64,000 nucleotides of DNA from Trueperaceae bacterium (GTDB taxonomy: Bacteria > Deinococcota > Deinococci > Deinococcales > Trueperaceae): assembly GCA_036381035.1 (NCBI GenBank), contig DASVDQ010000106.1, positions 1 through 64,000 of the forward strand. Reading direction: 5' to 3'. Position 1 is the first letter of the stretch. Every line of letters starts with the position of its first letter. Positions 1-64,000 of this stretch are shown here, piece after piece. The position numbers were made by a program, and so were the translations under genes. A model generated the notes under the pieces. It had not been told where the DNA came from, ran no database searches, and saw only the letters and a list, made by a program, of their open reading frames with translations.

Positions 1-312
1 CTCATCGACGAGCCCACGCGCCGGGGACGGGTCTCGGCCGTGATCATGCTGATCGTCGTGATCAGCCTGCCGTTCAACTACCTGGCGGCCGAGTGGTTCA
101 GGACGCTCCACCCCGCCAAGAGCGTCAACCTGGACGGCAGCGGCGTGACGATGGACGCCTCCATGCTGCGCGTGCTGCTCGTGAACGTCGCCGTCGCCGG
201 GCTGATCTACCTCTACTTCGTCTCCGAGCGCGTGCGCATCGGCCTGTTCAAGCTGCCGCGGGCGGCCGAGGGGTCGGCGCCCGTGTCCACGGAGGTAGTC
301 CGTGTGGGCTGA
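1..312 (+). CDS. ccmC: CcmC heme exporter subunit, C-terminal part (cut by window edge)
   Basis: The frame is open from base 1 and stops at 310-312, so only the last ~103 residues are seen. They contain two hydrophobic segments (around the Met-Leu-Ile-Val-Val start of the visible part, and the Leu-Leu-Val-Asn-Val segment ending Leu-Ile-Tyr-Leu-Tyr-Phe) and a short basic tail. CcmC handles heme in the inner membrane and loads it onto CcmE. The family assignment rests mainly on context: it is followed at once by ccmD, ccmE and ccmF in the usual order. The N-terminal WWD heme motif lies outside the window. Confidence 0.8.
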   Translation, partial: LIDEPTRRGRVSAVIMLIVVISLPFNYLAAEWFRTLHPAKSVNLDGSGVTMDASMLRVLLVNVAVAGLIYLYFVSERVRIGLFKLPRAAEGSAPVSTEVVRVG

Positions 313-433
313 CCTGACACCCAACCAGTGGGTGGCGATCGCCTGGGTCGAGCTGCTCGTCGTCTACGCCGGCTACTTCCTCTACCTGCGGTGGCTGGAG
401 CGCAAGAAGCCCGAAGCGGAAGGTGAGGAGTGA
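302..433 (+). CDS. ccmD: CcmD small membrane protein
   Basis: A 43-residue frame starts at GTG 302, overlaps the end of ccmC by 11 bases and ends 431-433 inside the start of ccmE. It has one transmembrane helix (about residues 10-29, Trp-Val-Ala-Ile-Ala-Trp onward) followed by a basic-then-acidic tail (Arg-Trp-Leu-Glu-Arg-Lys-Lys), the usual CcmD shape. CcmD stabilises the CcmC-CcmE heme complex and helps release holo-CcmE. CcmD sequences are poorly conserved, so the call depends on size, topology and position between ccmC and ccmE. Confidence 0.75.
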   Translation: MWADLTPNQWVAIAWVELLVVYAGYFLYLRWLERKKPEAEGEE

Positions 434-858
434 GGAAGAAGGTCGTCTACGCCGCCCTCGGCGTGGTCGTGCTGGCGGCCGCGGGGCTGATGATCGCCCG
501 CGCCCTCCAGACGTCGCTCGTCTACTTCGTGCTGCCCAGCGAGTACGCGCGCGACGCGTCGAGCTTCGAGGGCAGGCGCATACGCCTGGCTGGCCTCGTC
601 GAGCCCGGCAGCGTGTCGTTCGACGACGCCGACCTCCAGCTCACGTTCAACGTCACGGACTCCGTGCGGTCCTACCCGGTCAGGTACCGGGGCGCGCCGC
701 CGGACCTGTTCCAGGAGAACGGCGGGGTCGTCGTCGAGGGCCGCTTCGAGGGCGACACGTTCGTGGGCGACAACCTGCTCGTCAAGCACAGCAGCGACTA
801 CAGGCCGCCCGAGGACGGACACGTCGACGTCGAGGCACTGAAGGAGTCGCTGCGCTGA
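430..858 (+). CDS. ccmE: CcmE heme chaperone
   Basis: 142 residues with a GTG start at 430 overlapping the ccmD stop. One N-terminal membrane anchor (about 5-25) precedes a periplasmic OB-fold domain. The heme-binding stretch is Val-Lys-His120-Ser-Ser-Asp-Tyr124, matching the family His-x-x-x-Tyr motif in which the His binds heme covalently. CcmE carries heme from CcmABC to the CcmF/H lyase. Length is normal. Translation is probably coupled to ccmD. Confidence 0.93.
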   Translation: MRKKVVYAALGVVVLAAAGLMIARALQTSLVYFVLPSEYARDASSFEGRRIRLAGLVEPGSVSFDDADLQLTFNVTDSVRSYPVRYRGAPPDLFQENGGVVVEGRFEGDTFVGDNLLVKHSSDYRPPEDGHVDVEALKESLR

Positions 859-868
859 GGGGAGAGCC

Positions 869-2866
869 GTGCAGCTAGAGCTGGGCGTGGTGGGCGGCGC
901 CGCGGCGTTCCTGGCGTTCGCCGTGGCGCTCTACGGCGCCGTCGCGGGTTCCGTCGGCGCCGGCCGGCGCGACGCGCGCCTCATGACCTCGGCGCGCCTG
1001 GCCGCGGTCGCGGGCTTCCTCGTGGCCACGGTGGCGGTGCTGGTCATGGAGGCCGCGCTGCTCACCGACGACTTCTCGGTCGCCTACGTCGCGCAGCACT
1101 CGCGGGTCGCCTCGCCCGTCTGGGTGAAGGTCGTGACCATGTGGGCCGCGCTCGAGGGCTCGATCCTCCTGTGGGCCTGGCTGCTGTCCGGCTACACCGC
1201 GCTCGTAGCGGCCGTCGCCCCGCTGAACCCCCTGCGCCCCTGGGCGCTGGCGGTGATGCAGGGCGTGCAGACGTTCTTCTTCTTCGTCCTGGCGTTCCTC
1301 GCCAACCCGTTCACGGTGCTCGCCAACCCGCCGCTCGACGGGCCCGGGCCCAACGAGCTGCTGCAGAACCACTGGATGATGGCGGTGCACCCGCTGCTCA
1401 TGTACCTCGGGTTCGTGGGGCTCACCGTGCCGTTCGCGTACGCGATGGCGGCGCTCATCACGCGTCGCCCCGGCGCGGAGTGGATGACGATGACGCGCCG
1501 CTGGACGCTCACCGGCTGGGGCTTCCTCTCGGCCGCGATCGTCGCCGGCGGCTGGTGGAGCTACGAGGTGCTCGGCTGGGGCGGCTACTGGGCGTGGGAC
1601 CCCGTCGAGAACACCAGCCTCATGCCGTGGCTCACGGCCACCGCGTTCATCCACTCGGTGCAGGTGCAGGAGCGCCGGCACATGCTCAAGCCCTGGAACG
1701 TGGCGCTGATCCTCACGACCTTCTCGCTCTCGATCCTCGGCACGTTCCTCACCCGCTCCGGCGTCGTCTCCTCCGTGCACGCCTTCGGCAACGGGCCCGT
1801 GGGACCCGCGTTCCTCGCGTTCTTCGTCCTCGTCGTCCTGTTCGCGTTCGGCCTCCTCGCCACGCGCTGGGAGGAGGTCAAGGACCGGGCGGAGCTCGAC
1901 TCGCTGGTGAGCCGCGAGGGCGGCTTCCTCGGCGTGAACGTCCTGTTCCTGGCCATCACGTTCGCCGTGCTGCTGGGCACGCTGTTCCCCCTGATCGTCG
2001 AGGCGCTGACGGGCGACCGCGTCACCGTGGGCGCACCCTTCTTCGACCAGGTCACCCTGCCGCTGTGGCTGCTGGTGCTGCTGCTCATGGGCATAGGCCC
2101 GCTGCTGCCGTGGCGCAAGGCCGAGGAGCAGTCGCTGCGCCGCAACCTCGCCTGGCTGCTGGGCGGGCTCGTCGTCGCCGGCGCGGCGGCGTGGCTGCTG
2201 GGCGTGAGGAAGGCCTTCCCCGCGCTCACGGTCGCCCTGGCCGGCTACAACCTCGTGTCGCTGGGGCTCCTGCTCTCCGGCGCCCTGGTCCCGCGCCTGC
2301 GCCTCGCCGGGCGACCGGCCCTGGACGTGCTGCGGAGCTACGCGCACGAGAACCGCCGGCGCGTGGGCAGCATGATCGTGCACTTCGCCGTCGTGGTCAT
2401 CGCCGTGGGCGTGGCGTTCTCGAGCGGGTACCGCGTGGACGAGCAAGTGCGCCTCGACGTCGGCGGGTCGGCCGAGTTCGAGGGCTACACGCTCACCGCC
2501 ACCGACCTGTTCGTCGACCCCACCCCGGCGCGCGTCAGCGCCGGCGTGCTCGTCGAGGTGCGCCGCGGCGAGCGCCTGCTCACCACCCTGCGGCCGCGCA
2601 TCAACGTCTTCGCGGGCAGCGCCCGCGGCATCCCCACGCCCGACGTGATGTACACGCCGTGGCACGACGTCTACCTGAGCCTCAACAGCAACGTCACCCC
2701 CGAGACGACGTTCGTGGTGCTGCGCGTCGTGAAGAGCCCGCTCGTCACCTGGATCTGGGTGGGCGGCGCGATCCTCGTGCTCGGCACCGCCTACGCCCTA
2801 GGCGGCGCGACGCGGCGCGTCCCCGTGAGGGCCAGCGTGCCGGCAGCGGCGGCGAGGGAGGCGTAG
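869..2866 (+). CDS. ccmF: CcmF cytochrome c heme lyase subunit
   Basis: 665 residues, GTG start at 869 with a GGGGAG ribosome site just upstream. It is a polytopic membrane protein with the tryptophan-rich WWD heme-handling segment around residues 235-252 (Trp-Gly-Gly-Tyr-Trp-Ala-Trp-Asp-Pro-Val-Glu-Asn-Thr-Ser) and the conserved Leu-Thr-Arg-Ser-Gly-Val-Val-Ser-Ser-Val-His-Ala-Phe segment after it. CcmF joins heme from CcmE to apocytochrome c CxxCH sites. The large periplasmic region near the C-terminus and a last TM helix are both present. Its stop is immediately followed by the CcmG start at 2867. Confidence 0.96.
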   Translation: MQLELGVVGGAAAFLAFAVALYGAVAGSVGAGRRDARLMTSARLAAVAGFLVATVAVLVMEAALLTDDFSVAYVAQHSRVASPVWVKVVTMWAALEGSILLWAWLLSGYTALVAAVAPLNPLRPWALAVMQGVQTFFFFVLAFLANPFTVLANPPLDGPGPNELLQNHWMMAVHPLLMYLGFVGLTVPFAYAMAALITRRPGAEWMTMTRRWTLTGWGFLSAAIVAGGWWSYEVLGWGGYWAWDPVENTSLMPWLTATAFIHSVQVQERRHMLKPWNVALILTTFSLSILGTFLTRSGVVSSVHAFGNGPVGPAFLAFFVLVVLFAFGLLATRWEEVKDRAELDSLVSREGGFLGVNVLFLAITFAVLLGTLFPLIVEALTGDRVTVGAPFFDQVTLPLWLLVLLLMGIGPLLPWRKAEEQSLRRNLAWLLGGLVVAGAAAWLLGVRKAFPALTVALAGYNLVSLGLLLSGALVPRLRLAGRPALDVLRSYAHENRRRVGSMIVHFAVVVIAVGVAFSSGYRVDEQVRLDVGGSAEFEGYTLTATDLFVDPTPARVSAGVLVEVRRGERLLTTLRPRINVFAGSARGIPTPDVMYTPWHDVYLSLNSNVTPETTFVVLRVVKSPLVTWIWVGGAILVLGTAYALGGATRRVPVRASVPAAAAREA

Positions 2867-3415
2867 GTGCGCCGGCAGGGGGTCGTCATCACGGTCCTCG
2901 TCGTCGCGGCCCTGGGCGGCCTCTTCGCCTTCGGGCTGCTGCGCGGCGAGCCCGACAGGGACATCCCCTCCGAGCTCGTGGGCAAGCCGGCGCCGCCGTT
3001 CGAGCTGCCGGTCCACGCGCGCTACCGCGACGAGTTCGGCGAGACGCTCTCGCTGGCGGACCTGAGGGGACGCCCGCTCGTCGTGAACTTCTGGGCCTCG
3101 TGGTGCGCGCCCTGCTACGACGAGGCGCCGGTGCTGGAGGCCTACTGGCGCGAGTACCGGGACACGGACGTGCTGTTCGTCGGCATCCAGACGCAGGACC
3201 GCGGCAAGCGCGCCGAGGGCACCGCGTTCATCGAGCGGTTCGACCTCTCGTTCCCCAACCTCATCGACGACGACAGCGCGGTCAGCGTCGACTGGGCGCT
3301 CTTCGGCGTGCCGGAGACGTTCTTCGTCTCCCGCGACGGCGTCGTCGTCGACAAGCACATCGGACCCGTCACCCCGGAGCTGCTGGACCGCCAGCTCGCG
3401 GCGCTGCTGCAGTGA
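2867..3415 (+). CDS. ccmG: CcmG/DsbE thiol-disulfide oxidoreductase
   Basis: 182 residues with an N-terminal membrane anchor (about 5-25) and a thioredoxin fold. The redox motif is Trp-Ala-Ser-Trp-Cys80-Ala-Pro-Cys83, and the cis-Pro region Gly-Val-Pro-Glu-Thr-Phe-Phe-Val follows near residue 150. In cytochrome c maturation it keeps the apocytochrome Cys residues reduced, with CcmH. The GTG start abuts the ccmF stop, and the stop overlaps the ccmH start by 4 bases. Confidence 0.95.
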   Translation: MRRQGVVITVLVVAALGGLFAFGLLRGEPDRDIPSELVGKPAPPFELPVHARYRDEFGETLSLADLRGRPLVVNFWASWCAPCYDEAPVLEAYWREYRDTDVLFVGIQTQDRGKRAEGTAFIERFDLSFPNLIDDDSAVSVDWALFGVPETFFVSRDGVVVDKHIGPVTPELLDRQLAALLQ

Positions 3416-3876
3416 GGAGGGTCATCGCCAGCGGCCGGCGCTCGGCGGCGGCGCTCCTCCTCCTGGCGCTGCTCTGCGCCGCCCTGGCCCAGGCCGTGGA
3501 GCTCGACTCGCGCGTCTTCGACATCGCCAGGCAGCTCCGCTGCCCCGTCTGCACGTCGGAGAGCGTCGCCGACTCCAGCGCCGAGCTGGCGCAGCAGATG
3601 CGCGAGATCATCCAGCAGCAGCTCGACGAGGGCAGGAGCGAGGCGGAGATCCTCGCGTTCTTCCAGGCGCGCTACGGCGACTGGATCCTGCTCGACCCGC
3701 CCAAGCGCGGGCTCCACCTCGTCGTGTGGGTGCTGCCGATCGCCGCCGGCGTGGCCGGGGTCGCGGCGTTGGTCGTGCTGGGACGCCGCTGGGTGAGCCG
3801 CTCCCGCGAGCCCGTCGAGGTGGACCCTGAGGACATCGCGCGCGTCAGGTCGGAGCTGGAGGGGCGGGGCCGGTGA
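3412..3876 (+). CDS. ccmH: CcmH cytochrome c maturation thiol protein
   Basis: 154 residues from GTG 3412, chosen because it gives the GTGA overlap with ccmG and exposes a good signal peptide (Ala-Leu-Leu-Leu-Leu-Ala-Leu-Leu core). The family motif Leu-Arg-Cys44-Pro-Val-Cys47 is present, followed by the Met-Arg-Glu-Ile-Ile helix and one TM segment near residues 103-125. CcmH reduces apocytochrome Cys pairs and works with CcmF in heme ligation. The same frame runs open upstream through ccmF, but that portion is a shadow of ccmF. Confidence 0.93.
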   Translation: MRRVIASGRRSAAALLLLALLCAALAQAVELDSRVFDIARQLRCPVCTSESVADSSAELAQQMREIIQQQLDEGRSEAEILAFFQARYGDWILLDPPKRGLHLVVWVLPIAAGVAGVAALVVLGRRWVSRSREPVEVDPEDIARVRSELEGRGR

Positions 3877-5435
3877 TCACCTTCCTCGTCGTCGCCCTGC
3901 TCGCGCTGTTGGCGTTCGCGTACGTCGCGCTGCCGCTCCTGTCGCCGCGCCACGCCGACCCACTGCCCGACGACACCGACCCGGTGCTGGCCGGACTGCA
4001 GGAGGAGAAGGCGGCCCTGCTGCGCGCCATCGCTGAGCTCGAAGCCCGCGGGGACCTGGACCCGGAGCGGCGCGAGCGGCTGAGGCTGCGCTACGAGGCC
4101 AAGGCCGCCGCTGCGCTCAAGGCCATCGACGCCCGCCAGGCCGCGCTGGCCGCCGGCGGGTGGCGCGGCGCGTCCGCGCCGGCTGAGACCCCGCCCGGCG
4201 AGCCCACGCCGGCGCCGCAGGCGGCCAAGCGCCGCCGGCCGCCGGTGGCCGCCGTCGCGCTGCTCGGGCTCGCGGTGCTGGCCGCGGCGTTCCTGCCCTC
4301 CTACGTCCTGCCGCGCGTCGGCCAGGACGCGAACGTCACGACCACAGACGTAGAGGCGGCGCGGCAGATACGCGACCTGCGGCGCGCCGCCGACCGCGAG
4401 CCGACGCCGGAGAACCTCATGGCCCTCGGCGACGCCTACCTCGAGGTGGGCCAGCTGGAGGACGCCCGCGAGGCCTACCTGCGCGCCGCGGAGGCCGACG
4501 AGGTGCCGCCCGCGGTGTTCCAGCGGCTGGCCGTGCTGGCGCTCCAGGACGACCTGGGCGAGGCCCAGGGCTGGCTCGAGCGCGCCGCGGCCGTGGCGCC
4601 AGACGACTCCCAGACGCTGTTCCTCCTCTCCGAGGTCGCCTACGCCAACGGCGACCTGCAGGCGGCGGAGAGCTCGCTGCGGCGCTACGTCGACGTCGTG
4701 GGCGGCGAGCCGGACGCGACGATCGCCGCGCGCCTCGAGCTCTTCGAGCGCGTCGACGACCTCACGGCGGCCGTCGAGGCCGAGCCCACCGCGGAGAACC
4801 TGCTGGCCCTTGGCGACCTCTACTGGCGCGCCGGCGACCTGCGCGGCGCGGCCTCGACCTACGTGCGGGCGATCACGGAGGCGGGCGCGCAGGACCCCGT
4901 CGCGCTCTCGCGCATGGGCGAGCTGATGCTGCGGTCGGGAGCGCCCGCCGACGCCGCGGCGCTGATCGAGCGCGCCGCCGAGTCGGGCGGCGTGGAGGGT
5001 CTCGAGCCGTCGGCGCGGCTCGCCCTCGGCGAGGCCTACGTGCGCCTCCGCCGCTTCGACGAGGCCGTGGAGGTACTGGAGGCCTACCAGGCCGCGGGCG
5101 GGGACGACCCGGCGGCCGACGAGCTGCTGGCGAGCGCCCGCGCCGGCGTGGTCCCGGGCGAGGTGGGCGCCCCCGGCGACCTGGCCGCCGTCGCGGAGCC
5201 CGAGCATCCGGGCGCGGCGGTCTTCGCGGCGAACTGCGCCCAGTGCCACGGGCCCGCGGGCGGGGGCGGCATGGGCGTCGCGCTCGCCGGCAACGCCCGC
5301 GCCGCGAACGAGGCCAACGTGCGGGACGCCGTGACGTTCGGCCGCGGGATGATGCCGGCCTTCGGCGCCACGCTCAGCCAGGAGGAGCTCGACGCCGTGG
5401 TCGCCTACGTCGTGGAGGTCGTCTCCCGGCGATGA
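3873..5435 (+). CDS. CcmI-like TPR protein fused to a C-terminal cytochrome c domain
   Basis: 520 residues, GTG start with a 4-base overlap to ccmH. The N-terminus has a TM helix (about 2-22) and a CcmI-type coiled region (Leu-Gln-Glu-Glu-Lys-Ala-Ala-Leu-Leu-Arg). A second hydrophobic segment lies near 125-145, then several TPR repeats fill residues ~165-425. Residues ~445-520 form a monoheme cytochrome c: Cys455-Ala-Gln-Cys458-His459, and Gly-Arg-Gly-Met-Met-Pro-Ala-Phe supplying the distal Met. CcmI normally presents apocytochromes to the CcmFH lyase and has no heme of its own. The frame is continuous, with no sign of frameshift. Function of the fused heme is unknown. Confidence 0.88.
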   Translation: MITFLVVALLALLAFAYVALPLLSPRHADPLPDDTDPVLAGLQEEKAALLRAIAELEARGDLDPERRERLRLRYEAKAAAALKAIDARQAALAAGGWRGASAPAETPPGEPTPAPQAAKRRRPPVAAVALLGLAVLAAAFLPSYVLPRVGQDANVTTTDVEAARQIRDLRRAADREPTPENLMALGDAYLEVGQLEDAREAYLRAAEADEVPPAVFQRLAVLALQDDLGEAQGWLERAAAVAPDDSQTLFLLSEVAYANGDLQAAESSLRRYVDVVGGEPDATIAARLELFERVDDLTAAVEAEPTAENLLALGDLYWRAGDLRGAASTYVRAITEAGAQDPVALSRMGELMLRSGAPADAAALIERAAESGGVEGLEPSARLALGEAYVRLRRFDEAVEVLEAYQAAGGDDPAADELLASARAGVVPGEVGAPGDLAAVAEPEHPGAAVFAANCAQCHGPAGGGGMGVALAGNARAANEANVRDAVTFGRGMMPAFGATLSQEELDAVVAYVVEVVSRR

Positions 5436-6121
5436 GCGACGGACGCGAGCAGGACGCGAGGCCGGCGGGGGCCGACAGCGTCGGACGCCCCGAGGACGCA
5501 CAGCCGGCGGCTGCCGACAGCGACGGACGCGAGCAGGACGCGCGTCGGGAGGGCGGACCCTCGAGCGGCGCGCCCCCGGACGAGGGCCGCCGCCAGGTCG
5601 TCAAGTGGCTCTGGCGGGTGCCCGTGCTGGCCGTGATCGGCGGCGGCGGCTACGGCCTGTACCGGGCCGTCGACGTCCACTTCTTCAAGCGCCGGCCCGA
5701 CCCCACGCCCGACTTCGTCGACGCCGGACCGGTGACCGTCGCGCCCCTGGAGGCCTTCGCCGACGCGTGGGACGCCGTCGAGTTCCTGCTCGAGGCCACG
5801 CCCGCCGTGGCCGTGCGGGTGCCCCGGCCGGTGCCGGGCGGCGTCAGCGCGGGCGACGCGCACCTCGTCGCCTTCAGCCGGGTCTGCACGCACCACCAGT
5901 GCGTCGCGACCCTCAACACCGACGTCGCCGCCATCAACCTCGGCTTCAACTACGACGCGACCACGCCCGCGATCACCTGCCCCTGCCACCTCAGCGTCTT
6001 CGACCCGTTGCGCGCGGGTCAGGCGGTCAGCGGTCCCGCGGTGCTGCCGCTGCCGCGCGCGCGCCTCGAGCTGCGAGGTGGCGAGGTCGTGGCCACGGGC
6101 TGGGAGCGCCCGCGCGGCTGA
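5432..6121 (+). CDS. Rieske [2Fe-2S] domain protein, membrane anchored
   Basis: 229 residues from ATG 5432 (ATGA overlap with the upstream gene). The first ~50 residues are hydrophilic and contain a 14-residue repeat, then comes one TM helix (about 55-72, Pro-Val-Leu-Ala-Val-Ile-Gly). The Rieske ligands are Cys-Thr-His-His-Gln-Cys and, ~25 residues on, Cys-Pro-Cys-His-Leu-Ser, giving the two Cys and two His ligands plus the disulfide pair. It is a periplasm-facing electron-transfer protein like the Rieske subunit of bc-type complexes. No cytochrome b gene is beside it, so its partner is not visible here. Confidence 0.9.
   Translation: MSDGREQDARPAGADSVGRPEDAQPAAADSDGREQDARREGGPSSGAPPDEGRRQVVKWLWRVPVLAVIGGGGYGLYRAVDVHFFKRRPDPTPDFVDAGPVTVAPLEAFADAWDAVEFLLEATPAVAVRVPRPVPGGVSAGDAHLVAFSRVCTHHQCVATLNTDVAAINLGFNYDATTPAITCPCHLSVFDPLRAGQAVSGPAVLPLPRARLELRGGEVVATGWERPRG
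5438..5563 (+). repeat. Three imperfect 42-bp tandem repeats inside the Rieske gene
   Basis: Units are 5438-5479, 5480-5521 and 5522-5563. Each encodes 14 residues of the type Asp-Gly-Arg-Glu-Gln-Asp-Ala-Arg-Pro-Ala-Gly-Ala-Asp-Ser. Units 1 and 3 share their first 21 bases; unit 2 has diverged. The repeat lengthens the cytoplasmic linker before the TM helix and looks like slippage-driven expansion kept in frame. Confidence 0.85.
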
Positions 6122-6305
6122 GGCTAGGCGGCCGGCACCAGGCTGAGGCACGGCAGGTGCCAGGCGCCCGGACGTGCCCCTGCGGCCGGCCGGCGCAGGG
6201 CCGAGCCTCGGAGGGAACCGCCCACCACGTGCCGCCGGCGAGGCGCGACGTAACATCGGGCCGAGAGTCCAGGCGCCCGGCGGCGGGCGCGCGCGAGGAG
6301 CTCAC

Positions 6306-7427
6306 ATGAACCCGCTCAAGAGGCTGCAGGAGCACGGCCAGTCCGTGTACCTCGACGAGATCCGGCGCTCGTGGCTCGAGGACGGCACGCTGCAGGAGCT
6401 CATCGACCGCGACGGGCTGCGCGGCGTGACCTCGAACCCGGCGATCTTCAACAAGGCCATCGCCCAGTCGGGCGACTACGCGGCGGCGATCGCGGCCCTG
6501 GCCGCGCGCGGGGCCACCGTGGAGGACGCCTACGAGGACCTGGTCGTCGAGGACATCGGCCGCGCCGCCGACATGTTCAGGCCCACCTACGACGGCTCGG
6601 GCGGCCGGTACGGCTTCGTGTCGCTCGAGGTCTCGCCGGAGGTCGCCCACGACGAGGAGGCCACCTACGCCGAGGCCACGCACCTGTGGCGGCGCCTCGG
6701 CAGGCCGAACGTCTTCATCAAGGTGCCGGCGACGCTGGCGGGCCTGGGAGCGATCCGTCGCCTCATCGCCGACGGCGTGAACGTCAACGTCACCCTGCTG
6801 TTCGGTCTGGAGCGCTACGAGCGCGTGATCGACGCCTACCTCGCCGGGCTCGAGGACCGGCTCGCGCGCGGCGAGGGCCTGCGCGGCGTGAACTCCGTCG
6901 CCAGCTTCTTCCTCAGCCGCTTCGACGTGCACGTGGACCCGCTCCTCGACGCCATGGGCACGCCGGAGGCGCTGGCCCTGCGGGGTCGCGCGGCCATCGC
7001 CTACGCGAAGGTGGCGTACGACGTCTTCTCCCGCCGCTTCGCGGAGGCTGACCCCCGCTGGCCGCGCCTCGCCGGCGCCGGCGCGCGCGTCCAGCGCCTG
7101 CTGTGGGCCTCGACGGGCACGAAGGACCCCAGCTACCCGGACACGAAGTACGTCGAGCCGCTTATCGGTCCCGAGACCATCAACACGATGCCGCTCGAGA
7201 CCCTGAACGCCTACAGGGACCACGGCGACCCGGCGACGCGCGTCACCGAGGGTCTCGACGAGGCCAAGCGCGTCATCGCCGACCTGCGCGCCCTGGGCAT
7301 AGACCTCGAGGAGGTCGCCGCGAGGCTCGAGGAGGAGGGCGTCGAGAAGTTCGTCACGCCCTTCCGCAGCCTGCTGAGGACGCTCGAGGGCGCCCTGCGC
7401 GAGGCCGCGGTGTCGGCGGGGAGCTGA
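6306..7427 (+). CDS. tal: Transaldolase
   Basis: 373 residues from ATG 6306, preceded by GAGGAG. The Schiff-base lysine is Lys139 in Phe-Ile-Lys-Val-Pro-Ala-Thr. Other family blocks are Gly-Val-Thr-Ser-Asn-Pro-Ala-Ile-Phe near the N-terminus and Trp-Ala-Ser-Thr-Gly-Thr-Lys-Asp-Pro near 269, with Asn-Thr-Met-Pro after it. This is the longer (~370 aa) transaldolase type. It transfers a dihydroxyacetone unit between sugar phosphates in the non-oxidative pentose phosphate pathway. It stands alone on the plus strand; a -10-like TAACAT at 6251-6256 lies ahead of it, without a clear -35. Confidence 0.95.
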   Translation: MNPLKRLQEHGQSVYLDEIRRSWLEDGTLQELIDRDGLRGVTSNPAIFNKAIAQSGDYAAAIAALAARGATVEDAYEDLVVEDIGRAADMFRPTYDGSGGRYGFVSLEVSPEVAHDEEATYAEATHLWRRLGRPNVFIKVPATLAGLGAIRRLIADGVNVNVTLLFGLERYERVIDAYLAGLEDRLARGEGLRGVNSVASFFLSRFDVHVDPLLDAMGTPEALALRGRAAIAYAKVAYDVFSRRFAEADPRWPRLAGAGARVQRLLWASTGTKDPSYPDTKYVEPLIGPETINTMPLETLNAYRDHGDPATRVTEGLDEAKRVIADLRALGIDLEEVAARLEEEGVEKFVTPFRSLLRTLEGALREAAVSAGS

Positions 7428-7436
7428 GGGCCGGCC

Positions 7437-8192
7437 TCAGCCCCTCCCCTCGTCGCGCGCGGCGCGCCGCAGCAGGAAGAAGTAGCCCACGATGCCGATC
7501 GCGGCGAACGAGAACCACTGGACGGCGTAGCTGAGGTGGGGCCCCTCGCCGAGGTCCGGCTCGGGCAGCGGCAGCGGCAGGTCGCCGGGGTGCGGGGGCG
7601 TGACCGAGGTCAGCTCCACGTAGGCCTCCACCAGCGGGTAAGGCATCTGGCCCTGCAGGCGCTCGACGTCGACGTAGTACGCCTGGACCAGCTCGCCTTC
7701 GGCGGGGTCTCGGGGCCCGAAGGACCCTGCCCTACCGCCGGTCGGCCGCCGCAGCCGGCCGGTGACCGTGACCTTCCCCGCCGGCGGCGGCGCCTCCGCC
7801 ACCGGCACCCGGTCCATCGCGTAGGGCACCCAGCCGCGCTCGACGAGCACGGCCGACCCGGCGAGCCCCGCGCGGCTGAGGACGAGCGGCGTGAGGACGT
7901 GGAAGCCGGGCTGCCCGTCGCGGGTACGGCCCCGCAGCAGCACCTCCTCGGACGAGTCGAACTCCCCTACCGCGGTGACGGCGCGGTACTCGGGCAGCTC
8001 CCCGCCCTCGGCCAGCACCTGGCCGATCGGGGCGGGCGGGAGCCCCATGCGCTCGACGACCTGGGCCACGTGCGCGCGCCGCTGCTCGAGCCGCCTCAGC
8101 TGCCACAGGCCGAGGTTCACGAACAGCACGACGAGCGCGAGCGCCAGCAGGTGGCCGGCGAGCCACCGCGGCCTGAGGAGGACGTGACGCAT
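7437..8192 (-). CDS. SURF1 family cytochrome oxidase assembly protein
   Basis: 251 residues with a TM helix at each end (about 12-32 and 225-243), the typical SURF1 hairpin-in-membrane layout. The first helix ends in Asn-Leu-Gly-Leu-Trp-Gln-Leu-Arg-Arg-Leu, a SURF1 hallmark, and Gly-Arg-Leu-Arg-Arg-Pro and Tyr-Ala-Val-Gln-Trp-Phe-Ser-Phe-Ala appear later. SURF1 proteins help place heme A into cytochrome oxidase subunit I. It is the third gene of ctaA-ctaB-SURF1, 19 bases after ctaB, and ends 9 bases from the convergent transaldolase. Confidence 0.9.
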   Translation of the reverse strand: MRHVLLRPRWLAGHLLALALVVLFVNLGLWQLRRLEQRRAHVAQVVERMGLPPAPIGQVLAEGGELPEYRAVTAVGEFDSSEEVLLRGRTRDGQPGFHVLTPLVLSRAGLAGSAVLVERGWVPYAMDRVPVAEAPPPAGKVTVTGRLRRPTGGRAGSFGPRDPAEGELVQAYYVDVERLQGQMPYPLVEAYVELTSVTPPHPGDLPLPLPEPDLGEGPHLSYAVQWFSFAAIGIVGYFFLLRRAARDEGRG

Positions 8193-8211
8193 CAGCCGCG
8201 CGGCGGCCGCT

Positions 8212-9114
8212 TCACAGCAGGGCGCGGTCGAGGGCCATCGTCAGGAACAGCAGCGCCAGGTAGGTCATCGAGTACTTGTAGAGGGGCAGCGCCGTGACCT
8301 TGTCGACCGAGCCGCCCTCGCGCACGACCCTGAACACCGCCGCGACGCGCAGCGCCAGCACGACGTTGAGGGCCAGGGCGGCGACGAAGTAGGCGACGCT
8401 GAACTCGTGCAGGAAGAACGGCAGCACCGTCAGGACGACGGTGAGGACCGTGTACATGACCATCTGCATCACGGTCGCGCGCTCGCCGATCACCGCCGGC
8501 GCCATGGGCACGCCCACGTTCGCGTACTGGTCCTTGACCATCAGGGCCAGCGCCCAGAAGTGGACCGGCGTCCACACGAACACCACGGCGAAGAGGATCC
8601 AGGCGAGCAGGCTCAGGTGGCCCGTCACCGCGGCCCAGCCCACCAGCGGCGGGATCGCCCCGGCGGCGCCGCCGATGACGATGTTCTGCCAGGTCGAGCG
8701 CTTCAGCCACATCGTGTAGATGAGCACGTAGAACGCGATGCCGGCCCACGACAGCAACGCGGCGGTCACGTTGGTCGTGGCCCACAGGACGACGAACGAG
8801 AGGACCGTCAGCACGACCGCGAAGACCAAGGCGTTGCGCGTGCTGACCACGCGCGTGACGGTGGGCCGCTTGGCGGTGCGCTTCATGCGCACGTCGATGT
8901 CGGCGTCGTAGACCATGTTGTAGACGCCGGCGGCGCCGGCGGACATGTAGCCGCCCACGATCGCGCCCAGCAGCGTCACCCAGCCGGGGAACCCGCCGGC
9001 GGCGATGAACATGGCGCCCACGGTGGTCATCAGCAGCAGGACGATGACCTTGGGCTTGGTGAGTACGAAGTAGTCGCGCCAGGTGGCCCTCGGCGCCGCG
9101 TCGGCTCGCGTCAT
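8212..9114 (-). CDS. ctaB: Protoheme IX farnesyltransferase (heme O synthase)
   Basis: 300 residues, about nine TM helices, UbiA superfamily. The first prenyl-diphosphate site is Asn-Met-Val-Tyr-Asp-Ala-Asp-Ile-Asp followed by Met-Lys-Arg-Thr-Ala-Lys-Arg-Pro-Thr, specific to CtaB/Cox10. The enzyme adds a farnesyl group to heme b to make heme O, the substrate of CtaA. The ATG start overlaps the ctaA stop (ATGA), so the two are probably coupled. Confidence 0.96.
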   Translation of the reverse strand: MTRADAAPRATWRDYFVLTKPKVIVLLLMTTVGAMFIAAGGFPGWVTLLGAIVGGYMSAGAAGVYNMVYDADIDVRMKRTAKRPTVTRVVSTRNALVFAVVLTVLSFVVLWATTNVTAALLSWAGIAFYVLIYTMWLKRSTWQNIVIGGAAGAIPPLVGWAAVTGHLSLLAWILFAVVFVWTPVHFWALALMVKDQYANVGVPMAPAVIGERATVMQMVMYTVLTVVLTVLPFFLHEFSVAYFVAALALNVVLALRVAAVFRVVREGGSVDKVTALPLYKYSMTYLALLFLTMALDRALL

Positions 9115-10211
9115 GCACCCTCCACGGCGGAGCGACGCCAGAGCGCTCCGGCGCCCTTCTTGACGTCACCGCCGAGCATCATCACGGTCAGTGCCGCCAG
9201 CAGCGCGAACGCCGAGACGGCGAGCAGCAGGTGTAGGAGCTGCAGGACGAACGGCCCGAGCAGCGCGAGGTTGAAGGTCCCCACGGCGAGCTGCGCCAGG
9301 TAGACGCCGAGGAGCGCCCGCGCGACGCCGCGAGCGGCCGGCACGGGCTTCAGCCACCAGGCGAGGCCGAGGCCCACGAACAGGTACGTCCCCACCGCCA
9401 TCGCGATCAGCGGGTGCAGGATGCGCAGCCTGATCAGCGGGTGGGAGGCGGGGTCGAAGTCGGCGCGCAGTCCCTCGGCGAGCGACTCGGGCGGGGAGAT
9501 CGTGTTGCCCATAGCGGCGATGCCGCCGGTGAAGCTGAGGAGCAGCGCGCCCACGACGCCCGTGAGCAGCACGGCCGCCAGCGGGAGCTGCGAGGAGACC
9601 TTGAGCGGGTAGGCCGGCGCCCGGTCGCGCGCGAACGCCACGGTGCACGCCAGGGTGCCGATGAGCAGCAGGCTGTTCACCAGGTGCGCGGCCACCCAGA
9701 CGCCCCTGGCGACGCTGGCGTTGTCGCCGGTGAGCCCCAGCAGCACGGTGGCGGCGCCGATGAGCGCCTCGCCGACGAGGAAGGCCATCGCCGCCGTCGC
9801 GAACGCGGCGAAGCCGGGCTTGTCGCGCCTGACCCTCAGGGCGCGCACCAGGAGCCACACGCCGAGGACCAGCACGCCGAACGAGAGCACCCTGTGGCTG
9901 AACTCGATGAGCGTCTCGACGGTGGGGTTCAGGGGGACGACGGTCCCGTTGCAGGTGGGCCAGTGGCTGCCGCAGCCCGCGCCCGAGCCCGTGAGGCGCA
10001 CGACCGCGCCCTGCAGGATCACGAGCGTGTTGGCGATGAGCGCCGCCCAGGCGAGGCGGGTGGTGAGGCGGCCCGCCGCTACCCGCGCTCCTGCGGCGGG
10101 GTGGGAGCTGGCCGTGAGAGCTTCCGTCACGGGGTCCTTCGCGTCTCCTCGGGCGCCCGCTCCGACGCGGCGAGCTCCGCCGCGGCCGGGCTTCCGGCGC
10201 CGACCGCCCAT
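9111..10211 (-). CDS. ctaA: Heme A synthase
   Basis: Polytopic membrane protein that oxidises heme O to heme A. Visible signatures are the loop Cys-Gly-Ser-His-Trp-Pro-Thr-Cys (Cys pair of the B. subtilis-type enzymes), Glu-Phe-Ser-His-Arg-Val, His-Leu-Val-Asn-Ser, His-Pro-Leu-Ile-Ala-Met and Leu-Leu-His-Leu-Leu, giving the four heme-ligand histidines. Start is uncertain. ATG 10211 (366 aa) has GGGAAAGGG upstream but adds a Gly/Arg-rich 27-residue lead. GTG 10130 (339 aa) has AAGGA upstream and begins right before the first helix. The frame also stays open to 10460. Confidence 0.9.
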   Translation of the reverse strand: MGGRRRKPGRGGARRVGAGARGDAKDPVTEALTASSHPAAGARVAAGRLTTRLAWAALIANTLVILQGAVVRLTGSGAGCGSHWPTCNGTVVPLNPTVETLIEFSHRVLSFGVLVLGVWLLVRALRVRRDKPGFAAFATAAMAFLVGEALIGAATVLLGLTGDNASVARGVWVAAHLVNSLLLIGTLACTVAFARDRAPAYPLKVSSQLPLAAVLLTGVVGALLLSFTGGIAAMGNTISPPESLAEGLRADFDPASHPLIRLRILHPLIAMAVGTYLFVGLGLAWWLKPVPAARGVARALLGVYLAQLAVGTFNLALLGPFVLQLLHLLLAVSAFALLAALTVMMLGGDVKKGAGALWRRSAVEGA

Positions 10212-10621
10212 CGTAACCCTTTCCCGTCGCCAGCGTGGCCCGGCCGGCGCGGCGGACCCGTACTCGGCCGGGAGGGTCCTCCGCCCGGCGCGGAGGGCGC
10301 TGCCGAGGCCCGCAGCGGGCCGCCAGGGGCCCAGCCGCACCCCGACCGGCCGGTCGCCCGCAGCGGGCCCGGCGGGGGCTCCGCGAGGCCCTCGCGAGGC
10401 GCCGGGAGACGTGGCCCGGATGTGACGAAGTCCCCACGGGGACGCACACGGCGCTCTCACCGAGCCTGGTGATGATTGTGCCGACCGGCGCAGGGCGGGG
10501 CGCAGGGGGGCGAGCCCCTTGCCGGCACCTCACTCCGGCGCCGCGCAGCGGACTGACCGGCGCGTCAGATGTGGATGTTAGAGTCTTCACACCAAAACGC
10601 GTGTACCGGTCGTCGGAGGAC
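10212..10621. other. 410-bp divergent intergenic region between ctaA and the TPR gene
   Basis: The ctaA-proximal part (10230-10420) is extremely GC-rich with several short inverted repeats but no convincing gene. Nothing with protein-like character is seen on either strand. The TPR-proximal part, 10560-10620, is less GC-rich and carries an extended -10-like element. No RNA gene recognised. Confidence 0.5.
10576..10584 (+). promoter_or_regulatory. Extended -10 element upstream of the TPR gene
   Basis: TG at 10576-10577, one base, then TAGAGT at 10579-10584. It lies in the only relatively AT-rich stretch of this gap, about 38 bases before the start codon. No good -35 is seen at 17 bases, which extended -10 promoters can do without. 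Confidence 0.4.
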
Positions 10622-11764
10622 ATGTTGATCAGCTTCCAACCCACCACACGTCAGCCGCTACGGCTCCTTGGCGCGTCGCTCCTGGCAGTGCTGTGCCTTG
10701 GCGGTGTCGTCGTCGCCCAGGAGGGCGAGGACGGACCGGACGTTGCCACCCTCATCAGCGACGGGCAGTTCTACCTCGACCGCGGCAACTGCTCCCTGGC
10801 GCAGTTCTACTTCCAGGAGGCGCTTAGGGTAGACGAGGACAACGCCGACGCCCTCGTCGGGCAGGGACGCGCGCTGGCCTGCCAGGGCGCCTACCCCGAG
10901 GCCATCGAGGCGTTCCAGGAAGCGCTGAACGTCCAGGCCGACCACCTCGACGCGCTGATCCACCTGGCGAACACGTACCAGTACCAGTACCAGGCCGACC
11001 CCACCGCCTACAGCGGGCGCCTCGCCGACGCGCTCGACACGATCCAGCGCGCCGAGGAGGTCTCGGCCAACGACCCGCGCGTGCAGAACACCAAGGGCCT
11101 CGTCCTCTACCAGCTCGGCGACCTCCAGCAGGCCAGGACCACCCTCGAGCAGGCCGTGACGCTCGCGACGAGCTCGCAGCTCCTCGACAACCCGCAGAGG
11201 AGCACCGTGCAGCTCAACCTCGGGCGCGTCTACCGCGACCTCGGCGAGCTCGAGCTGGCCCAGCAGGCGTTCAGGCGCGCCGTGGTCCTCGACCCCACGA
11301 GCGCCACCGCCCACAACAACCTCGGCGACATCGCCTACCGCCTCGGCGACTGCGCGACGGCAGAGTACGAGCTGGCCCAGGCCGTGAACCTCGACCCGAA
11401 CAGCCTCTCCGCCGCCTCGAACCTCGGCATCGTGCTCTTCGAGTGCGGCGAGATCCAGGCGAGCCTGCCGCGGCTCGAGCAGGCCGTGCAGATGGACGGC
11501 GCGGTGTTCCTGCCGCCGCTGTTCACGTACCTCGCCCGCGCCTACCTCGAGACCGGCCAGGTCGACGAGGCCATCAGGCGCGCGCAGCACGGCGCGCTGC
11601 TCTCCGAGCCTCCCAGCGCCGAGGCGTACTACTGGCTCGGCCAGTCCTACCAGCGCCGCGGGGGACCGGGCGACTCGCAGCGCGCCCGCGACGCCTACCA
11701 GCGCGCCGTCGAGATCGACCCGAACTACGCCGCCGCCCAGGAGGCCCTCCACACCCTGCAGTGA
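10622..11764 (+). CDS. Secreted TPR-repeat protein
   Basis: About 380 residues. A signal peptide (Arg-Leu-Leu-Gly-Ala-Ser-Leu-Leu-Ala-Val-Leu, cleavage likely after Val-Val-Ala-Gln) is followed by back-to-back TPR units through the whole protein (Ala-His-Asn-Asn-Leu-Gly-Asp-Ile-Ala-Tyr and similar), so it should be an exported or surface scaffold. ATG 10622 lies only one base after GGAGGA (10615-10620). TTG 10625, with better spacing, may be the real start. It has its own promoter region and is followed by a 273-base gap before rpsB. No partner can be named from sequence. Confidence 0.85.
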   Translation: MLISFQPTTRQPLRLLGASLLAVLCLGGVVVAQEGEDGPDVATLISDGQFYLDRGNCSLAQFYFQEALRVDEDNADALVGQGRALACQGAYPEAIEAFQEALNVQADHLDALIHLANTYQYQYQADPTAYSGRLADALDTIQRAEEVSANDPRVQNTKGLVLYQLGDLQQARTTLEQAVTLATSSQLLDNPQRSTVQLNLGRVYRDLGELELAQQAFRRAVVLDPTSATAHNNLGDIAYRLGDCATAEYELAQAVNLDPNSLSAASNLGIVLFECGEIQASLPRLEQAVQMDGAVFLPPLFTYLARAYLETGQVDEAIRRAQHGALLSEPPSAEAYYWLGQSYQRRGGPGDSQRARDAYQRAVEIDPNYAAAQEALHTLQ

Positions 11765-11898
11765 GCGGGGCGCGCGGCCGGCTCGGCCCGCTCTGCACGG
11801 CGGACCCCGGCGCCGTACCTGCCCACGAGGTGCGCTGAGTCGGTCCGCGGGGCGGGTGGTGGTCGCCGGCGCTGCGCTCCCGGGCGCGCGCCATGTTG

Positions 11899-11942
11899 TA
11901 AAGTGGGTAGGTTTGCCGGCGGCAGCGGGATGTCCGCCGGCA
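11899..11942 (+). promoter_or_regulatory. Candidate promoter -10 and leader hairpin of rpsB
   Basis: TAAAGT at 11899-11904 is a plausible -10, with no clear -35. Just after it, 11914-11922 pairs perfectly with 11934-11942 (9 bp, GC-rich) around an 11-base loop, so the hairpin would lie at the 5' end of an rpsB leader of about 125 bases. Ribosomal protein leaders often carry autoregulatory structures. I do not recognise this one. Confidence 0.4.
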
Positions 11943-12037
11943 TCCTTGAGAGACAGGGGAGCACCAGCACGCGGCTTTCGCGCCGGGGGCGGCCTACCTG
12001 TGACTCCAACCTCAACATCCCGCCCGCGGAGGAAGAC

Positions 12038-12889
<852 letters not shown>

Positions 12890-12971
12890 GGGTCCGCACG
12901 GACCCGCGGAAGCGCCGGCGCCCAGCGCGGCGCCGGGCGGATAGAACCCGGAACGAGGTTGAGGTAACACC

Positions 12972-14298
<1,327 letters not shown>

Positions 14299-14347
14299 GC
14301 GAGCGCGGTACACTGACGCCCGGTAGCCAGAGATCCGGAGGTCAGCG

Positions 14348-14902
14348 ATGAAGACGGTCCTCGCCGAGACCAGGGAGCGCATGCAGCGCTCGCTTGAGGC
14401 GTTCGAGCAGAACATCGGCTCGGTCCGCACCGGCCGCGCCAACCCGGCGATCTTGAGCCGCGTGCACGTCGACTACTACGGCACGTCGGTGCCCTTGCCC
14501 CAGATCGCCACCGTCTCCAGCCCCGACGCGCGCACGCTGGTGATCACGCCCTTCGACAAGAGCTCCCTGCAGGCCATCGAGAAGGCCATCCTCGAGAGCG
14601 ACCTGGGCTTCAACCCGAACAACCAGGGCGACAACATCTTCATCAGCGTGCCCCCGCTCACCGACGAGCGCCGCCGCGACCTGGTGAAGACCGTCCACCA
14701 CATGGCCGAGGAGGCCCGCGTCGCCGTGCGCAACATCCGGCGCGACGCCAACGAGCGCCTCAAGGCGCTGCAGAAGGAGGGCGGGCTCTCGGAGGACGAG
14801 CTCAGGCGCGCCGAGGCCGACGTCCAGAAGGCCACCGACGAGTTCATCGCCAAGATCGACCAGAGGACGAAGACGAAAGAGACTGACATCCTGGCGGTGT
14901 GA
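14348..14902 (+). CDS. frr: Ribosome recycling factor
   Basis: 184 residues, normal length. Conserved Ser-Val-Arg-Thr-Gly-Arg-Ala-Asn-Pro, Tyr-Tyr-Gly-Thr-Ser-Val-Pro-Leu and the helix Arg-Asn-Ile-Arg-Arg-Asp-Ala-Asn are present. It splits post-termination ribosomes with EF-G. ATG 14348 follows GGAGGTC. Its stop overlaps the cdsA GTG by 4 bases. Confidence 0.97.
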   Translation: MKTVLAETRERMQRSLEAFEQNIGSVRTGRANPAILSRVHVDYYGTSVPLPQIATVSSPDARTLVITPFDKSSLQAIEKAILESDLGFNPNNQGDNIFISVPPLTDERRRDLVKTVHHMAEEARVAVRNIRRDANERLKALQKEGGLSEDELRRAEADVQKATDEFIAKIDQRTKTKETDILAV

Positions 14903-15789
14903 GCGAGCCGCCAGCCGAGCCGGGCGCCGATGGCACGCTGCGCACGCGCGTGGCGGGCGGCCTGGCGATCTTCCTCGCCGCCATGCTCGTCCTGTGGGTC
15001 GGGCTGCCGCTCCTGGCGCCGGCGTTCGTCCTGCTGGCCGTCGTGGCGCTGTCCGAGTACGCCGAGCTGATGCGCCTGCGCGGCGTGCCGGTCAGGAAGC
15101 GCAGCCTCTTCGTCGCTGCCGTGCTCACGGTGCCGGCCTCGCTGCCCTCGACGTACCCCGGCATGCCCACGCTCGCCGGCGGCGTGAGCTGGCGCGAGGC
15201 GCTGCTCGTGACGTTCGTGATCTACGTGCTCGTGCTCGAGGTCGCCGTGCCGAACCGCAACTCGGTGCACGCCGCGGCGTTCACGGTCGCCGGGTACCTC
15301 TACGTGCCGTTCCTGCTCGGCTACGTGATCACCCTGCGCTACACGCCCGACGGCCACCTCGGGCTCTGGTTCCTCGGCATACCCCTGCTCTCCGCCATCG
15401 CCACCGACGTGGGCGCTTACACGCTCGGCTCGCTCTTCGGCCGCACGCCGCTGGCGCCCCGCGTCAGCCCGCGCAAGACGGTCGAGGGCGCGGTCGGCGG
15501 GCTCCTCCTCGCCCTCCTCATAGTCGCGGGCATCGCCCTGCTCGCCCGGCGCGTCGCCGGCCTGGAGCTGGGCGTCGGGACCGTCGTGGCGCTCACCGTC
15601 GTGACGTCGCTGGCCGCGCAGCTCGGCGACCTCTTCGAGTCGCTCTTGAAGCGCTGGGCCGGCGTGAAGGACGCGGGCGTCCTCCTGCCGGGCCACGGCG
15701 GCGTGCTCGACCGCCTCGACTCGCTGCTGTTCACGTTCCCCGTCAGCTACCTGTTCGTCACGATGCTGGTCGTCCCCTACGCGACCTAG
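14899..15789 (+). CDS. cdsA: Phosphatidate cytidylyltransferase (CDP-diglyceride synthase)
   Basis: 296 residues with about eight TM helices. The CDP-DG synthase signature is complete near the C-terminus: Ser-Leu-Leu-Lys-Arg-Trp-Ala-Gly-Val-Lys-Asp-Ala-Gly, then His-Gly-Gly-Val-Leu-Asp-Arg-Leu-Asp. It makes CDP-diacylglycerol for phospholipid synthesis. It is joined to frr by a GTGA overlap. The undecaprenyl-diphosphate synthase gene that often sits between frr and cdsA is not here. Confidence 0.95.
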   Translation: MSEPPAEPGADGTLRTRVAGGLAIFLAAMLVLWVGLPLLAPAFVLLAVVALSEYAELMRLRGVPVRKRSLFVAAVLTVPASLPSTYPGMPTLAGGVSWREALLVTFVIYVLVLEVAVPNRNSVHAAAFTVAGYLYVPFLLGYVITLRYTPDGHLGLWFLGIPLLSAIATDVGAYTLGSLFGRTPLAPRVSPRKTVEGAVGGLLLALLIVAGIALLARRVAGLELGVGTVVALTVVTSLAAQLGDLFESLLKRWAGVKDAGVLLPGHGGVLDRLDSLLFTFPVSYLFVTMLVVPYAT

Positions 15790-15850
15790 GCGGTAGAGTC
15801 TTGGGTCGCGCCGCGCCGGTCCGCCGGCCGGCCCGACCGGAGGAACCAGG

Positions 15851-18187
15851 ATGAGCGCCGAGGACACCACCCGCCTGCCCCCCACCGCGCACCACCCGCC
15901 CGCCAGGGTCCCGCGCGAGGGGCAGCGTCAGGTGGCGCCCAACTTCATCACCGACGTCGTAGACGCCGACATCGCCGCCGGGCGGGTGACCAGCGTGGTG
16001 ACGCGCTTCCCGCCGGAGCCGAACGGCTACCTCCACGTGGGCCACGCCAAGGCGATCTGCCTGAACTTCGGCCTCGCCGAGGACTACGGCGGCGTGACCT
16101 ACCTCCGCTTCGACGACACCAACCCCGAGACCGAGGAGGAGCGCTTCGTCGAGGCGGCGATCCGCGACATCGAGTGGCTCGGCTTCAGGCCGGTCGAGGT
16201 CCGCTTCGCCTCCGACTACTTCCCGCAGCTCTACGCCTGGGCCCTCGAGCTGATCCGCCGGGGCCTCGCCTACGTCGACTCCAGCTCCGAGGAGGAGATC
16301 CGCGAGCTGCGCGGGACCGTCACGCGGCCCGGGCGCCCGGGGCCCTACCGCGAGCGCAGCGTCGAGGAGAACCTCGACCTCTTCGAGCGCATGCAGGCCG
16401 GCGAGTTCCCCGCGGGCGCACACGTGCTGCGCGCGAAGATCGACCTCGCCTCGCCGAACATGAAGATGCGCGACCCCATCCTCTACCGGATCGTGCACGC
16501 GCCGCACTACCGCACCGGCGACAGGTGGAAGGTCTACCCGCTCTACGACATGGCGCACCCGCTCTCCGACGCTATTGAGGGCGTCACGCACTCCCTCTGC
16601 ACCCTGGAGTTCGAGAACAACAGGGAGATCTACGACTGGCTGCTCGACAACCTGATCGAGGGTCCGCGGCCGCACCAGTACGAGTTCGCCCGCCTCGTCC
16701 TCGACCACACGGTGGTGAGCAAGCGCAAGCTCCTCAGGCTCGTGAACGAGGGCCACGTCACCGGCTGGGACGACCCGCGCATGCCCACGCTCTCCGCCCT
16801 GCGCCGGCGGGGCGTGCCGCCCGCGGCGCTCAGGGACTTCGCGAACCGCGTGGGCGTGGCCAAGGCGAGCAGCCGCACCGACCCGCAGCTCCTCGACCAC
16901 TCGGTGCGCGACACCCTCAACACCGCGGCGCCGCGCGTCCTGGCGGTTCTCGACCCGCTCGTCGTCGAGCTGACGAACCTGCCGGCCGGCCAGACCGTGT
17001 GGCTCGACGCCCCCTACTGGCCGCACGACGTGCCGCGCGAGGGCAGCCGCCGCGTGCCGCTGACGCGCGAGGTCGTGATCGAGCGCGAAGACTTCGCGCT
17101 GGACCCGCCGCGGGGCTACCGGCGCCTGGCGCCGGGGCGCGCCGTGCGCCTGCGCCACGGGCCCGTGGTCCGCTGCGACGAGGTCGTGACCGACGACGCC
17201 GGGCGCGTCACGAGGCTGAGGTGCACGGCGTTCCTCGACGAGGTGGGCGCGGCGCCGGACGGCGTTAAGGTCTGGGCGACGATCCACTGGGTGTCGCGCG
17301 AGCGCGGCGTCCCGTTCACCGCGCGGCTCTACGACAGGCTGTTCACGGCGCCGGACCCCGAGGAGGGCGGCGACTTCCTCGCCCACCTCAACCGCGAGGC
17401 GCTCGTCGAGAGGCGCGGCCTCGTCGAGCCGTCCGTGCTGGACGACGACCCGGAGACCCGCTACCAGTTCGAGCGCCTCGGCTACTTCTGGCGCGACCCC
17501 GTCGACGGTCGCGGGGACGAGCTGGTCTTCAACCGCATCGTGCCGCTCAAGGACCGCTACGCCAGGCGGACCGCCGCCGGTGCGCCGACCGGGGCGGTCC
17601 GGAGGGCGAGGGACGAAGAGGCCCCGGGCGGGTCCCCGGCGACCGACCCTGCGCGCGCGGCGGCGGCCGCCACGCTGGCGGCGCGCCACGGGCTCAGGCC
17701 CAACGACGCCGACGCGCTGGCCGGCTCGGAGGAGCTGCGCCGGTTCTTCGAGAGCGCCGTGGACGAGGGCGCCCCGTCCGGCGCCGCCGCGAACCTCGTC
17801 GTCAACGAGGTCGCGCGCGAGCTGCGCGAGCGCGGCGCGGGCATGCGCCTCACGCCCGCCGGGCTCGCCGGCCTGGCGCGACTGCTCGACGAGGGCAAGG
17901 TGACCGCGACCGTCGCGAAGGAGGTCCTCGCCGAGGCCGCGTCCACCGGCGCCGACCCGGCCGGGCTCGTCGCCGCCCGCGGCCTGGACGAGGCCCTGCC
18001 GGAGGAGGAGGTCAGGGAGCTCGTGCGTCGCGCCGTGGCGACCCACCCAGACGAGGTCGCCTCCTACAGGTCCGGCAAGGTCGGCCTCAAGGGGTTCTTC
18101 GTCGGGCAGGTGATGCGCGGCAGCGGCGGACGCGCCGACCCGGCTCTGGTGCAGCGGCTGGTGGCCGAGGCGCTGGACGACCGCTGA
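15851..18187 (+). CDS. glnS: Glutaminyl-tRNA synthetase with C-terminal YqeY domain
   Basis: 778 residues, well above the ~550 of E. coli GlnRS. The class I catalytic domain has Pro-Pro-Glu-Pro-Asn-Gly-Tyr-Leu-His-Val-Gly-His (HIGH motif at 62-65) and Val-Val-Ser-Lys-Arg-Lys (288-293, KMSKS loop). The anticodon-binding beta-barrels run to about 575. After a short linker, residues ~598-778 form a YqeY/GatB-tail-like helical domain (Leu-Ala-Ala-Arg-His-Gly-Leu-Arg-Pro-Asn-Asp). This fused architecture is known from Deinococcus GlnRS, where the tail helps tRNA binding. The ATG follows GGAGGAACC. The gene ends 4 bases from convergent nagA. Confidence 0.96.
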   Translation: MSAEDTTRLPPTAHHPPARVPREGQRQVAPNFITDVVDADIAAGRVTSVVTRFPPEPNGYLHVGHAKAICLNFGLAEDYGGVTYLRFDDTNPETEEERFVEAAIRDIEWLGFRPVEVRFASDYFPQLYAWALELIRRGLAYVDSSSEEEIRELRGTVTRPGRPGPYRERSVEENLDLFERMQAGEFPAGAHVLRAKIDLASPNMKMRDPILYRIVHAPHYRTGDRWKVYPLYDMAHPLSDAIEGVTHSLCTLEFENNREIYDWLLDNLIEGPRPHQYEFARLVLDHTVVSKRKLLRLVNEGHVTGWDDPRMPTLSALRRRGVPPAALRDFANRVGVAKASSRTDPQLLDHSVRDTLNTAAPRVLAVLDPLVVELTNLPAGQTVWLDAPYWPHDVPREGSRRVPLTREVVIEREDFALDPPRGYRRLAPGRAVRLRHGPVVRCDEVVTDDAGRVTRLRCTAFLDEVGAAPDGVKVWATIHWVSRERGVPFTARLYDRLFTAPDPEEGGDFLAHLNREALVERRGLVEPSVLDDDPETRYQFERLGYFWRDPVDGRGDELVFNRIVPLKDRYARRTAAGAPTGAVRRARDEEAPGGSPATDPARAAAAATLAARHGLRPNDADALAGSEELRRFFESAVDEGAPSGAAANLVVNEVARELRERGAGMRLTPAGLAGLARLLDEGKVTATVAKEVLAEAASTGADPAGLVAARGLDEALPEEEVRELVRRAVATHPDEVASYRSGKVGLKGFFVGQVMRGSGGRADPALVQRLVAEALDDR

Positions 18188-18191
18188 CCCG

Positions 18192-19319
18192 CTAGAGCCG
18201 CCGGCCCGCCACGAAGACCTCCTCGACCGCCAGGTCGGCGCCAAGCACGACGACGTCGGCCCGCAGGCCCGCGGCCAACCGGCCCCTGTCGCGGAGGCCC
18301 AGGTAGTCGGCCGGCACCGTGGAGGCCAGCGCGGTCGCCGCGGCCAGGTCGAGGCCGCAGTCGACGGCGTTGCGCAGGGCGCGGTCCATCGTCAGGACGC
18401 TGCCGGCCAGCGTGCCGTCGCGCAGGCGCGCCGCCCCGCCCGAGACCACGACAGTCTGGCCGCCCAGCTCGCTCTCCCCCTCGTCTGTCCCGGCGGCGCG
18501 CATCGCGTCGGTGACGAGCAGCAGGCGGCCCGGCTTCGCCGCCAGCGCGGCGCGGAACGCCGTCCCGTGCACGTGGTGCAGGTCGAGGATCACCTCGGCG
18601 TAGGCGTCGCCGCGCGCCAGGGCGGCGCCCACGGCCCCCGGGGACCGCGAGCCCAGCTGCGACATCGCGTTGTAGAGGTGCGTGAAGCCGGCGACGCCGC
18701 CAGCCTCCGCCACGGCGTCGAGCACCGCCTCGGCCTGCTCGGCCGTCGCCAGCGTGTGACCGACGCTGACCCTCACGCCGGCGCCGGCGAACGCGCGCGC
18801 CGCCGACAGCGCTCCCGGCAGCTCGGGCGCCAGGGTGACGACCCTGACCACGTCGAGCGCCAGCGCCTCGGCGACGAGCTCGGGGTCGGGGTCCACCGCG
18901 TGCGGTGGCTGGGCGCCCAGCCTGTCGGGGCTGATGAAGGGGCCCTCGAGGTGCGCGCCAGGGACGTCGGGCAGCCCGTCGCCCCCGGACGCCGGCCTCA
19001 CCGCGGCGATGCCCTCGAGGGCGCGCACGACCTCCGGCCAGGGGTGGGTGATCGTCGTGGGCAGCAGCGTCGTCGTGCCCCGCGAGGCGTGGAAGCGCGC
19101 GAGCGTGACGACGCCGTCGGGGCCGTCCATCGCGTCGCCCCCGCCGCCGCCGTGCACGTGGGCGTCGACGAAGCCGGGGAGGACGTACGGCGCCGGCAGG
19201 CCCGCGGCCGGGCCGGGCTCGCCGGCGACCTCGACCCGCGCGATGCGGCCGCCCTCGAGCTCGACGGCGCCGGGCGCCGCGCCGCCGGGCAGCACCAGGG
19301 TCCCGCTCAGGCGGGGCAT
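18192..19319 (-). CDS. nagA: N-acetylglucosamine-6-phosphate deacetylase
   Basis: About 375 residues, amidohydrolase fold. Metal and active-site blocks: Asp-Ala-His54-Val-His56-Gly-Gly, His-Leu-Glu-Gly-Pro-Phe, Val-Gly-His-Thr-Leu-Ala-Thr, Thr-His-Leu-Tyr-Asn-Ala-Met and Leu-Val-Thr-Asp-Ala-Met (catalytic Asp). It removes acetate from GlcNAc-6-P in amino-sugar or cell-wall recycling. ATG 19319 is preferred because GGCGGGGTG precedes it. GTG 19340, with a TACCGT box 9 bases upstream, is an alternative leaderless start. No nagB or PTS gene is adjacent. Confidence 0.93.
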   Translation of the reverse strand: MPRLSGTLVLPGGAAPGAVELEGGRIARVEVAGEPGPAAGLPAPYVLPGFVDAHVHGGGGGDAMDGPDGVVTLARFHASRGTTTLLPTTITHPWPEVVRALEGIAAVRPASGGDGLPDVPGAHLEGPFISPDRLGAQPPHAVDPDPELVAEALALDVVRVVTLAPELPGALSAARAFAGAGVRVSVGHTLATAEQAEAVLDAVAEAGGVAGFTHLYNAMSQLGSRSPGAVGAALARGDAYAEVILDLHHVHGTAFRAALAAKPGRLLLVTDAMRAAGTDEGESELGGQTVVVSGGAARLRDGTLAGSVLTMDRALRNAVDCGLDLAAATALASTVPADYLGLRDRGRLAAGLRADVVVLGADLAVEEVFVAGRRL

Positions 19320-19419
19320 GGACACCCCGCCGTCGCGCACCTAACGTGTACGGTACCTACGTCCCTTGGCCCGGTCACGGCTGGCCAGGATACTGCGGGG
19401 CGAAAGGGAGGCGACGCGC

Positions 19420-19998
19420 ATGCCTCGTACCACGTACTACCCGGAACCGAACATCAGTAAGGTCCTGTTCGCTTCGCGGTACATGGCGCCCTTCTGGACC
19501 GTCGTGCGGGTCTACCTCGGCTGGCTGTGGCTGAACGCCGGCTGGCACAAGGTGACCGACCCGAAGTGGGTCGGCGCCGAGGCCGGCACCGCGGTCTCCG
19601 GCTTCCTGAACAGGGCGCTGAGCCTCTCGGTCGGCGACTCCCCCGCCGTCAGCGGCTGGTACGCCTGGCTCGTCGAGAACGTCTTCCTGCCCGCCGCGCC
19701 GCTGATGTCCTACCTTGTCGCGTTCGGCGAGCTGCTCGTGGGCGTCGCCCTCATCGCCGGCTTCCTCACCGGCGTGGTGGCGTTCCTCGGCGGCCTGATG
19801 AACGTGGCGTTCATGCTGGCCGGCACGCTCTCCACGAACCCGGTCATGTTCATCCTCGCGACCTGGATCGTGCTGGCATGGCGCATCGCCGGCTACTACG
19901 GCCTCGACTACTGGGTCCTCCCGCTGCTCGGCGCGCCCGCGAACGGCTTCAGCCGCCGGCGCAGCGCCGCCGCTGGCAGTACCGTGGCGACGAGCTGA
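19420..19998 (+). CDS. DoxX/DoxD-family membrane protein
   Basis: 192 residues from ATG 19420, with AAAGGGAGG 8 bases upstream. Four TM helices are seen (around 24-42, 88-112, 115-138, 145-165). The Leu-Gly-Trp-Leu-Trp-Leu-Asn-Ala-Gly-Trp-His-Lys segment and the Phe-Gly-Glu-Leu-Leu-Val-Gly-Val-Ala-Leu-Ile-Ala-Gly-Phe segment are typical of the DoxX family, which includes a subunit of thiosulfate:quinone oxidoreductase and many uncharacterised redox-linked membrane proteins. I cannot tell which applies. It stands alone and faces the cold-shock gene. Confidence 0.85.
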   Translation: MPRTTYYPEPNISKVLFASRYMAPFWTVVRVYLGWLWLNAGWHKVTDPKWVGAEAGTAVSGFLNRALSLSVGDSPAVSGWYAWLVENVFLPAAPLMSYLVAFGELLVGVALIAGFLTGVVAFLGGLMNVAFMLAGTLSTNPVMFILATWIVLAWRIAGYYGLDYWVLPLLGAPANGFSRRRSAAAGSTVATS

Positions 19999-20030
19999 CC
20001 ACGCGGCCGGGCCAGGCGCCCGGCACCGGA

Positions 20031-20063
20031 GGGGCCCGGCTCCGCGTCTGCGGGCCGGGCCCC
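20031..20063. terminator. GC-rich hairpin between convergent DoxX and cold-shock genes
   Basis: 20031-20040 pairs perfectly with 20054-20063 (10 bp, all G/C) around a 13-base loop. It lies 33 bases past the DoxX stop and about 100 bases past the cold-shock stop, so could end transcription from both sides. There is no T-run, as is common in GC-rich genomes. Confidence 0.5.
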
Positions 20064-20163
20064 GACGTTCCCACATGACGATAGGTTCGCGGCGCCGCTC
20101 AGGCCGCGCCTCCGCCCCTGGCGCCGCGGCCGCCTGGCTAGCCGAGCCGGCGTCCGGCGCCGT

Positions 20164-20553
20164 TCAGTAGCGGCGGTTGCGTCCGCCCCGACCGCGGTCG
20201 CCGCGGTCGCGGCCGCCGTACCCGTCGTCGCGATCGCGCCCGTAGCCGTCGCGTTCACGGCCGTAGCCGCCCTCGCGGTCGCGGCCGCCGCGGTCGCCCG
20301 CGAAGCGATCGCCAGAGCGGTCGAACTGCGGGGCCTGCACGGGCGCGCGGTGCGTGACAACCACGTTGCGTGCCTGCGGGCCCTTCGGGCCCTGCTCCAC
20401 CTCGAAAGTGACCTCGTCGCCTTCGTTTAGAGTCCGGAAGCCCTCGGCCTGGATGGCGCTGAAGTGTACGAACACATCGTCACCGCCGTCGTCGTGGGCG
20501 ATGAAGCCGTACCCCTTCTCGCTGCTGAACCACTTGACCTTGCCTTCTGCCAT
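20164..20553 (-). CDS. Cold-shock domain protein with Arg/Gly/Asp-rich tail
   Basis: 129 residues. Residues 1-67 are a classical CspA OB fold with RNP1 Lys-Gly-Tyr-Gly-Phe-Ile (13-18) and RNP2 Val-Phe-Val-His-Phe (27-31). Residues ~78-129 form a low-complexity tail built of Gly-Arg, Asp-Arg and Tyr-Gly units (for example Gly-Tyr-Gly-Arg-Asp-Arg-Asp). Ordinary bacterial Csp proteins stop near 67-70 residues. RG-rich tails bind RNA in other proteins, so an RNA chaperone with extended contacts is likely. ATG 20553 has AAGGAAGG just upstream, and a ~110-base leader separates it from its promoter. Confidence 0.93.
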
Positions 20554-20672
20554 GACCTTCCTTAGCCGCCCGGGCCGCCGGGCTCGTGAGACTGCCAGCC
20601 CCGGCAGGCGCACCACCCCGCTCCGGCGTGGGCCGGCCGACCGTGAGATCGCCATCGGTGTCTGGCGCCCGA

Positions 20673-20702
20673 AGTGTAGGGCACCGGCGCCGCCCGTGAC
20701 AA
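20673..20702 (-). promoter_or_regulatory. Sigma-70-type promoter of the cold-shock gene
   Basis: On the minus strand: TTGTCA (20702-20697), 18-base spacer, TACACT (20678-20673). This predicts a start near 20665 and a 5' leader of about 110 bases, the long-leader layout seen in cspA-type genes. Confidence 0.65.
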
Positions 20703-20745
20703 TACGAGTGGGCTGGTACCGGTGCAAACTCGGCTGAGGCCGCGG

Positions 20746-20751
20746 TAACGT
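20746..20751 (+). promoter_or_regulatory. -10 box placed for a leaderless start (beta-lactamase-like gene)
   Basis: TAACGT at 20746-20751, then 6 bases, then GTG 20758. A transcript starting 6-7 bases after the -10 would begin at the start codon. No convincing -35. Confidence 0.45.
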
Positions 20752-20757
20752 TCGCGC

Positions 20758-21705
20758 GTGGCAGAGGTGACGGGCATGGACACGGCCGCCACGGCGGCGC
20801 TCGGCGAGCGGCTCGAGGCGCTGGAGCGCCGCCTGGCGGGCCACGGGGACCCGCGCTTCGGGGAGGCGCCGTCGGCGGACGCCAGGCTGGGCGTCGTGGC
20901 GCTGCCGCTCGACGGCGGGTCGGACGCCGACGGGGCGCCGGTGGCCCGCCGCGCGTACGAGGCGTTCACGGCGGCCAGCACCATCAAGGTCTACGTGCTC
21001 CAAGCGCTGCTCGAGGCCGTCGCGGCCGGCGACCATGACCTGGGCGACGCCGTCGAGCTGCGGGCCGATGACCAGGTCACGGGATCGGGCGTGCTGAAGG
21101 TCCTCAGCCCCGGCACCTCCTACCCGCTCCTCGACGTCGCGACGCTGATGATCGTCGTCTCCGACAACACCGCCACGAACCTGCTCATCGACCTCCTCGG
21201 CGTCGAGCGGATACGCCAGGTGGTGGCGGACCACGGCTGGTCCGGCACGCACGTGCGGGGCAAGCTGCAGGTCGCGAGCGTCGTGGGCGACCAGAAGCCC
21301 ACGCCGAGCCGGACCACTCCGCGGGACCTCGCCGACTACTTCACCCGCCTGTGGCGGGGCGAGCTGCTGCCCGAGGACCTCACGGCGCTCGCCATGCGCA
21401 TCTACGCGCGCCAGCAGTTCACCGAGCTCGGCCGGGCCATCGGCTACGACCAGTACAGCGCCGAGGTGGGCGACTCGAGCGTGGTGATCGCGTCGAAGAG
21501 CGGGTCGGTGCGCGGCGTGCGCAACGACGCCGGCGTCATCGCCCTCGGCGAGCCGGGCGGCGAGCGGCGCGAGGTCGCCGTGGCCGTGATGACCGAGGGC
21601 TCCCCTGACCGCCGCTTCCACCCGGAGAACCTGGGCGCCAAGGTGGTGGGCGAGGCCGTCGCCGCCGTCCTCGACGTCCTGGCGCCGGGGGCCGCTGGCG
21701 ACTGA
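20758..21705 (+). CDS. Class A beta-lactamase-like serine hydrolase
   Basis: 315 residues from GTG 20758 (leaderless -10 spacing); ATG 20776, with AGAGGTGA in front, is the alternative. Class A-type motifs are in order (numbered from ATG 20776): Ser68-Thr-Ile-Lys71, Ser129-Asp-Asn131, and Lys241-Ser-Gly243 in place of KTG. No signal peptide or TM segment is seen, so a cytoplasmic location is likely, unlike real beta-lactamases. An Asp/Glu of the usual omega-loop motif is not evident. Probably a peptidase or esterase of the beta-lactamase 2 family (PF13354 type) rather than a resistance enzyme. Confidence 0.85.
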
Positions 21706-21796
21706 CCGACGCCTCGGAGCCGCCAGGCAGGACACCCGGTCACGGGCGCGGCCGCCTGGGCCCGGCGCCGGGCTCGGCTCCTCGGGCACGGCGCGG

Positions 21797-22066
21797 TCAC
21801 CAGGCCCCGACGTCCTCCAGCGCCAGCCGGACCTTCACGGTGGTCTCGCCCGGCCACACGACCCAGTCGCGCGACCTGACTTGCAGGCGTCCGCGGCTGG
21901 TGATGATCGGCACCGCCTCGCCGGCCGCGAAGCGGGCCACGAAGGCGGGCAGGTCGGCCACTGGCATCTCCGCCTCCCACTGCAGGCGGGAGCCGGCGAC
22001 GCCGACGATGGTGCCGGCGGTGCCGGCGAGGGTGGCGGGGAGCGGTGCGGAGCTCGGCTCGTCCAT
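21797..22066 (-). CDS. Small hypothetical protein
   Basis: About 89 residues from ATG 22066 (GTG 22096 is possible). No domain recognised. It is acidic to neutral, with [14 protein letters not shown] in the middle and Asp-Trp-Val-Val-Trp-Pro-Gly-Glu near the end, no TM or signal peptide. Codons are G/C-ended as in the neighbours, supporting a real gene. It sits downstream of the AddA-like gene in the same direction, 153 bases away. Confidence 0.6.
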
Positions 22067-22219
22067 GGCGCCAGCATGGCCCTCCGGACGCGGCACGGGT
22101 GCGGCGAGCTGGGCAGCAGCCTAGCGCCGTTGGGCTAACGTCCACGCCACGCCCGGCAGACCCTGCGCCCTGCTCGGCCGGCCGCCGGCACGCCGCACGC
22201 CCTCGGGGTGGCTCCGGTC

Positions 22220-25135
22220 TCAGCCAGACCCGAGGACCCCCGAAGCCCTCAGCGCGGCGTCGAGCTCTCGGGCTCCCAGCTCCACCACGCGCCGCGAGCG
22301 CAGGTAGACGAGGCGCGTGCGCGGCGCGGCGCCGACGGCGCCGGCGACCGCGTGCCGGTAGAGCCCGAGCTGCACGTGGTAGCGCTCGGGACGCACGCGA
22401 CGGTCCGTCTTGTAGTCGTCGATCCACCACTCGCCGGCCACGCGGTAGAGCCTGTCGATCACGCCCTCCCACACCGTGGAGCTGCCCGGGTAGGCGAGCG
22501 GCAGCTCGGCGCGGTCGACCTCACGCTCCTCGAGGGCCGGCAGCGCCCCGCCCAGCAGCTCGCGGTAGCCGGCGAGGAGCTCGGCGACCTCGCGCAGGAC
22601 GTCGTCCTGCTGCTCGGGGGCGTAGGGGAACATGACCTCGTGCGCCCTCAGGCTCTCCAGGCGGGCGGGGTCCGGCGCCCAGTCCTGGCTGATCGCGAAG
22701 TGCACGAGCGTGCCCACGACGCGACCGCGGCCGGGCAGGTCGAGGTAGAGGCCCGGGTGACCGCCGTCATCCGGCAGCGGCGCGGCGCCGTCCTCGCCGT
22801 AGTCGGCGGCGGCCGGCGGCAGCCCGTCGCCGAGGCCGTGCGCCTCGTAGCGGGTCAGGGGCTCGCCGCCGTCCTCGAGCTCAACGGGCACCGGCGCGCC
22901 CGGCGTCGGCACGTCCCCACGCGGCCGGCCCGGATCGCCGCCGTCCTCCCCTGCGTGCAGGAGCATGTCGACGAGCCGCGACGGGCTCGACAGCGGCGCG
23001 TGGCGGTGGTGCGGGAAGCGCCTCCCGGCCCACGTCGAGGGCGCCACGGCCGGCGCCGGCGCCACCGCGGCGGCGACGCGGCCGGGGAAGCGGCCCGGCT
23101 CGTGGGTGACGACGCTCACGTGGGGCGCCGGCGGCTCGCGCTCCAGGCCAAGCGAGAGGAGCGTGGCCAGCCAGCCCCGCGGGGCGCGGCCCTTCACCTT
23201 CGACCCCGTGACGAGCAGGTGGTCGCGGGCGCGCGACAGCGCCACGTAGAGCAGCCGGTGGTCCTCCTGGTCCTCGCGCCGGGCCCAGGACGCCCTCGCC
23301 GCGGCGTCCGGCACGGCCGCGAGGAGCGCCGCCCTGCCCGTGGCCGGGTCGACGACGACCTCGGGCGTCCGCCGGCGGCGGGTCTTGGAGGCGTCGTAGA
23401 CGGCGACGACGTCGAACTCCAGACCCTTCGAGGAGTGCACGGTCAGGAGCCTCACCCCGCCCGACTCCACCGGCACCTCCTCCTCCTCGGAGCGCCGCGC
23501 GAGGTCGTCCAGCAGGTCGATGAGCCGGCCGAGGTCCGCGGGCTCGTGAGCGGCGACGGCGAAGAGCATGGCGTCGACGTTGGCCCGCGCCGCGCGCGAC
23601 ATCCGCGCGACGAGCGGAGGCCGCCCGGCCAGGCCGTCGCGCAGCACCGTCTTGAGGGCGGCTAGAGGCGGCGCCAGGGCGACGCGACGCAGCTCCTCCA
23701 CGACCGCGAGGGCCTCCGGCCTGACGGCCCCCAGCGCCGCGAACGGGTCCGGCGCGCCCAAGACCTCCCTGACCTCGGCGAGGCTCAGCTCGCACAGGGG
23801 CCCGCGGAGGAACGGCGCGAGCGCGTCGCGCCCGCCTCCCGCGCCGACCTCCAGCGCGTAGCGCACGTCGAGCAGCTCCTGGCGCCGGAACAGGCCGCGC
23901 TTCCCGTAGGCGGTGGGCACGCCCCTCGCCCTCAGCGCCGCCTGCACCTTGGCGAGCTGGCCGTGGGTGCGCGCCAGGACGGCCATGCGCGAGAACGGCA
24001 CGCGGCGCTCCTCGTGCAGCGCGACGAGCCGGGAAGCCAGCAGCTCGCGCTCCGCAGACCTCAGGCCGTCGAGGCTGCCCTCCCCCACCACGACCCCGAG
24101 CTCCACGGAGCCGGGCACCTCGGCCTGCGGGCCGGCCGCGACCACCTCGGGCGCCTCGCCCTCCACGAACCCCTTGCCGACCCGCGCCAGGCGCGTCGTG
24201 AGGCGGTTGAGCACGGCCACGATCGCGCGCGAGTGGCGCCGCGACTCGGTGAGCGGCGGCAGCACGTCGCTGCTGGCCCTGGCCGCGGCCAGGGCGCGGC
24301 GGAACACGTTCACGTCGGCGTTGCGGAAGAGGTAGATCGACTGCTTGGGGTCGCCGACGACCTCCACGCGCGCCCCGGCGTCCTCGAGCCGCGCGAAGAA
24401 CTCGCCCTGCAGCGGGTTGACGTCCTGGAACTCGTCGACGAGCACCACCGGGTAGCGGCGCACCAGGCGCTCGCGTGCGGCCGGGTGCTCGAGCATGCGC
24501 AGCGCCGCGCGCTCCACCTCCCCGGGGCCGAGGCGCCGGCCCGCGTAGCGCTCGAGCAGCCGCGCGTACGCCGCGCGGTATAGCGCCCCCACGGCCTGGG
24601 ACAGCGGGTCGGGGTCGAAGACCAGCTCGGCGGCGAGCGAGCGCCGCGCGAAGACCTCCACCGGCAGCTTGGCCGCGTGCGCGCCGGCGACGAGCAGCGC
24701 CCGGTGTAGCGGGTGGTCCGGGTCCCGCGCCACGAGCCTCAGCGAGTCGAGCTCCTCCGCGAACTCCGCCTTCGCGTCGGGCTCGGTGACCATCGCGAAG
24801 CGCGGGTCGAGCGAGAGGAGCGGCGCCGAGAGCCTCAGCCCCGCGATCATGAAGCCGTGGATCGTCTTGAGGAGCGCCCCGCCGAGCTCGCGGCGGGCGG
24901 CCTCGAACGGCTCGAGCCCGCCGGCGGGCGCGTAGAGGCCGCCCAGGAAGGAGCCGCGCTCGAGCACCTCCTGGAGGCCGTCGGCGACGCGGGCGCGCAG
25001 CTCGGCCGCGGCCGACCTCGTGAAGGTGACGCCGGCGATGCGCCGCAGGGGCGTGCCGTCGCCGACGAGCTCGAGGTAGCGCCTCACGAGGCTCGTCGTC
25101 TTGCCGGTGCCGGCCGAGGCGACCCTGACCCTCAC
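22220..25135 (-). CDS. AddA/RecB-like UvrD-family helicase-nuclease
   Basis: 971 residues from GTG 25135 (GTGA overlap with the upstream gene). The frame is open further upstream, but that part shadows the AddB-like gene. Motif I Ala-Ser-Ala-Gly-Thr-Gly-Lys12-Thr-Thr, motif II Val-Asp-Glu-Phe-Gln-Asp (~230), motif III Val-Val-Gly-Asp-Pro-Lys-Gln-Ser-Ile-Tyr and motif VI Ala-Leu-Ser-Arg-Ala-Arg-Asp-His define SF1A helicases. The C-terminal RecB nuclease motif Gly-Val-Ile-Asp-Arg-Leu ... Trp-Trp-Ile-Asp-Asp-Tyr-Lys-Thr-Asp (~905) is intact. It should unwind and resect double-strand ends with its partner to load RecA. Confidence 0.9.
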   Translation of the reverse strand: MRVRVASAGTGKTTSLVRRYLELVGDGTPLRRIAGVTFTRSAAAELRARVADGLQEVLERGSFLGGLYAPAGGLEPFEAARRELGGALLKTIHGFMIAGLRLSAPLLSLDPRFAMVTEPDAKAEFAEELDSLRLVARDPDHPLHRALLVAGAHAAKLPVEVFARRSLAAELVFDPDPLSQAVGALYRAAYARLLERYAGRRLGPGEVERAALRMLEHPAARERLVRRYPVVLVDEFQDVNPLQGEFFARLEDAGARVEVVGDPKQSIYLFRNADVNVFRRALAAARASSDVLPPLTESRRHSRAIVAVLNRLTTRLARVGKGFVEGEAPEVVAAGPQAEVPGSVELGVVVGEGSLDGLRSAERELLASRLVALHEERRVPFSRMAVLARTHGQLAKVQAALRARGVPTAYGKRGLFRRQELLDVRYALEVGAGGGRDALAPFLRGPLCELSLAEVREVLGAPDPFAALGAVRPEALAVVEELRRVALAPPLAALKTVLRDGLAGRPPLVARMSRAARANVDAMLFAVAAHEPADLGRLIDLLDDLARRSEEEEVPVESGGVRLLTVHSSKGLEFDVVAVYDASKTRRRRTPEVVVDPATGRAALLAAVPDAAARASWARREDQEDHRLLYVALSRARDHLLVTGSKVKGRAPRGWLATLLSLGLEREPPAPHVSVVTHEPGRFPGRVAAAVAPAPAVAPSTWAGRRFPHHRHAPLSSPSRLVDMLLHAGEDGGDPGRPRGDVPTPGAPVPVELEDGGEPLTRYEAHGLGDGLPPAAADYGEDGAAPLPDDGGHPGLYLDLPGRGRVVGTLVHFAISQDWAPDPARLESLRAHEVMFPYAPEQQDDVLREVAELLAGYRELLGGALPALEEREVDRAELPLAYPGSSTVWEGVIDRLYRVAGEWWIDDYKTDRRVRPERYHVQLGLYRHAVAGAVGAAPRTRLVYLRSRRVVELGARELDAALRASGVLGSG

Positions 25136-27657
25136 GGCAGCTCCCCCTGGCGGCACACCGCCGCCAGCCGGCACCGCTTGCAGCGGTACTCGTCCGGGTT
25201 GGGCTCGACGCGTCCTCGGGAGAGCATGTCGAGGGCGCGTCTCACGCCCCTCTCGACGCGCTCGAACCTCTCCTGCACGAAGTCGGACTGCGAGTCCTCC
25301 ACCCAAACGGGCTCGCCCAGCACGGGCCACACCCACACCTCGACCACCTGCACGCCCTGTTTGCTGTGGTTGAGGATCGCCGGCCCCGCGACGTACTCGG
25401 TCCACCGGCCCCGCTGCAGGTCGCGCGCGCCGCGCCTGTCGAGCTCCCTCGTCGGCGCGACGAAGCGGTACACCGCCACCTTCTGCGCGGAGCGCCCGAG
25501 GGGAAGGCGCCGGGCGGCGTCGAGGTACACGCTGACGCCGAGCTCCCTGCGCGACACCTTCGCGTTCCAGCTCAGGCAGGTGAGGGTCCCGGCGTGGTCC
25601 CGCAGCCACTCGGCCGCCCACGGGTGTGACGCGGCGATGGACGCCAGGCGCGCGGGGCTGAGGCTCGGCTCGGCCTTGAGCGCCGCCAGCAGGGCCTCCC
25701 AGTCGCCGTCCGCGTCCCCGCCGGGCGGCTCCTCCAGCAGGCGCCGCAGCTCCCTCTCGACGGCCCGCGGTGAGCCGGCGGCGTCCGCCGGCGCACCTGC
25801 CGACTCGAGCCGCTCGTCTCCCAGGTCGAGGGCGAGCTCCCCCCAGGCCCTCAGCGCGCACTCCTCGGCGTACTCGCGCAGCCACTCGACGTCGGGACCG
25901 CCGTCCGGGGCTCTCGGCGGGTCTATCGCGACTGGCAGCGGCTCGAACGCGGGCTCGTACGGCTCGCCGGGCCCCACCTCCAGCAAGCTGCCGGCCGGAA
26001 GGACCGGCAGCGGCGCCAGGGACGCCGGGTCGCCGGCGAGGCGCTCGTCGGGCACCAGCGCCCCGTCGGGTCCGGCGAGGGGAGCCGTGACCACGGTGAC
26101 GCGCCCGCGGGTGAGGAGCTCGGCGACGACGAGGTCGTCCCCGCCGGCGAAGCGGCGCGGCAGGCAGCCGACGCTCCGCACCGGCGCCCTGACGTCGTCG
26201 GGCACGAAGTAGTCCTCGCGCTCGCCCGCCGAGTACGCGCCCACCGTCGCGCCCATGACGTAGCAGCGCTCGAAGCGGCGCCCGGAGGCGAGGTCGGCGT
26301 TCAGCAGCGCGACGCCGCCCGCGAGCGTCCGCGGCGAGCTCACGTCCCGCAGGAGGGCGGCGAGCCACGCCTGGAAGCGCTCGCCGCCGCCCAGCCGCGA
26401 AGCGTGCTGCGCCGCGGCGAGCACCCGCTCCCTGAACGCGTGATCGACCTCCTGCGTGAGGGCGAGCACCTCGTTGAGGAGCCAGCGGGTCCAGGCGACA
26501 GGGTCGCCGCTGACGGCGAGGAGCTCGGTCCAGCGGGCCAGCGCCTCGCCGAGGCCGACCGCCCGCGCCACCCGCTCCAGCGCGTCGCCGCCGGTGACGC
26601 CCAGCCGCAGGGCGGTGGCGGCCACCGGCGCCAGCTCTGGCACGGCGAGCAGCCGCGCCGGCGTCGGCGCGCCCCTCAGCTCGAGGAGGGCGAGCAGCGC
26701 GCGGCCCGCTGGGGTGTCGGTCAGGGCGACGCCGCGCTCGTCCATCAGCGGCACCCCGTACTCGTCGGCGAGCGCGGCCAGCGCGTCCCCCGCGCCGCCC
26801 GGCGCCACCACGGCCAGGTCGAGCGGGTCGAGGCCCTCGGCGAGGTCACGCTTGAGGCTGCGCAGCACCCACCGGGCCTCGTCGACGGCGTTGACGGCCG
26901 CGTACCGCCGCAGCTCCACCGCCGCGGGGTCGGGCGCGAGGACCTCGTCCGGCGCGAGGCCAGGCGGCGCGTGCGGCAGGGCCACGTGCACGGGCACGTG
27001 GCGGGCGAGGCCGCGGAGGAAGACCCAGTCGAGGGGGCCGAGCTCGCGCCAGCCGTCGACGACGACGGCGTCCGGCAGGCCAGCAGCGCTGCGGGCGTCG
27101 GGCGCTCCCATCGCCGCGGCGAACGCGCCGGAGCCCGCGAGCCTCGCCGCCTCGCTGCGCACGTCGTCGTAGTCCCAGTGGCCGCGCTTCGCCTCCTCGT
27201 AGGCCTCGTAGACGAGCGTCAGGCGCTCGAGCTCGGCGCCGGGCACGAGCCCGCGCAGCGCCTCGGGCGGCACCTCGTAGCGCTTGGCCTCGGCGATCGC
27301 CGCGGCGAAGAGCTTGGCCTCGCCGGGCGAGGGCTCGCGGCCCATGACCCGCCGCAGGGCCTCGGCCACGACGACGATGCGGGCCGTGCCCACGACGAGA
27401 GGCCGGAGGTCGTCGGAAGCGGCGGCCGAGAGGACGCGGTAGTAGGCCTGCTGGGCCCCGACCACCTCGAGGCCGAGGACCGCGCGTCCCCCCGCGGTGA
27501 CGCGCCGGAAGACGTACGGCCGCTGGTGGGGCAGCGCGATCCACCAGACGCGACGGCCGGAGCGGCACGCCTCCAGCGCGACCTCGACGGATCGCGCGGT
27601 CTTGCCGGACGCGGGCGGCCCCACCACGAGCCGCAGGCCGGGTGCCAGTGTCGTCAA
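25132..27657 (-). CDS. AddB-like partner of the helicase-nuclease
   Basis: 841 residues, TTG start 27657 after a GGGGGGAGCGGCGGGA stretch. The N-terminal Walker A is Gly-Pro-Pro-Ala-Ser-Gly-Lys19-Thr, followed by a degenerate helicase-like region. The C-terminus has Cys600 and Cys826-x2-Cys829-x5-Cys835, the iron-sulfur staple pattern of AddB nuclease domains. I could not find the Gly-x-Ile-Asp ... Asp-Tyr-Lys nuclease residues between them (the region reads Trp-Asn-Ala-Lys-Val-Ser-Arg-Arg-Glu), so this subunit may be structural with a dead nuclease. AddB and AddA form a heterodimer, and the overlap with the next gene fits equal production. Confidence 0.82.
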   Translation of the reverse strand: MTTLAPGLRLVVGPPASGKTARSVEVALEACRSGRRVWWIALPHQRPYVFRRVTAGGRAVLGLEVVGAQQAYYRVLSAAASDDLRPLVVGTARIVVVAEALRRVMGREPSPGEAKLFAAAIAEAKRYEVPPEALRGLVPGAELERLTLVYEAYEEAKRGHWDYDDVRSEAARLAGSGAFAAAMGAPDARSAAGLPDAVVVDGWRELGPLDWVFLRGLARHVPVHVALPHAPPGLAPDEVLAPDPAAVELRRYAAVNAVDEARWVLRSLKRDLAEGLDPLDLAVVAPGGAGDALAALADEYGVPLMDERGVALTDTPAGRALLALLELRGAPTPARLLAVPELAPVAATALRLGVTGGDALERVARAVGLGEALARWTELLAVSGDPVAWTRWLLNEVLALTQEVDHAFRERVLAAAQHASRLGGGERFQAWLAALLRDVSSPRTLAGGVALLNADLASGRRFERCYVMGATVGAYSAGEREDYFVPDDVRAPVRSVGCLPRRFAGGDDLVVAELLTRGRVTVVTAPLAGPDGALVPDERLAGDPASLAPLPVLPAGSLLEVGPGEPYEPAFEPLPVAIDPPRAPDGGPDVEWLREYAEECALRAWGELALDLGDERLESAGAPADAAGSPRAVERELRRLLEEPPGGDADGDWEALLAALKAEPSLSPARLASIAASHPWAAEWLRDHAGTLTCLSWNAKVSRRELGVSVYLDAARRLPLGRSAQKVAVYRFVAPTRELDRRGARDLQRGRWTEYVAGPAILNHSKQGVQVVEVWVWPVLGEPVWVEDSQSDFVQERFERVERGVRRALDMLSRGRVEPNPDEYRCKRCRLAAVCRQGELP

Positions 27658-27706
27658 TCCCGCCGCTCCCCCCTGCCAGCCGGCGGCGTCACTCAGTCTC
27701 GTCGGC

Positions 27707-28129
27707 TCAGAGCCCGGGCAGCAGCCGCCTGTCCCAAGGGATGGCGTAGGCGACGGCGGCGGCGGCGAGGACGTAGAAGACGAGCGCCTGCCTGGGGTTG
27801 TCGGTCTTGCGGCCTCGCGAGACGCCCACGTGCACGAGGACCGCTCCCACGATCATCAGCACCGGGTGCTCGATCACGATCTTGCGGAGCGCGGGGTCGC
27901 GCATGACGGCGCCCATGTCGCCCAGGGCGCCTCGCACCAGCGGGCTGACGAACCAGAGCACGAGCCCGAGGAGCACCTGGACGTCGACGGCGATCGAGAA
28001 CCACCGTGCCAGCGAGTTCTGCGCCGGCGTCCAGCGCTCGGCGACGACGGCGCTGACGATCGCCACGACGCCTAGCAACGCGACGACCCACCTGATCACG
28101 CTGTGGAGGTCGAGCAGTCCCGTGTACAT
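27707..28129 (-). CDS. Four-helix membrane protein of unknown function
   Basis: 140 residues from ATG 28129 with GGGAGG 5 bases upstream. Four TM helices (about 12-30, 45-65, 85-103, 115-132). The start Met-Tyr-Thr-Gly-Leu-Leu-Asp-Leu-His-Ser-Val-Ile-Arg-Trp and a His in helix 3 (Ile-Glu-His-Pro-Val-Leu-Met) resemble small cytochrome b-like integral proteins, but heme binding cannot be shown. It lies between YyaL and AddB on the same strand, 49 bases before AddB begins. Confidence 0.75.
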   Translation of the reverse strand: MYTGLLDLHSVIRWVVALLGVVAIVSAVVAERWTPAQNSLARWFSIAVDVQVLLGLVLWFVSPLVRGALGDMGAVMRDPALRKIVIEHPVLMIVGAVLVHVGVSRGRKTDNPRQALVFYVLAAAAVAYAIPWDRRLLPGL

Positions 28130-28179
28130 GTTGCCTCCCGCTGCCGCCCCGCCCTCACGCGGCGACCTTCCGCAAGGTA

Positions 28180-30294
28180 CTACGCGGCCAGCATGGCACG
28201 CCTCACGGCCGCAGGGTCGTGGACCGGCAGGTCGCAGGCGCCGGCGCGGCACACGTACACGGTGAGCGGCGCCTTGGGAGGGTAGCGTTCCTCGGCGAGG
28301 GGCAGGCCGGCGAGCGGGTGGCGTCCGCCGGCCTCGTCGGCGGGGTCGAGCAGGAGCAGGGCCTCGTCGCCGCGTCCGGCCTCCCTGACCGCGGCCAGCG
28401 CGGCGGCGACAGCGGGGTCCTCGCGCGCGCCCACGACCACGACCTCGCGGGAGCCGCCGGTCATCTCGCGGAGGCTGACCAGCGCCGTCGCGAACGCCTG
28501 CGGCGCCGACGCGGCGGCCGGCAGCAGCGGCCAGAGCGCATCCAGCGCGCGGTCCTGCAGCGCGCGGTCGGACAGGTAGCGTCCGGCCCACCAGGCCAGG
28601 CGCGCCGCGGCGGCGTAACGGCTGGGCGTGGCGCCGTCGGCGTGGCCCTTCAGGCGCGCGGGCGCACCGCCGGCGCCGGCGGACGCGTCGAACCACCCGC
28701 CGCCCTCCGGGTCCGCGAAGCGCTCCTCGACCTCGCGCGCCAGCGCGAGGGCGTGGGCGAGCAGCTCGGGGCGCAGCGTGGCCAGGTAGAGGTCGAGGAG
28801 CCCGCAGCCCAGGTAGGCGTGGTCCTCGAGGAGACCCGTGACGCGCGACTCGCCCGCGCGCCACGCGTGCGTCAGCTCTCCCTCCGCGTTCCGTCGCGCC
28901 ACGAGGAAGCGCGCCAGCGCGAGGCCGAGCTCGTGGAGGCGCGGCTCCCGCAGGTGCGTGCCGGCCGCCGCCAGCGCCGAGAGCAGCAGGCCGTTCCACG
29001 ACGTCAGCACCTTGTCGTCGGTGGCGGGCCTGACGCGGCCCTCGCGGCGCGCCCTCAGCAGCTCGTCGCCGCGGCGCAGGCGCGCCGCGACCTCGTCCGC
29101 CGAGAGCCCCGCCTCGCGAGCGAGCGACTCCACGCTCGCGGCCAGGCGCAGCACGTTGCCGCCCTCGAAGTCGCCGGACGGGTCCACCCCGTAGCGGCGG
29201 GCCATGAGGCCGAAGAGCTCGCCGTCCCCCAGCGCCGCGCGGAACTCGTCCTCGGTCCAGGCGTAGTAGCGGCCCTCCTCGCCCTCCGAGTCGGCGTCGA
29301 GGGCCGAGTAGAACGCCACCTGGCCCGCGGCCGGACGCGTCATCATCTCCCGCTCCAGCCAGGCGACGATGCCCAGCGCCGCCGCGCGGTAGCGCTCCTC
29401 GCCGGTGGCGCCGAAGGCGCGCGCGTAAGACCCCAGCAGGAGGGCGTTGTCGTAGAGCATCTTCTCGAAGTGCGGCACCCGCCAGGCGGGGTCGACGGCG
29501 TAGCGGAAGAAGCCGCCGCCCAGGTGGTCGTGCAGGCCGCCGGCGGCCATGGCGTCGAGCGCCCGGCAGGCCGCCGCGAGCCCGCGCTCGTCGCCGGCCT
29601 CGAGCAGCAGCGCGAGCGCGGCGTGGGGCGGGAACTTGGGCCCGCCGCGCGGGTCGCCGAAGGCCCCGTGCACGCGGTCCTCCTGGTCCAGGAGCGCCTC
29701 CACGGCGCGAGAGGTCGCGTCGGCGACGGTCTCGGCCGCGGCGTCATCGGCGGGGCTCGGCAGGCCGAGCCCCTCGGCGGCTGCCACGCGCCCCCCGAGC
29801 CGCGCGATCTGTTCGGCCAGCGAGGCGGCGGCCGCCTCGACGTCGGCGCGACGGTCGCGCCAGGCGGCCAGCACCGCGCGCAGCACGCGCGTGAAGCTCG
29901 GCAGGCCGTGCCTGTCGTGGGGCGGGAAGTAGGTGCCCCCGTGGAACGGCTCGCCGGCGGGCGTGAGGAACACGGTGAGCGGCCAGCCGCCCGAGCCCGT
30001 CAGCGCCTGGACGGCGGTCATGTAGTAGTCGTCGACGTCGGGGCGCTCCTCCCTGTCGACCTTGACGCAGACGAAAGAGCCGTTGAGCAGCTCCGCCACC
30101 TCGGGGTCGCGGAACGACTCCCGCGCCATCACGTGGCACCAGTGGCAGGCCGCGTAACCGGAGGAGAGCAGCACGGGCCGGCCGGTGCCGCGCGCGGCGG
30201 CGAACGCCTCCTCGCCCCAGGGGTACCAGTCCACGGGGTCGTCGGCGTGCTGCCTGAGGTAGGGGCTGATCTCCCCCGCCAAGCGGTTCGCCAT
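28180..30294 (-). CDS. YyaL/SSP411-type thioredoxin-domain protein
   Basis: 704 residues. Residues ~1-165 are the DUF255 thioredoxin-like domain with Ala-Ala-Cys50-His-Trp-Cys53-His-Val-Met, and the rest is an (alpha/alpha)6 barrel like N-acylglucosamine 2-epimerase (Met-Leu-Tyr-Asp-Asn-Ala-Leu-Leu, Thr-Ser-Trp-Asn-Gly-Leu). Family members are widespread and of uncertain function. ATG 30294 lies 5 bases after TAGCGT (30305-30300), so it may be leaderless. The upstream gap holds an inverted-repeat element. Confidence 0.9.
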
Positions 30295-30327
30295 GCCGCA
30301 CGCTAGCCGAAGGCGCCGCCGGCGGTG

Positions 30328-30478
30328 GTCTGTAAGTGACACCCGGCGCCGACCGATGCGGGTCGGCGCCGGGTATCGCGCTGGTCGGATATCGCGAGAA
30401 GGCGGTGGAGTGGACGTGGGATGACGTCCAGCGCTGTTGAGAACCTAACCCCCCGGGGCTTACAGGTCTCTTACAGAG
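30328..30478. repeat. 151-bp element bounded by inverted repeats, with a strong internal hairpin
   Basis: Left end 30328-30340 (GTCTGTAAGTGAC) matches the reverse complement of the right end 30466-30478 at 11 of 13 positions. Inside, 30341-30354 pairs perfectly with 30361-30374 (14 bp, 6-base loop). At the right end CTTACAG occurs twice, 11 bases apart (30459-30465 and 30470-30476). It contains no gene. It may be a small mobile-element remnant. The hairpin may also end transcription of the PpiC gene upstream, although no T-run follows it. Confidence 0.5.
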
Positions 30479-30502
30479 GGACAGAGCCCTGCCACACGGC
30501 GC

Positions 30503-31651
30503 TCACTCGGCGGGCGGTGCCGGGGCGGGCGGCTCGTCCGGGGCGGCCGGAGCCTCCCCGGCGGGCGGCGCCCCCGGCACCGGTGCCGGCGGCTCGTCCG
30601 GAGCCGGGGGCGGTTCCTCGGCGGGGACCGGCTCCAAACGCTCGGGGTAGCTGACGAGCCCCGAGCCGCGCACCAGGCCCTGCACGACGGCGGAGGCGGC
30701 GTCGGCGGCCACGCTCTCGGCCACGGCGTCGCGCACGTCGTCGAGCGGCAGCACCGTGGCGGGCCTGTGGTCGTAGACGAGCAGGGCGTGGTAGCCGAAC
30801 TGCGTCTCGACGGGCCCGGTGACCGCGCCGACCTCTGCGCTCACGACGGCCTCCTCGAACGGGGCGACCATCGTGCCGCGCTGGAAGCAGCCGAGGTCGC
30901 CGCCCCGACTGGCCGTGCTGTCGGTGCCGTGCTCGCTCGCCAGGGCCGCGAAGTCCTCGCCGGCCCTGACCCTGTCGACGAGCTCCTGCGCCAGCCCCTG
31001 GTCGGCGACGAGGATGTGCCGGGCGCAGTAGGTCTCGGGCTGCGTGTAGCGGTCGATGTCGGCGAGGTACCTGACGCGCACCTCCTCGTCGGTCGGCTGC
31101 GACTCGTCGCGGATCGCCTGCACCACCTGGCCGATGAGGTCGGCCTCGCGGATCAGCGTGACGAGGTCCTCCTCGCTGGGGAACCCGGCGTCGGCCAGGG
31201 CGGCGGCGTAGTCCTCCTCGGCGACCGAGGAGCGGAGCCTGTCGAGGGTCTCCTGCACGGCCTCCTCGTCGGGCGCCAGCCCGCGACGCTCGGCCTCGCG
31301 CAGCAGCACGAGCTCGGTGCCGCGCTGCTGGATGTACTGGGGCAGCAGTCCTCTCAGGCGCGCCGCCAGGTCGTCTGTGTAGGGGATGCCCTGGCCGGCG
31401 GCGAAGCTGCGCATGGCCACGTCGAAGCGCCACACGATGTCGCTCAGCCGCTCCTCGGTGTCGCCGAGGCGCAGCAGGACGGGGTCCTCGTCGCCGGGCG
31501 CCGGCGCGGGCACGGCCTCCGCCGCCGCGTCCGGCTGCTCCGGGGCGGGCGGCTCGGGCTGCTGCGCTGCGGCGGGGACCGCGATGAGGAGGAGGGCGAG
31601 CAGGGCCATGAGCCCCGTCCGCGCGAGCGGACGCTCGACGAGTCTCTTCAC
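30503..31651 (-). CDS. Secreted PpiC/SurA-type peptidyl-prolyl isomerase
   Basis: 382 residues from GTG 31651. A signal peptide (Leu-Met-Ala-Leu-Leu-Ala-Leu-Leu-Leu-Ile, cleaved near Ala-Ala-Ala-Gln) precedes a SurA-like helical N-domain. A parvulin domain spans ~205-300 (Ala-Arg-His-Ile-Leu-Val, Gly-Gly-Asp-Leu-Gly-Cys-Phe, Thr-Gln-Phe-Gly-Tyr-His). The last ~60 residues are a Pro/Ala/Glu tail. It should help fold exported or outer-membrane proteins. TAGCCT at 31663-31658 lies 6 bases before the GTG, a leaderless layout. It follows the dnaK-grpE-dnaJ genes on the same strand, which fits a folding role. Confidence 0.9.
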   Translation of the reverse strand: MKRLVERPLARTGLMALLALLLIAVPAAAQQPEPPAPEQPDAAAEAVPAPAPGDEDPVLLRLGDTEERLSDIVWRFDVAMRSFAAGQGIPYTDDLAARLRGLLPQYIQQRGTELVLLREAERRGLAPDEEAVQETLDRLRSSVAEEDYAAALADAGFPSEEDLVTLIREADLIGQVVQAIRDESQPTDEEVRVRYLADIDRYTQPETYCARHILVADQGLAQELVDRVRAGEDFAALASEHGTDSTASRGGDLGCFQRGTMVAPFEEAVVSAEVGAVTGPVETQFGYHALLVYDHRPATVLPLDDVRDAVAESVAADAASAVVQGLVRGSGLVSYPERLEPVPAEEPPPAPDEPPAPVPGAPPAGEAPAAPDEPPAPAPPAE

Positions 31652-31657
31652 CCCCGC

Positions 31658-31663
31658 AGGCTA
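31658..31663 (-). promoter_or_regulatory. -10 box for a leaderless start (PpiC gene)
   Basis: TAGCCT read on the minus strand, 6 bases before GTG 31651. It suggests the isomerase gene has its own promoter apart from the dnaK operon. Confidence 0.4.
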
Positions 31664-31725
31664 CTACGTATCTTCATGAGCCCGGCGCCGCCGCGACCGG
31701 GCCGGGAAGCGCGGCCGCGGCCCGA

Positions 31726-32652
31726 CTAGGCGACGGCTCGGCCCTCGCGGGCCGCCCGCAGGCGCTCGTAGAGCTCGCGCTGCTCGGGCGTGAGCGTCTC
31801 CGGCACCGTCACGCGCACCTCGGCGAGGAGGTCGCCGCGTCCGCCGCCGCGCTTCGGCCAGCCCTGGCCGCGCAGCCTCAGCACGCGGCCGCTGGAGCTG
31901 CCCTCGGGCACGGTCAGCTCCACGACGCCGTCGAGCGTCTCGACCTTCACGACGCCGCCCAGGGCGGCGACGTCGTCGGGCACCCTGACCTGGACGCGCA
32001 GGTGGTCGCCGTCTAGGCGCCAGAGCGGGTGCGGCAGGTGCCTGACCTGGAGCAGGAGGTCGCCGCCGCCGGGGGCCTGGCCGCGCAGGCGGAGCTTCGT
32101 GCCGTCGCGGATGCCGGCCGGCACGTTGACCTCGAGCGGCTTGTCGCCGACGCGGATCGTCGTGGGCCCGCCGCGGTAGGCGTCGAGGAGCCCGAGGTCG
32201 AGCCGCGCCTCGGCGTCGGCGGGCCTGGTCGCGCGCGAGCCCACGCGGCCGAAAGCGAACGGGTCGTCGGGCACGCCGCCGGAGGCGGCGCGCGGTCCGC
32301 CGGCCATGAAGCTGCCGAACAGGCTCTGGAAGAAGTCGGAGAAGCCGGCGAACTCCTCGGGCGAGACGTTCGTGTAGAACGTCGTGCCCTGGCCGCCGAA
32401 CGGCGCGGCGCGGGCGAAGTCGGGGACGCTGCCGGTGCGTCCGTAGGCGTCGTAGAGCCGCCGCTTCTCGGGGTCGGAGAGGACCGCGTACGCCTCGTTG
32501 ATCTCCTTGAAGCGCTCCTCGGCGCCCGGGTCGTCGGGGTTGCGGTCGGGGTGGTGCTTGGCGGCGAGCCTGCGGAACGCGCGCCTGATGTCGTCCTGCG
32601 ACGAGTTCCTGTCGACGCCCAACACCGCGTAGTAGTCCTTGTACTCGGCCAC
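31726..32652 (-). CDS. dnaJ: DnaJ/CbpA-type co-chaperone
   Basis: 308 residues. The J domain is residues 5-70 with His34-Pro-Asp36, followed by a Gly/Phe-containing region and two C-terminal beta domains (Leu-Asp-Leu-Gly-Leu-Leu-Asp-Ala-Tyr, Val-Asn-Val-Pro-Ala-Gly-Ile). The Cys-rich zinc finger of type I DnaJ is absent, so it is a type II (CbpA-like) protein, as known for Thermus DnaJ. It stimulates DnaK ATPase. Third gene of dnaK-grpE-dnaJ, 30 bases after grpE. Confidence 0.93.
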   Translation of the reverse strand: MAEYKDYYAVLGVDRNSSQDDIRRAFRRLAAKHHPDRNPDDPGAEERFKEINEAYAVLSDPEKRRLYDAYGRTGSVPDFARAAPFGGQGTTFYTNVSPEEFAGFSDFFQSLFGSFMAGGPRAASGGVPDDPFAFGRVGSRATRPADAEARLDLGLLDAYRGGPTTIRVGDKPLEVNVPAGIRDGTKLRLRGQAPGGGDLLLQVRHLPHPLWRLDGDHLRVQVRVPDDVAALGGVVKVETLDGVVELTVPEGSSSGRVLRLRGQGWPKRGGGRGDLLAEVRVTVPETLTPEQRELYERLRAAREGRAVA

Positions 32653-32682
32653 TTCCTCCGCCCCCGGGGGCGCCGCCCTCGC

Positions 32683-33264
32683 TCAGGCGCCTTCCTTGGC
32701 GACTATCACCTTCGCCGGCCTGATGAGCCTGTCGCCCTTGACGAACCCGGCCGAGTGGACCTGCACGATGGCGCCGTCGGCCGCTTCCGGACCGGCCGGC
32801 ACGACGGCCAGGGCCTCGTGCCTCTCGGGGTCGAACTGCTCGCCCTTGAGGCCGACGGGCGTGATGCCCAGCGAGTCGAGCTGCCGCAGCAGCGAGTCGC
32901 GCACCGCCCGCACCCCGGTGACGAAGGGCCCCTCCAGGCCGGCGGTGCCGGCCGCCTCCAGCGCGCGCTCGAGGTCGTCGTAGACGTTGAGCACGGGCAG
33001 CACCATGCTGTCGACGCCGGCCTCGCGCTCGCGGGCCAGCTCGCCCTCCATGCGGCGCCGGTAGTTCTCGAACTCGGCCCTGGCGCGCAGGTAGCGGTCG
33101 CGGGTCTCCTCGACCTCGCGCTGCAGCGCCTCGAGGCGCTCCTGGGCGCGGCGCAGCTCGTCGCGCAGGATCTCGACCTCGCCCTCGCTCGGCGCCTCAC
33201 GGTCGGCGGCGGGGGCGTCCACCCCCGCCGTGGCAGCGGTATCCCTGTCGGTCTCGTCGGTCAC
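32683..33264 (-). CDS. grpE: GrpE nucleotide-exchange factor
   Basis: 193 residues, GTG start. A long N-terminal coiled coil (about 28-95: Glu-Ile-Leu-Arg-Asp-Glu-Leu-Arg-Arg-Ala-Gln-Glu-Arg) carries the family block Tyr-Leu-Arg-Ala-Arg-Ala-Glu-Phe-Glu-Asn-Tyr-Arg-Arg-Arg, then the beta-wing domain with Val-His-Ser-Ala-Gly-Phe-Val-Lys-Gly-Asp-Arg-Leu-Ile-Arg-Pro-Ala. It releases ADP from DnaK. It lies 13 bases after dnaK in one operon. Confidence 0.95.
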   Translation of the reverse strand: MTDETDRDTAATAGVDAPAADREAPSEGEVEILRDELRRAQERLEALQREVEETRDRYLRARAEFENYRRRMEGELAREREAGVDSMVLPVLNVYDDLERALEAAGTAGLEGPFVTGVRAVRDSLLRQLDSLGITPVGLKGEQFDPERHEALAVVPAGPEAADGAIVQVHSAGFVKGDRLIRPAKVIVAKEGA

Positions 33265-33277
33265 CTATCCAGCCCCC

Positions 33278-35161
33278 TCAGCCCGCTGGCTTGAAGTCGG
33301 CGTCGATGACCTCTTCGTCGTCGCCCTGGCCGCCCTGCTGACCGCCCTCGGGCTGCTGGCCCGGCTGCTGCGCGGTCGCCTGCATGAAGGCCTGCAGCTT
33401 CTCGGCCAGCTCGCGGGTCTTCTGCTCGACCTCGTCCTTGGCGGGGCTGCCGTCGAGCAGGCGCTTGGCCTCGTCGACCGCCTCCTGCAGCGGCTTCTTC
33501 TGGTCGTCGGTGGCCCCGCTGGCGTCCTCGAGGGCCTTCTGCGCCTGGAGCCTGAGGCCGTCGAGCTGGTTCTTGGCCTCGGCCATCTCGCGCAGCTTGC
33601 GGTCCTCCTCGGCGTGCTGCTCGGCCTCCTTGACCATCCGGTCCACCTCGTCCTCGCTGAGGGTCGTGGTGTTCTGGATCGTGATGGAGGCCTCCTTGCC
33701 CGTCGACTTCTCGCGGGCCGTGACGTGCAGGATGCCGTTGGCGTCGATGTCGTAGGTGACCTCGATCTGCGGCATGCCGGCGGGCATGGGCGGGATGCCC
33801 TCGAGGTTGAAGCGGCCGAGCGACTTGTTGTCGCGCGCCATCGGCCGCTCGCCCTGCAGCACGTGGATCGGCGCCGTGGTCTGGTTGTGGTCCGCCGTCG
33901 AGAAGACCTCGGTCTTGCGGACCGGGATCGTCGTGTTCCTCTCGATCAGCTTCGTGAACACCCCGCCCTTGGTCTCGATGCCGAGCGAGAGCGGCGTGAC
34001 GTCGAGCAGCACGATGTCCTCGACGGCGCCGGTGAGCACGCCGGCCTGGACCGCCGCGCCGAGCGCCACGACCTCGTCGGGGTTGACGCTCTGGTTCGGC
34101 TCCTTGCCGAGGAGGTCCTTGACGATGCGCTTGACCGCCGGGACGCGCGTGGCGCCGCCCACGAGGATCACCTCGTCGATCTGCGAGCGCTCGAGCTTCG
34201 CGTCCTTGAGGGCCTGCTCGACCGGCCCCTTGATGCGGGCGAGCAGGGGCTGGACCAGCTCCTCGAACTTCGCGCGCGTCAGCTTCTTCTCGAGGTAGAG
34301 GGGCGCGTTCGAGGCCGGGTCCATGGCGATGAACGGCAGGCTGATCGTCGTCTCGGGCAGGCCCGAGAGCTCGATCTTCGCCTTCTCGGCGGCCTCGATC
34401 AGGCGCTGCAGCGCCTGCTTGTCCTTGCGGAGGTCGACGTTGTACTCGGCCTTGAACTCCTCGGCCAGCCAGTCGACGATCGCGTGGTCCATGTCGGAGC
34501 CGCCGAGGTGCGTGTCGCCCGAGGTGGAGCGGACCTCGAAGACGCCGTCACCGACCTCGAGCACCGAGACGTCGAAGGTGCCGCCCCCGAGGTCGAAGAC
34601 GAGGACCGTCTCGTTGCCCTTCTTGTCGAGCCCGTAGGCCAGGGCGGCGGCCGTGGGCTCGTTGACGATGCGCAGGACCTCGAGCCCGGCGATCTTGCCG
34701 GCGTTCTGCGTGGCCTCGCGCTGCGAGTTGTTGAAGTAGGCAGGCACCGTGATGACGGCCTTCGTCACCTTCTCGCCCAGGCGCTCGGAGGCGTCGTCGA
34801 CGAGCTTGCGCAGCACCATGGCCGAGATCTCCTCCGGCGTGTACTGCTTGTCGCCCACGACGAAGCGCACGCCGCCGTCTGGGCCCTTGACGACCTCGTA
34901 GGGGGCGCGCTCGGCCTCCTCCTTGACCTCTTCCCAGGTGCGTCCGATGAAGCGCTTGACCTCGAAGAGCGTGCCCTTCGGGTTCAGCACGGCCTGGCGC
35001 TTGGCCACCTGGCCCACCAGGCGCTGGTCGTCCTTGAATGCCACCACCGAGGGCGTGGTGCGGTTGCCCTCGGAGTTCACGAGGACGGTCGGCTCGCCGC
35101 CCTCGATGACGGCGATGACGCTGTTCGTCGTCCCCAGGTCGATGCCTACGGCCTTGGCCAT
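33278..35161 (-). CDS. dnaK: Chaperone DnaK (Hsp70)
   Basis: 627 residues. The ATPase domain begins Gly-Ile-Asp-Leu-Gly-Thr-Thr-Asn-Ser and has [12 protein letters not shown] and Leu-Val-Gly-Gly-Ala-Thr-Arg-Val-Pro. The substrate domain (from ~385, Asp-Val-Thr-Pro-Leu-Ser-Leu-Gly) and C-terminal lid are complete, with a Gly/Gln-rich tail. First gene of dnaK-grpE-dnaJ. A strong promoter and HAIR-like operator lie about 120-170 bases upstream, so heat-shock repression by an HspR-type regulator is likely. Confidence 0.98.
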
Positions 35162-35277
35162 CTCAGGTCTCCTCGCTCGCTAGTGAAGTCGTGCCCGCGC
35201 CGCTGCCCTGCGCGTGGGAGCCGGAGCCGCACGAAGGAAACCTGTGCGCGGCGGGCGCAGGCTCACGTCCGGCTGTT

Positions 35278-35307
35278 AGTATAGGAGGTTCCGCGTACCA
35301 GTGTCAA
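35278..35307 (-). promoter_or_regulatory. Sigma-70-type promoter of dnaK
   Basis: Minus strand: TTGACA (35307-35302), 18-base spacer, TATACT (35283-35278). This is the strongest promoter match in the window. It predicts a start near 35271 and a ~110-base leader before ATG 35161. Confidence 0.75.
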
Positions 35308-35311
35308 TTGA

Positions 35312-35332
35312 TGTGAGTCTGGTTATATCAAG
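35312..35332 (-). promoter_or_regulatory. HAIR-like operator upstream of the dnaK -35
   Basis: Minus strand CTTGATA, seven bases, ACTCACA. The HspR operator (HAIR) consensus is CTTGAGT-N7-ACTCAAG; each half matches at 5 of 7 positions with exact spacing. It ends 4 bases upstream of the -35 and overlaps the stop codon of the upstream hydrolase gene. HspR is known to control dnaKJE in Deinococcus radiodurans. No hspR gene is in the window. Confidence 0.5.
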
Positions 35333-36887
35333 GTGGGGTCGCCGCGCCCTCGCGGTCGAGCCAGCGCGTGCCGTGCTGGACGGCGTACGGGCGACCATCG
35401 GCGCCGAGGTGGAAGCACCCGCCGTCCCAGGCGCCGTGATCCCCCACCAGGACGAACTCGGCGGTGCCGGGGCCCGCGGGCAGCCCCGGGCCGAGGAGCG
35501 CGACGCGACCGACGCGTTCCTCGTCCTCGCCCGCGTAGGCGACGAGCTCGTGGAGCCCCTCCGCGCCGGACGCTCCCCCTGCGCCCGCGCGCTCGGGGAC
35601 GGCACCCGACCCCGTCGCGGTGTCGCCGCCGGCGCCCGGGGCGGGCTCGACCCGCAACACCAGCCGCCCCCACGGCTCTCCCGACGAGTAGACGCCCGCC
35701 AGGCGCCGGAGCGCCTCCGCCGCCTCGCCGCCGTCGCCGCGGGCGGCGAGCCGCTCGTGGCCCTCGCCGTAGAGGGGGCGGTCGGGCGGGTCGCCCAGGG
35801 CCAGGTTCACGGCGGCCTGCCAGGCCCGCAGCACCGGCGCGCCGTCGAGGTTCGTCAGCACCGCCACGCCCAGGCCCAGCTCGGGCACGAACCCCTGCGA
35901 GGACGCGACGCCCTTCAGCGAGCCGCCGTGGCGCACGACCGTCACGCCGCGGTGCTCGCGGACCGACCACCCCAGCGCGTACGAGCCGCCCGGCGCGGCC
36001 CAGCCGCGCGGACGCGTCAGCTCCGCGAGCCGCCCCGCAGGCAGACCGAGTGCGGCGCCGTCGCCGGCGGCCAGGAACCGCAGGTAGCGGGAGAGGTCGA
36101 GGACGCTCGACCTGAGGAAGCCCGTGGCCAGGTAGGCGGGCGCCCGGCTCCAGACCGGCGCGCGCACCACGCCCTCGGGCGTGCGCGTGTAGAGCGTGGC
36201 GTGGTCGCCCGTGGACCGCGCCGCGACCGGGTCGAAGGTCGTGGCGTGCATGCCGAGGGGGCGAAGCACGAGCTCGGCCAGGACCTCCGGGAAGGGCCGT
36301 CCCGCGACCCTGGCGACGGCCGCGCCCACGAGCGCCACGCCCTCGTTCGAGTAGCTCACGACCTCGCCCGGCGGCGCCAGCGGCGGGCGCTCGCCGCGCC
36401 GCAGGTAGGCCATGAGCAGCTCGGCGTCGCTCACGTCGGGGTCGGCCGAGGTGTCCCTGCCCACGTAGACGAACGAGGGGTCGCCGCGCTGGTCCGAGCG
36501 CAGCGCGAAGTCGAGCGCGCGCAGCGGCGGCACGCCGGAGGTGTGGCTGAGGAGGTGCTCCAGCGTCACCTCGCTCGGGTCGATGCCGGGGTAGCCGAAG
36601 CCGGGCAGGTGCTCCGCGACGGGGTCGCTCAGCGACCACGCGCCCCGCGCCTCGAGCGCGAGCGCGGCGAGTGCCGTGAACGACTTGCTCAGGGAGGCCA
36701 GGCCGAACACCGTGCGCGGCGTGGCCGGCAGGCGCGCCTCGCGGTCGCGCCAGCCGAAGCCGCGGGCGTAGACGACCCTGTCGCCGAGGGTCACGCACAC
36801 CGCGGCGCCGGGCACCTCGGCGTCGGCGAAGAGGCGCTCTAGGTACGGGTCCAGGTCGCGCAGCCAGCGCGGGAGACGGTCGTTCAT
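35328..36887 (-). CDS. Class C beta-lactamase-type serine hydrolase
   Basis: 519 residues from ATG 36887 with GAGGAGG upstream. Catalytic motifs: Ser65-Leu-Ser-Lys68, Tyr179-Ser-Asn181 and His-Gly-Gly (~316, replacing KTG). Leu-Leu-Ser-His-Thr-Ser-Gly-Val-Pro is the usual family block. The beta-lactamase domain ends near 350, and residues ~370-519 form an extra domain like those on penicillin-binding/esterase relatives. There is no signal peptide, so it may act inside the cell. An AGTCTA (36915-36920, TAGACT on minus) could be its -10, back to back with lhgO. Confidence 0.88.
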   Translation of the reverse strand: MNDRLPRWLRDLDPYLERLFADAEVPGAAVCVTLGDRVVYARGFGWRDREARLPATPRTVFGLASLSKSFTALAALALEARGAWSLSDPVAEHLPGFGYPGIDPSEVTLEHLLSHTSGVPPLRALDFALRSDQRGDPSFVYVGRDTSADPDVSDAELLMAYLRRGERPPLAPPGEVVSYSNEGVALVGAAVARVAGRPFPEVLAELVLRPLGMHATTFDPVAARSTGDHATLYTRTPEGVVRAPVWSRAPAYLATGFLRSSVLDLSRYLRFLAAGDGAALGLPAGRLAELTRPRGWAAPGGSYALGWSVREHRGVTVVRHGGSLKGVASSQGFVPELGLGVAVLTNLDGAPVLRAWQAAVNLALGDPPDRPLYGEGHERLAARGDGGEAAEALRRLAGVYSSGEPWGRLVLRVEPAPGAGGDTATGSGAVPERAGAGGASGAEGLHELVAYAGEDEERVGRVALLGPGLPAGPGTAEFVLVGDHGAWDGGCFHLGADGRPYAVQHGTRWLDREGAATPP

Positions 36888-36936
36888 GCGGGCCTCCTCG
36901 GGGCGGACCGGCCGAGTCTAACGCGGGCCCAGCGCG

Positions 36937-36942
36937 TATCCT
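36937..36942 (+). promoter_or_regulatory. -10 box for a leaderless lhgO
   Basis: TATCCT at 36937-36942, then GGCGCC, then ATG 36949. There is no ribosome-binding site between, so the message probably begins at or next to the ATG. Confidence 0.5.
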
Positions 36943-36948
36943 GGCGCC

Positions 36949-38157
36949 ATGGACCGCACCGACGTGATCGTGGTGGGGGCTGGCATCGTCGGGCTCGCCA
37001 CGGCGCGGGCCCTGCAGCGGCGACGGCCGGGCCTGCGGGTGACGGTGCTCGAGAAGGAGCCCGGCGTCGCGCGGCACCAGACCAGCCACAACTCCGGCGT
37101 CGTCCACTCCGGCATCTACTACCGTCCCGGCACCCTGCGCGCCAGGCTGTGCGTGGCCGGCGTCGACCTCATGCGCCGCTTCTGCGAGGAGCAGGGCCTG
37201 CCGTACCAGCAGGTCGGCAAGGTCATCGTCGCCACCGACCAGGGCGAGCTGCGCCGGCTCGAGGACCTGTTCGAGCGCGGCCGCGCCAACGGGGTGCCTG
37301 GCCTCGAGCTCATCGACGCGGACCGGCTGAAGGAGATCGAGCCGCACGCGGTCGGCCTGCGCGCGATCCACAGCCCCCGCACGGCGATCGTGGACTTCGG
37401 GGCCGTCGCCCGGCGCCTCGCCGAGCTGTTCGAGCAGGAGGGCGGCGAGGTGCGCACCGGCGTCGCCGTGGAGAGCATCGCGGCGGCGGGGGGCGGCGTG
37501 ACGGTCTCCACCGACGGGGGCCCGCTGGAGGCGCGCTACCTGGTCGCCTGCGCCGGCATGCAGGCCGACCGCCTCGCCCGCCTAGCGGGCGCCGACGTCT
37601 CGGACGTGCGCATCGTGCCGTTCCGCGGCGAGTACTACCACCTGCGGCCGGAGAAGCGGCACCTGGTCAAGGGGCTCATCTACCCCGTACCCGACCCGGC
37701 GCTGCCGTTCCTCGGCGTCCACCTCACGCGCACGGTCAGGGGCGAGGTCGAGGCGGGTCCCAACGCCGTCTTCGCGCTCTCGCGCGAGGGCTACGGGACC
37801 TTCGACGTCCGCCTCGCCGACCTCCTCGACGCGCTGACGTTCCCCGGCCTGTGGGCCATGGCCGCGCGCTTCTGGCGCGTGGGCGCGTACGAGCTCTACC
37901 GCTCCTTCTCGAAGGCGGCGTTCGTCGAGGCGCTGCGGCGGCTGGTGCCCGAGATCGGGCTGGCCGACGTCCACCGCGGCGGCGCCGGCGTCCGCGCCCA
38001 GGCGCTGGGACGCGACGGCAGGCTCATCGACGACTTCGTGATCCGCGAGAGCCCGCGCGCCCTCCACGTGGTCAACGCGCCGTCGCCGGCGGCCACGGCC
38101 AGCCTCGCCATCGCCGAGCACCTCGTCGACCTGGCCGTGGAGCGCTTCGGGATCTGA
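36949..38157 (+). CDS. lhgO: L-2-hydroxyglutarate oxidase (FAD-dependent)
   Basis: 402 residues. The FAD-binding Gly10-Ala-Gly-Ile-Val-Gly15 is followed by Glu-Lys-Glu and the LhgO block His-Gln-Thr-Ser-His-Asn-Ser-Gly-Val-Val-His-Ser-Gly-Ile-Tyr-Tyr. Pro-Phe-Arg-Gly-Glu-Tyr-Tyr and the C-terminal His-Val-Val-Asn-Ala-Pro-Ser-Pro-Ala-Ala-Thr complete the match. It oxidises L-2-hydroxyglutarate to 2-oxoglutarate, feeding electrons to the quinone pool. Monocistronic, divergent from the serine hydrolase. Confidence 0.93.
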   Translation: MDRTDVIVVGAGIVGLATARALQRRRPGLRVTVLEKEPGVARHQTSHNSGVVHSGIYYRPGTLRARLCVAGVDLMRRFCEEQGLPYQQVGKVIVATDQGELRRLEDLFERGRANGVPGLELIDADRLKEIEPHAVGLRAIHSPRTAIVDFGAVARRLAELFEQEGGEVRTGVAVESIAAAGGGVTVSTDGGPLEARYLVACAGMQADRLARLAGADVSDVRIVPFRGEYYHLRPEKRHLVKGLIYPVPDPALPFLGVHLTRTVRGEVEAGPNAVFALSREGYGTFDVRLADLLDALTFPGLWAMAARFWRVGAYELYRSFSKAAFVEALRRLVPEIGLADVHRGGAGVRAQALGRDGRLIDDFVIRESPRALHVVNAPSPAATASLAIAEHLVDLAVERFGI

Positions 38158-38263
38158 GGGACCGGCCTCCGTCCTCGGTCGTACCCCGCGAGGCGCTTCA
38201 GACCGAGGTTCGCTCGCGGCGCCTCGTGCCGCCGCCCCGAGCCGGCCGCACGGACCCGAGCCC

Positions 38264-40045
38264 TCAGGCCTCCCACAGTGGCACGAGCCGGCCGCGCGCC
38301 ACGTCGACGAGGCCGCGGTCGGTCAGCTTCAGCTCGGGGATCACGGCCAGGCCCAGGAAGCTGAGGGCCATGAACGGCGAGGGCATCGTGACGCCCAGCG
38401 ACGCGGCGGCGGCGTCGAGGCGGTCGAGGTCGGCGGCCACCTCCTTCAGCGGCGCGTCGGTGACGATCCCGGCCAGGGGCAGCGGGAGCTCGGCCCGCAC
38501 CGCGCCCGCGGCCACCGCCACGAAGCCGCCGCCCAGCTCGGCGAGCCGGCGGCAGGCGACGGCCATGTCCTCGTCGTCGACGCCCACGACCATGACGTTG
38601 TGGTGGTCGTGCCCCACGCTCGAGGCCAGCGCGCCGCGCTCGAGCCCGAAGCCGCGCACCAGCGCCACCGCCACGCCGCCGTTGCGCCCGTGACGCTCCA
38701 CGCAGGCGAGCTTGGCCAGGTCCCGGCCCGGGTCGGCGACGGCGGCGCCGTCCACGACGGTGGGCTCGACGAGCTCCGACCCCGTGACGATCCGGTTGGG
38801 CAGCGCCACGACGCAGCGCACGCGTCCCCCGCCCGGCGGCACCGGCAGCGCGAACGAGCCGTCGCCGAGCCGGGGCAGCCGCATGGTGCCGCGCACGGGG
38901 CCGTCGTCGAGCGCGTCCGCGGGCGCGGCGGCCGGCCGGGCGGTCGGCGCGCCGCCGTTCGCCACGAGCACGCCGTCCTTGTAGACGCGCCGCGCGTCGA
39001 AGGCTGCGAGCGAGCCCACGACGACCAGGTCGGCGAAGTAGCCGGGCGCCACGGCGCCGCGGCGCGGCAGGCGGTAGTGGCGGGCGTTGTTCCAGCTCGC
39101 GCAGCGCACGGCGTAGGCCGGGTCGACGCCGCCGGCTATGGCGGACCTGACCATGTGGTCGACGCCGCCCTCGACGAGCAGGTCGTGCGGCAGGCGGTCG
39201 TCGGTGACGAAGCCGACGCGGTCGCCGTGCCGCGGGTCGACGAGCGGCAGCAGCGCCCGCAGGTCGCGCGTCACCGACCCCTCGCGCACCATCAGGAACG
39301 CCCCGGCCCGCAGCTTCTCGCGGCCCTCCTCCAGCGTCGTCGACTCGTGGTCGGAGGCGATGCCGGCGGCGAGGTACGCCTGCAGGTCGCGCCCGGTGAC
39401 CCCGGGCGCGTGGCCCTCGGCCGTCACGCCGCGCGAGGCCGCCAGCGCGGCCTTGGCCAGCGCCGTGGCCTCGCCGGCGATCACCTCGGGGAAGCTCATG
39501 ATCTCGGCCACTCCCACCACGCGCGGGTGCTCGGCGAGGCGGCCCATCTCGGCGATCCCGAACTCGGCGCCCGAGGTCTCCAGCGGCGTGCTGGGCACGC
39601 AGGACGGGACAGTGACCCAGACGTCGAGCGGCAGCCGGCCCGTGGTGTCGAGCAGCCACCTCACGCCGGCCTCGCCGGCGACGTTCGCGATCTCGTGCGG
39701 GTCGCAGACGACGGCGGTAACGCCGCGCGGCACGGCGACCTCGGCGTAGCCCGACGGGGTGACCAGCGACGACTCGAGGTGCATGTGGCCGTCGATGAGA
39801 CCAGGCGACACGTAGGCGCCGGCCAGGTCGACGACCTCGCGGGCCTGGCCGAGCCCCTGACCCACGGCCGCCACGAGTCGGCCGGAGACGAGCACGTCGG
39901 CCTCGATGACGGCGTTCGTGAAGACGTCGACGACCCGCCCCCCGCGGAGGAGCAGGTCGCCCGCTCTGCGCCCGGCCGCCACCGCGACGGCCGCGGCTAC
40001 CTCTTCGGCTGTCGGCAGGGTCGGTGAGGCGCCGGCCCCGGCCAC
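38264..40045 (-). CDS. ade: Adenine deaminase
   Basis: 593 residues from GTG 40045; the frame is open to 40186, but that part overlaps nfuA. Metal-binding His87-Met-His-Leu-Glu-Ser is followed by Thr-Ala-Val-Val-Cys-Asp-Pro-His-Glu-Ile-Ala-Asn, Glu-Gly-His-Ala-Pro-Gly and Asp-His-Glu-Ser-Thr, the bacterial Ade (adenine to hypoxanthine) pattern. The C-terminal domain has Gly-His-Asp-His-His-Asn. It serves purine salvage. It starts 7 bases after the nfuA stop, so is probably co-transcribed. Confidence 0.94.
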   Translation of the reverse strand: MAGAGASPTLPTAEEVAAAVAVAAGRRAGDLLLRGGRVVDVFTNAVIEADVLVSGRLVAAVGQGLGQAREVVDLAGAYVSPGLIDGHMHLESSLVTPSGYAEVAVPRGVTAVVCDPHEIANVAGEAGVRWLLDTTGRLPLDVWVTVPSCVPSTPLETSGAEFGIAEMGRLAEHPRVVGVAEIMSFPEVIAGEATALAKAALAASRGVTAEGHAPGVTGRDLQAYLAAGIASDHESTTLEEGREKLRAGAFLMVREGSVTRDLRALLPLVDPRHGDRVGFVTDDRLPHDLLVEGGVDHMVRSAIAGGVDPAYAVRCASWNNARHYRLPRRGAVAPGYFADLVVVGSLAAFDARRVYKDGVLVANGGAPTARPAAAPADALDDGPVRGTMRLPRLGDGSFALPVPPGGGRVRCVVALPNRIVTGSELVEPTVVDGAAVADPGRDLAKLACVERHGRNGGVAVALVRGFGLERGALASSVGHDHHNVMVVGVDDEDMAVACRRLAELGGGFVAVAAGAVRAELPLPLAGIVTDAPLKEVAADLDRLDAAAASLGVTMPSPFMALSFLGLAVIPELKLTDRGLVDVARGRLVPLWEA

Positions 40046-40052
40046 GCTGCGG

Positions 40053-40643
40053 CTACTGGCCCGCCAGTGGGGACGAGTTCTTGCCGGAGCCCCGCGCGTA
40101 GTACGGGTTCTGGCCGGCGTCGTGGTCGGTGGCGTCCTTGACCGCGACGATCTCGGGCACCTGCTCGCGGATGATGCGGTCGACACCCTGCTTGAGGGTC
40201 ACGTCGGCGGCGCCGCAGCCCTGGCAGCCGCCGCCGAAGCGGATGTAGGCGACGCCGTCCCTCACGCCCTCGAGCGCGACGTTGCCGCCGTGGGTGGAAA
40301 CGCCCGGGTTGATGTGCTGGTCGAGGACGTCCTGGACCTTCTGGGCCACGGGGTCGTCCCACTTGGGGCTGGGGAAGAACACCTTGAAGCCCGACTGCAT
40401 CACGCCCTCGACGAAGTCCACGGTGGCGCCGTCGAGGGCCCTGGCGGAGAGCGGGTCGAGGTAGACCTCGAAGGCGCCCTCGTCCTGGACGCGGTCGTTG
40501 GGCTGCTTGTCGGTGGGCTTGACGAGCCAGAGGCGCTGCTCGGCGCGCGTGCCGGCGATGCGCAACGCACCGACGCCCTGCGCTGCCTGCGCCTGCATGA
40601 ACTTGAGGACGCGTTGCTTCGCGAGGTCGGTGAAGGTCAGCAT
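40053..40643 (-). CDS. nfuA: NfuA-type iron-sulfur carrier protein
   Basis: 196 residues. An A-type-like N-terminal domain without its Cys ligands (Thr-Asp-Leu-Ala-Lys-Gln-Arg-Val) is joined to a NifU domain with Gly-Gly-Gly-Cys140-Gln-Gly-Cys143-Gly. This is the NfuA layout, which carries 4Fe-4S clusters to target enzymes. The C-terminus (Ala-Gly-Gln-Asn-Pro-Tyr-Tyr) resembles E. coli NfuA. First of a two-gene unit with ade. Confidence 0.93.
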   Translation of the reverse strand: MLTFTDLAKQRVLKFMQAQAAQGVGALRIAGTRAEQRLWLVKPTDKQPNDRVQDEGAFEVYLDPLSARALDGATVDFVEGVMQSGFKVFFPSPKWDDPVAQKVQDVLDQHINPGVSTHGGNVALEGVRDGVAYIRFGGGCQGCGAADVTLKQGVDRIIREQVPEIVAVKDATDHDAGQNPYYARGSGKNSSPLAGQ

Positions 40644-40668
40644 GACCCTTCGAGGTTACCAGCAACGA

Positions 40669-40705
40669 GGAGCCCCCGGGTGCTCCGAAGCTGCCCAGGG
40701 GCTCC
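40669..40705 (-). terminator. Hairpin between the Crp-family gene and nfuA
   Basis: 40669-40676 (GGAGCCCC) pairs with 40698-40705 (GGGGCTCC), with a partly self-paired 21-base loop. Read on the minus strand it follows the regulator gene by 28 bases. No T-run follows. Confidence 0.45.
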
Positions 40706-40732
40706 TGAAGTAGCGGTCGCGTACGTGCCCGG

Positions 40733-41416
40733 TCAGAGCACCTGCATGACGTACTCGTCGGTGGCGCGCTCGAGCCCCTCGAGGTCGGCGACGTAGACGC
40801 CGCGCGTGCCGGAGAGGGCGCCCTCGTTGCGCAGCTCGCCGAGGATGCGGGTGATCGTCACGCGGCTCGAGCCGGTGAGGTCGGCGAGGTCCTCGTGGGT
40901 GAGCGCCAGAGGCAGCTTGATGGCGCCGCTCTGGTCGTCGGAGGGCAGGCCGAACTGCTTGGCGAGCCGCAGGAAGGCGCGGGTGACGCGGGCGCCGACC
41001 GGCATCTCGGCCTCGTCGAGCATCTCCCGGCTGCGCCGCAGCTGGCGCGCCAGGCTGCGCAGCACGTAGTCGCGCAGGCCGCGGTCGTTCATGGCCTGCT
41101 GCGGGTCGATGGGCGTGAGGCAGGCCTCGTGGACGGCCACCACGGTCTCGGCGTGCTTGCCGCCGTCGAGGGCGGCGAGGCCGAGGACGTCGCCGGGGCC
41201 GTAGAGGTCGGCGATGCGGTCGCGGCCCAGGCTGGTGGGCACGACGGCCTTCAGGACGCCGTGGTTGACGATGTAGAGGCTGGCGGCGTCGCGGTCGGCC
41301 TCGTAGAGGACCTGACCGGGCTCGAGGGTGCGGGTCGGCAGGGCGAGTCCCGACGGGACGATGCCTGTGGCTTCGCAACCGCTCGGCGTGTCGAGAGCTT
41401 CGAACGTGTCGAGCAT
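40733..41416 (-). CDS. Crp/Fnr-family transcription regulator
   Basis: 227 residues from ATG 41416 with AAAGGA 7 bases upstream. The N-terminal cyclic-nucleotide-binding-like barrel has Leu-Glu-Pro-Gly-Gln-Val-Leu-Tyr-Glu-Ala and Tyr-Gly-Pro-Gly-Asp-Val-Leu-Gly. The conserved Arg-Thr/Ser-Ala cAMP contact is not evident, so cAMP dependence is doubtful. The C-terminal winged helix is Leu-Thr-His-Glu-Asp-Leu-Ala-Asp-Leu-Thr-Gly-Ser-Ser-Arg-Val-Thr-Ile-Thr-Arg. There are no Fnr-type Cys clusters. It may be like Thermus SdrP, an effector-independent stress regulator, but that is only a comparison. Divergent from the LexA-type gene. Confidence 0.9.
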   Translation of the reverse strand: MLDTFEALDTPSGCEATGIVPSGLALPTRTLEPGQVLYEADRDAASLYIVNHGVLKAVVPTSLGRDRIADLYGPGDVLGLAALDGGKHAETVVAVHEACLTPIDPQQAMNDRGLRDYVLRSLARQLRRSREMLDEAEMPVGARVTRAFLRLAKQFGLPSDDQSGAIKLPLALTHEDLADLTGSSRVTITRILGELRNEGALSGTRGVYVADLEGLERATDEYVMQVL

Positions 41417-41515
41417 GGTTGTTCCTTTCTCGTCTTGCAAGCGCGGCCTTCCGGGCCGGGCCGACGGTCGCTAGAGACTCGTGCCCGCTCTGACGAGCGG
41501 GCCGGGACTACAGAA

Positions 41516-41544
41516 ACTATAGCACCTGCACCCTCACCTGTCCA
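41516..41544 (-). promoter_or_regulatory. Promoter of the Crp-family gene
   Basis: Minus strand: TGGACA (41544-41539), 17-base spacer, TATAGT (41521-41516), with TG one base before the -10 (extended). It predicts a start near 41509 and a ~93-base leader. Confidence 0.65.
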
Positions 41545-41617
41545 TAGTCGCGGGGGGCCGTGATAGTGCGATGAGATACGTCCCAGACGGAACTCCCGCG
41601 CCTCACGCGACGGTCGG

Positions 41618-41631
41618 CGAACGTCCGTTCG
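41618..41631. promoter_or_regulatory. SOS box (CGAAC-N4-GTTCG) upstream of the LexA-type gene
   Basis: CGAACGTCCGTTCG is a perfect palindrome of the LexA box form used by Gram-positive bacteria and actinobacteria (CGAAC-N4-GTTCG). It lies 28 bases upstream of the lexA -35 and between this promoter and the divergent Crp-family promoter, so could serve autoregulation of the repressor and perhaps affect both genes. Confidence 0.65.
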
Positions 41632-41659
41632 GTGAGGATATAGTTAACCCTACTCACAT

Positions 41660-41688
41660 TTGACACATCTTCTCTCCTACCTTACCAT
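41660..41688 (+). promoter_or_regulatory. Promoter of the LexA-type gene, placed for a leaderless mRNA
   Basis: TTGACA (41660-41665), 17-base spacer, TACCAT (41683-41688), then 7 bases to GTG 41696. Transcription would begin at or one base before the start codon, and no ribosome-binding site is present. A second -10-like TATAGT lies at 41639-41644. Confidence 0.6.
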
Positions 41689-41695
41689 TTCAGGT

Positions 41696-42328
41696 GTGAA
41701 CGCAGTCGCGAACCGACCCCTGACGCCCACGCAGGAGCGCGTCTACGCGCGGCTGCTCGAGCACCAGCGCCGCACGGGCCGCCTACCGGAGCTGTCCGAC
41801 CTGGCGCGGTCCCTCGGCATCCACTACGTCTCGCTGCGCCAGCACCTCGAGGCCCTGCAGCGCAAGGGCTACCTCGAGTTCGAGAGCCGCGGGCGCGGGC
41901 GCTCGCCCCACCTGGCGCTGCCCGCGCAGGCCACCGGCATCCCGGTGCTCGGCGACATCCCCGCCGGCCCGTTCGACGCCGCCGTGGCCCACCCCGAGGC
42001 CTACCTGCCGCTGCCCGGCCTGCCGGACGCGAGCTTCGCGCTGCGCGTGCGTGGCGACTCGATGGCCGACCTGATCCAGCCGGGCGACGTCGTGCTGCTC
42101 TCGCGGCGCCCGCCGTCCCGCGAGGGCGAGATCTGCGCCGTCCGCGTCGGCGAGGAGGACGCCACGCTCAAGTACGTGCGGCGCCTCCCCGGCGGCAGGG
42201 TCGAGCTGCGCCCGCACAACCCCGCGTACGACACGCTGCAGGTGCCCGCCGAGGAGGTCTCCCTCGACGGCGTCTACCTCGGCCTGCTGCGCGGCGACGC
42301 CGCCGACGCCCTGCTCGAGCCGGCCTAG
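41696..42328 (+). CDS. lexA: LexA-type self-cleaving repressor
   Basis: 210 residues from GTG 41696, start set by the leaderless promoter. An N-terminal winged helix (Leu-Thr-Pro-Thr-Gln-Glu-Arg-Val-Tyr; Ser-Asp-Leu-Ala-Arg-Ser-Leu-Gly) is followed by an S24 peptidase domain. The cleavage bond is Ala90-Gly91 in Asp-Ile-Pro-Ala-Gly-Pro-Phe, with catalytic Ser122 (Gly-Asp-Ser-Met) and Lys159 (Ala-Thr-Leu-Lys-Tyr-Val). All key residues are present, so RecA-stimulated self-cleavage should work. The SOS box upstream supports autorepression. It overlaps the convergent CoA-transferase gene by 4 bases. Confidence 0.92.
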   Translation: MNAVANRPLTPTQERVYARLLEHQRRTGRLPELSDLARSLGIHYVSLRQHLEALQRKGYLEFESRGRGRSPHLALPAQATGIPVLGDIPAGPFDAAVAHPEAYLPLPGLPDASFALRVRGDSMADLIQPGDVVLLSRRPPSREGEICAVRVGEEDATLKYVRRLPGGRVELRPHNPAYDTLQVPAEEVSLDGVYLGLLRGDAADALLEPA

Positions 42329-43542
42329 CTCGCTACCACCACTCCGTCCTCGACCAGCCTGCGCGCCTCCTCCTCGGTGAGGCCGGCGTCGCGCGTGAGC
42401 ACCTCCAGGGAGTGCTCCCCCAGACGCGGCGGCGCCGGGGCCTCGCCTTCCGGGGGGCGCAGACCCAGGTCCGTGCCGTCGGGCCGGCGGGCGAACCAGA
42501 GCGGGCTCGCGACCATCGGCACGGACGTCCCGTCGCGGCCCGTGCCGCTGACGACCGCGCCGCGCGCCGCGGCCTGGGGGTCGGCGAACGACTCCGGCAG
42601 CGTCAGCACCGGGGTCGCCGGCACGCCGGCGGCGCCGCAGGCCGCGACGAGCTCGTCGCGCCGCCAGCCCGCGACCAGCCCCGCGATCCGCGCCACGACC
42701 TCGTCGCGGTGCGCCACGCGCGCCGCGTTCGTCGCGAACCGCTCGTCCGCGGCCAGCTCGGGCACGCCGAGCACCCCGCAGAGCCGGCCGAACTGGGCGT
42801 CGTTGCCCACGGCCAGCACCAGGGCGCCGTCCGACGCCTCGAACGACTGGTACGGCACGATGCTCGGGTGGGCGCTGCCGAGGCGCCTGGGCGCCTGGCC
42901 GGTCAGCAGCACGCCCTGCGCCTGATTGACCGCGCTGGCCAGCGCCACGTCGAAGAGCGAGACGTCGAGGTGCGCGCCCTCGCCCGTCTCCGCGACGCGG
43001 CGCAGCGCGGCCAGCGCACCCGCGGCGGCGTGCAGGCCCGTGAGCACGTCGATGAACGCCACCGGCAGCTTCACCGGCGGACGGCCCTCCTCCCCCGTCA
43101 TGGCCATCACGCCGGAGAGCGCCTGCAGCGCCCCGTCGTAGCCCGGCTCCTTGGCCCGCGGGCCGGTCTGGCCGAAGCCCGTGATCGAGACGTAGACGAC
43201 CCTGGGGTTGACGGCGGCCACCGCGGCGTAGTCGAGGCCGTAGCGGGCGAGGTCGCCGACCTTGAAGTTCTCGACGACGACGTCGGCGGACGCGGCCAGC
43301 CGCCGCACGGCCGCCGCGCCGCGCGGGTCCTTGAGGTCGACGGCCAGGCTCCGCTTCCCGCGGTTCACCGACAGGTAGTAGCCGCTCTCGTCGCCCAGCC
43401 ACGGCGGGCCCCAGGCGCGCGTGTCGTCGCCGCGCGGCGACTCCACCTTCACGACGTCGGCGCCGAGGTCGGCGAGGAGCTGCGTGCAGTAGGGACCGGC
43501 TAGGACCCGGCTGAGGTCGAGGACCTTCACGCCCCTCAGCAT
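42325..43542 (-). CDS. Family III CoA-transferase (CaiB/BaiF type)
   Basis: About 405 residues from ATG 43542; a TTG at 43602 would add 20 residues. N-terminal Val-Lys-Val-Leu-Asp-Leu-Ser-Arg-Val-Leu-Ala-Gly-Pro-Tyr, Val-Lys-Val-Glu, Asn-Arg-Gly-Lys-Arg-Ser and Val-Val-Glu-Asn-Phe are class III transferase blocks, and the likely catalytic Asp is in Phe-Ile-Asp-Val-Leu-Thr-Gly-Leu. It transfers CoA between carboxylic acids. The substrate is not predictable, though the divergent TAXI-TRAP transporter suggests an imported organic acid. Confidence 0.9.
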   Translation of the reverse strand: MLRGVKVLDLSRVLAGPYCTQLLADLGADVVKVESPRGDDTRAWGPPWLGDESGYYLSVNRGKRSLAVDLKDPRGAAAVRRLAASADVVVENFKVGDLARYGLDYAAVAAVNPRVVYVSITGFGQTGPRAKEPGYDGALQALSGVMAMTGEEGRPPVKLPVAFIDVLTGLHAAAGALAALRRVAETGEGAHLDVSLFDVALASAVNQAQGVLLTGQAPRRLGSAHPSIVPYQSFEASDGALVLAVGNDAQFGRLCGVLGVPELAADERFATNAARVAHRDEVVARIAGLVAGWRRDELVAACGAAGVPATPVLTLPESFADPQAAARGAVVSGTGRDGTSVPMVASPLWFARRPDGTDLGLRPPEGEAPAPPRLGEHSLEVLTRDAGLTEEEARRLVEDGVVVAS

Positions 43543-43549
43543 GGAGGCG

Positions 43550-43555
43550 AGTCTA
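43550..43555 (-). promoter_or_regulatory. -10 box for a leaderless CoA-transferase start
   Basis: Minus strand TAGACT, then 7 bases, then ATG 43542, with no ribosome-binding site. This supports 43542 rather than the upstream TTG. Confidence 0.45.
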
Positions 43556-43620
43556 TCCGCGGCGCGAGGCGGCCGGCCTGTGCTACCGTCCTCGGCAGAC
43601 AACCGTCAGAGGAGGCAAGC

Positions 43621-44595
43621 ATGCGAACCGTCCTTCGGCCGTTCGTCGTCATGGCCGCGCTCGGCTCCGGCCTAGCGGCAGCGCAGACCCCCCTCTCGAT
43701 CGCCACCGGCGGCACCGGCGGGGTCTACTACCCCGTCGGCGGCGGCTACGCGCAGATCATCGACCAGTACGTCGAGGGCTACACCGCCACCGTCGAGGCC
43801 ACGAACGCGTCGGTCGACAACGTCGCGTTCATCTCCCGCGGCGACGCCGACCTCGCGCTGGCCCTGGCCGACACCGTGCTCGCGGCCTACCAGGGCACCG
43901 GCGTCTTCGGGCCCGACGGCGACCTGCCGCAGCTCTCCAACCTCAGGGCCATCACCGTCGCGTACACGAACGCCGTGCACATCATCACGCGCGCCGACTC
44001 GGACATCGACAGCCTGCAGGACCTGGTGGGCAAGCGCGTCTCCGTGGGCGCCCCCGGCTCCGGCACCGAGGTCTCGGCGAACACGATCCTCGAGGCCGTG
44101 GGCATCTCGTACGACGACTTCGCGGCGGTGCAGCGGCTGGGGGCGAACGAGACGGCCGACGCGCTGCGCGACGGCGCGATCGACGCCGGGTTCTGGTCCG
44201 GCGGCGTGCCCACAGGCGCCGTGCTGAGCCTGTCCGAGACCCACGACATCCGCCTCGTGCCCGTCAGCGACGAGGAGTACGAGCAGATCCACGCGGCCGA
44301 CCCGACGCTGATCCGCTACACGTTCCCTGAGGGCGCCTACCGCGGCGTGGGCGAGACCGCCTCGATAGGCACCCCGAACCTGCTGATCGTGGCCGCGGAG
44401 GCCGACGAGGAGCTCGTCTACGAGTTCACCAAGGCGCTCTTCGAGCACATCGACGTCGTGAGGAACATCCACCCCTCGGCGAACGAGACGGTGCCGGAGG
44501 CGGCGCTCGACTCGCCGATCCCCCTCCACCCCGGTGCGATCCGCTACTACGAGGAGATCGGCCTGACCGTTCCGGACAGCCTCAAGGCCGACTGA
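43621..44595 (+). CDS. TAXI-family TRAP transporter solute-binding protein
   Basis: 324 residues, ATG after AGAGGAGG. A signal peptide ends near Ala-Ala-Ala-Gln. Mature start Ser-Ile-Ala-Thr-Gly-Gly-Thr-Gly-Gly-Val-Tyr-Tyr-Pro-Val-Gly-Gly is the TAXI hallmark, with Val-Gly-Ala-Pro-Gly-Ser-Gly-Thr-Glu later. It binds the solute for the fused TRAP permease two genes on. TACCGT with an upstream TG (43581-43589) may be its -10. TAXI substrates are often glutamate or other dicarboxylates, but that cannot be read here. Confidence 0.93.
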   Translation: MRTVLRPFVVMAALGSGLAAAQTPLSIATGGTGGVYYPVGGGYAQIIDQYVEGYTATVEATNASVDNVAFISRGDADLALALADTVLAAYQGTGVFGPDGDLPQLSNLRAITVAYTNAVHIITRADSDIDSLQDLVGKRVSVGAPGSGTEVSANTILEAVGISYDDFAAVQRLGANETADALRDGAIDAGFWSGGVPTGAVLSLSETHDIRLVPVSDEEYEQIHAADPTLIRYTFPEGAYRGVGETASIGTPNLLIVAAEADEELVYEFTKALFEHIDVVRNIHPSANETVPEAALDSPIPLHPGAIRYYEEIGLTVPDSLKAD

Positions 44596-44612
44596 TCCCG
44601 AGGGTCGGAGCG

Positions 44613-45125
44613 ATGGGGTGGCGCGCGCCGAGGCGGCTGCAGCCCGGGCGCGCGCCGCCCCGCCTCGCGCGGCTGGCCGTCCTGCTGTGCGCCGCGCTCG
44701 TCGCCGGACCGGCGCGGGCCGCCGTCCCCCACCTCGTCGTCACGACGGCCGACGGCGAGGTCCTGGCCGACGCTCCCCTGCCCGGCGACGGCAGGTGGCG
44801 CCTCGAGTGGCGCCACTCGGTGGCCCAGGTGACCGTCGTCGACGTCTTCGAGTACCGGGACGGCGTCATGCTCGTCGTCGAGGAGCTGACGCCGTACCTG
44901 GACGTCGCCGGCCTGGGCGGCTTCGCCGGCCGCGGGACCATGGAGCAGCTCCCCGACGGTAGGTACCTCCTCCACGGCATCGACCTACCCATTCCCGGCA
45001 ACGTCCACCGGTTCATCATCGGCTCGGAGCGCGCGCCATCCGTGCTGGTCGTCGGCGAGCGGCGCTACGAGCTCAGCCGCATGAGGCCGGGCGAACACGC
45101 GCGACTGGAGGTGATGCCCAGGTGA
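44613..45125 (+). CDS. DUF1850 protein of the TAXI-TRAP system
   Basis: 170 residues with a signal peptide (Leu-Ala-Val-Leu-Leu-Cys-Ala-Ala-Leu). The core has Trp-Arg-Leu-Glu-Trp-Arg-His-Ser-Val-Ala-Gln and Val-Glu-Glu-Leu-Thr-Pro-Tyr, typical of DUF1850. DUF1850 genes commonly lie between TAXI binding proteins and 4TM/12TM fused permeases, as here. It probably works with the transporter at the membrane surface. Its stop overlaps the permease GTG by 4 bases. Confidence 0.85.
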   Translation: MGWRAPRRLQPGRAPPRLARLAVLLCAALVAGPARAAVPHLVVTTADGEVLADAPLPGDGRWRLEWRHSVAQVTVVDVFEYRDGVMLVVEELTPYLDVAGLGGFAGRGTMEQLPDGRYLLHGIDLPIPGNVHRFIIGSERAPSVLVVGERRYELSRMRPGEHARLEVMPR

Positions 45126-47236
45126 CCGACCCGGCGGGGGGCGCGCCAGCCCCCGCCCCAGAGGAGCCCGGCGGCCCGCCCATGGCCGCGTGGGTCACGG
45201 TCGTCGTGACCCTGCTCGCCGTCGCCCTCGGGGCGTTCCAGCTCTACACGGCCGGCTTCAGGCCGTTCAACCTGTTCGTGCAGCGCGGCTTCCACCTGAT
45301 GGTGGTGCTCATCGTCACCTTCCTGGCGTTCCCGCTCAGGAAGCGGGAGCGCAAGGCCCTCGACTGGGTCGTCGACCTGACCCTGGTGGCGGCCTCGGCG
45401 TACATCGGGCTGTACCTGCTCCTCGACCTCGACGGGATCATCCACCGCTCCGGCTTCTTCCTGCGGCGGGACATCGTCGCGGGCGTGGTCGCCGTGCTCG
45501 TGGTCCTGGAGGCCGCGCGCCGCACGATCGGCTGGGCGATAACCGGCGTGGCCGTCGTGGCCCTCCTCTACTCGATGGCCGGCCCGCGCGGCGCGCTGCC
45601 CTGGCTCGGCGAGCTGCTCCCCGGCATCCTGTCGCACCGCGGCTACTCGTTCGAGCGCATCGTGGGTCACCTCTACCTCGGCCAGGAGGGCATCTTCGGT
45701 CTCCCTCTCGGCGTGGCCGCCACCGTCGTGTTCACGTTCATCCTCTTCGGCGCCTTCCTCGAGTCGACGGGCGCCGGCAAGTCGTTCATGGACATGGCCT
45801 ACGCGATCGCCGGCCGACAGCGCGGGGGGCCGGCGAAGGCGGCGGTGATCGCGTCCGGCTTCATGGGGTCGGTCTCGGGCAGCGCCATCGCCAACGTCGT
45901 GACCACCGGCGCGTTCTCGATCCCGCTGATGAAGCGCCTCGGCTACCGGCCCGAGGAGGCGGGCGGCGTCGAGGCCGCGGCGTCGACCGGCGGGCAGATC
46001 CTCCCGCCGGTGATGGGCGCCGGCGCCTTCCTCATGGCCGAGTACACGGGGGTCCCCTACGCCGAGATCGTGCGCATCTCGATCCTGCCCGCCCTCATGT
46101 ACTTCGCGACCGTCTACCTGTTCGTCGACCTGATCGCACTGAAGCGCGGCATGCGCGGGCTCCCCGCCTCGCAGCTGCCCAAGGTCCGCGACGTGGTGCG
46201 CGAGGGCTGGTACTACCTGGTGCCGCTCGGCGTGCTGATCTACTTCCTGGCGGTCAACGTCTCGCCCAACCGCGTCGGCTTCATCGCCGTCGTCAGCATC
46301 CTGGCCGTGTCGGCGCTGCGGTGGGTGGTCAGGCGCCTGCTGCTGGGCCGTGCGGGGCCCGCGGCGGACGCGGGCGGCGGCGTGGACGTGGGAGAGCACG
46401 CGGCCGCCGTCGAGGGCGCCGTGGCGGCCGCCGGGGCGCTGGCCGTGGCGCCGCGCCAGAGCGCGGGACGGGACGCGCTGCTGGGCTTCCGCGGGTTCAT
46501 CGACGCGTTCCGGGTGGGCGCCCTCAACGCCGTGCCGGTCAGCGTGGCCTGCGCGGTGGCCGGGGTGGTCGTGGGCATCATCACGCTCACCGGCCTGGGG
46601 CTGAAGTTCTCGGCCCTCATGCTCGCGTTCTCCGGCGGGCACCTGCTACTCGCCATCCTGCTGGTGATCCTCGCCAGCCTCGTGCTCGGCATGGGACTGC
46701 CCGTGACGGCCAGCTACATCGTCCTGGCCGTGCTGGCGGCGCCGCTGCTGCAGAACGAGTTCGGCATACCCCTGCTCATCGCGCACCTCGTGATCTTCTG
46801 GTACTCGCAGGACTCGAACGTCACCCCGCCGGTCGCGCTGGCGGCCTTCGCCGGCGCCGGCATCGCGCGAGCCGACCCCATGAGGACCGCGTTCCAGGCG
46901 TGGAAGATGGCCAAGGGCCTCTACCTGATCCCACTGTTCATGATCTACAACCCCGAGCTGGTCTACGGCGGACCCACCTGGTACTACGTCTGGACGATCG
47001 TGGTCGGCTTCGTGGCGCTGGCCGCGTTCGCGGCCGCCCTGGAGGGCTACCTGTTCACGCGCATGGCCTGGTACTCGCGCGTGCTGGCGGCCGTGGGGCT
47101 GGTCCTCATCTTCTACCCCTCGTTCGCCTACGAGGTCGTGGGCATGGCCGTCATGACCGTCGTGCTCGGCGTCAACCTCGCGAGGCGTCGGGCGGAGCTC
47201 CGGGAGGGCTCCGCCGGCGCCGCCGCCGCGCCATGA
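45122..47236 (+). CDS. TRAP transporter permease, 4TM/12TM fusion
   Basis: 704 residues, ~16-18 TM helices. The small (DctQ-like) part covers ~1-130 and the large (DctM-like) part the rest, with Gly-Phe-Met-Gly-Ser-Val-Ser-Gly-Ser-Ala-Ile-Ala-Asn-Val and Pro-Pro-Val-Met-Gly-Ala-Gly-Ala-Phe, plus Val-Leu-Gly-Met-Gly-Leu-Pro-Val-Thr. This fused form accompanies TAXI binding proteins and uses the sodium gradient. It ends 7 bases from the convergent GDPD gene. Confidence 0.95.
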   Translation: MTDPAGGAPAPAPEEPGGPPMAAWVTVVVTLLAVALGAFQLYTAGFRPFNLFVQRGFHLMVVLIVTFLAFPLRKRERKALDWVVDLTLVAASAYIGLYLLLDLDGIIHRSGFFLRRDIVAGVVAVLVVLEAARRTIGWAITGVAVVALLYSMAGPRGALPWLGELLPGILSHRGYSFERIVGHLYLGQEGIFGLPLGVAATVVFTFILFGAFLESTGAGKSFMDMAYAIAGRQRGGPAKAAVIASGFMGSVSGSAIANVVTTGAFSIPLMKRLGYRPEEAGGVEAAASTGGQILPPVMGAGAFLMAEYTGVPYAEIVRISILPALMYFATVYLFVDLIALKRGMRGLPASQLPKVRDVVREGWYYLVPLGVLIYFLAVNVSPNRVGFIAVVSILAVSALRWVVRRLLLGRAGPAADAGGGVDVGEHAAAVEGAVAAAGALAVAPRQSAGRDALLGFRGFIDAFRVGALNAVPVSVACAVAGVVVGIITLTGLGLKFSALMLAFSGGHLLLAILLVILASLVLGMGLPVTASYIVLAVLAAPLLQNEFGIPLLIAHLVIFWYSQDSNVTPPVALAAFAGAGIARADPMRTAFQAWKMAKGLYLIPLFMIYNPELVYGGPTWYYVWTIVVGFVALAAFAAALEGYLFTRMAWYSRVLAAVGLVLIFYPSFAYEVVGMAVMTVVLGVNLARRRAELREGSAGAAAAP

Positions 47237-47243
47237 GGACGGC

Positions 47244-48185
47244 TCAGGGTGCGGCGAACTCGGGCACGAGGGCCTCGTCGTAGTCGCGGCCGAGGACGGC
47301 CAGCGCGCGGTCGGGCCTGTCGGTGATGATGCCGTCGACGCCCATCGCCACGAGCTCCCTCATGGCCTCCTGGTCGTTGACCGTCCACACGTGGGCGTCG
47401 AGCCCGCGGGCGTGGGCGGCCGCCACGAAGTGCGGGGTCACGACGGTGATGCCGGAGAACGTCCGCGGCACCTGCAGCGCGTCGTAGGGCGGCGTCAGCA
47501 CGGCTGAGAGACGCAGCTTCTCGAGCGCCACGAAGAACGCCACCTCGGCCTGCGACGCCGACGTGGCGACCTCGGGACAGGCGCTCCTGAACGCCGCCAG
47601 CGCTCGCCCGTGGAACGAGCCGACCATCACCCTGGTCGTGGCGTCCCGCTCGCGCAGGTAGGCGCAGAGGCGCCGGGCGACGTCGGGGTCTTCCTGCTTG
47701 ATCTCGACGTTCACGGCGGCGTCATCGAACGCGCTCAGCACCTCGCCGAGCGTCGGCAGCGTGACGCCGCGGCCGCGGTAGGCGTACCCGGAGGCGTCCG
47801 CGTCCGCGCGCGGGCCGCTCGGCGTCCAGCGGTAGCCGGCGTCGAGCTCGCGCAGCTCGCGCATCGTCAGGTCGGCCACCGCGCCGGAGCCGTCCGTGGT
47901 CCTGTCGACGGTGTCGTCGTGGATCACCACGAACTCGCCGTCGGCCGTCTCGTGGACGTCCAGCTCCAGCACGTCGGCGCCGAGGCGGGCGGCGCCGTCG
48001 AAGGCCACGAGCGTGTTGTCGGGCCACAGCAGGGCGCCGCCGGCGTGCGCCAGCACGGCCGGCGCGTCCTGGGGGAACAGGCGGAAGTAGGCGGCGCGCG
48101 GTCGTGGGCTGGCGATCGCCGCCAGCACCAGGTAGAGGGCGGCGAGCACGGCCACCACGGCGACGAGGCCCCGGATGAGACGCAC
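47244..48185 (-). CDS. Glycerophosphodiester phosphodiesterase
   Basis: 313 residues from GTG 48185. One N-terminal membrane anchor or signal (about 5-27), then a GDPD barrel: His-Ala-Gly-Gly, Asp-Asn-Thr-Leu, Leu-Glu-Leu-Asp-Val-His-Glu-Thr, Val-Ile-His-Asp-Asp-Thr-Val-Asp-Arg-Thr. The usual His-Arg-Gly at the start of GDPDs is His-Ala-Gly here. It hydrolyses glycerophosphodiesters to glycerol-3-phosphate. TAACCT lies 7 bases before the GTG, so it is likely leaderless. Confidence 0.92.
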   Translation of the reverse strand: MRLIRGLVAVVAVLAALYLVLAAIASPRPRAAYFRLFPQDAPAVLAHAGGALLWPDNTLVAFDGAARLGADVLELDVHETADGEFVVIHDDTVDRTTDGSGAVADLTMRELRELDAGYRWTPSGPRADADASGYAYRGRGVTLPTLGEVLSAFDDAAVNVEIKQEDPDVARRLCAYLRERDATTRVMVGSFHGRALAAFRSACPEVATSASQAEVAFFVALEKLRLSAVLTPPYDALQVPRTFSGITVVTPHFVAAAHARGLDAHVWTVNDQEAMRELVAMGVDGIITDRPDRALAVLGRDYDEALVPEFAAP

Positions 48186-48192
48186 GTCGCCT

Positions 48193-48198
48193 AGGTTA
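48193..48198 (-). promoter_or_regulatory. -10 box for a leaderless GDPD gene
   Basis: Minus strand TAACCT, 7 bases, GTG 48185. It gives the GDPD gene a promoter separate from the proXWV unit upstream. Confidence 0.45.
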
Positions 48199-48221
48199 GC
48201 CGGTCGGCGCCAGTACGTCCC

Positions 48222-49511
48222 TCAGCCGGCACCGGCGCGCTCGGGCGAGGGGGCGGTGCGCTCGTCCGGGTCGACCGTCGTTCCCGAGGGGTCCTCGATG
48301 AGCGGCGCGTCGTCGCCGGCCAGCGCGCTCAGGAGCGCGCTGTGCGAGAGGACGCCGACAAGCCGCTTGTCGTCGTCGAGCACGGCGATGGGGAGCCGGC
48401 TGTCGGCGCTCAGGGCCAGGAGTTCGCTGAGCGGGGTGTCCTCGGGCACCGTGGGAGCCTCCTCCGAGAGCACGAGCCGCAGGTCCGGGCTGCCGACCCG
48501 CTCCCCCCTGGCCACGGCGTCGCGGGTGGCGACGCCCCTGTACCGGCCGTCGTCGCCTACCACGAAGACGTGGTCCCACCGCCGCGCCCGCAACGTCTCG
48601 AGCAGCTGACCCGGGCGCGTGTCCAGCGTCACCGGTTCGACCGGGTCCATCGCCGCCGCGGCGGTGAGGACCCGCCCGCGGTCGACGTGCTGCACGAACG
48701 TCCTCACGTAGTCGTCGGCGGGGCGGGTGAGTATCTCGACCGGCGTGCCCACCTGCACGACCTCGCCGTCCTTGAGGATGGCGACCCGGTCCCCGAGCCG
48801 CAGCGCCTCGTCGAGGTCGTGCGTGATGAAGACGATCGTCTTGCTGAGCCGGCGTTGGAGCCGGATCAACAGGTCCTGCATCTCCCGACGGATGAGCGGG
48901 TCCAACGCGCTGAACGCCTCGTCCATGAGGAGGATCTCCGGATCGGTCGCGAGCGCCCTGGCGAGGCCCACCCTCTGCTGCATGCCGCCCGACAGCGCCG
49001 CTGGTCGCGCCTGCTCGTACCCGGACAGGCCGACCGCCGCGATCCAGCGCCTCGCCCTCCCGTGCCGCTCGTCCCTGTCCAGCCCCTGGACCTTGAGCCC
49101 GTACGCCACGTTGTCGATGACGTTGCGGTGCGGGAACAGGGCGAAGTGCTGGAACACCATGCCCATCTTCTCCCGGCGCACGCGCTCCATCTCGCGCCGG
49201 GACAGGCCGGTGATGTCCTCGCCGTCGATCAGGATCCGACCTGAGGTGGGCTCGATCAGTCGGTTGAGGCAGCGGACGAGGGTGGACTTCCCGCTGCCAG
49301 ACAGGCCCATCACGACGAACGTCTCGCCCTCGTGCACGGTCAGCGAGACCCCGTTGAGGCCGACCGTGTGCTTGGTCCGGCGCAGGACCTCGTCCTTGCT
49401 CGCCCCGGCACGGACCGTGTCGAGCACCGCCAGGGCGTCGCGACCGAAGATCTTGTACAGGTCCTCGACCACGATCTTGGCAGGGCGTCCTGCCGCGGCG
49501 GGCCGGCTCAT
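48222..49511 (-). CDS. proV: Glycine betaine/proline-type ABC transporter ATPase with CBS domains
   Basis: 429 residues. A ProV-specific N-terminus (Tyr-Lys-Ile-Phe-Gly) precedes Walker A Gly-Leu-Ser-Gly-Ser-Gly-Lys-Ser-Thr (69-77), signature Leu-Ser-Gly-Gly-Met-Gln-Gln-Arg and Walker B Leu-Leu-Met-Asp-Glu-Ala-Phe-Ser-Ala-Leu. Two CBS domains fill ~285-405. In OpuA-type systems these sense ionic strength or c-di-AMP. It powers uptake of a compatible solute. Last gene of proX-proW-proV. Confidence 0.94.
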   Translation of the reverse strand: MSRPAAAGRPAKIVVEDLYKIFGRDALAVLDTVRAGASKDEVLRRTKHTVGLNGVSLTVHEGETFVVMGLSGSGKSTLVRCLNRLIEPTSGRILIDGEDITGLSRREMERVRREKMGMVFQHFALFPHRNVIDNVAYGLKVQGLDRDERHGRARRWIAAVGLSGYEQARPAALSGGMQQRVGLARALATDPEILLMDEAFSALDPLIRREMQDLLIRLQRRLSKTIVFITHDLDEALRLGDRVAILKDGEVVQVGTPVEILTRPADDYVRTFVQHVDRGRVLTAAAAMDPVEPVTLDTRPGQLLETLRARRWDHVFVVGDDGRYRGVATRDAVARGERVGSPDLRLVLSEEAPTVPEDTPLSELLALSADSRLPIAVLDDDKRLVGVLSHSALLSALAGDDAPLIEDPSGTTVDPDERTAPSPERAGAG

Positions 49512-49542
49512 CGCTTCCCGTCCCTTCTCGCGGCGCGCCGCA

Positions 49543-50421
49543 TCACGGCCCCCGACTGCCGGCCTGGAAGCGACGGCTGTACCCCTGCGTGACCCGGTCC
49601 ATCACGATGGCCAAGATGACGATGGCGAGTCCGGCCTCCAGGCCCAGCCCCACGTCACCCCGCTGCAAGCCTCGTAGCACTTCCTGACCGAGCCCTCGCG
49701 CGCCGATCATCGAGGCGATGACGACCATGGCCAGCGCCATCATGATGGTCTGGTTGATCCCGGCCATGATGTTAGGGACCGCCAGAGGGAGCTGCACGTC
49801 GAAGAGCGTCTGCCTGCTGGTGGCGCCGAAGGACCGCGAGGCCTCGATGACCTCGCGGTCGACGAGGCGGATGCCGAGGTCGGTCAGCCGGATCACGGGG
49901 GGAACGGCGTACACGAACGTCGCGAAGATGGCCGCCACGTTGCCGAGGCCGAAGAGCATGACCACGGGGATCAGGTAGACGAAGCTCGGCATCGTCTGCA
50001 TGGCGTCCAGCACCGGCTTCAGCACGCCTCGGAAGGCGTCGTTCCTGCCCATCAGGATCCCGACCGGTATGCCGACGACGATGGATATCACCGTGGCGAC
50101 CACCATGAGGGCGAGCGTCGTCATCAGCTCGGGCCACAGGCCGAACGTGCCCACGAGCATCATCAGGCCCGCCATGACGACCGCCGGCAGGAGACGACGC
50201 CCGAAGGCGTGCCACACCAGCAGGCCCAGCGCCAGGACGACGAGCCACCACGGCAGCCAGACGAGGAACCGCTCGACCCGGACGAGCGCGAAGAGGAGCG
50301 CGTTCGTGATGGCGTCGAAGAAGTGGCCGTAGTGAGCGACCAGCCAGTCGACCGCGCCGTTGGTCCATTCCCGGAGCGGTACGTCCCACTCCGGGAAGGT
50401 CCTACCGAAGACCTGGCTCAT
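49543..50421 (-). CDS. proW: Glycine betaine/proline-type ABC permease
   Basis: 292 residues, about six TM helices. The BPD permease loop Glu-Ala-Ser-Arg-Ser-Phe-Gly-Ala-Thr (coupling helix) and Met-Gln-Thr-Met-Pro-Ser-Phe-Val-Tyr-Leu-Ile-Pro are typical of ProW/OpuAB. It forms the channel with ProV. Starts 34 bases after the proX stop. Confidence 0.94.
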   Translation of the reverse strand: MSQVFGRTFPEWDVPLREWTNGAVDWLVAHYGHFFDAITNALLFALVRVERFLVWLPWWLVVLALGLLVWHAFGRRLLPAVVMAGLMMLVGTFGLWPELMTTLALMVVATVISIVVGIPVGILMGRNDAFRGVLKPVLDAMQTMPSFVYLIPVVMLFGLGNVAAIFATFVYAVPPVIRLTDLGIRLVDREVIEASRSFGATSRQTLFDVQLPLAVPNIMAGINQTIMMALAMVVIASMIGARGLGQEVLRGLQRGDVGLGLEAGLAIVILAIVMDRVTQGYSRRFQAGSRGP

Positions 50422-50455
50422 GTCAGAGCACCCGCCTCAACGCCGTGGACGCGGG

Positions 50456-51505
50456 TCACCGCAGCGCGGCCTGCACCCGCTCGGCGACGTCCTGGGGCAC
50501 CCACTGCGTCCAGAGGTCCACGTGCGTCTCCAGGAAGTGCAGGGCGGCCTCCTCCGGAAGGGCCTCGTTGTCCTTCATGTACGCGAGCGCCTGGCTGACG
50601 AGGGAGCTGCTCAGCTCGAAGTTCTCGAAGAACGCGAGGATGTCGTCACTCGCGGCCGCGGCGAACGCGTCGCTGAGCCCGATGTGGACGACCGAGGCCG
50701 GGTAGGCGCACGCCTGCTCGGGGTCCTCGAGGTTCGCCATCAGCTGGTCCCAGCACTCCTCGGTGTACTCGGGCTCCTCGAGCATCACCATGTCGAGCTT
50801 CCCGAGCACCCAGGTCGGTCCCCAGTAGTACCCGAACCACGGCTCGCCCTGCAGGTAGGCGGACTCCATCGAGCTCGCCAGCGCGACGCCGGTGCCCGGG
50901 GGGAAGCTGTTGAAGTACTCGTCCAGGCCGTACGCCTTGAGCTTGGCGTTGTTTATGCCCTCGCAGACCCAGCCGATGATGCAGTTGTAGAAGCGGCCCT
51001 TGTCGGGCTGCTCCGGGTCCTGGAACAGGTGCGCGTACTTGGCGATGTCCTGCACGGTGACCAGGTCGGGAGCCATCGGCTCGATGCCACGTTCCGGGTC
51101 GCCCTCGATCACGTAGCGAGGCACGAAGAAGCCCTGCTGGCCGTCGTCGAAGATGACGCCCATGTCGACGATCTCGCCGGATTCCAGTGCCTCCGGGAGG
51201 AACTCCGCCGGGTTGTCGAGCCAGATCTCGGTGAGCACGTCTATGTCATCGCGGATCAGGCCCTGCTGCATGGGCACGGTGGAGCCCGGGATGATGCCGG
51301 TGGTGCACCCGAAGCCTTCCTCGAGGATGAAGCGGGCGATGGCGTTGTTCACCTGGGCGCTGTCCCAGTCCTGCTCGCCGAAGATGATCGCGTCGGAATA
51401 TCCGCCGCAGTCGCGCTCTTGTGCAGCGGCGTGGCCGCAGAGCAACACGGCGGCCGCCGCGAGAGACGAGACCACGGCTCTGACCTTGTGACGTGTCACG
51501 GTCAT
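50456..51505 (-). CDS. proX: Glycine betaine/proline-type substrate-binding protein
   Basis: 349 residues, ATG after AGGAG. Signal peptide cleaved near Ala-Ala-Ala-Gln. OpuAC-type fold with Trp residues in the ligand box (Phe-Gly-Glu-Gln-Asp-Trp-Asp-Ser-Ala, Thr-Glu-Ile-Trp-Leu-Asp-Asn, Trp-Phe-Gly-Tyr-Tyr-Trp-Gly-Pro-Thr-Trp), suited to quaternary ammonium compounds. It has six or more Cys, more than usual. First gene of its operon, with a palindrome at a likely promoter ~125 bases upstream. Confidence 0.93.
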   Translation of the reverse strand: MTVTRHKVRAVVSSLAAAAVLLCGHAAAQERDCGGYSDAIIFGEQDWDSAQVNNAIARFILEEGFGCTTGIIPGSTVPMQQGLIRDDIDVLTEIWLDNPAEFLPEALESGEIVDMGVIFDDGQQGFFVPRYVIEGDPERGIEPMAPDLVTVQDIAKYAHLFQDPEQPDKGRFYNCIIGWVCEGINNAKLKAYGLDEYFNSFPPGTGVALASSMESAYLQGEPWFGYYWGPTWVLGKLDMVMLEEPEYTEECWDQLMANLEDPEQACAYPASVVHIGLSDAFAAAASDDILAFFENFELSSSLVSQALAYMKDNEALPEEAALHFLETHVDLWTQWVPQDVAERVQAALR

Positions 51506-51864
51506 GTGATGTGACTCCTAGAGGTTCCCGCGAAGGGGGTAGACGAAAGCCCGTCCACGCCGCTCACCGGCTCGTAGGGACGCGGCCGCCCGAGGTGACA
51601 CCTTATGCGCCAACTTTCACCCGAGCGCCTCATCATACATGAGGCCGTCGGCGCGGCGGCCGGACCGCCCTCGTCACCTGCCCGGAGCGGCCCGGTCCGT
51701 CACCCCGTCACCGCCTGGAGCCGCTCGCTTCCATGAACGGGGTATGGGTCACCGGGACGCCATCACGGGCTGAGCCCGATATATCATCGCCTACGACGTC
51801 CCTTGCGCGTTCACCTAAGCAGCCGTTTCGGGGGGACGCGGACGCCCACGGAGGTGGATGGTCT
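51506..51864. other. 359-bp divergent region between proX and the ABC binding-protein gene
   Basis: It holds the proX leader, a palindrome (51627-51645), and near the right end an AT-rich TATCAT (51782-51787) that may be the -10 of the plus-strand transporter, with a GGGCTGAGCCC hairpin just before it (51767-51777). The open frames reading into it look like shadows. No RNA gene seen. Confidence 0.5.
51627..51645 (-). promoter_or_regulatory. Palindromic operator overlapping a -10-like box, upstream of proX
   Basis: GCCTCAT (51627-51633) and ATGAGGC (51639-51645) are perfect inverted repeats with a 5-base centre. On the minus strand the centre and right arm contain TATGAT, a good -10. A repressor binding here would block proX transcription. 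A poor -35 leaves this uncertain. Confidence 0.45.
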
Positions 51865-52857
51865 ATGCGGAGCCCACGCCAGATGTTGGCAGCGCTGGTC
51901 CTAGCGCTGGCAGCGTCGCCCGCCATGGCCCAAGGCGGCGACCTGCCCGTAGTGAACGCCGCCATGGAGGCCACCGGCACGTTCTCCTGGATCGTGCACG
52001 CCATGGACTACTTCGGCACGGCGGAGGCCAACGGCATCAGGGTCGTCGGCACGCCGTACGCCAGCAAGCAGGCGACCGAGATCGCCCTGCGCAGCGGCGA
52101 GGCCGACGTCAAGGTCGACGACTTCCTCGCCCCCGTCCTGCTGCGGCAGGCGGGCATCAACGCCAGCGGCATCTACCCCTACGCCACGGCCATCGGCGGG
52201 CTCGTCGTGCCCGTCGACTCCGACATCCAGGGGCTCGAGGACCTCGACGGCAGGACCATCGCCGCCGGCGCGCTGCGCGACAAGAGCATCCTCATCCTCC
52301 GCACGCTGACGATCTCGGAGTACGGCTTCGACGTCGGCGACGACCAGGTCGTCCAGGCCGCGCCGCCGCTGATGATGGAGCTCACGGCCTCAGGTGAGGT
52401 CGACGCGGCGCTGCCGCTGTGGCACTGGGTCGCGCGCATGGAGGCCGCCGGCGTGGGGCGCGAGATCATGACCGTGGCCGACATGCTCGAGCGCCTCGGC
52501 CTGCCCCGCGACCTGCCGAACCTCGTCGTGGTCGCCCGCGACGACATGCCCGACGAGCTGAAGACGGCCTTCATCGCCGCGCTGCGGGACACGTTCGAGG
52601 TCATGAAGGCCACGCCGGCGGACGACCCGTTCTGGCAGACGATCCTCGACGAGGGCCTCTACTCGCTGCCCGACCCGAGCCAGTTCCCGCAGGTCATCGA
52701 GCGCTGGAAGGCCGGCACGACCGACAAGTGGGACCAGGAGTCGATAGACGGGCTCGTCACGATGGTCGAGCGCCTCGTCGAGCTCGCCGGGCCCGAGGCC
52801 GTCGGGGTCGAGAGCGTGGACCCTGCCGCCTACACCACCGAGTTCTTGCCGCGCTGA
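51865..52857 (+). CDS. ABC transporter substrate-binding protein (SsuA/NMT1-like)
   Basis: 330 residues from ATG 51865 with GGAGGTG 8 bases upstream. Signal peptide ends Ala-Met-Ala-Gln. The mature part has the NMT1/SsuA-like pattern of a type 2 binding protein (Gly-Thr-Pro-Tyr-Ala-Ser-Lys-Gln-Ala-Thr-Glu-Ile-Ala-Leu-Arg-Ser-Gly-Glu-Ala-Asp). Only distant to characterised sulfonate or thiamine-precursor proteins. It heads a binding protein-permease-ATPase set and is followed on the same strand by the quinoprotein genes, so its ligand may be the oxidation substrate, product or a cofactor metal. Confidence 0.88.
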   Translation: MRSPRQMLAALVLALAASPAMAQGGDLPVVNAAMEATGTFSWIVHAMDYFGTAEANGIRVVGTPYASKQATEIALRSGEADVKVDDFLAPVLLRQAGINASGIYPYATAIGGLVVPVDSDIQGLEDLDGRTIAAGALRDKSILILRTLTISEYGFDVGDDQVVQAAPPLMMELTASGEVDAALPLWHWVARMEAAGVGREIMTVADMLERLGLPRDLPNLVVVARDDMPDELKTAFIAALRDTFEVMKATPADDPFWQTILDEGLYSLPDPSQFPQVIERWKAGTTDKWDQESIDGLVTMVERLVELAGPEAVGVESVDPAAYTTEFLPR

Positions 52858-52872
52858 GGGTAGGGTCGCCGG

Positions 52873-53702
52873 GTGGCGGTAGATGCTGAGAGAGCGGCCC
52901 CTGCCGTCGTCCGGCCCAAAGTCCCGAGGAGCTCAGGCGCCGGCGTCGGCCCCTGGCTGACGCTGGCGTCTTACGGCTCGCTGCTGGTCCTGTGGCTCGT
53001 GGGCGCCCGCGTGGCGCCCGACCTCATCCCCGGGCCCGTGGAGACGCTCGACTTCGTCGCCCGCGAGTACCGGCGCGGCGTGCTGCTCGGCCACCTGTGG
53101 GTCACCACCCAGCGGGTCCTCAGCGCCTTCGCCATCGGCATGGTCATAGGCGTCGCCGCCGGCGCCGCCATGGGCGCCTCGAAGCGAGTCGACGACCTGC
53201 TGCAGGGCTGGCTCGTCGTCCTGCTCACGATCCCGCGCATCCTGCTCTTCGTCGTCGCCTACCTCACGATCGGCCTCTCCGACCAGGCGCTCGTCGTCGC
53301 CCTCGTCATCACGATCGTGCCCACGATCGTCGTGGCCGTGCGCGAGGGCGCCAGGGCCACCGACTCCTCGCTCGTCGACATGGCCAGGGCGTTCCGGCGC
53401 TCGCGCGCCGCCACCTGGCTCCACGTGGTGTTCCCTCAGCTCACCCCCTACATCGTCGGCACGGCGCGCGGCTCGCTGGCGCTGACCTGGAAGATGGTCG
53501 TCCTCGGCGAGCTCCTGGGGCGCACCTCCGGCGTCGGCTACCAGATCTCCTTCTACTTCCAGTTCTTCAACATGACGGGGATCCTCGCCTACGGCGTGAC
53601 GATGATGGTGCTGCTCGCCGTCGTCGACCTCGGCGTCATGGGGGCGCTGCAGAGGGTCGCGTTCCGCTGGCGCGCGCCCGTGAAGGTGAGCGCTGTCGGC
53701 TG

Positions 53703-53703
<1 letters not shown>
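52873..53703 (+). CDS. ABC transporter permease (SsuC/TauC-like)
   Basis: 276 residues, GTG start. About six TM helices with the coupling loop Asp-Met-Ala-Arg-Ala-Phe-Arg-Arg-Ser and family block Trp-Lys-Met-Val-Val-Leu-Gly-Glu-Leu-Leu-Gly. Fifteen bases after the binding-protein gene. Its TGA overlaps the ATPase ATG by one base. Confidence 0.92.
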
Positions 53704-54485
<782 letters not shown>

Positions 54486-54594
54486 CGAGGTCCCGGCGCC
54501 GCCTCAGCGACCGCTGTCGCCTCCCCGGCCGCCCCGGCGATGAAGGGGTACGCTAAGCCCAGCGGCCACGCGGATATACGATATGCGTTAGACT

Positions 54595-54714
54595 CCAACC
54601 GCACCGATGCGTAAGCCACGGCAAGTCAAGGGTCATTTGTCCCGCCACGCGCCAGGCCGCGGCGTGGCGCGGCGAGAACGGCGGCCGGAGCGCCGCCTTA
54701 GGAGGAAAGACCGA
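54595..54714 (+). promoter_or_regulatory. Structured leader of the cytochrome/quinoprotein genes
   Basis: An AT-rich stretch with TAGACT (54589-54594) may be the promoter. Downstream, 54643-54650 pairs perfectly with 54662-54669 (8 bp), and 54680-54685 with 54692-54697 (6 bp, all G/C). The second hairpin ends 2 bases before the AGGAGG ribosome site (54700-54705). This layout could control translation. No known riboswitch is recognised. Confidence 0.4.
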
Positions 54715-55533
54715 GTGATCCCCGGATCCAAGTCCGTGCGCAAGGTGTTGCCCCTAGCCCTGGGCGCGGCCCTGGCCGTGGCGGCGCTCGCCGCCGAGGC
54801 CGGCGCCGACCTGGCCGTGAGCAACCACCCCGAGCTGGGCGAGATAGTCGTCGACGGCGCCGGCAACACGCTCTACGTCTTCGCCCCCGACGCGCAGGGC
54901 GAGAGCACCTGCTACGAGACCTGCGCGGCGAACTGGCCGCCCCTCGTCTCCGACGGCGAGGTGACCGCGGGCGAGGGCCTCTCCCAGGACCTCGTCGGCG
55001 CCGTCACGCGCACCGACGGCTCAGAGCAGGTCACCTACGGCGGCTGGCCTCTCTACACCTTCGTCCGCGACACCGAGGCCGGCCAGGCCAACGGCCAGGG
55101 CGTCAACGACGCCTGGTTCGCGATCGCGCCGGACGGCACGCCCGTGGGCATGCCGGCGACCGAGGACGCCGAGGGCGAGGGCGGCGAGGACGCCGGAGGC
55201 GCTGACGGAGGCGACGCCGGCGGAGCCGGCGGCGACGACATGGCCGCCCTCATGAAGGAGGGCGCCGCGGTGTTCGCCCGCATCTGCGCCGCCTGCCACG
55301 GCGCCAACGGCGACGAGGCGCTCGTCGAGCACGCCGCCATCCTCGCCAACAACCCGCGCCTGGAGAACGTCAACAGGGTCGTCAGGCGCATCATCCACGG
55401 CGGCGGCTACATGCCGCCCGTCGGTCGAGACCTGTCGGACCGCGAGGTCGCCGCCGTCGCCACCTTCGTCCGCAACTCCTTCGGCAACGACTTCGGTCCC
55501 GTCGGAGAGGAGGCTGCCGCTGAGATGCGCTGA
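54715..55533 (+). CDS. PF03640-type repeat/cytochrome c fusion protein
   Basis: 272 residues from GTG 54715, selected for AGGAGG 9 bases upstream and the signal peptide it exposes. Residues ~25-150 are two units of the secreted PF03640 (lipoprotein_15) repeat (Thr-Leu-Tyr-Val-Phe, Cys-Tyr-Glu-Thr-Cys-Ala-Ala-Asn-Trp-Pro-Pro, Trp-Pro-Leu-Tyr-Thr-Phe). A Gly/Asp/Glu linker follows, then a monoheme cytochrome c: Cys191-Ala-Ala-Cys194-His195, and distal Met233 in Gly-Gly-Tyr-Met-Pro-Pro. It is the obvious electron acceptor for the PQQ dehydrogenase encoded 90 bases on, and needs the Ccm system. Confidence 0.9.
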   Translation: MIPGSKSVRKVLPLALGAALAVAALAAEAGADLAVSNHPELGEIVVDGAGNTLYVFAPDAQGESTCYETCAANWPPLVSDGEVTAGEGLSQDLVGAVTRTDGSEQVTYGGWPLYTFVRDTEAGQANGQGVNDAWFAIAPDGTPVGMPATEDAEGEGGEDAGGADGGDAGGAGGDDMAALMKEGAAVFARICAACHGANGDEALVEHAAILANNPRLENVNRVVRRIIHGGGYMPPVGRDLSDREVAAVATFVRNSFGNDFGPVGEEAAAEMR

Positions 55534-55623
55534 GAGGAGTCGAGAGCCGGAAGGTCTGCTTCGCAACGGAACACGAGAGAGCCTTGCTTGCATCGAGCCG
55601 TTCGGCACGGAGGAGGAAGATCG

Positions 55624-57372
55624 ATGAGACCCCAGCGGAAGCTACGCATCGTCACCCTCGTGGCGGCAGCCGCCTTGGCCGGCTTCGGCCTCGCGCAGAC
55701 CGACGAGGACATGCTCAACCCCCCGCCCGGCGAGTGGCCTCAGTTCGGGCGCGACTCGTTGGCGAACCGCTACAGCCCGCTCGACCAGATCAACACCGAG
55801 AACGTGGCCGACCTGCAGCTCGCGTGGGTCCGTGACATGGGCTACCGGCAGACGTTCCAGGGCACGCCCACGGTGTGGAACGGCATCATGTACGTGGCCA
55901 CCCAGACCGGCGTGACGGCCCTGGACGCCACCGACGGCTCCACCGTCTGGGAGTACAGCTCCCCCAACGAGGGCGAGGTCATCAACGACTCCGCCACGCG
56001 CGGCGCGCCCCTCGTCTACGACGGCAAGGTCTTCGCGAACCTGCGCTACGGCGCCACCGTCGCCCTCGACGCCGCGACCGGCGAGGAGCTCTGGAAGGTC
56101 CAGGTCACCAACGAGGCCCTGAACGAGGGCTTCACCACGAACCCGATCTGGGCTGACGGCAAGGTCATCGTCTCGCCCTCGGGCGCCGACTCCGGCGGCG
56201 CGCCGGGACGCATCCTGGCCCTCAACCCCGAGGACGGCGAGATCCTGTGGACCTTCAACATCATCCCGACCGGTCCCGAGGACCCCGCCTGGGCGACCTG
56301 GAACAACCCGCCGTCCTGGGAAGCCGGCATCGGCGGCGCCTCGGCGTGGAACGCGGGCGCCTACGACCCCGAGACCAACACGATCGTCTGGGGCACCGGC
56401 CAGCCGACCCCGTGGGACCGCGTCGACCCGCGCCGCGCCGACCCCGAGGGCGAGGTCACCGACGACCTCTACGCGAACACGTGGGTGGGGCTCGACGCCG
56501 ACACCGGCGAGCTGAAGTGGTACCGCCAGGCCCTGCCGGGCGACGAGTGGGACTACGACCAGCACCAGGTGCCGACGTTCGCCACCGTCGACTGGAACGG
56601 CGAGCAGCGCCGCGTGGCGATCATGGGCTCCTCGACGGGCTACATCTTCGTCGTCGACGCCGACACGGGCGAGCAGCTCGCCAACCACCCGGCCTTCACC
56701 ACCGCGGTCCCCGACGCGGAGTACACCATCATCCTCGGCTACGACGACGACGGCCGCGCCATCGTGAACGAGGAGGCGCGCGAGTCGAACCAGGCCTTCG
56801 CCGAGACCTTCGACTTCTTCGACATGTGCCCCGGCCTGCGCTGGGCGCACATCGCGCCGCCGGCCTTCAGCCCTGACACAGGCCTGTACTACCGGCCGAA
56901 CAACACCGCCTGCATCGAGTTCGGCTCGGTCTCGATCCCCGACGACTGGCAGCCCGGCGAGCGCGCGTTCGACTGGGAGACCGGCGAGAACACGTGGTTC
57001 GACCGCCTCGGCGGCCTCAGCGCCTTCGACCCGGTGACGGGCGAGGTCGTCTGGGAGTTCACGTACGACTACGGCTACGACGCCGGACCGGTCGTGACGG
57101 CGGGCGGCCTCGTCTTCTCCGCCTTCACCGACCGCACCTTCCGCGCGTTCGACGCCGCGACCGGCGAGCTGCTGTGGAGCCACCCCCTGTCCACGGGCTC
57201 CAACGCCGGCACCATCACCTACGAGGTCGACGGCGAGCAGTACGTGGCCACCATGGTCGGCAAGACCGGCTTCGCGGCCGGCGGGGCGATCCCCGACTAC
57301 AACCCCGAGGTCGAGGACCTGTTCGTGCCCCCGACGGGCGGCGTGGCGGTCTTCGTCTTCAAGCTGCCGTAA
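55624..57372 (+). CDS. PQQ-dependent dehydrogenase (quinoprotein)
   Basis: 582 residues from ATG 55624 (GGAGG 7 bases upstream), signal peptide ending Gly-Leu-Ala-Gln. Eight-bladed propeller repeats of the Ala-Leu-Asp-Ala-x-Thr-Gly-Glu-x-x-Trp type. Aligning by eye to methanol dehydrogenases, Glu-Trp-Asp310-Tyr-Asp312 supplies the catalytic Asp and the +2 Asp typical of lanthanide enzymes (XoxF type). The usual metal-ligand Asn of Thr-Gly-Asn-Pro is Gln260, and the usual Glu appears as Asp189. The vicinal Cys-Cys of MxaF/XoxF is absent; only two Cys occur, far apart. It probably oxidises an alcohol or similar substrate in the periplasm. No PQQ biosynthesis genes are in the window. Confidence 0.9.
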   Translation: MRPQRKLRIVTLVAAAALAGFGLAQTDEDMLNPPPGEWPQFGRDSLANRYSPLDQINTENVADLQLAWVRDMGYRQTFQGTPTVWNGIMYVATQTGVTALDATDGSTVWEYSSPNEGEVINDSATRGAPLVYDGKVFANLRYGATVALDAATGEELWKVQVTNEALNEGFTTNPIWADGKVIVSPSGADSGGAPGRILALNPEDGEILWTFNIIPTGPEDPAWATWNNPPSWEAGIGGASAWNAGAYDPETNTIVWGTGQPTPWDRVDPRRADPEGEVTDDLYANTWVGLDADTGELKWYRQALPGDEWDYDQHQVPTFATVDWNGEQRRVAIMGSSTGYIFVVDADTGEQLANHPAFTTAVPDAEYTIILGYDDDGRAIVNEEARESNQAFAETFDFFDMCPGLRWAHIAPPAFSPDTGLYYRPNNTACIEFGSVSIPDDWQPGERAFDWETGENTWFDRLGGLSAFDPVTGEVVWEFTYDYGYDAGPVVTAGGLVFSAFTDRTFRAFDAATGELLWSHPLSTGSNAGTITYEVDGEQYVATMVGKTGFAAGGAIPDYNPEVEDLFVPPTGGVAVFVFKLP

Positions 57373-57380
57373 GCCACGGG

Positions 57381-57397
57381 CGGGACCGACAGTCCCG
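57381..57397 (+). terminator. Small hairpin just after the PQQ-dehydrogenase stop
   Basis: 57381-57386 (CGGGAC) pairs with 57392-57397 around 5 bases. It lies 8 bases past the stop and just ahead of a larger hairpin. Confidence 0.35.
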
Positions 57398-57407
57398 CAG
57401 AGACAAG

Positions 57408-57443
57408 GACGCGGACCGGGAGCAGCAGTTCCCGGTCCGCGTC
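57408..57443 (+). terminator. Strong intrinsic-terminator-like hairpin after the PQQ dehydrogenase
   Basis: 57408-57421 pairs perfectly with 57430-57443 (14 bp) around an 8-base loop, followed by GGTTGGT. It should end most transcripts of the cytochrome-dehydrogenase unit and separate it from the next gene, which has TAGAGT (57471-57476) as a possible -10. Confidence 0.65.
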
Positions 57444-57506
57444 GGTTGGTAGGGCGGCGTGCCCCTGGTCTAGAGTCCCTGCATACAAGGAAAGCGAGGC
57501 CGACGA

Positions 57507-59477
57507 GTGCGAACGCGCCTGCTAGCCCTCACCCTCTGCCTGACAGTCCTCGGTCAGCTCGCCTCCGCTCAGGAGGGCGCCTTCGAGCTGGCGTTCTGCG
57601 CCCAGCCCTCCAGCTACCCCATCTCAGACAGGGAGCGCGGCGGCTTCGACGTCGAGATCGCGGAGATCCTCGCCGACGAGCTCGGCGCCACCGCGACGTT
57701 CACCTGGACGCAGTTCGACGACTTCGGCATCAGGGACACGCTGCACGCCGGGGTCTGCGACGTCGCCGTCGGGGTATCGGAGGGCGTCGCCGAGATGATG
57801 ACGACGGTCCCCTACCTCGACGCCGCCTACGCCTTCGTCACGCGGCAGGAGGACGGCCTCACCATCGAGTCGCTCGACGACCCGCAGCTCCGCGAGCTGC
57901 GCATCGGCACCTACCAGTCCGCGCTCCCGACCTTCGCGCTGCGGAACCGGGGCATCCTCGAGAACGTCACCGAGTACGCGGCCGTCATCACGCCCACGGG
58001 CGTCGACCCGCACACGCCCATCCTCGACGGCCTCGTCAACGGCGAGGTGGACGTGGCCATCGTCTACGGCCCCTACGCGGCCGCCAGGGCCGCCGAGGAG
58101 GAGGTCGCGCTGAGCGTCACCCCGCTGACGCCCCAGGTCGACGTCGGCCCCTCGCTCCTGCAGCTCTCGCGCATCCTCACCATCGGAGTGCGCCCGCGCG
58201 ACGAGTCGCTGCGCGACGCCATCGACCGCGCCCTCGCCGCGCGTTGGGAGGACGTGCAGGCGGTGCTCGACGCCTACGGCGTCCCGCGCTTCCCCGTGTC
58301 GCGCCCCGTGTTCACCGACGAGCTCGCCGGCACGGTCAAGGTCGGCGTGATCTTCCCCGCCAGCACGCCAGCGGCGCTGCCCAACGGCCCTGTGGGCGAC
58401 GTCGCCCGCCTGGGCGCGGCGGTCGCCGAGAGCGCCGTCTCCCGGGGCGGGGACGCGCAGCCCAGGTTCCGCGTGCTCGACGCGCACGCGCCCACGCTCG
58501 CGTCCGCCGAGAGGGCCGCCCGGCGGCTGGTCGCCGTGGACGGCGTCAGCGCCCTGGTGGGCGGCTACGACGAGGAGCAGGCGCGCGCCCTCGCCGCGGT
58601 GGCTGCCGAGCTCGGCGTGCCCTTCTTCAACGCCGGCTCCGGCGACGACGCCCTGCGCTCCTCCGCCTGCTACCCGACGACGTTCCACGTGGCGCCGAGC
58701 ACCGCCATGATGGTCGCGGCCAGCCTCACCGCCGTCGCGCCGGACGCCGCGGCCGTCTACGCGGTCATCGAGGGCGCGGACCGCGCCGAGGCGCTCGCCC
58801 CGTACGTCGAGGAGGTCGTGACCGCCGCCGGCGCCGCCCTGGCCGGCACGGCCACGGTGGAGCCGGGTCAGTTCGTCTTCTTCCCCCTGCTCCAGGAGAT
58901 CGCCGGCACGGGAGCCGACGCGGTCCTCCTCATCGCGTCCTCCGACGCGCAGGAGCAGTTCATCAGCCAGGCCTCAGCCGTCGTCCCCGACGCACGCCTG
59001 GTCGGCGTGAGCCCCGTGGGCGGCCAGTCGCGGCCGTACCTCGAGCGCTTCCGCCAGGTGGCGCCGGGCGGCGCGCCCGACCCGCGGGTCGTGGCGTGGG
59101 ACCCCGCCGTGGACTCGGACCTCAACGAGACCTACGCCTCGCGCACCGGCGAGCCCATGGAGCCCGCCGCCTGGACCACGTACGCCGCGATCGTCGCCAC
59201 GTTCGAGGCCGCGCGCGCGGGAGCGCTCGGCTCCCCCGAGGAGCTGGCCGCGTTCCTCCGCGACCCGGCCTCCGCGATCGACGTGGGCAAGGGCGAGCCC
59301 GTGACGTTCCGCGAGGACGGGCAGATGCTGCAGGAGCTCTACGTCATAGAGGCCGACCCCGAGGCGCGCTGGGGTCGCACCGCGGCCGCCCGCACGGCCA
59401 TCGCCACGGTCGCCGAGGTCGTGCCAGCCTCGCTCACCGCCGACGCGGCGCTGCCGGCCACCTGCGAGGCGCCCTGA
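57507..59477 (+). CDS. Fusion of a MoxJ/XoxJ-like type 2 and a LivJ-like type 1 periplasmic binding protein
   Basis: 656 residues, GTG after AAGGAAA. Signal peptide ends Leu-Ala-Ser-Ala-Gln. Residues ~25-270 are a family 3-type binding domain (Tyr-Pro-Ile-Ser-Asp-Arg ... Gly-Phe-Asp-Val-Glu-Ile-Ala; Gly-Val-Cys-Asp-Val-Ala-Val-Gly-Val), as in quinoprotein-associated MoxJ/XoxJ proteins. Residues ~280-640 form a type 1 fold like branched amino acid binding proteins (Val-Lys-Val-Gly-Val-Ile-Phe-Pro, Leu-Val-Gly-Gly-Tyr, Pro-Phe-Phe-Asn-Ala-Gly-Ser). Separate proteins of both kinds occur beside PQQ alcohol dehydrogenases; here they are one chain. The stop overlaps the next gene's start. Confidence 0.85.
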   Translation: MRTRLLALTLCLTVLGQLASAQEGAFELAFCAQPSSYPISDRERGGFDVEIAEILADELGATATFTWTQFDDFGIRDTLHAGVCDVAVGVSEGVAEMMTTVPYLDAAYAFVTRQEDGLTIESLDDPQLRELRIGTYQSALPTFALRNRGILENVTEYAAVITPTGVDPHTPILDGLVNGEVDVAIVYGPYAAARAAEEEVALSVTPLTPQVDVGPSLLQLSRILTIGVRPRDESLRDAIDRALAARWEDVQAVLDAYGVPRFPVSRPVFTDELAGTVKVGVIFPASTPAALPNGPVGDVARLGAAVAESAVSRGGDAQPRFRVLDAHAPTLASAERAARRLVAVDGVSALVGGYDEEQARALAAVAAELGVPFFNAGSGDDALRSSACYPTTFHVAPSTAMMVAASLTAVAPDAAAVYAVIEGADRAEALAPYVEEVVTAAGAALAGTATVEPGQFVFFPLLQEIAGTGADAVLLIASSDAQEQFISQASAVVPDARLVGVSPVGGQSRPYLERFRQVAPGGAPDPRVVAWDPAVDSDLNETYASRTGEPMEPAAWTTYAAIVATFEAARAGALGSPEELAAFLRDPASAIDVGKGEPVTFREDGQMLQELYVIEADPEARWGRTAAARTAIATVAEVVPASLTADAALPATCEAP

Positions 59478-61192
59478 GGCCGAGGAACGCCCTGGGGCTG
59501 TGCCTGGCCCTGGCCGCCGTCGCCGGCCTCTCGGCGGCGCGGGGACAGGGCGCGGCCGGCGACTGGCTGCAGCTCGGCGGCGACCCGTCGGGCACGCGCT
59601 TCAGCGCCCTCGACCAGATCGACGTGACGAACGTTTCTCGGCTGCGGGTCGCCTGGGTCGCCGAGCTGGGCTTCACCGGACGCGTCCAGGGCGCTCCCGC
59701 CGCCTGGGACGGCGTCCTGTTCGTGAGCACGGAGACCGGGGTGCTGGCGCTCGACGGCGCCACCGGCGCGCTGCTGTGGCGCTACGAGGAGGGGACGGGC
59801 GACAGGACCACCGCGGGCCTGCCCGTGCAAGCGCCGCGCGGGAGCCCGGTCGTGGCGCCGGACGGTGAGGGCGCGACGGTGTTCGCCTCGCTGCCCTCGG
59901 CGCCGGCGGTGGTGGCGCTCGACGCCGTCACCGGCGCGCTGCGCTGGCGCACCGACGTGGGGCACCCCGACTTCGCCGAGGCCCTCAGGACGAACCCGCT
60001 CCTGGCCGGCGACGTGCTCGTCGTGGGCCCCACGGGTGCCGACCTCAGCCCCGTGCCCGGCCGGCTCGTCGCCCTCGACCCCGCCACGGGCGAGGTCGTC
60101 TGGACCTTCGACACCGTGCCGGTGGCGGAGGACGACCCGGCGCGCGCGACCTGGGGCCCCTACCCGCCCGGCCGCAGCTTCGGCGTGGGGGGCGGGTCGG
60201 CGTGGAACGCCGGCGCCTACGACCCCGTCTCCGGCGTGGTCGTCTACGGCACGGGGCAGCCCATACCCTCCGACAACCTCGACCCGCGACGCTTCGACGG
60301 GGACGGGCCCGTCACGCCCGACCTCTACACCTCGAGCTTCGTGGGGCTAGACGCCGCCACCGGCGAGCTGAGGTGGTTCCACCAGGTCGTCCCCGGCGAC
60401 GAGTGGGGCTACGACCAGCACACGGTCCCCGTGGTCGTCGACCTGCCTGCCGGGGAGGGGACCGTGCGCGCGGCGCTCCTCGCCACGACGACGGGGTTCC
60501 TCCTCGCCGTCGACGTCGCCACGGGCGAGCTGCTGGCCGCCCACCGGATGGTCGAGGAGGCGAACGTTCACGTGGGGTACGACGACGCGGGGCGCCCCGT
60601 CATCGACGAGAGCATGCGCCGCACCTCGCCGGACGAGGTCCTGCGCGTCTGTCCCGGCAGCCGCTGGGCCAGCATCGCGCCGGCGGCCTACAGCCCCGTC
60701 ACGGGCCTCCTCTACCGCCCCAACGACACGGCGTGCTCGCGCCAGGGGGCGGTCAACGCCCCCGACGACTGGCAGCCCGGCGCCAGGCCGAACTGGCTCC
60801 TGGTCGAGGTGAGGCTGGCGGAGGACTACTTCGCGCGCTGGGGAGCGCTGTCGGCTCTGGACCCCGTCACGGGCGAGGTCGCCTGGAGCTTCGACGTCCC
60901 CTACCCGCACGACGCCGGGGCGCTGGCCACGGCCGGCGGGCTCGTCTTCTCCGCCTTCGCCGACAGGCAGTTCAGGGCCTTCGACGCCGCCACCGGCGCG
61001 GTGCTGTGGAGCCAGGTGCTCACGGCGCACTCCGACGCCGCGCCCGTCACCTACCTGGCCGGCGGCGTGCAGTACGTGGCCGTGATGGCCGGCCGGGACA
61101 CGCCCGTGCCCAGCCTGCCGGCCACGGGCCTGCCCGCCTCGCTCACGGGCCCGGCCACGCTGTTCGCGTTCGCGCTGCCGCGCCCACCCTGA
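59474..61192 (+). CDS. PQQ-dehydrogenase paralogue lacking the catalytic Asp; probable CTG start
   Basis: 572 residues. No ATG, GTG or TTG sits upstream of the signal peptide. CTG 59474 overlaps the previous stop as CTGA, has GAGG in front (59466-59469) and gives Arg-Pro-Arg-Asn-Ala-Leu-Gly-Leu-Cys-Leu-Ala-Leu, a clean signal peptide. The propeller and many blocks match the dehydrogenase at 55624-57372 (Tyr-Gly-Thr-Gly-Gln-Pro, Tyr-Arg-Pro-Asn-Asp-Thr-Ala-Cys, Asp-Asp-Trp-Gln-Pro-Gly), but the active-site block is Glu-Trp-Gly312-Tyr-Asp314: catalytic Asp is Gly. It may be a non-catalytic partner, a PQQ or metal binder, or use another mechanism. Its end overlaps the convergent VWA gene by 50 bases. 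Confidence 0.85.
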   Translation: MRPRNALGLCLALAAVAGLSAARGQGAAGDWLQLGGDPSGTRFSALDQIDVTNVSRLRVAWVAELGFTGRVQGAPAAWDGVLFVSTETGVLALDGATGALLWRYEEGTGDRTTAGLPVQAPRGSPVVAPDGEGATVFASLPSAPAVVALDAVTGALRWRTDVGHPDFAEALRTNPLLAGDVLVVGPTGADLSPVPGRLVALDPATGEVVWTFDTVPVAEDDPARATWGPYPPGRSFGVGGGSAWNAGAYDPVSGVVVYGTGQPIPSDNLDPRRFDGDGPVTPDLYTSSFVGLDAATGELRWFHQVVPGDEWGYDQHTVPVVVDLPAGEGTVRAALLATTTGFLLAVDVATGELLAAHRMVEEANVHVGYDDAGRPVIDESMRRTSPDEVLRVCPGSRWASIAPAAYSPVTGLLYRPNDTACSRQGAVNAPDDWQPGARPNWLLVEVRLAEDYFARWGALSALDPVTGEVAWSFDVPYPHDAGALATAGGLVFSAFADRQFRAFDAATGAVLWSQVLTAHSDAAPVTYLAGGVQYVAVMAGRDTPVPSLPATGLPASLTGPATLFAFALPRPP

Positions 61193-64000
61193 CCGCGGCG
61201 GACAGGCGCGGCAGGACCCCGAAGCGCACGGCCAGGGAGGCCAGGAAGGCCAGCAGGGCGGCCAGGAGCCAGGCCGCGGGCAGCGGCAGCCACGCCAGCG
61301 CTCGTCCGCCGCTCGCGTCCACCTCGGACGCAGACGCCAGGACGGCGCCGCCCGTCGCCTCCGCCAGGCCCGCGACCGGCACGACGTCGGAGCGCAGGGC
61401 CGGTCCCGGGGCGATCGGCCAGGCGACGGTCCTGGCGACGCCGGCCTCGAGGCCCAGGCCGGGCGCCGGGCCGAGGGCGACGGTCAGCTCGCCCTCCTGG
61501 GAGGCGTCGACCTCGAAGCTGGCGGCGGCCCGCGCCGGGCCCGTCCACTCGAGCCGGCGACGCGCCAGCGCCTCGCCGCCCGCGCCCGACACAGTGACCA
61601 GGGGCAGGTCCGTGGCCGACGCGCCCGCCGCCGCGGCCGGCACGTCGACGATGACGTCGAGGACGTCGCCGCGCCGCGCCAGCCTCAGGGACCAGGGGTC
61701 GCGCACGGGGCGCTCGGCGATCCAGCGCACGAGCTGGGCCCAGGTGGTGGCGTAGCTCGCCGAGCTCGTCCAGGCGCGCGACCAGCGTCCGTCGGCGTCG
61801 GAGGTGAAGGCCGCGGCGCGGCCGAGGCCGTAGCGCCAGGTCGCCAGCAGCGGGTCGTCGCCGTCGGCGAAGGCGAGGACGGTGGCCTCGTCCTTCGGCG
61901 TCGTCCTCACGTACCCCTCGAAGGTCGGGAGCTCGCTGGCGGTCAGCTCCTCCAGGAAGTCGGGGGCGCCCTCCTCCACCCAGCGCGGGGTTATCGTCCG
62001 CTCCTCGATGGGCTGGGCGGCCAGCATCAGCGCCTCCTGCGCCAGCAGGCTGGGGAGGGCCCTGAAGTCGCGCGCCATGTGCAGCGTGCCGCCGCTGAGG
62101 CTCGCCAGGGTCGTGAGCTGGCGCTGGTCGGCCGCGTCGCCCACCCCCACGAACGTCGTCGTGATGCCCTCGCGCGTCAGGGCGCGGAGGACGCCGGCGA
62201 AGTCGCCCCCCTGCGACAGGCCGTCGGTCATGACGACGACGTGCCGGGTGGCGGAGTCCGACGCCGCCATCAGCTGGTAGGCGGCGAGGAGCCCGGGGTA
62301 TATCGCCGTGCCGCCCGCCGGCGTGACCGCGGCGAGCGCGGACCGGAACGCCTCGGCGTCGCCGACCGGCGTGAGCGGGAGCATGACGCGGGCCTCGGTG
62401 TCGAAGACGATCACCGCCGCCAGGCTGCGCTCGCCCAGGAGCGCCAGGGCCTCGAGCGTGGCCACCTTGGCCACGTCCATGCGGTTCGACTCCGCCACGG
62501 CGCCGCTCATGCTGCCGGAGCGGTCGAGCACGAACGCCATCGCCACCTCCGGCGCCTCGTCGGTGATCCGGGAGGAGACCGGCGAGAGCTCCTCGAGCGG
62601 GGTCGCGTAGTAGCCGCCGGGGCCGAACGACGAGGTCCCTCCCACGATCGCCAGGCCGCCGCCGACCTCCCGGACGTAGCGCTCGAGGAGCGCCTGGTAC
62701 TCGGGGAAGATGGCGTTGGCGGCGACGTCGACGAGCAGGACGGCGTCGTAGTCGTCGAGCCGTTCGATGGTGCCGGGCATCCTCAGGGGCGCGACCCTCT
62801 CCACGGCGAGCCCCTGGGCCTCGAGGGCCGCCCCGAGCGCCCGGCCGCGGGACTCGTCGGCCGCGACGAGCAGCACGGCGGGCGGCGGACCCACGCTCAC
62901 GCTCACCCGCGTCGCCGCCGCGGCCCCGCCCCCCTCGGGGCGCAGCTCCAGGCGGTACACGAGGTCCCCCTGCCCTCCGGCCTCGAGCTCGAGCTCGGCC
63001 GTGCCGGGTCCCGTGCCGCTCGCCTCGGCCGAGGCCGTAGGCGCGACCGCGCCGCCTCCGCCCGCCGGCGACTCGAGGGTCGCGGTCGCCCGCCATGACG
63101 CGCCCTCGGGAGCAGACACCTCGGCGAGCAGGGAGAAGCGCGAGCCGGCGCGCACGCGCTCGGGCAGCGCCACCGCTGCCAGCGCCGGTCCCGTCGGCGA
63201 CGCCGGGGCGCCGGTGGAAGACGGCCGCGTCGCGAGCACGTCGACCCTCACGCCTCCCGCCGCCGCCGCGTCCGCCAGGCGCCCCGCGTCCCGCACGGGC
63301 AGGGCGTCGCCGGCGTCGGCGGGAACGACCACCCGCAGGCCTCGCGGGCCCCGCGGCAGCGCGAGCGCCCGCTCGAGCGCGGTCGTCAGGTCGGCGGCTG
63401 GGCCCGTCGTGCCTCGCGGCGCCAGCGGCCGGCGGCCGACCCAGGTCCACTCGGCGCCGGCGGCCGGCGGGGCCTCGCGTCCCACCCAGACGACGGTCCC
63501 CCCGGGGCCGAGGCCCGGCAGCGGCACGCCCATCACGCCCGCCGCGGACGCGAGGAGCGCCACACCGGCCAGCGCCAGCGGCACACGCCAGCGCCGGCGC
63601 ACGACCCGCCGCTGACGGAAGAGGCCCAGGAGCCCCTCGGCGGCGATGATGGCGGCGGCGAGCAGCGCCAGCCAGCGCCACGCCTCCCAGCCGGTAATGG
63701 AGGCACCGGCGGCAGGCCCCCCGCCGGACGCGTCGGCCGGCTCGCCGCCCAGCGGCGAGGTGACCACGGGCAGGGTCACGGGCCCGCCGGCGGTCACGAG
63801 CGTGTACGTACCTGTCGCTTCCGGCACGAACCCGGCGTCGAACTGCGGGCCGGTCCACACGGCCGCGGCGAGCGGGTCGCCCTCGACGGCCTCGGGCGCG
63901 GGCGTGCCCGGCACCGGCGACCCGGCCGGGTCGAGGAGCTCCCAGCCGCCGGCGAAGGCCTCGCGCGGCCACGGGCACGCCTCGCCGACGCGGCAGCCGC
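61143..64000 (-). CDS. VWA-domain membrane protein with GATase1-like domain, 5' end outside the window
   Basis: The frame is open to the window edge, so the N-terminus is missing; ~951 residues are visible. Two TM helices (encoded near 63690-63540) are followed by variable beta-domains and a GATase1-like/DUF1355-type stretch (Tyr-Asp-Ala-Val-Leu-Leu-Val-Asp-Val; Gly-Gly-Gly-Leu-Ala-Ile-Val-Gly-Gly). Next is a von Willebrand A domain with an intact MIDAS (Leu-Asp-Arg-Ser-Gly-Ser-Met-Ser; Gly-Gly-Thr-Ala-Ile-Tyr; Met-Thr-Asp-Gly-Leu-Ser). A C-terminal TM helix ends the chain. Related proteins sit with MoxR ATPases and Bat-type operons; such genes may lie past 64000. It runs tail to tail into the quinoprotein paralogue. 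Confidence 0.88.
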   Translation of the reverse strand, partial: GCRVGEACPWPREAFAGGWELLDPAGSPVPGTPAPEAVEGDPLAAAVWTGPQFDAGFVPEATGTYTLVTAGGPVTLPVVTSPLGGEPADASGGGPAAGASITGWEAWRWLALLAAAIIAAEGLLGLFRQRRVVRRRWRVPLALAGVALLASAAGVMGVPLPGLGPGGTVVWVGREAPPAAGAEWTWVGRRPLAPRGTTGPAADLTTALERALALPRGPRGLRVVVPADAGDALPVRDAGRLADAAAAGGVRVDVLATRPSSTGAPASPTGPALAAVALPERVRAGSRFSLLAEVSAPEGASWRATATLESPAGGGGAVAPTASAEASGTGPGTAELELEAGGQGDLVYRLELRPEGGGAAAATRVSVSVGPPPAVLLVAADESRGRALGAALEAQGLAVERVAPLRMPGTIERLDDYDAVLLVDVAANAIFPEYQALLERYVREVGGGLAIVGGTSSFGPGGYYATPLEELSPVSSRITDEAPEVAMAFVLDRSGSMSGAVAESNRMDVAKVATLEALALLGERSLAAVIVFDTEARVMLPLTPVGDAEAFRSALAAVTPAGGTAIYPGLLAAYQLMAASDSATRHVVVMTDGLSQGGDFAGVLRALTREGITTTFVGVGDAADQRQLTTLASLSGGTLHMARDFRALPSLLAQEALMLAAQPIEERTITPRWVEEGAPDFLEELTASELPTFEGYVRTTPKDEATVLAFADGDDPLLATWRYGLGRAAAFTSDADGRWSRAWTSSASYATTWAQLVRWIAERPVRDPWSLRLARRGDVLDVIVDVPAAAAGASATDLPLVTVSGAGGEALARRRLEWTGPARAAASFEVDASQEGELTVALGPAPGLGLEAGVARTVAWPIAPGPALRSDVVPVAGLAEATGGAVLASASEVDASGGRALAWLPLPAAWLLAALLAFLASLAVRFGVLPRLSAAVRVGAAARTRTAWPGP

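What the first reader, a model, noticed from the sequence alone, without database searches (positions are those of the whole stretch)
51865..61192. Candidate new module: ABC importer + PF03640/cytochrome c + two PQQ-type quinoproteins + double binding protein
Seven same-strand genes combine transport, periplasmic oxidation and electron acceptance. Methylotroph xox/mxa clusters carry a dehydrogenase, a MoxJ/XoxJ-like protein and a cytochrome. Here each part is altered: the cytochrome is fused to a PF03640 repeat domain, the J-like protein is fused to a type 1 binding protein, and a second dehydrogenase-like protein lacks the catalytic Asp. I know of no described system with this set in this lineage.
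Basis: partly seen in the sequence, partly recalled or inferred. Interest (0 to 1): 0.75.

Follow-up and report, generated by a model that had tools for sequence, protein, structure and literature searches.

The report
PQQ-scavenging alcohol-oxidation gene island
In a Trueperaceae bacterium that lacks the genes tested for making the redox cofactor PQQ, a set of genes appears to import PQQ and load it, probably with a rare-earth metal, into outside-the-cell alcohol-oxidising enzymes, using a two-in-one loading protein found here only in this bacterial phylum.

Summary
Seven same-strand genes (51865-61192) encode an ABC importer, a PF03640-cytochrome c fusion, a quinoprotein dehydrogenase, a XoxJ/type-1 binding-protein fusion and a quinoprotein without the catalytic Asp.
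The importer's binding protein has the PQQ-binding protein PqqT as its best PDB match and shares conserved residues with it. Its orthologues occur in 14 of the 15 phylum genomes that carry XoxJ; in Pseudomonadota the family also tracks XoxJ. No phylum genome (0/111) has PqqE or PqqC above cut-off, so the host is very probably a PQQ scavenger.
The type-1 half of the double protein is a duplicate of PedA1/LutA, the lanthanide-importer binding protein. Intermediates (separate neighbours, tandem copies, fusion) exist in the phylum. No fused copy appeared in samples of 247 Acidobacteriota, 349 Pseudomonadota and 95 Methylomirabilota genomes.
The dehydrogenase keeps the D-x-D lanthanide motif but has a re-made metal site (Glu to Asp, Asn to Gln, no disulfide).
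The module is one part of a larger conserved island with a PedA1A2BC-like operon, a two-component system and MoxR/VWA genes. It is a new variant of known quinoprotein systems. PQQ import and metal loading are inferred, not shown.

The parts
51865..52857 (+). PqqT-type substrate-binding protein (P0001)
   Evidence: Best PDB hit PqqT 9b1u/9b1v E 3e-18, SsuA next at E 3e-4; 31 of 61 near-invariant residues shared with PqqT
52873..53703 (+). ABC permease (P0002), BPD_transp_1
   Evidence: Pfam 68 bits; operon partner in relatives
53703..54485 (+). ABC ATPase (P0003)
   Evidence: Pfam ABC_tran 99 bits
54715..55533 (+). Secreted protein: two PF03640 repeats fused to a c-type cytochrome (CAACH); GTG start with AGGAGG
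   Evidence: 17 such fusions collected in the phylum
55624..57372 (+). PQQ dehydrogenase P0005, D-x-D motif, altered metal site (D, Q), no CC disulfide
   Evidence: TIGR03075; residues; AF2 model close to PedH 6zcv/6zcw
57408..57443 (.). 14-bp perfect GC-rich inverted repeat between dehydrogenase and double-protein genes
   Evidence: function unknown
57507..59477 (+). Double binding protein P0006: XoxJ/PedG-like half (about 28-262) + PedA1/LutA-like type-1 half (about 275-620)
   Evidence: TIGR03871 183 bits, TIGR03863 61 bits, XoxJ 6onp E 2e-27; trees
59474..61192 (+). Second quinoprotein P0007, catalytic Asp replaced by Gly; probable CTG start
   Evidence: orthologues in three other genomes
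61143..63998 (-). Neighbour: VWA/GATase1-like protein, part of a MoxR-BatA-VWA cluster reaching C106:68919, beside the module in several relatives

Best explanation
This is a periplasmic alcohol (or sugar-alcohol/aldehyde) oxidation module of a bacterium that apparently does not make PQQ. A PqqT-type ABC importer (P0001-P0003) captures scavenged PQQ. P0006, a fusion of a XoxJ/PedG-type dehydrogenase chaperone with a duplicate of the PedA1/LutA lanthanide-importer binding protein, holds the apo-dehydrogenase and delivers metal and/or PQQ to it. P0005, a D-x-D quinoprotein with a re-made metal site, oxidises the substrate and passes electrons to the PF03640-cytochrome c protein P0004. P0007 is a non-catalytic (or weakly active) paralogue, perhaps a partner subunit or PQQ reservoir. 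Shown by sequence: gene order and its conservation, family identity of each part, PqqT similarity, absence of PqqC/PqqE, duplication history of the type-1 half, residue changes. Inferred: PQQ as ligand, lanthanide as metal, loading role, substrate, electron route, role of P0007.
For: PqqT: best PDB match 9b1u/9b1v, 69 bits against 24 for SsuA; 9B1V is PqqT with PQQ and Gd (PMC12828617) and PqqT binds PQQ at Kd 50 nM (PMC12124388); GTxSW, Asp86, Asp139-Lys140 (the Lys is PqqT Lys142 by numbering offset), Arg146, Trp186 and Arg191 are (nearly) invariant in 19 orthologues and present in PqqT. Co-occurrence: 14 of 15 XoxJ-bearing phylum genomes have the binding protein, P about 2e-13, and 16 of 18 genomes have it within about 10 kb of PQQ or PedABC-like genes. 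Independent sample: 24 of 32 Pseudomonadota genomes with this family also have XoxJ, 16 within 10 kb, P about 1e-23; 13/13 in Methylomirabilota. PQQ auxotrophy: PqqE and PqqC 0/111 over cut-off, none in G000; control 15/28 PQQ-dehydrogenase genomes of other phyla have PqqE at 500-622 bits. Fusion: split neighbours in G097 and G069, tandem copies in G097, fused copy followed by a PedA1A2BC-like operon in G070; tree with outgroups. P0005: fold of PedH and quinoprotein ADHs; D-x-D is the accepted sequence sign of lanthanide use (PMC11996626); Arg126 and Trp242, which I take to be the PQQ-site Arg and Trp from family knowledge, are conserved.
Against: PqqT identity is low and no ligand was tested. 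PQQ dehydrogenases are periplasmic, so import of PQQ into the cytoplasm is not obviously needed. G021 has the importer but no detectable PQQ dehydrogenase. P0005 changes two metal ligands and the PQQ-contacting Arg/Lys, so lanthanide use is uncertain. The fused type-1 half scores only 61 bits to TIGR03863 (cut-off 413). Many of the genomes are fragmented (MAGs) and the P values ignore shared ancestry. No expression data.
Confidence: 0.66

Rival explanations
1. The ABC importer brings in an organic substrate or product (sulfonate, carboxylate, vitamin precursor) linked to alcohol use; the dehydrogenases get PQQ by diffusion.
For: Family-level hits are to SsuA/NMT1/phosphonate-type proteins at low score. 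The dehydrogenases work in the periplasm, where PQQ could arrive without an inner-membrane importer.
Against: PqqT is the clear best solved relative and shares residues that SsuA lacks. One importer per genome in most cases against many dehydrogenase paralogues in G000 fits a common cofactor, not one substrate. The link to XoxJ holds in three phyla.
Confidence: 0.2
2. The ABC importer carries a lanthanide or lanthanide chelate rather than PQQ.
For: Linked to D-x-D dehydrogenases and XoxJ; PqqT also binds lanthanide together with PQQ (PMC12828617).
Against: A PedA1A2BC-like operon, the lanthanide importer type (PMC6839425), is already present on the same contig.
Confidence: 0.1
3. The fused type-1 half is an ordinary solute sensor or importer subunit for the alcohol or its product, not a metal or PQQ carrier.
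For: The closest solved folds are aromatic-acid and Leu-type binding proteins (weak model); low score to TIGR03863.
Against: Its nearest relatives are the binding proteins of the PedA1A2BC-like operons of the same genomes; the same fusion accompanies many different dehydrogenase paralogues.
Confidence: 0.3
4. P0005 and P0007 are non-PQQ, catalytically empty quinoprotein-like propellers.
For: Metal ligands and the Arg/Lys near PQQ are changed and the disulfide is absent; TIGR04528 'acido-empty-quinoprotein' also matches, below cut-off.
Against: Catalytic Asp, lanthanide Asp and the presumed PQQ-site Arg and Trp are conserved in the P0005 clade, while P0007 shows drift at the catalytic position.
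Confidence: 0.15

Closest known systems
ped cluster of Pseudomonas putida (PedA1A2BC, PedE/PedH, PedF cytochrome, PedG)
   Same: PQQ ADH with D-x-D form, c-type cytochrome, XoxJ-like PedG, PedA1A2BC-like lanthanide importer and two-component system in one region
   Different: Here PedG- and PedA1-type proteins are fused, the cytochrome carries PF03640 repeats, a PqqT-type importer is included, PqqC/PqqE were not found in the genome and the PQQ-ADH plus double-protein pair is present in many copies
xoxFGJ / mxaFJGI methanol oxidation clusters with lut cluster (Methylorubrum extorquens)
   Same: Dehydrogenase, cytochrome, J protein; LutA-type binding protein in the genome; MoxR-type genes nearby
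   Different: P0005 is only 26-27% identical to solved XoxF structures, altered metal site, no CC disulfide, J fused to a LutA-type protein
PqqT, periplasmic PQQ-binding protein of M. extorquens (PDB 9b1u/9b1v)
   Same: Best solved relative of P0001; shared GTxSW, DK, Arg and Trp residues
   Different: Low identity; M. extorquens makes PQQ, this lineage apparently does not
PedH (6zcv/6zcw) and quinohemoprotein ADH-IIG (1yiq)
   Same: Top structural matches of the P0005 model, 28-30% identity; same WDxD region as PedH
   Different: Glu to Asp, Asn to Gln, Arg/Lys to Ser/Thr, vicinal Cys pair absent

Membership tests
PqqT-type PQQ-binding protein | Closest solved relative is PqqT, with its conserved residues (Lys142) | tested here: met
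   the Lys142 match rests on a numbering offset
PqqT-type PQQ-binding protein | Binds PQQ at nanomolar affinity | not testable with these tools
   needs purified protein
XoxJ/MoxJ family (TIGR03871/TIGR03870) | Score over the curated cut-off | tested here: inconclusive
   Fused P0006 183 against cut-off 212; split homologues in G097 and G069 score 250 and 244, over it
XoxJ/MoxJ family (TIGR03871/TIGR03870) | Encoded next to a PQQ dehydrogenase and its cytochrome | tested here: met
PedA1/LutA (TIGR03863) | Score over the curated cut-off | tested here: not met
   61 bits for P0006, 118-140 for stand-alone relatives, cut-off 413
PedA1/LutA (TIGR03863) | Common ancestry with binding proteins of PedA1A2BC-like operons | tested here: met
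   trees
PedA1A2BC lanthanide importer (neighbouring operon, C106:81.3-86.9 kb) | Binding protein, YVTN propeller, ATPase, permease in order | tested here: met
   TIGR03863/03866/03864/03861 in order, all below cut-off; same set in relatives
Lanthanide-dependent PQQ ADH | D-x-D motif at the catalytic site | tested here: met
   criterion from PMC11996626
Lanthanide-dependent PQQ ADH | Glu and Asn metal ligands | tested here: not met
   Asp and Gln in all nine clade members
XoxF/MxaF methanol dehydrogenase | Vicinal Cys-Cys disulfide at the PQQ | tested here: not met
   absent in the P0005 and P0007 clades
TIGR04528 acido-empty quinoprotein | Score over cut-off 650 | tested here: not met
   286 and 258 bits

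The most novel reading that the evidence does not exclude
The double protein is a dedicated loading device in which a lanthanide (or lanthanide-PQQ) carrier is covalently tied to the dehydrogenase chaperone. This predicts that XoxJ and LutA/PedA1-type proteins cooperate in cofactor loading in lanthanide-using bacteria generally. It serves a new clade of quinoproteins with a different metal site in a lineage that lives on scavenged PQQ.
Probability: 0.33. Interest if true: 0.75.

Novelty: new variant of a known kind. Interest (0 to 1): 0.6.

Why it matters
How PQQ and lanthanides are inserted into periplasmic dehydrogenases, and what XoxJ-type proteins carry, is open. A natural fusion of XoxJ with a lanthanide-importer-type binding protein is a direct clue that the two work together, and it is testable with purified protein. 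The lineage also offers a case where many quinoproteins (about ten in one genome) depend on a cofactor that no sampled genome of the phylum appears able to make, with a candidate importer in the same gene set. No paper on PQQ or lanthanide systems in Trueperaceae was found in the library searched.

Tried and rejected
Single-protein scan of genome contigs with P0006 gave no relative, and the 18-row alignment was too divergent for that tool. Idea that the ABC is a taurine/sulfonate importer: set aside after the PqqT match. Idea that the fusion is widespread: no match spanning both halves among those listed for 691 genomes of three other phyla (the list for Methylomirabilota was cut at the weak end) nor in 78 PQQ loci outside Trueperaceae. 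Promoter scan found no sigma-70-like site and terminators at chance level. The AF2 model of P0006 is weak (pLDDT 68, five sequences) and was used only for fold class. PF03640-cytochrome literature: none found. One paper on MDH assembly was not held. Membership of P0005 in XoxF rejected on residues.

Full report
Observation. The seven genes exist at the stated coordinates, all on the + strand, with the stated domains. The starts of genes 4 and 6 are GTG; gene 7 probably starts at CTG 59474, overlapping the TGA of gene 6.

Conservation. P0005 orthologues of 58-74% identity lie in G035, G018, G034, G004 and G032, each followed by the double protein and preceded by the PF03640-cytochrome; G002 has the same trio with a dehydrogenase of about 47% identity. 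P0007 follows in G035, G034 and G032. The ABC operon is directly upstream in G018 and, cut by the contig end, in G035. The double protein was found, whole or cut by contig ends, in 12 genomes of the family and in G070, and as two genes in G097 and G069; G000 has about eight fused copies.

The importer. P0001 has PqqT as best PDB hit (E 3e-18, 279 residues) with SsuA far behind. PDB 9B1V is PqqT with PQQ and Gd (PMC12828617). Of 61 near-invariant positions in 19 orthologues that align to PqqT, 31 are identical, against 13 of 39 for SsuA (the SsuA segment is short, so this is indicative). The Lys corresponding to PqqT Lys142 was located by a 27-residue numbering offset, which is an inference. 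Orthologues of 44% identity or more occur in 18 of 111 phylum genomes, and 14 of the 15 XoxJ-bearing genomes have one; in G035 the contig starts inside the ATPase gene of the operon, so its binding-protein gene may simply be missing from the assembly. In 16 of 18 genomes the operon lies within about 10 kb of PQQ-dehydrogenase or PedABC-like genes; exceptions are G033 (short contigs) and G021 (no PQQ dehydrogenase found). The family also tracks XoxJ in Pseudomonadota (24 of 32 genomes, 16 within 10 kb) and Methylomirabilota (13 of 13). Shared ancestry is not corrected for in these P values.

PQQ synthesis. PqqE (TIGR02109) and PqqC (TIGR02111) have no match over cut-off in any of 111 genomes and none at all in G000, which is 96% complete. 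The same PqqE search found it at 500-622 bits in 15 of 28 PQQ-dehydrogenase genomes of other phyla. PqqB and PqqD were not searched. Scavenging of PQQ by non-producers is known (PMC12124388).

The double protein. Residues about 28-262 match XoxJ (6onp, E 2e-27) and MxaJ; the rest is a type-1 binding protein. Stand-alone relatives of that half are the first genes of PedA1A2BC-like operons, including one on the same contig at C106:81.3-86.9 kb (TIGR03863 140 bits, TIGR03866 228, TIGR03864 225, TIGR03861 123). PedA1A2BC is needed for growth at low lanthanum in P. putida (PMC6839425). In G069 one binding-protein gene follows xoxJ and heads the operon; in G097 two follow; in G070 a fused gene is followed by a stand-alone one. 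In the tree with outgroups the stand-alone proteins form one clade (100/98) and the fused copies group with the G097 neighbour copy (92/83), so one duplication followed by fusion is the simplest history; a later split in G097 is not excluded. In 691 genomes of three other phyla every listed match covered one half only, apart from small overhangs. Because the seven-gene cassette has no PedBC-type genes of its own, I infer the fused half carries metal and/or PQQ to the dehydrogenase instead of feeding an importer. This is the weakest step.

The dehydrogenase. The P0005 model (pLDDT 83, pTM 0.88) is closest to PQQ ADHs including lanthanide-dependent PedH. All nine clade members keep the catalytic and lanthanide Asp but have Asp for the metal Glu, Gln for the metal Asn, Ser/Thr for the PQQ-contacting Arg/Lys, and no vicinal cysteines. 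Arg126 and Trp242, taken as the PQQ-site Arg and stacking Trp from knowledge of the family, are invariant across 40 relatives. D-x-D is taken as the sign of lanthanide use (PMC11996626), but the other ligand changes make the metal uncertain. In the P0007 clade the catalytic Asp is Gly, Ala, Glu or Ser while the frame stays open and conserved, as expected for a retained non-catalytic paralogue.

The wider island. In G035, G034 and G032 the cassette sits near PedABC-like genes, VWA/MoxR genes and the PqqT-type operon. Pfam confirms MoxR, BatA and VWA/GATase1-like domains at C106:61-69 kb and a histidine kinase/response regulator pair beside the PedA1A2BC-like operon. MoxR-type genes also belong to the mxa methanol cluster (background knowledge).

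Verdict. A real, conserved unit, made of known kinds of parts in a new arrangement: a PQQ-scavenging quinoprotein island with a lineage-specific fusion of XoxJ and a LutA-type protein.

Noticed in passing
window 57408-57443: 14-bp perfect GC-rich hairpin between the dehydrogenase and double-protein genes.
   Followed up: no
L154:7171-8454 and L159:4851-6965: XoxJ domain fused to a cytochrome c in Bradyrhizobium sp. LTSP849 and in a 705-aa ORF of a Rokubacteria MAG: another kind of J-protein fusion.
   Followed up: no
G021:C376 (L097): PqqT-type ABC operon in a genome without a detected PQQ dehydrogenase.
   Followed up: partly
L114:3133-4230 (C106:83.1-84.2 kb): Conserved exported protein of 366 aa between PedA2-like and PedB-like genes, no Pfam or NCBIfam match.
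   Followed up: partly
G000 (C106, C108, C11, C120, C12, C13): About ten PQQ-dehydrogenase-like genes and about eight double binding proteins in one 3.4-Mb genome.
   Followed up: partly
window 48222-51505 (-): ProX/ProW/ProV-like glycine betaine importer operon divergent from the module.
   Followed up: no
L073:8389-10029 and C108 (L037): Further members of the D/Q metal-site clade outside the syntenic locus.
   Followed up: partly
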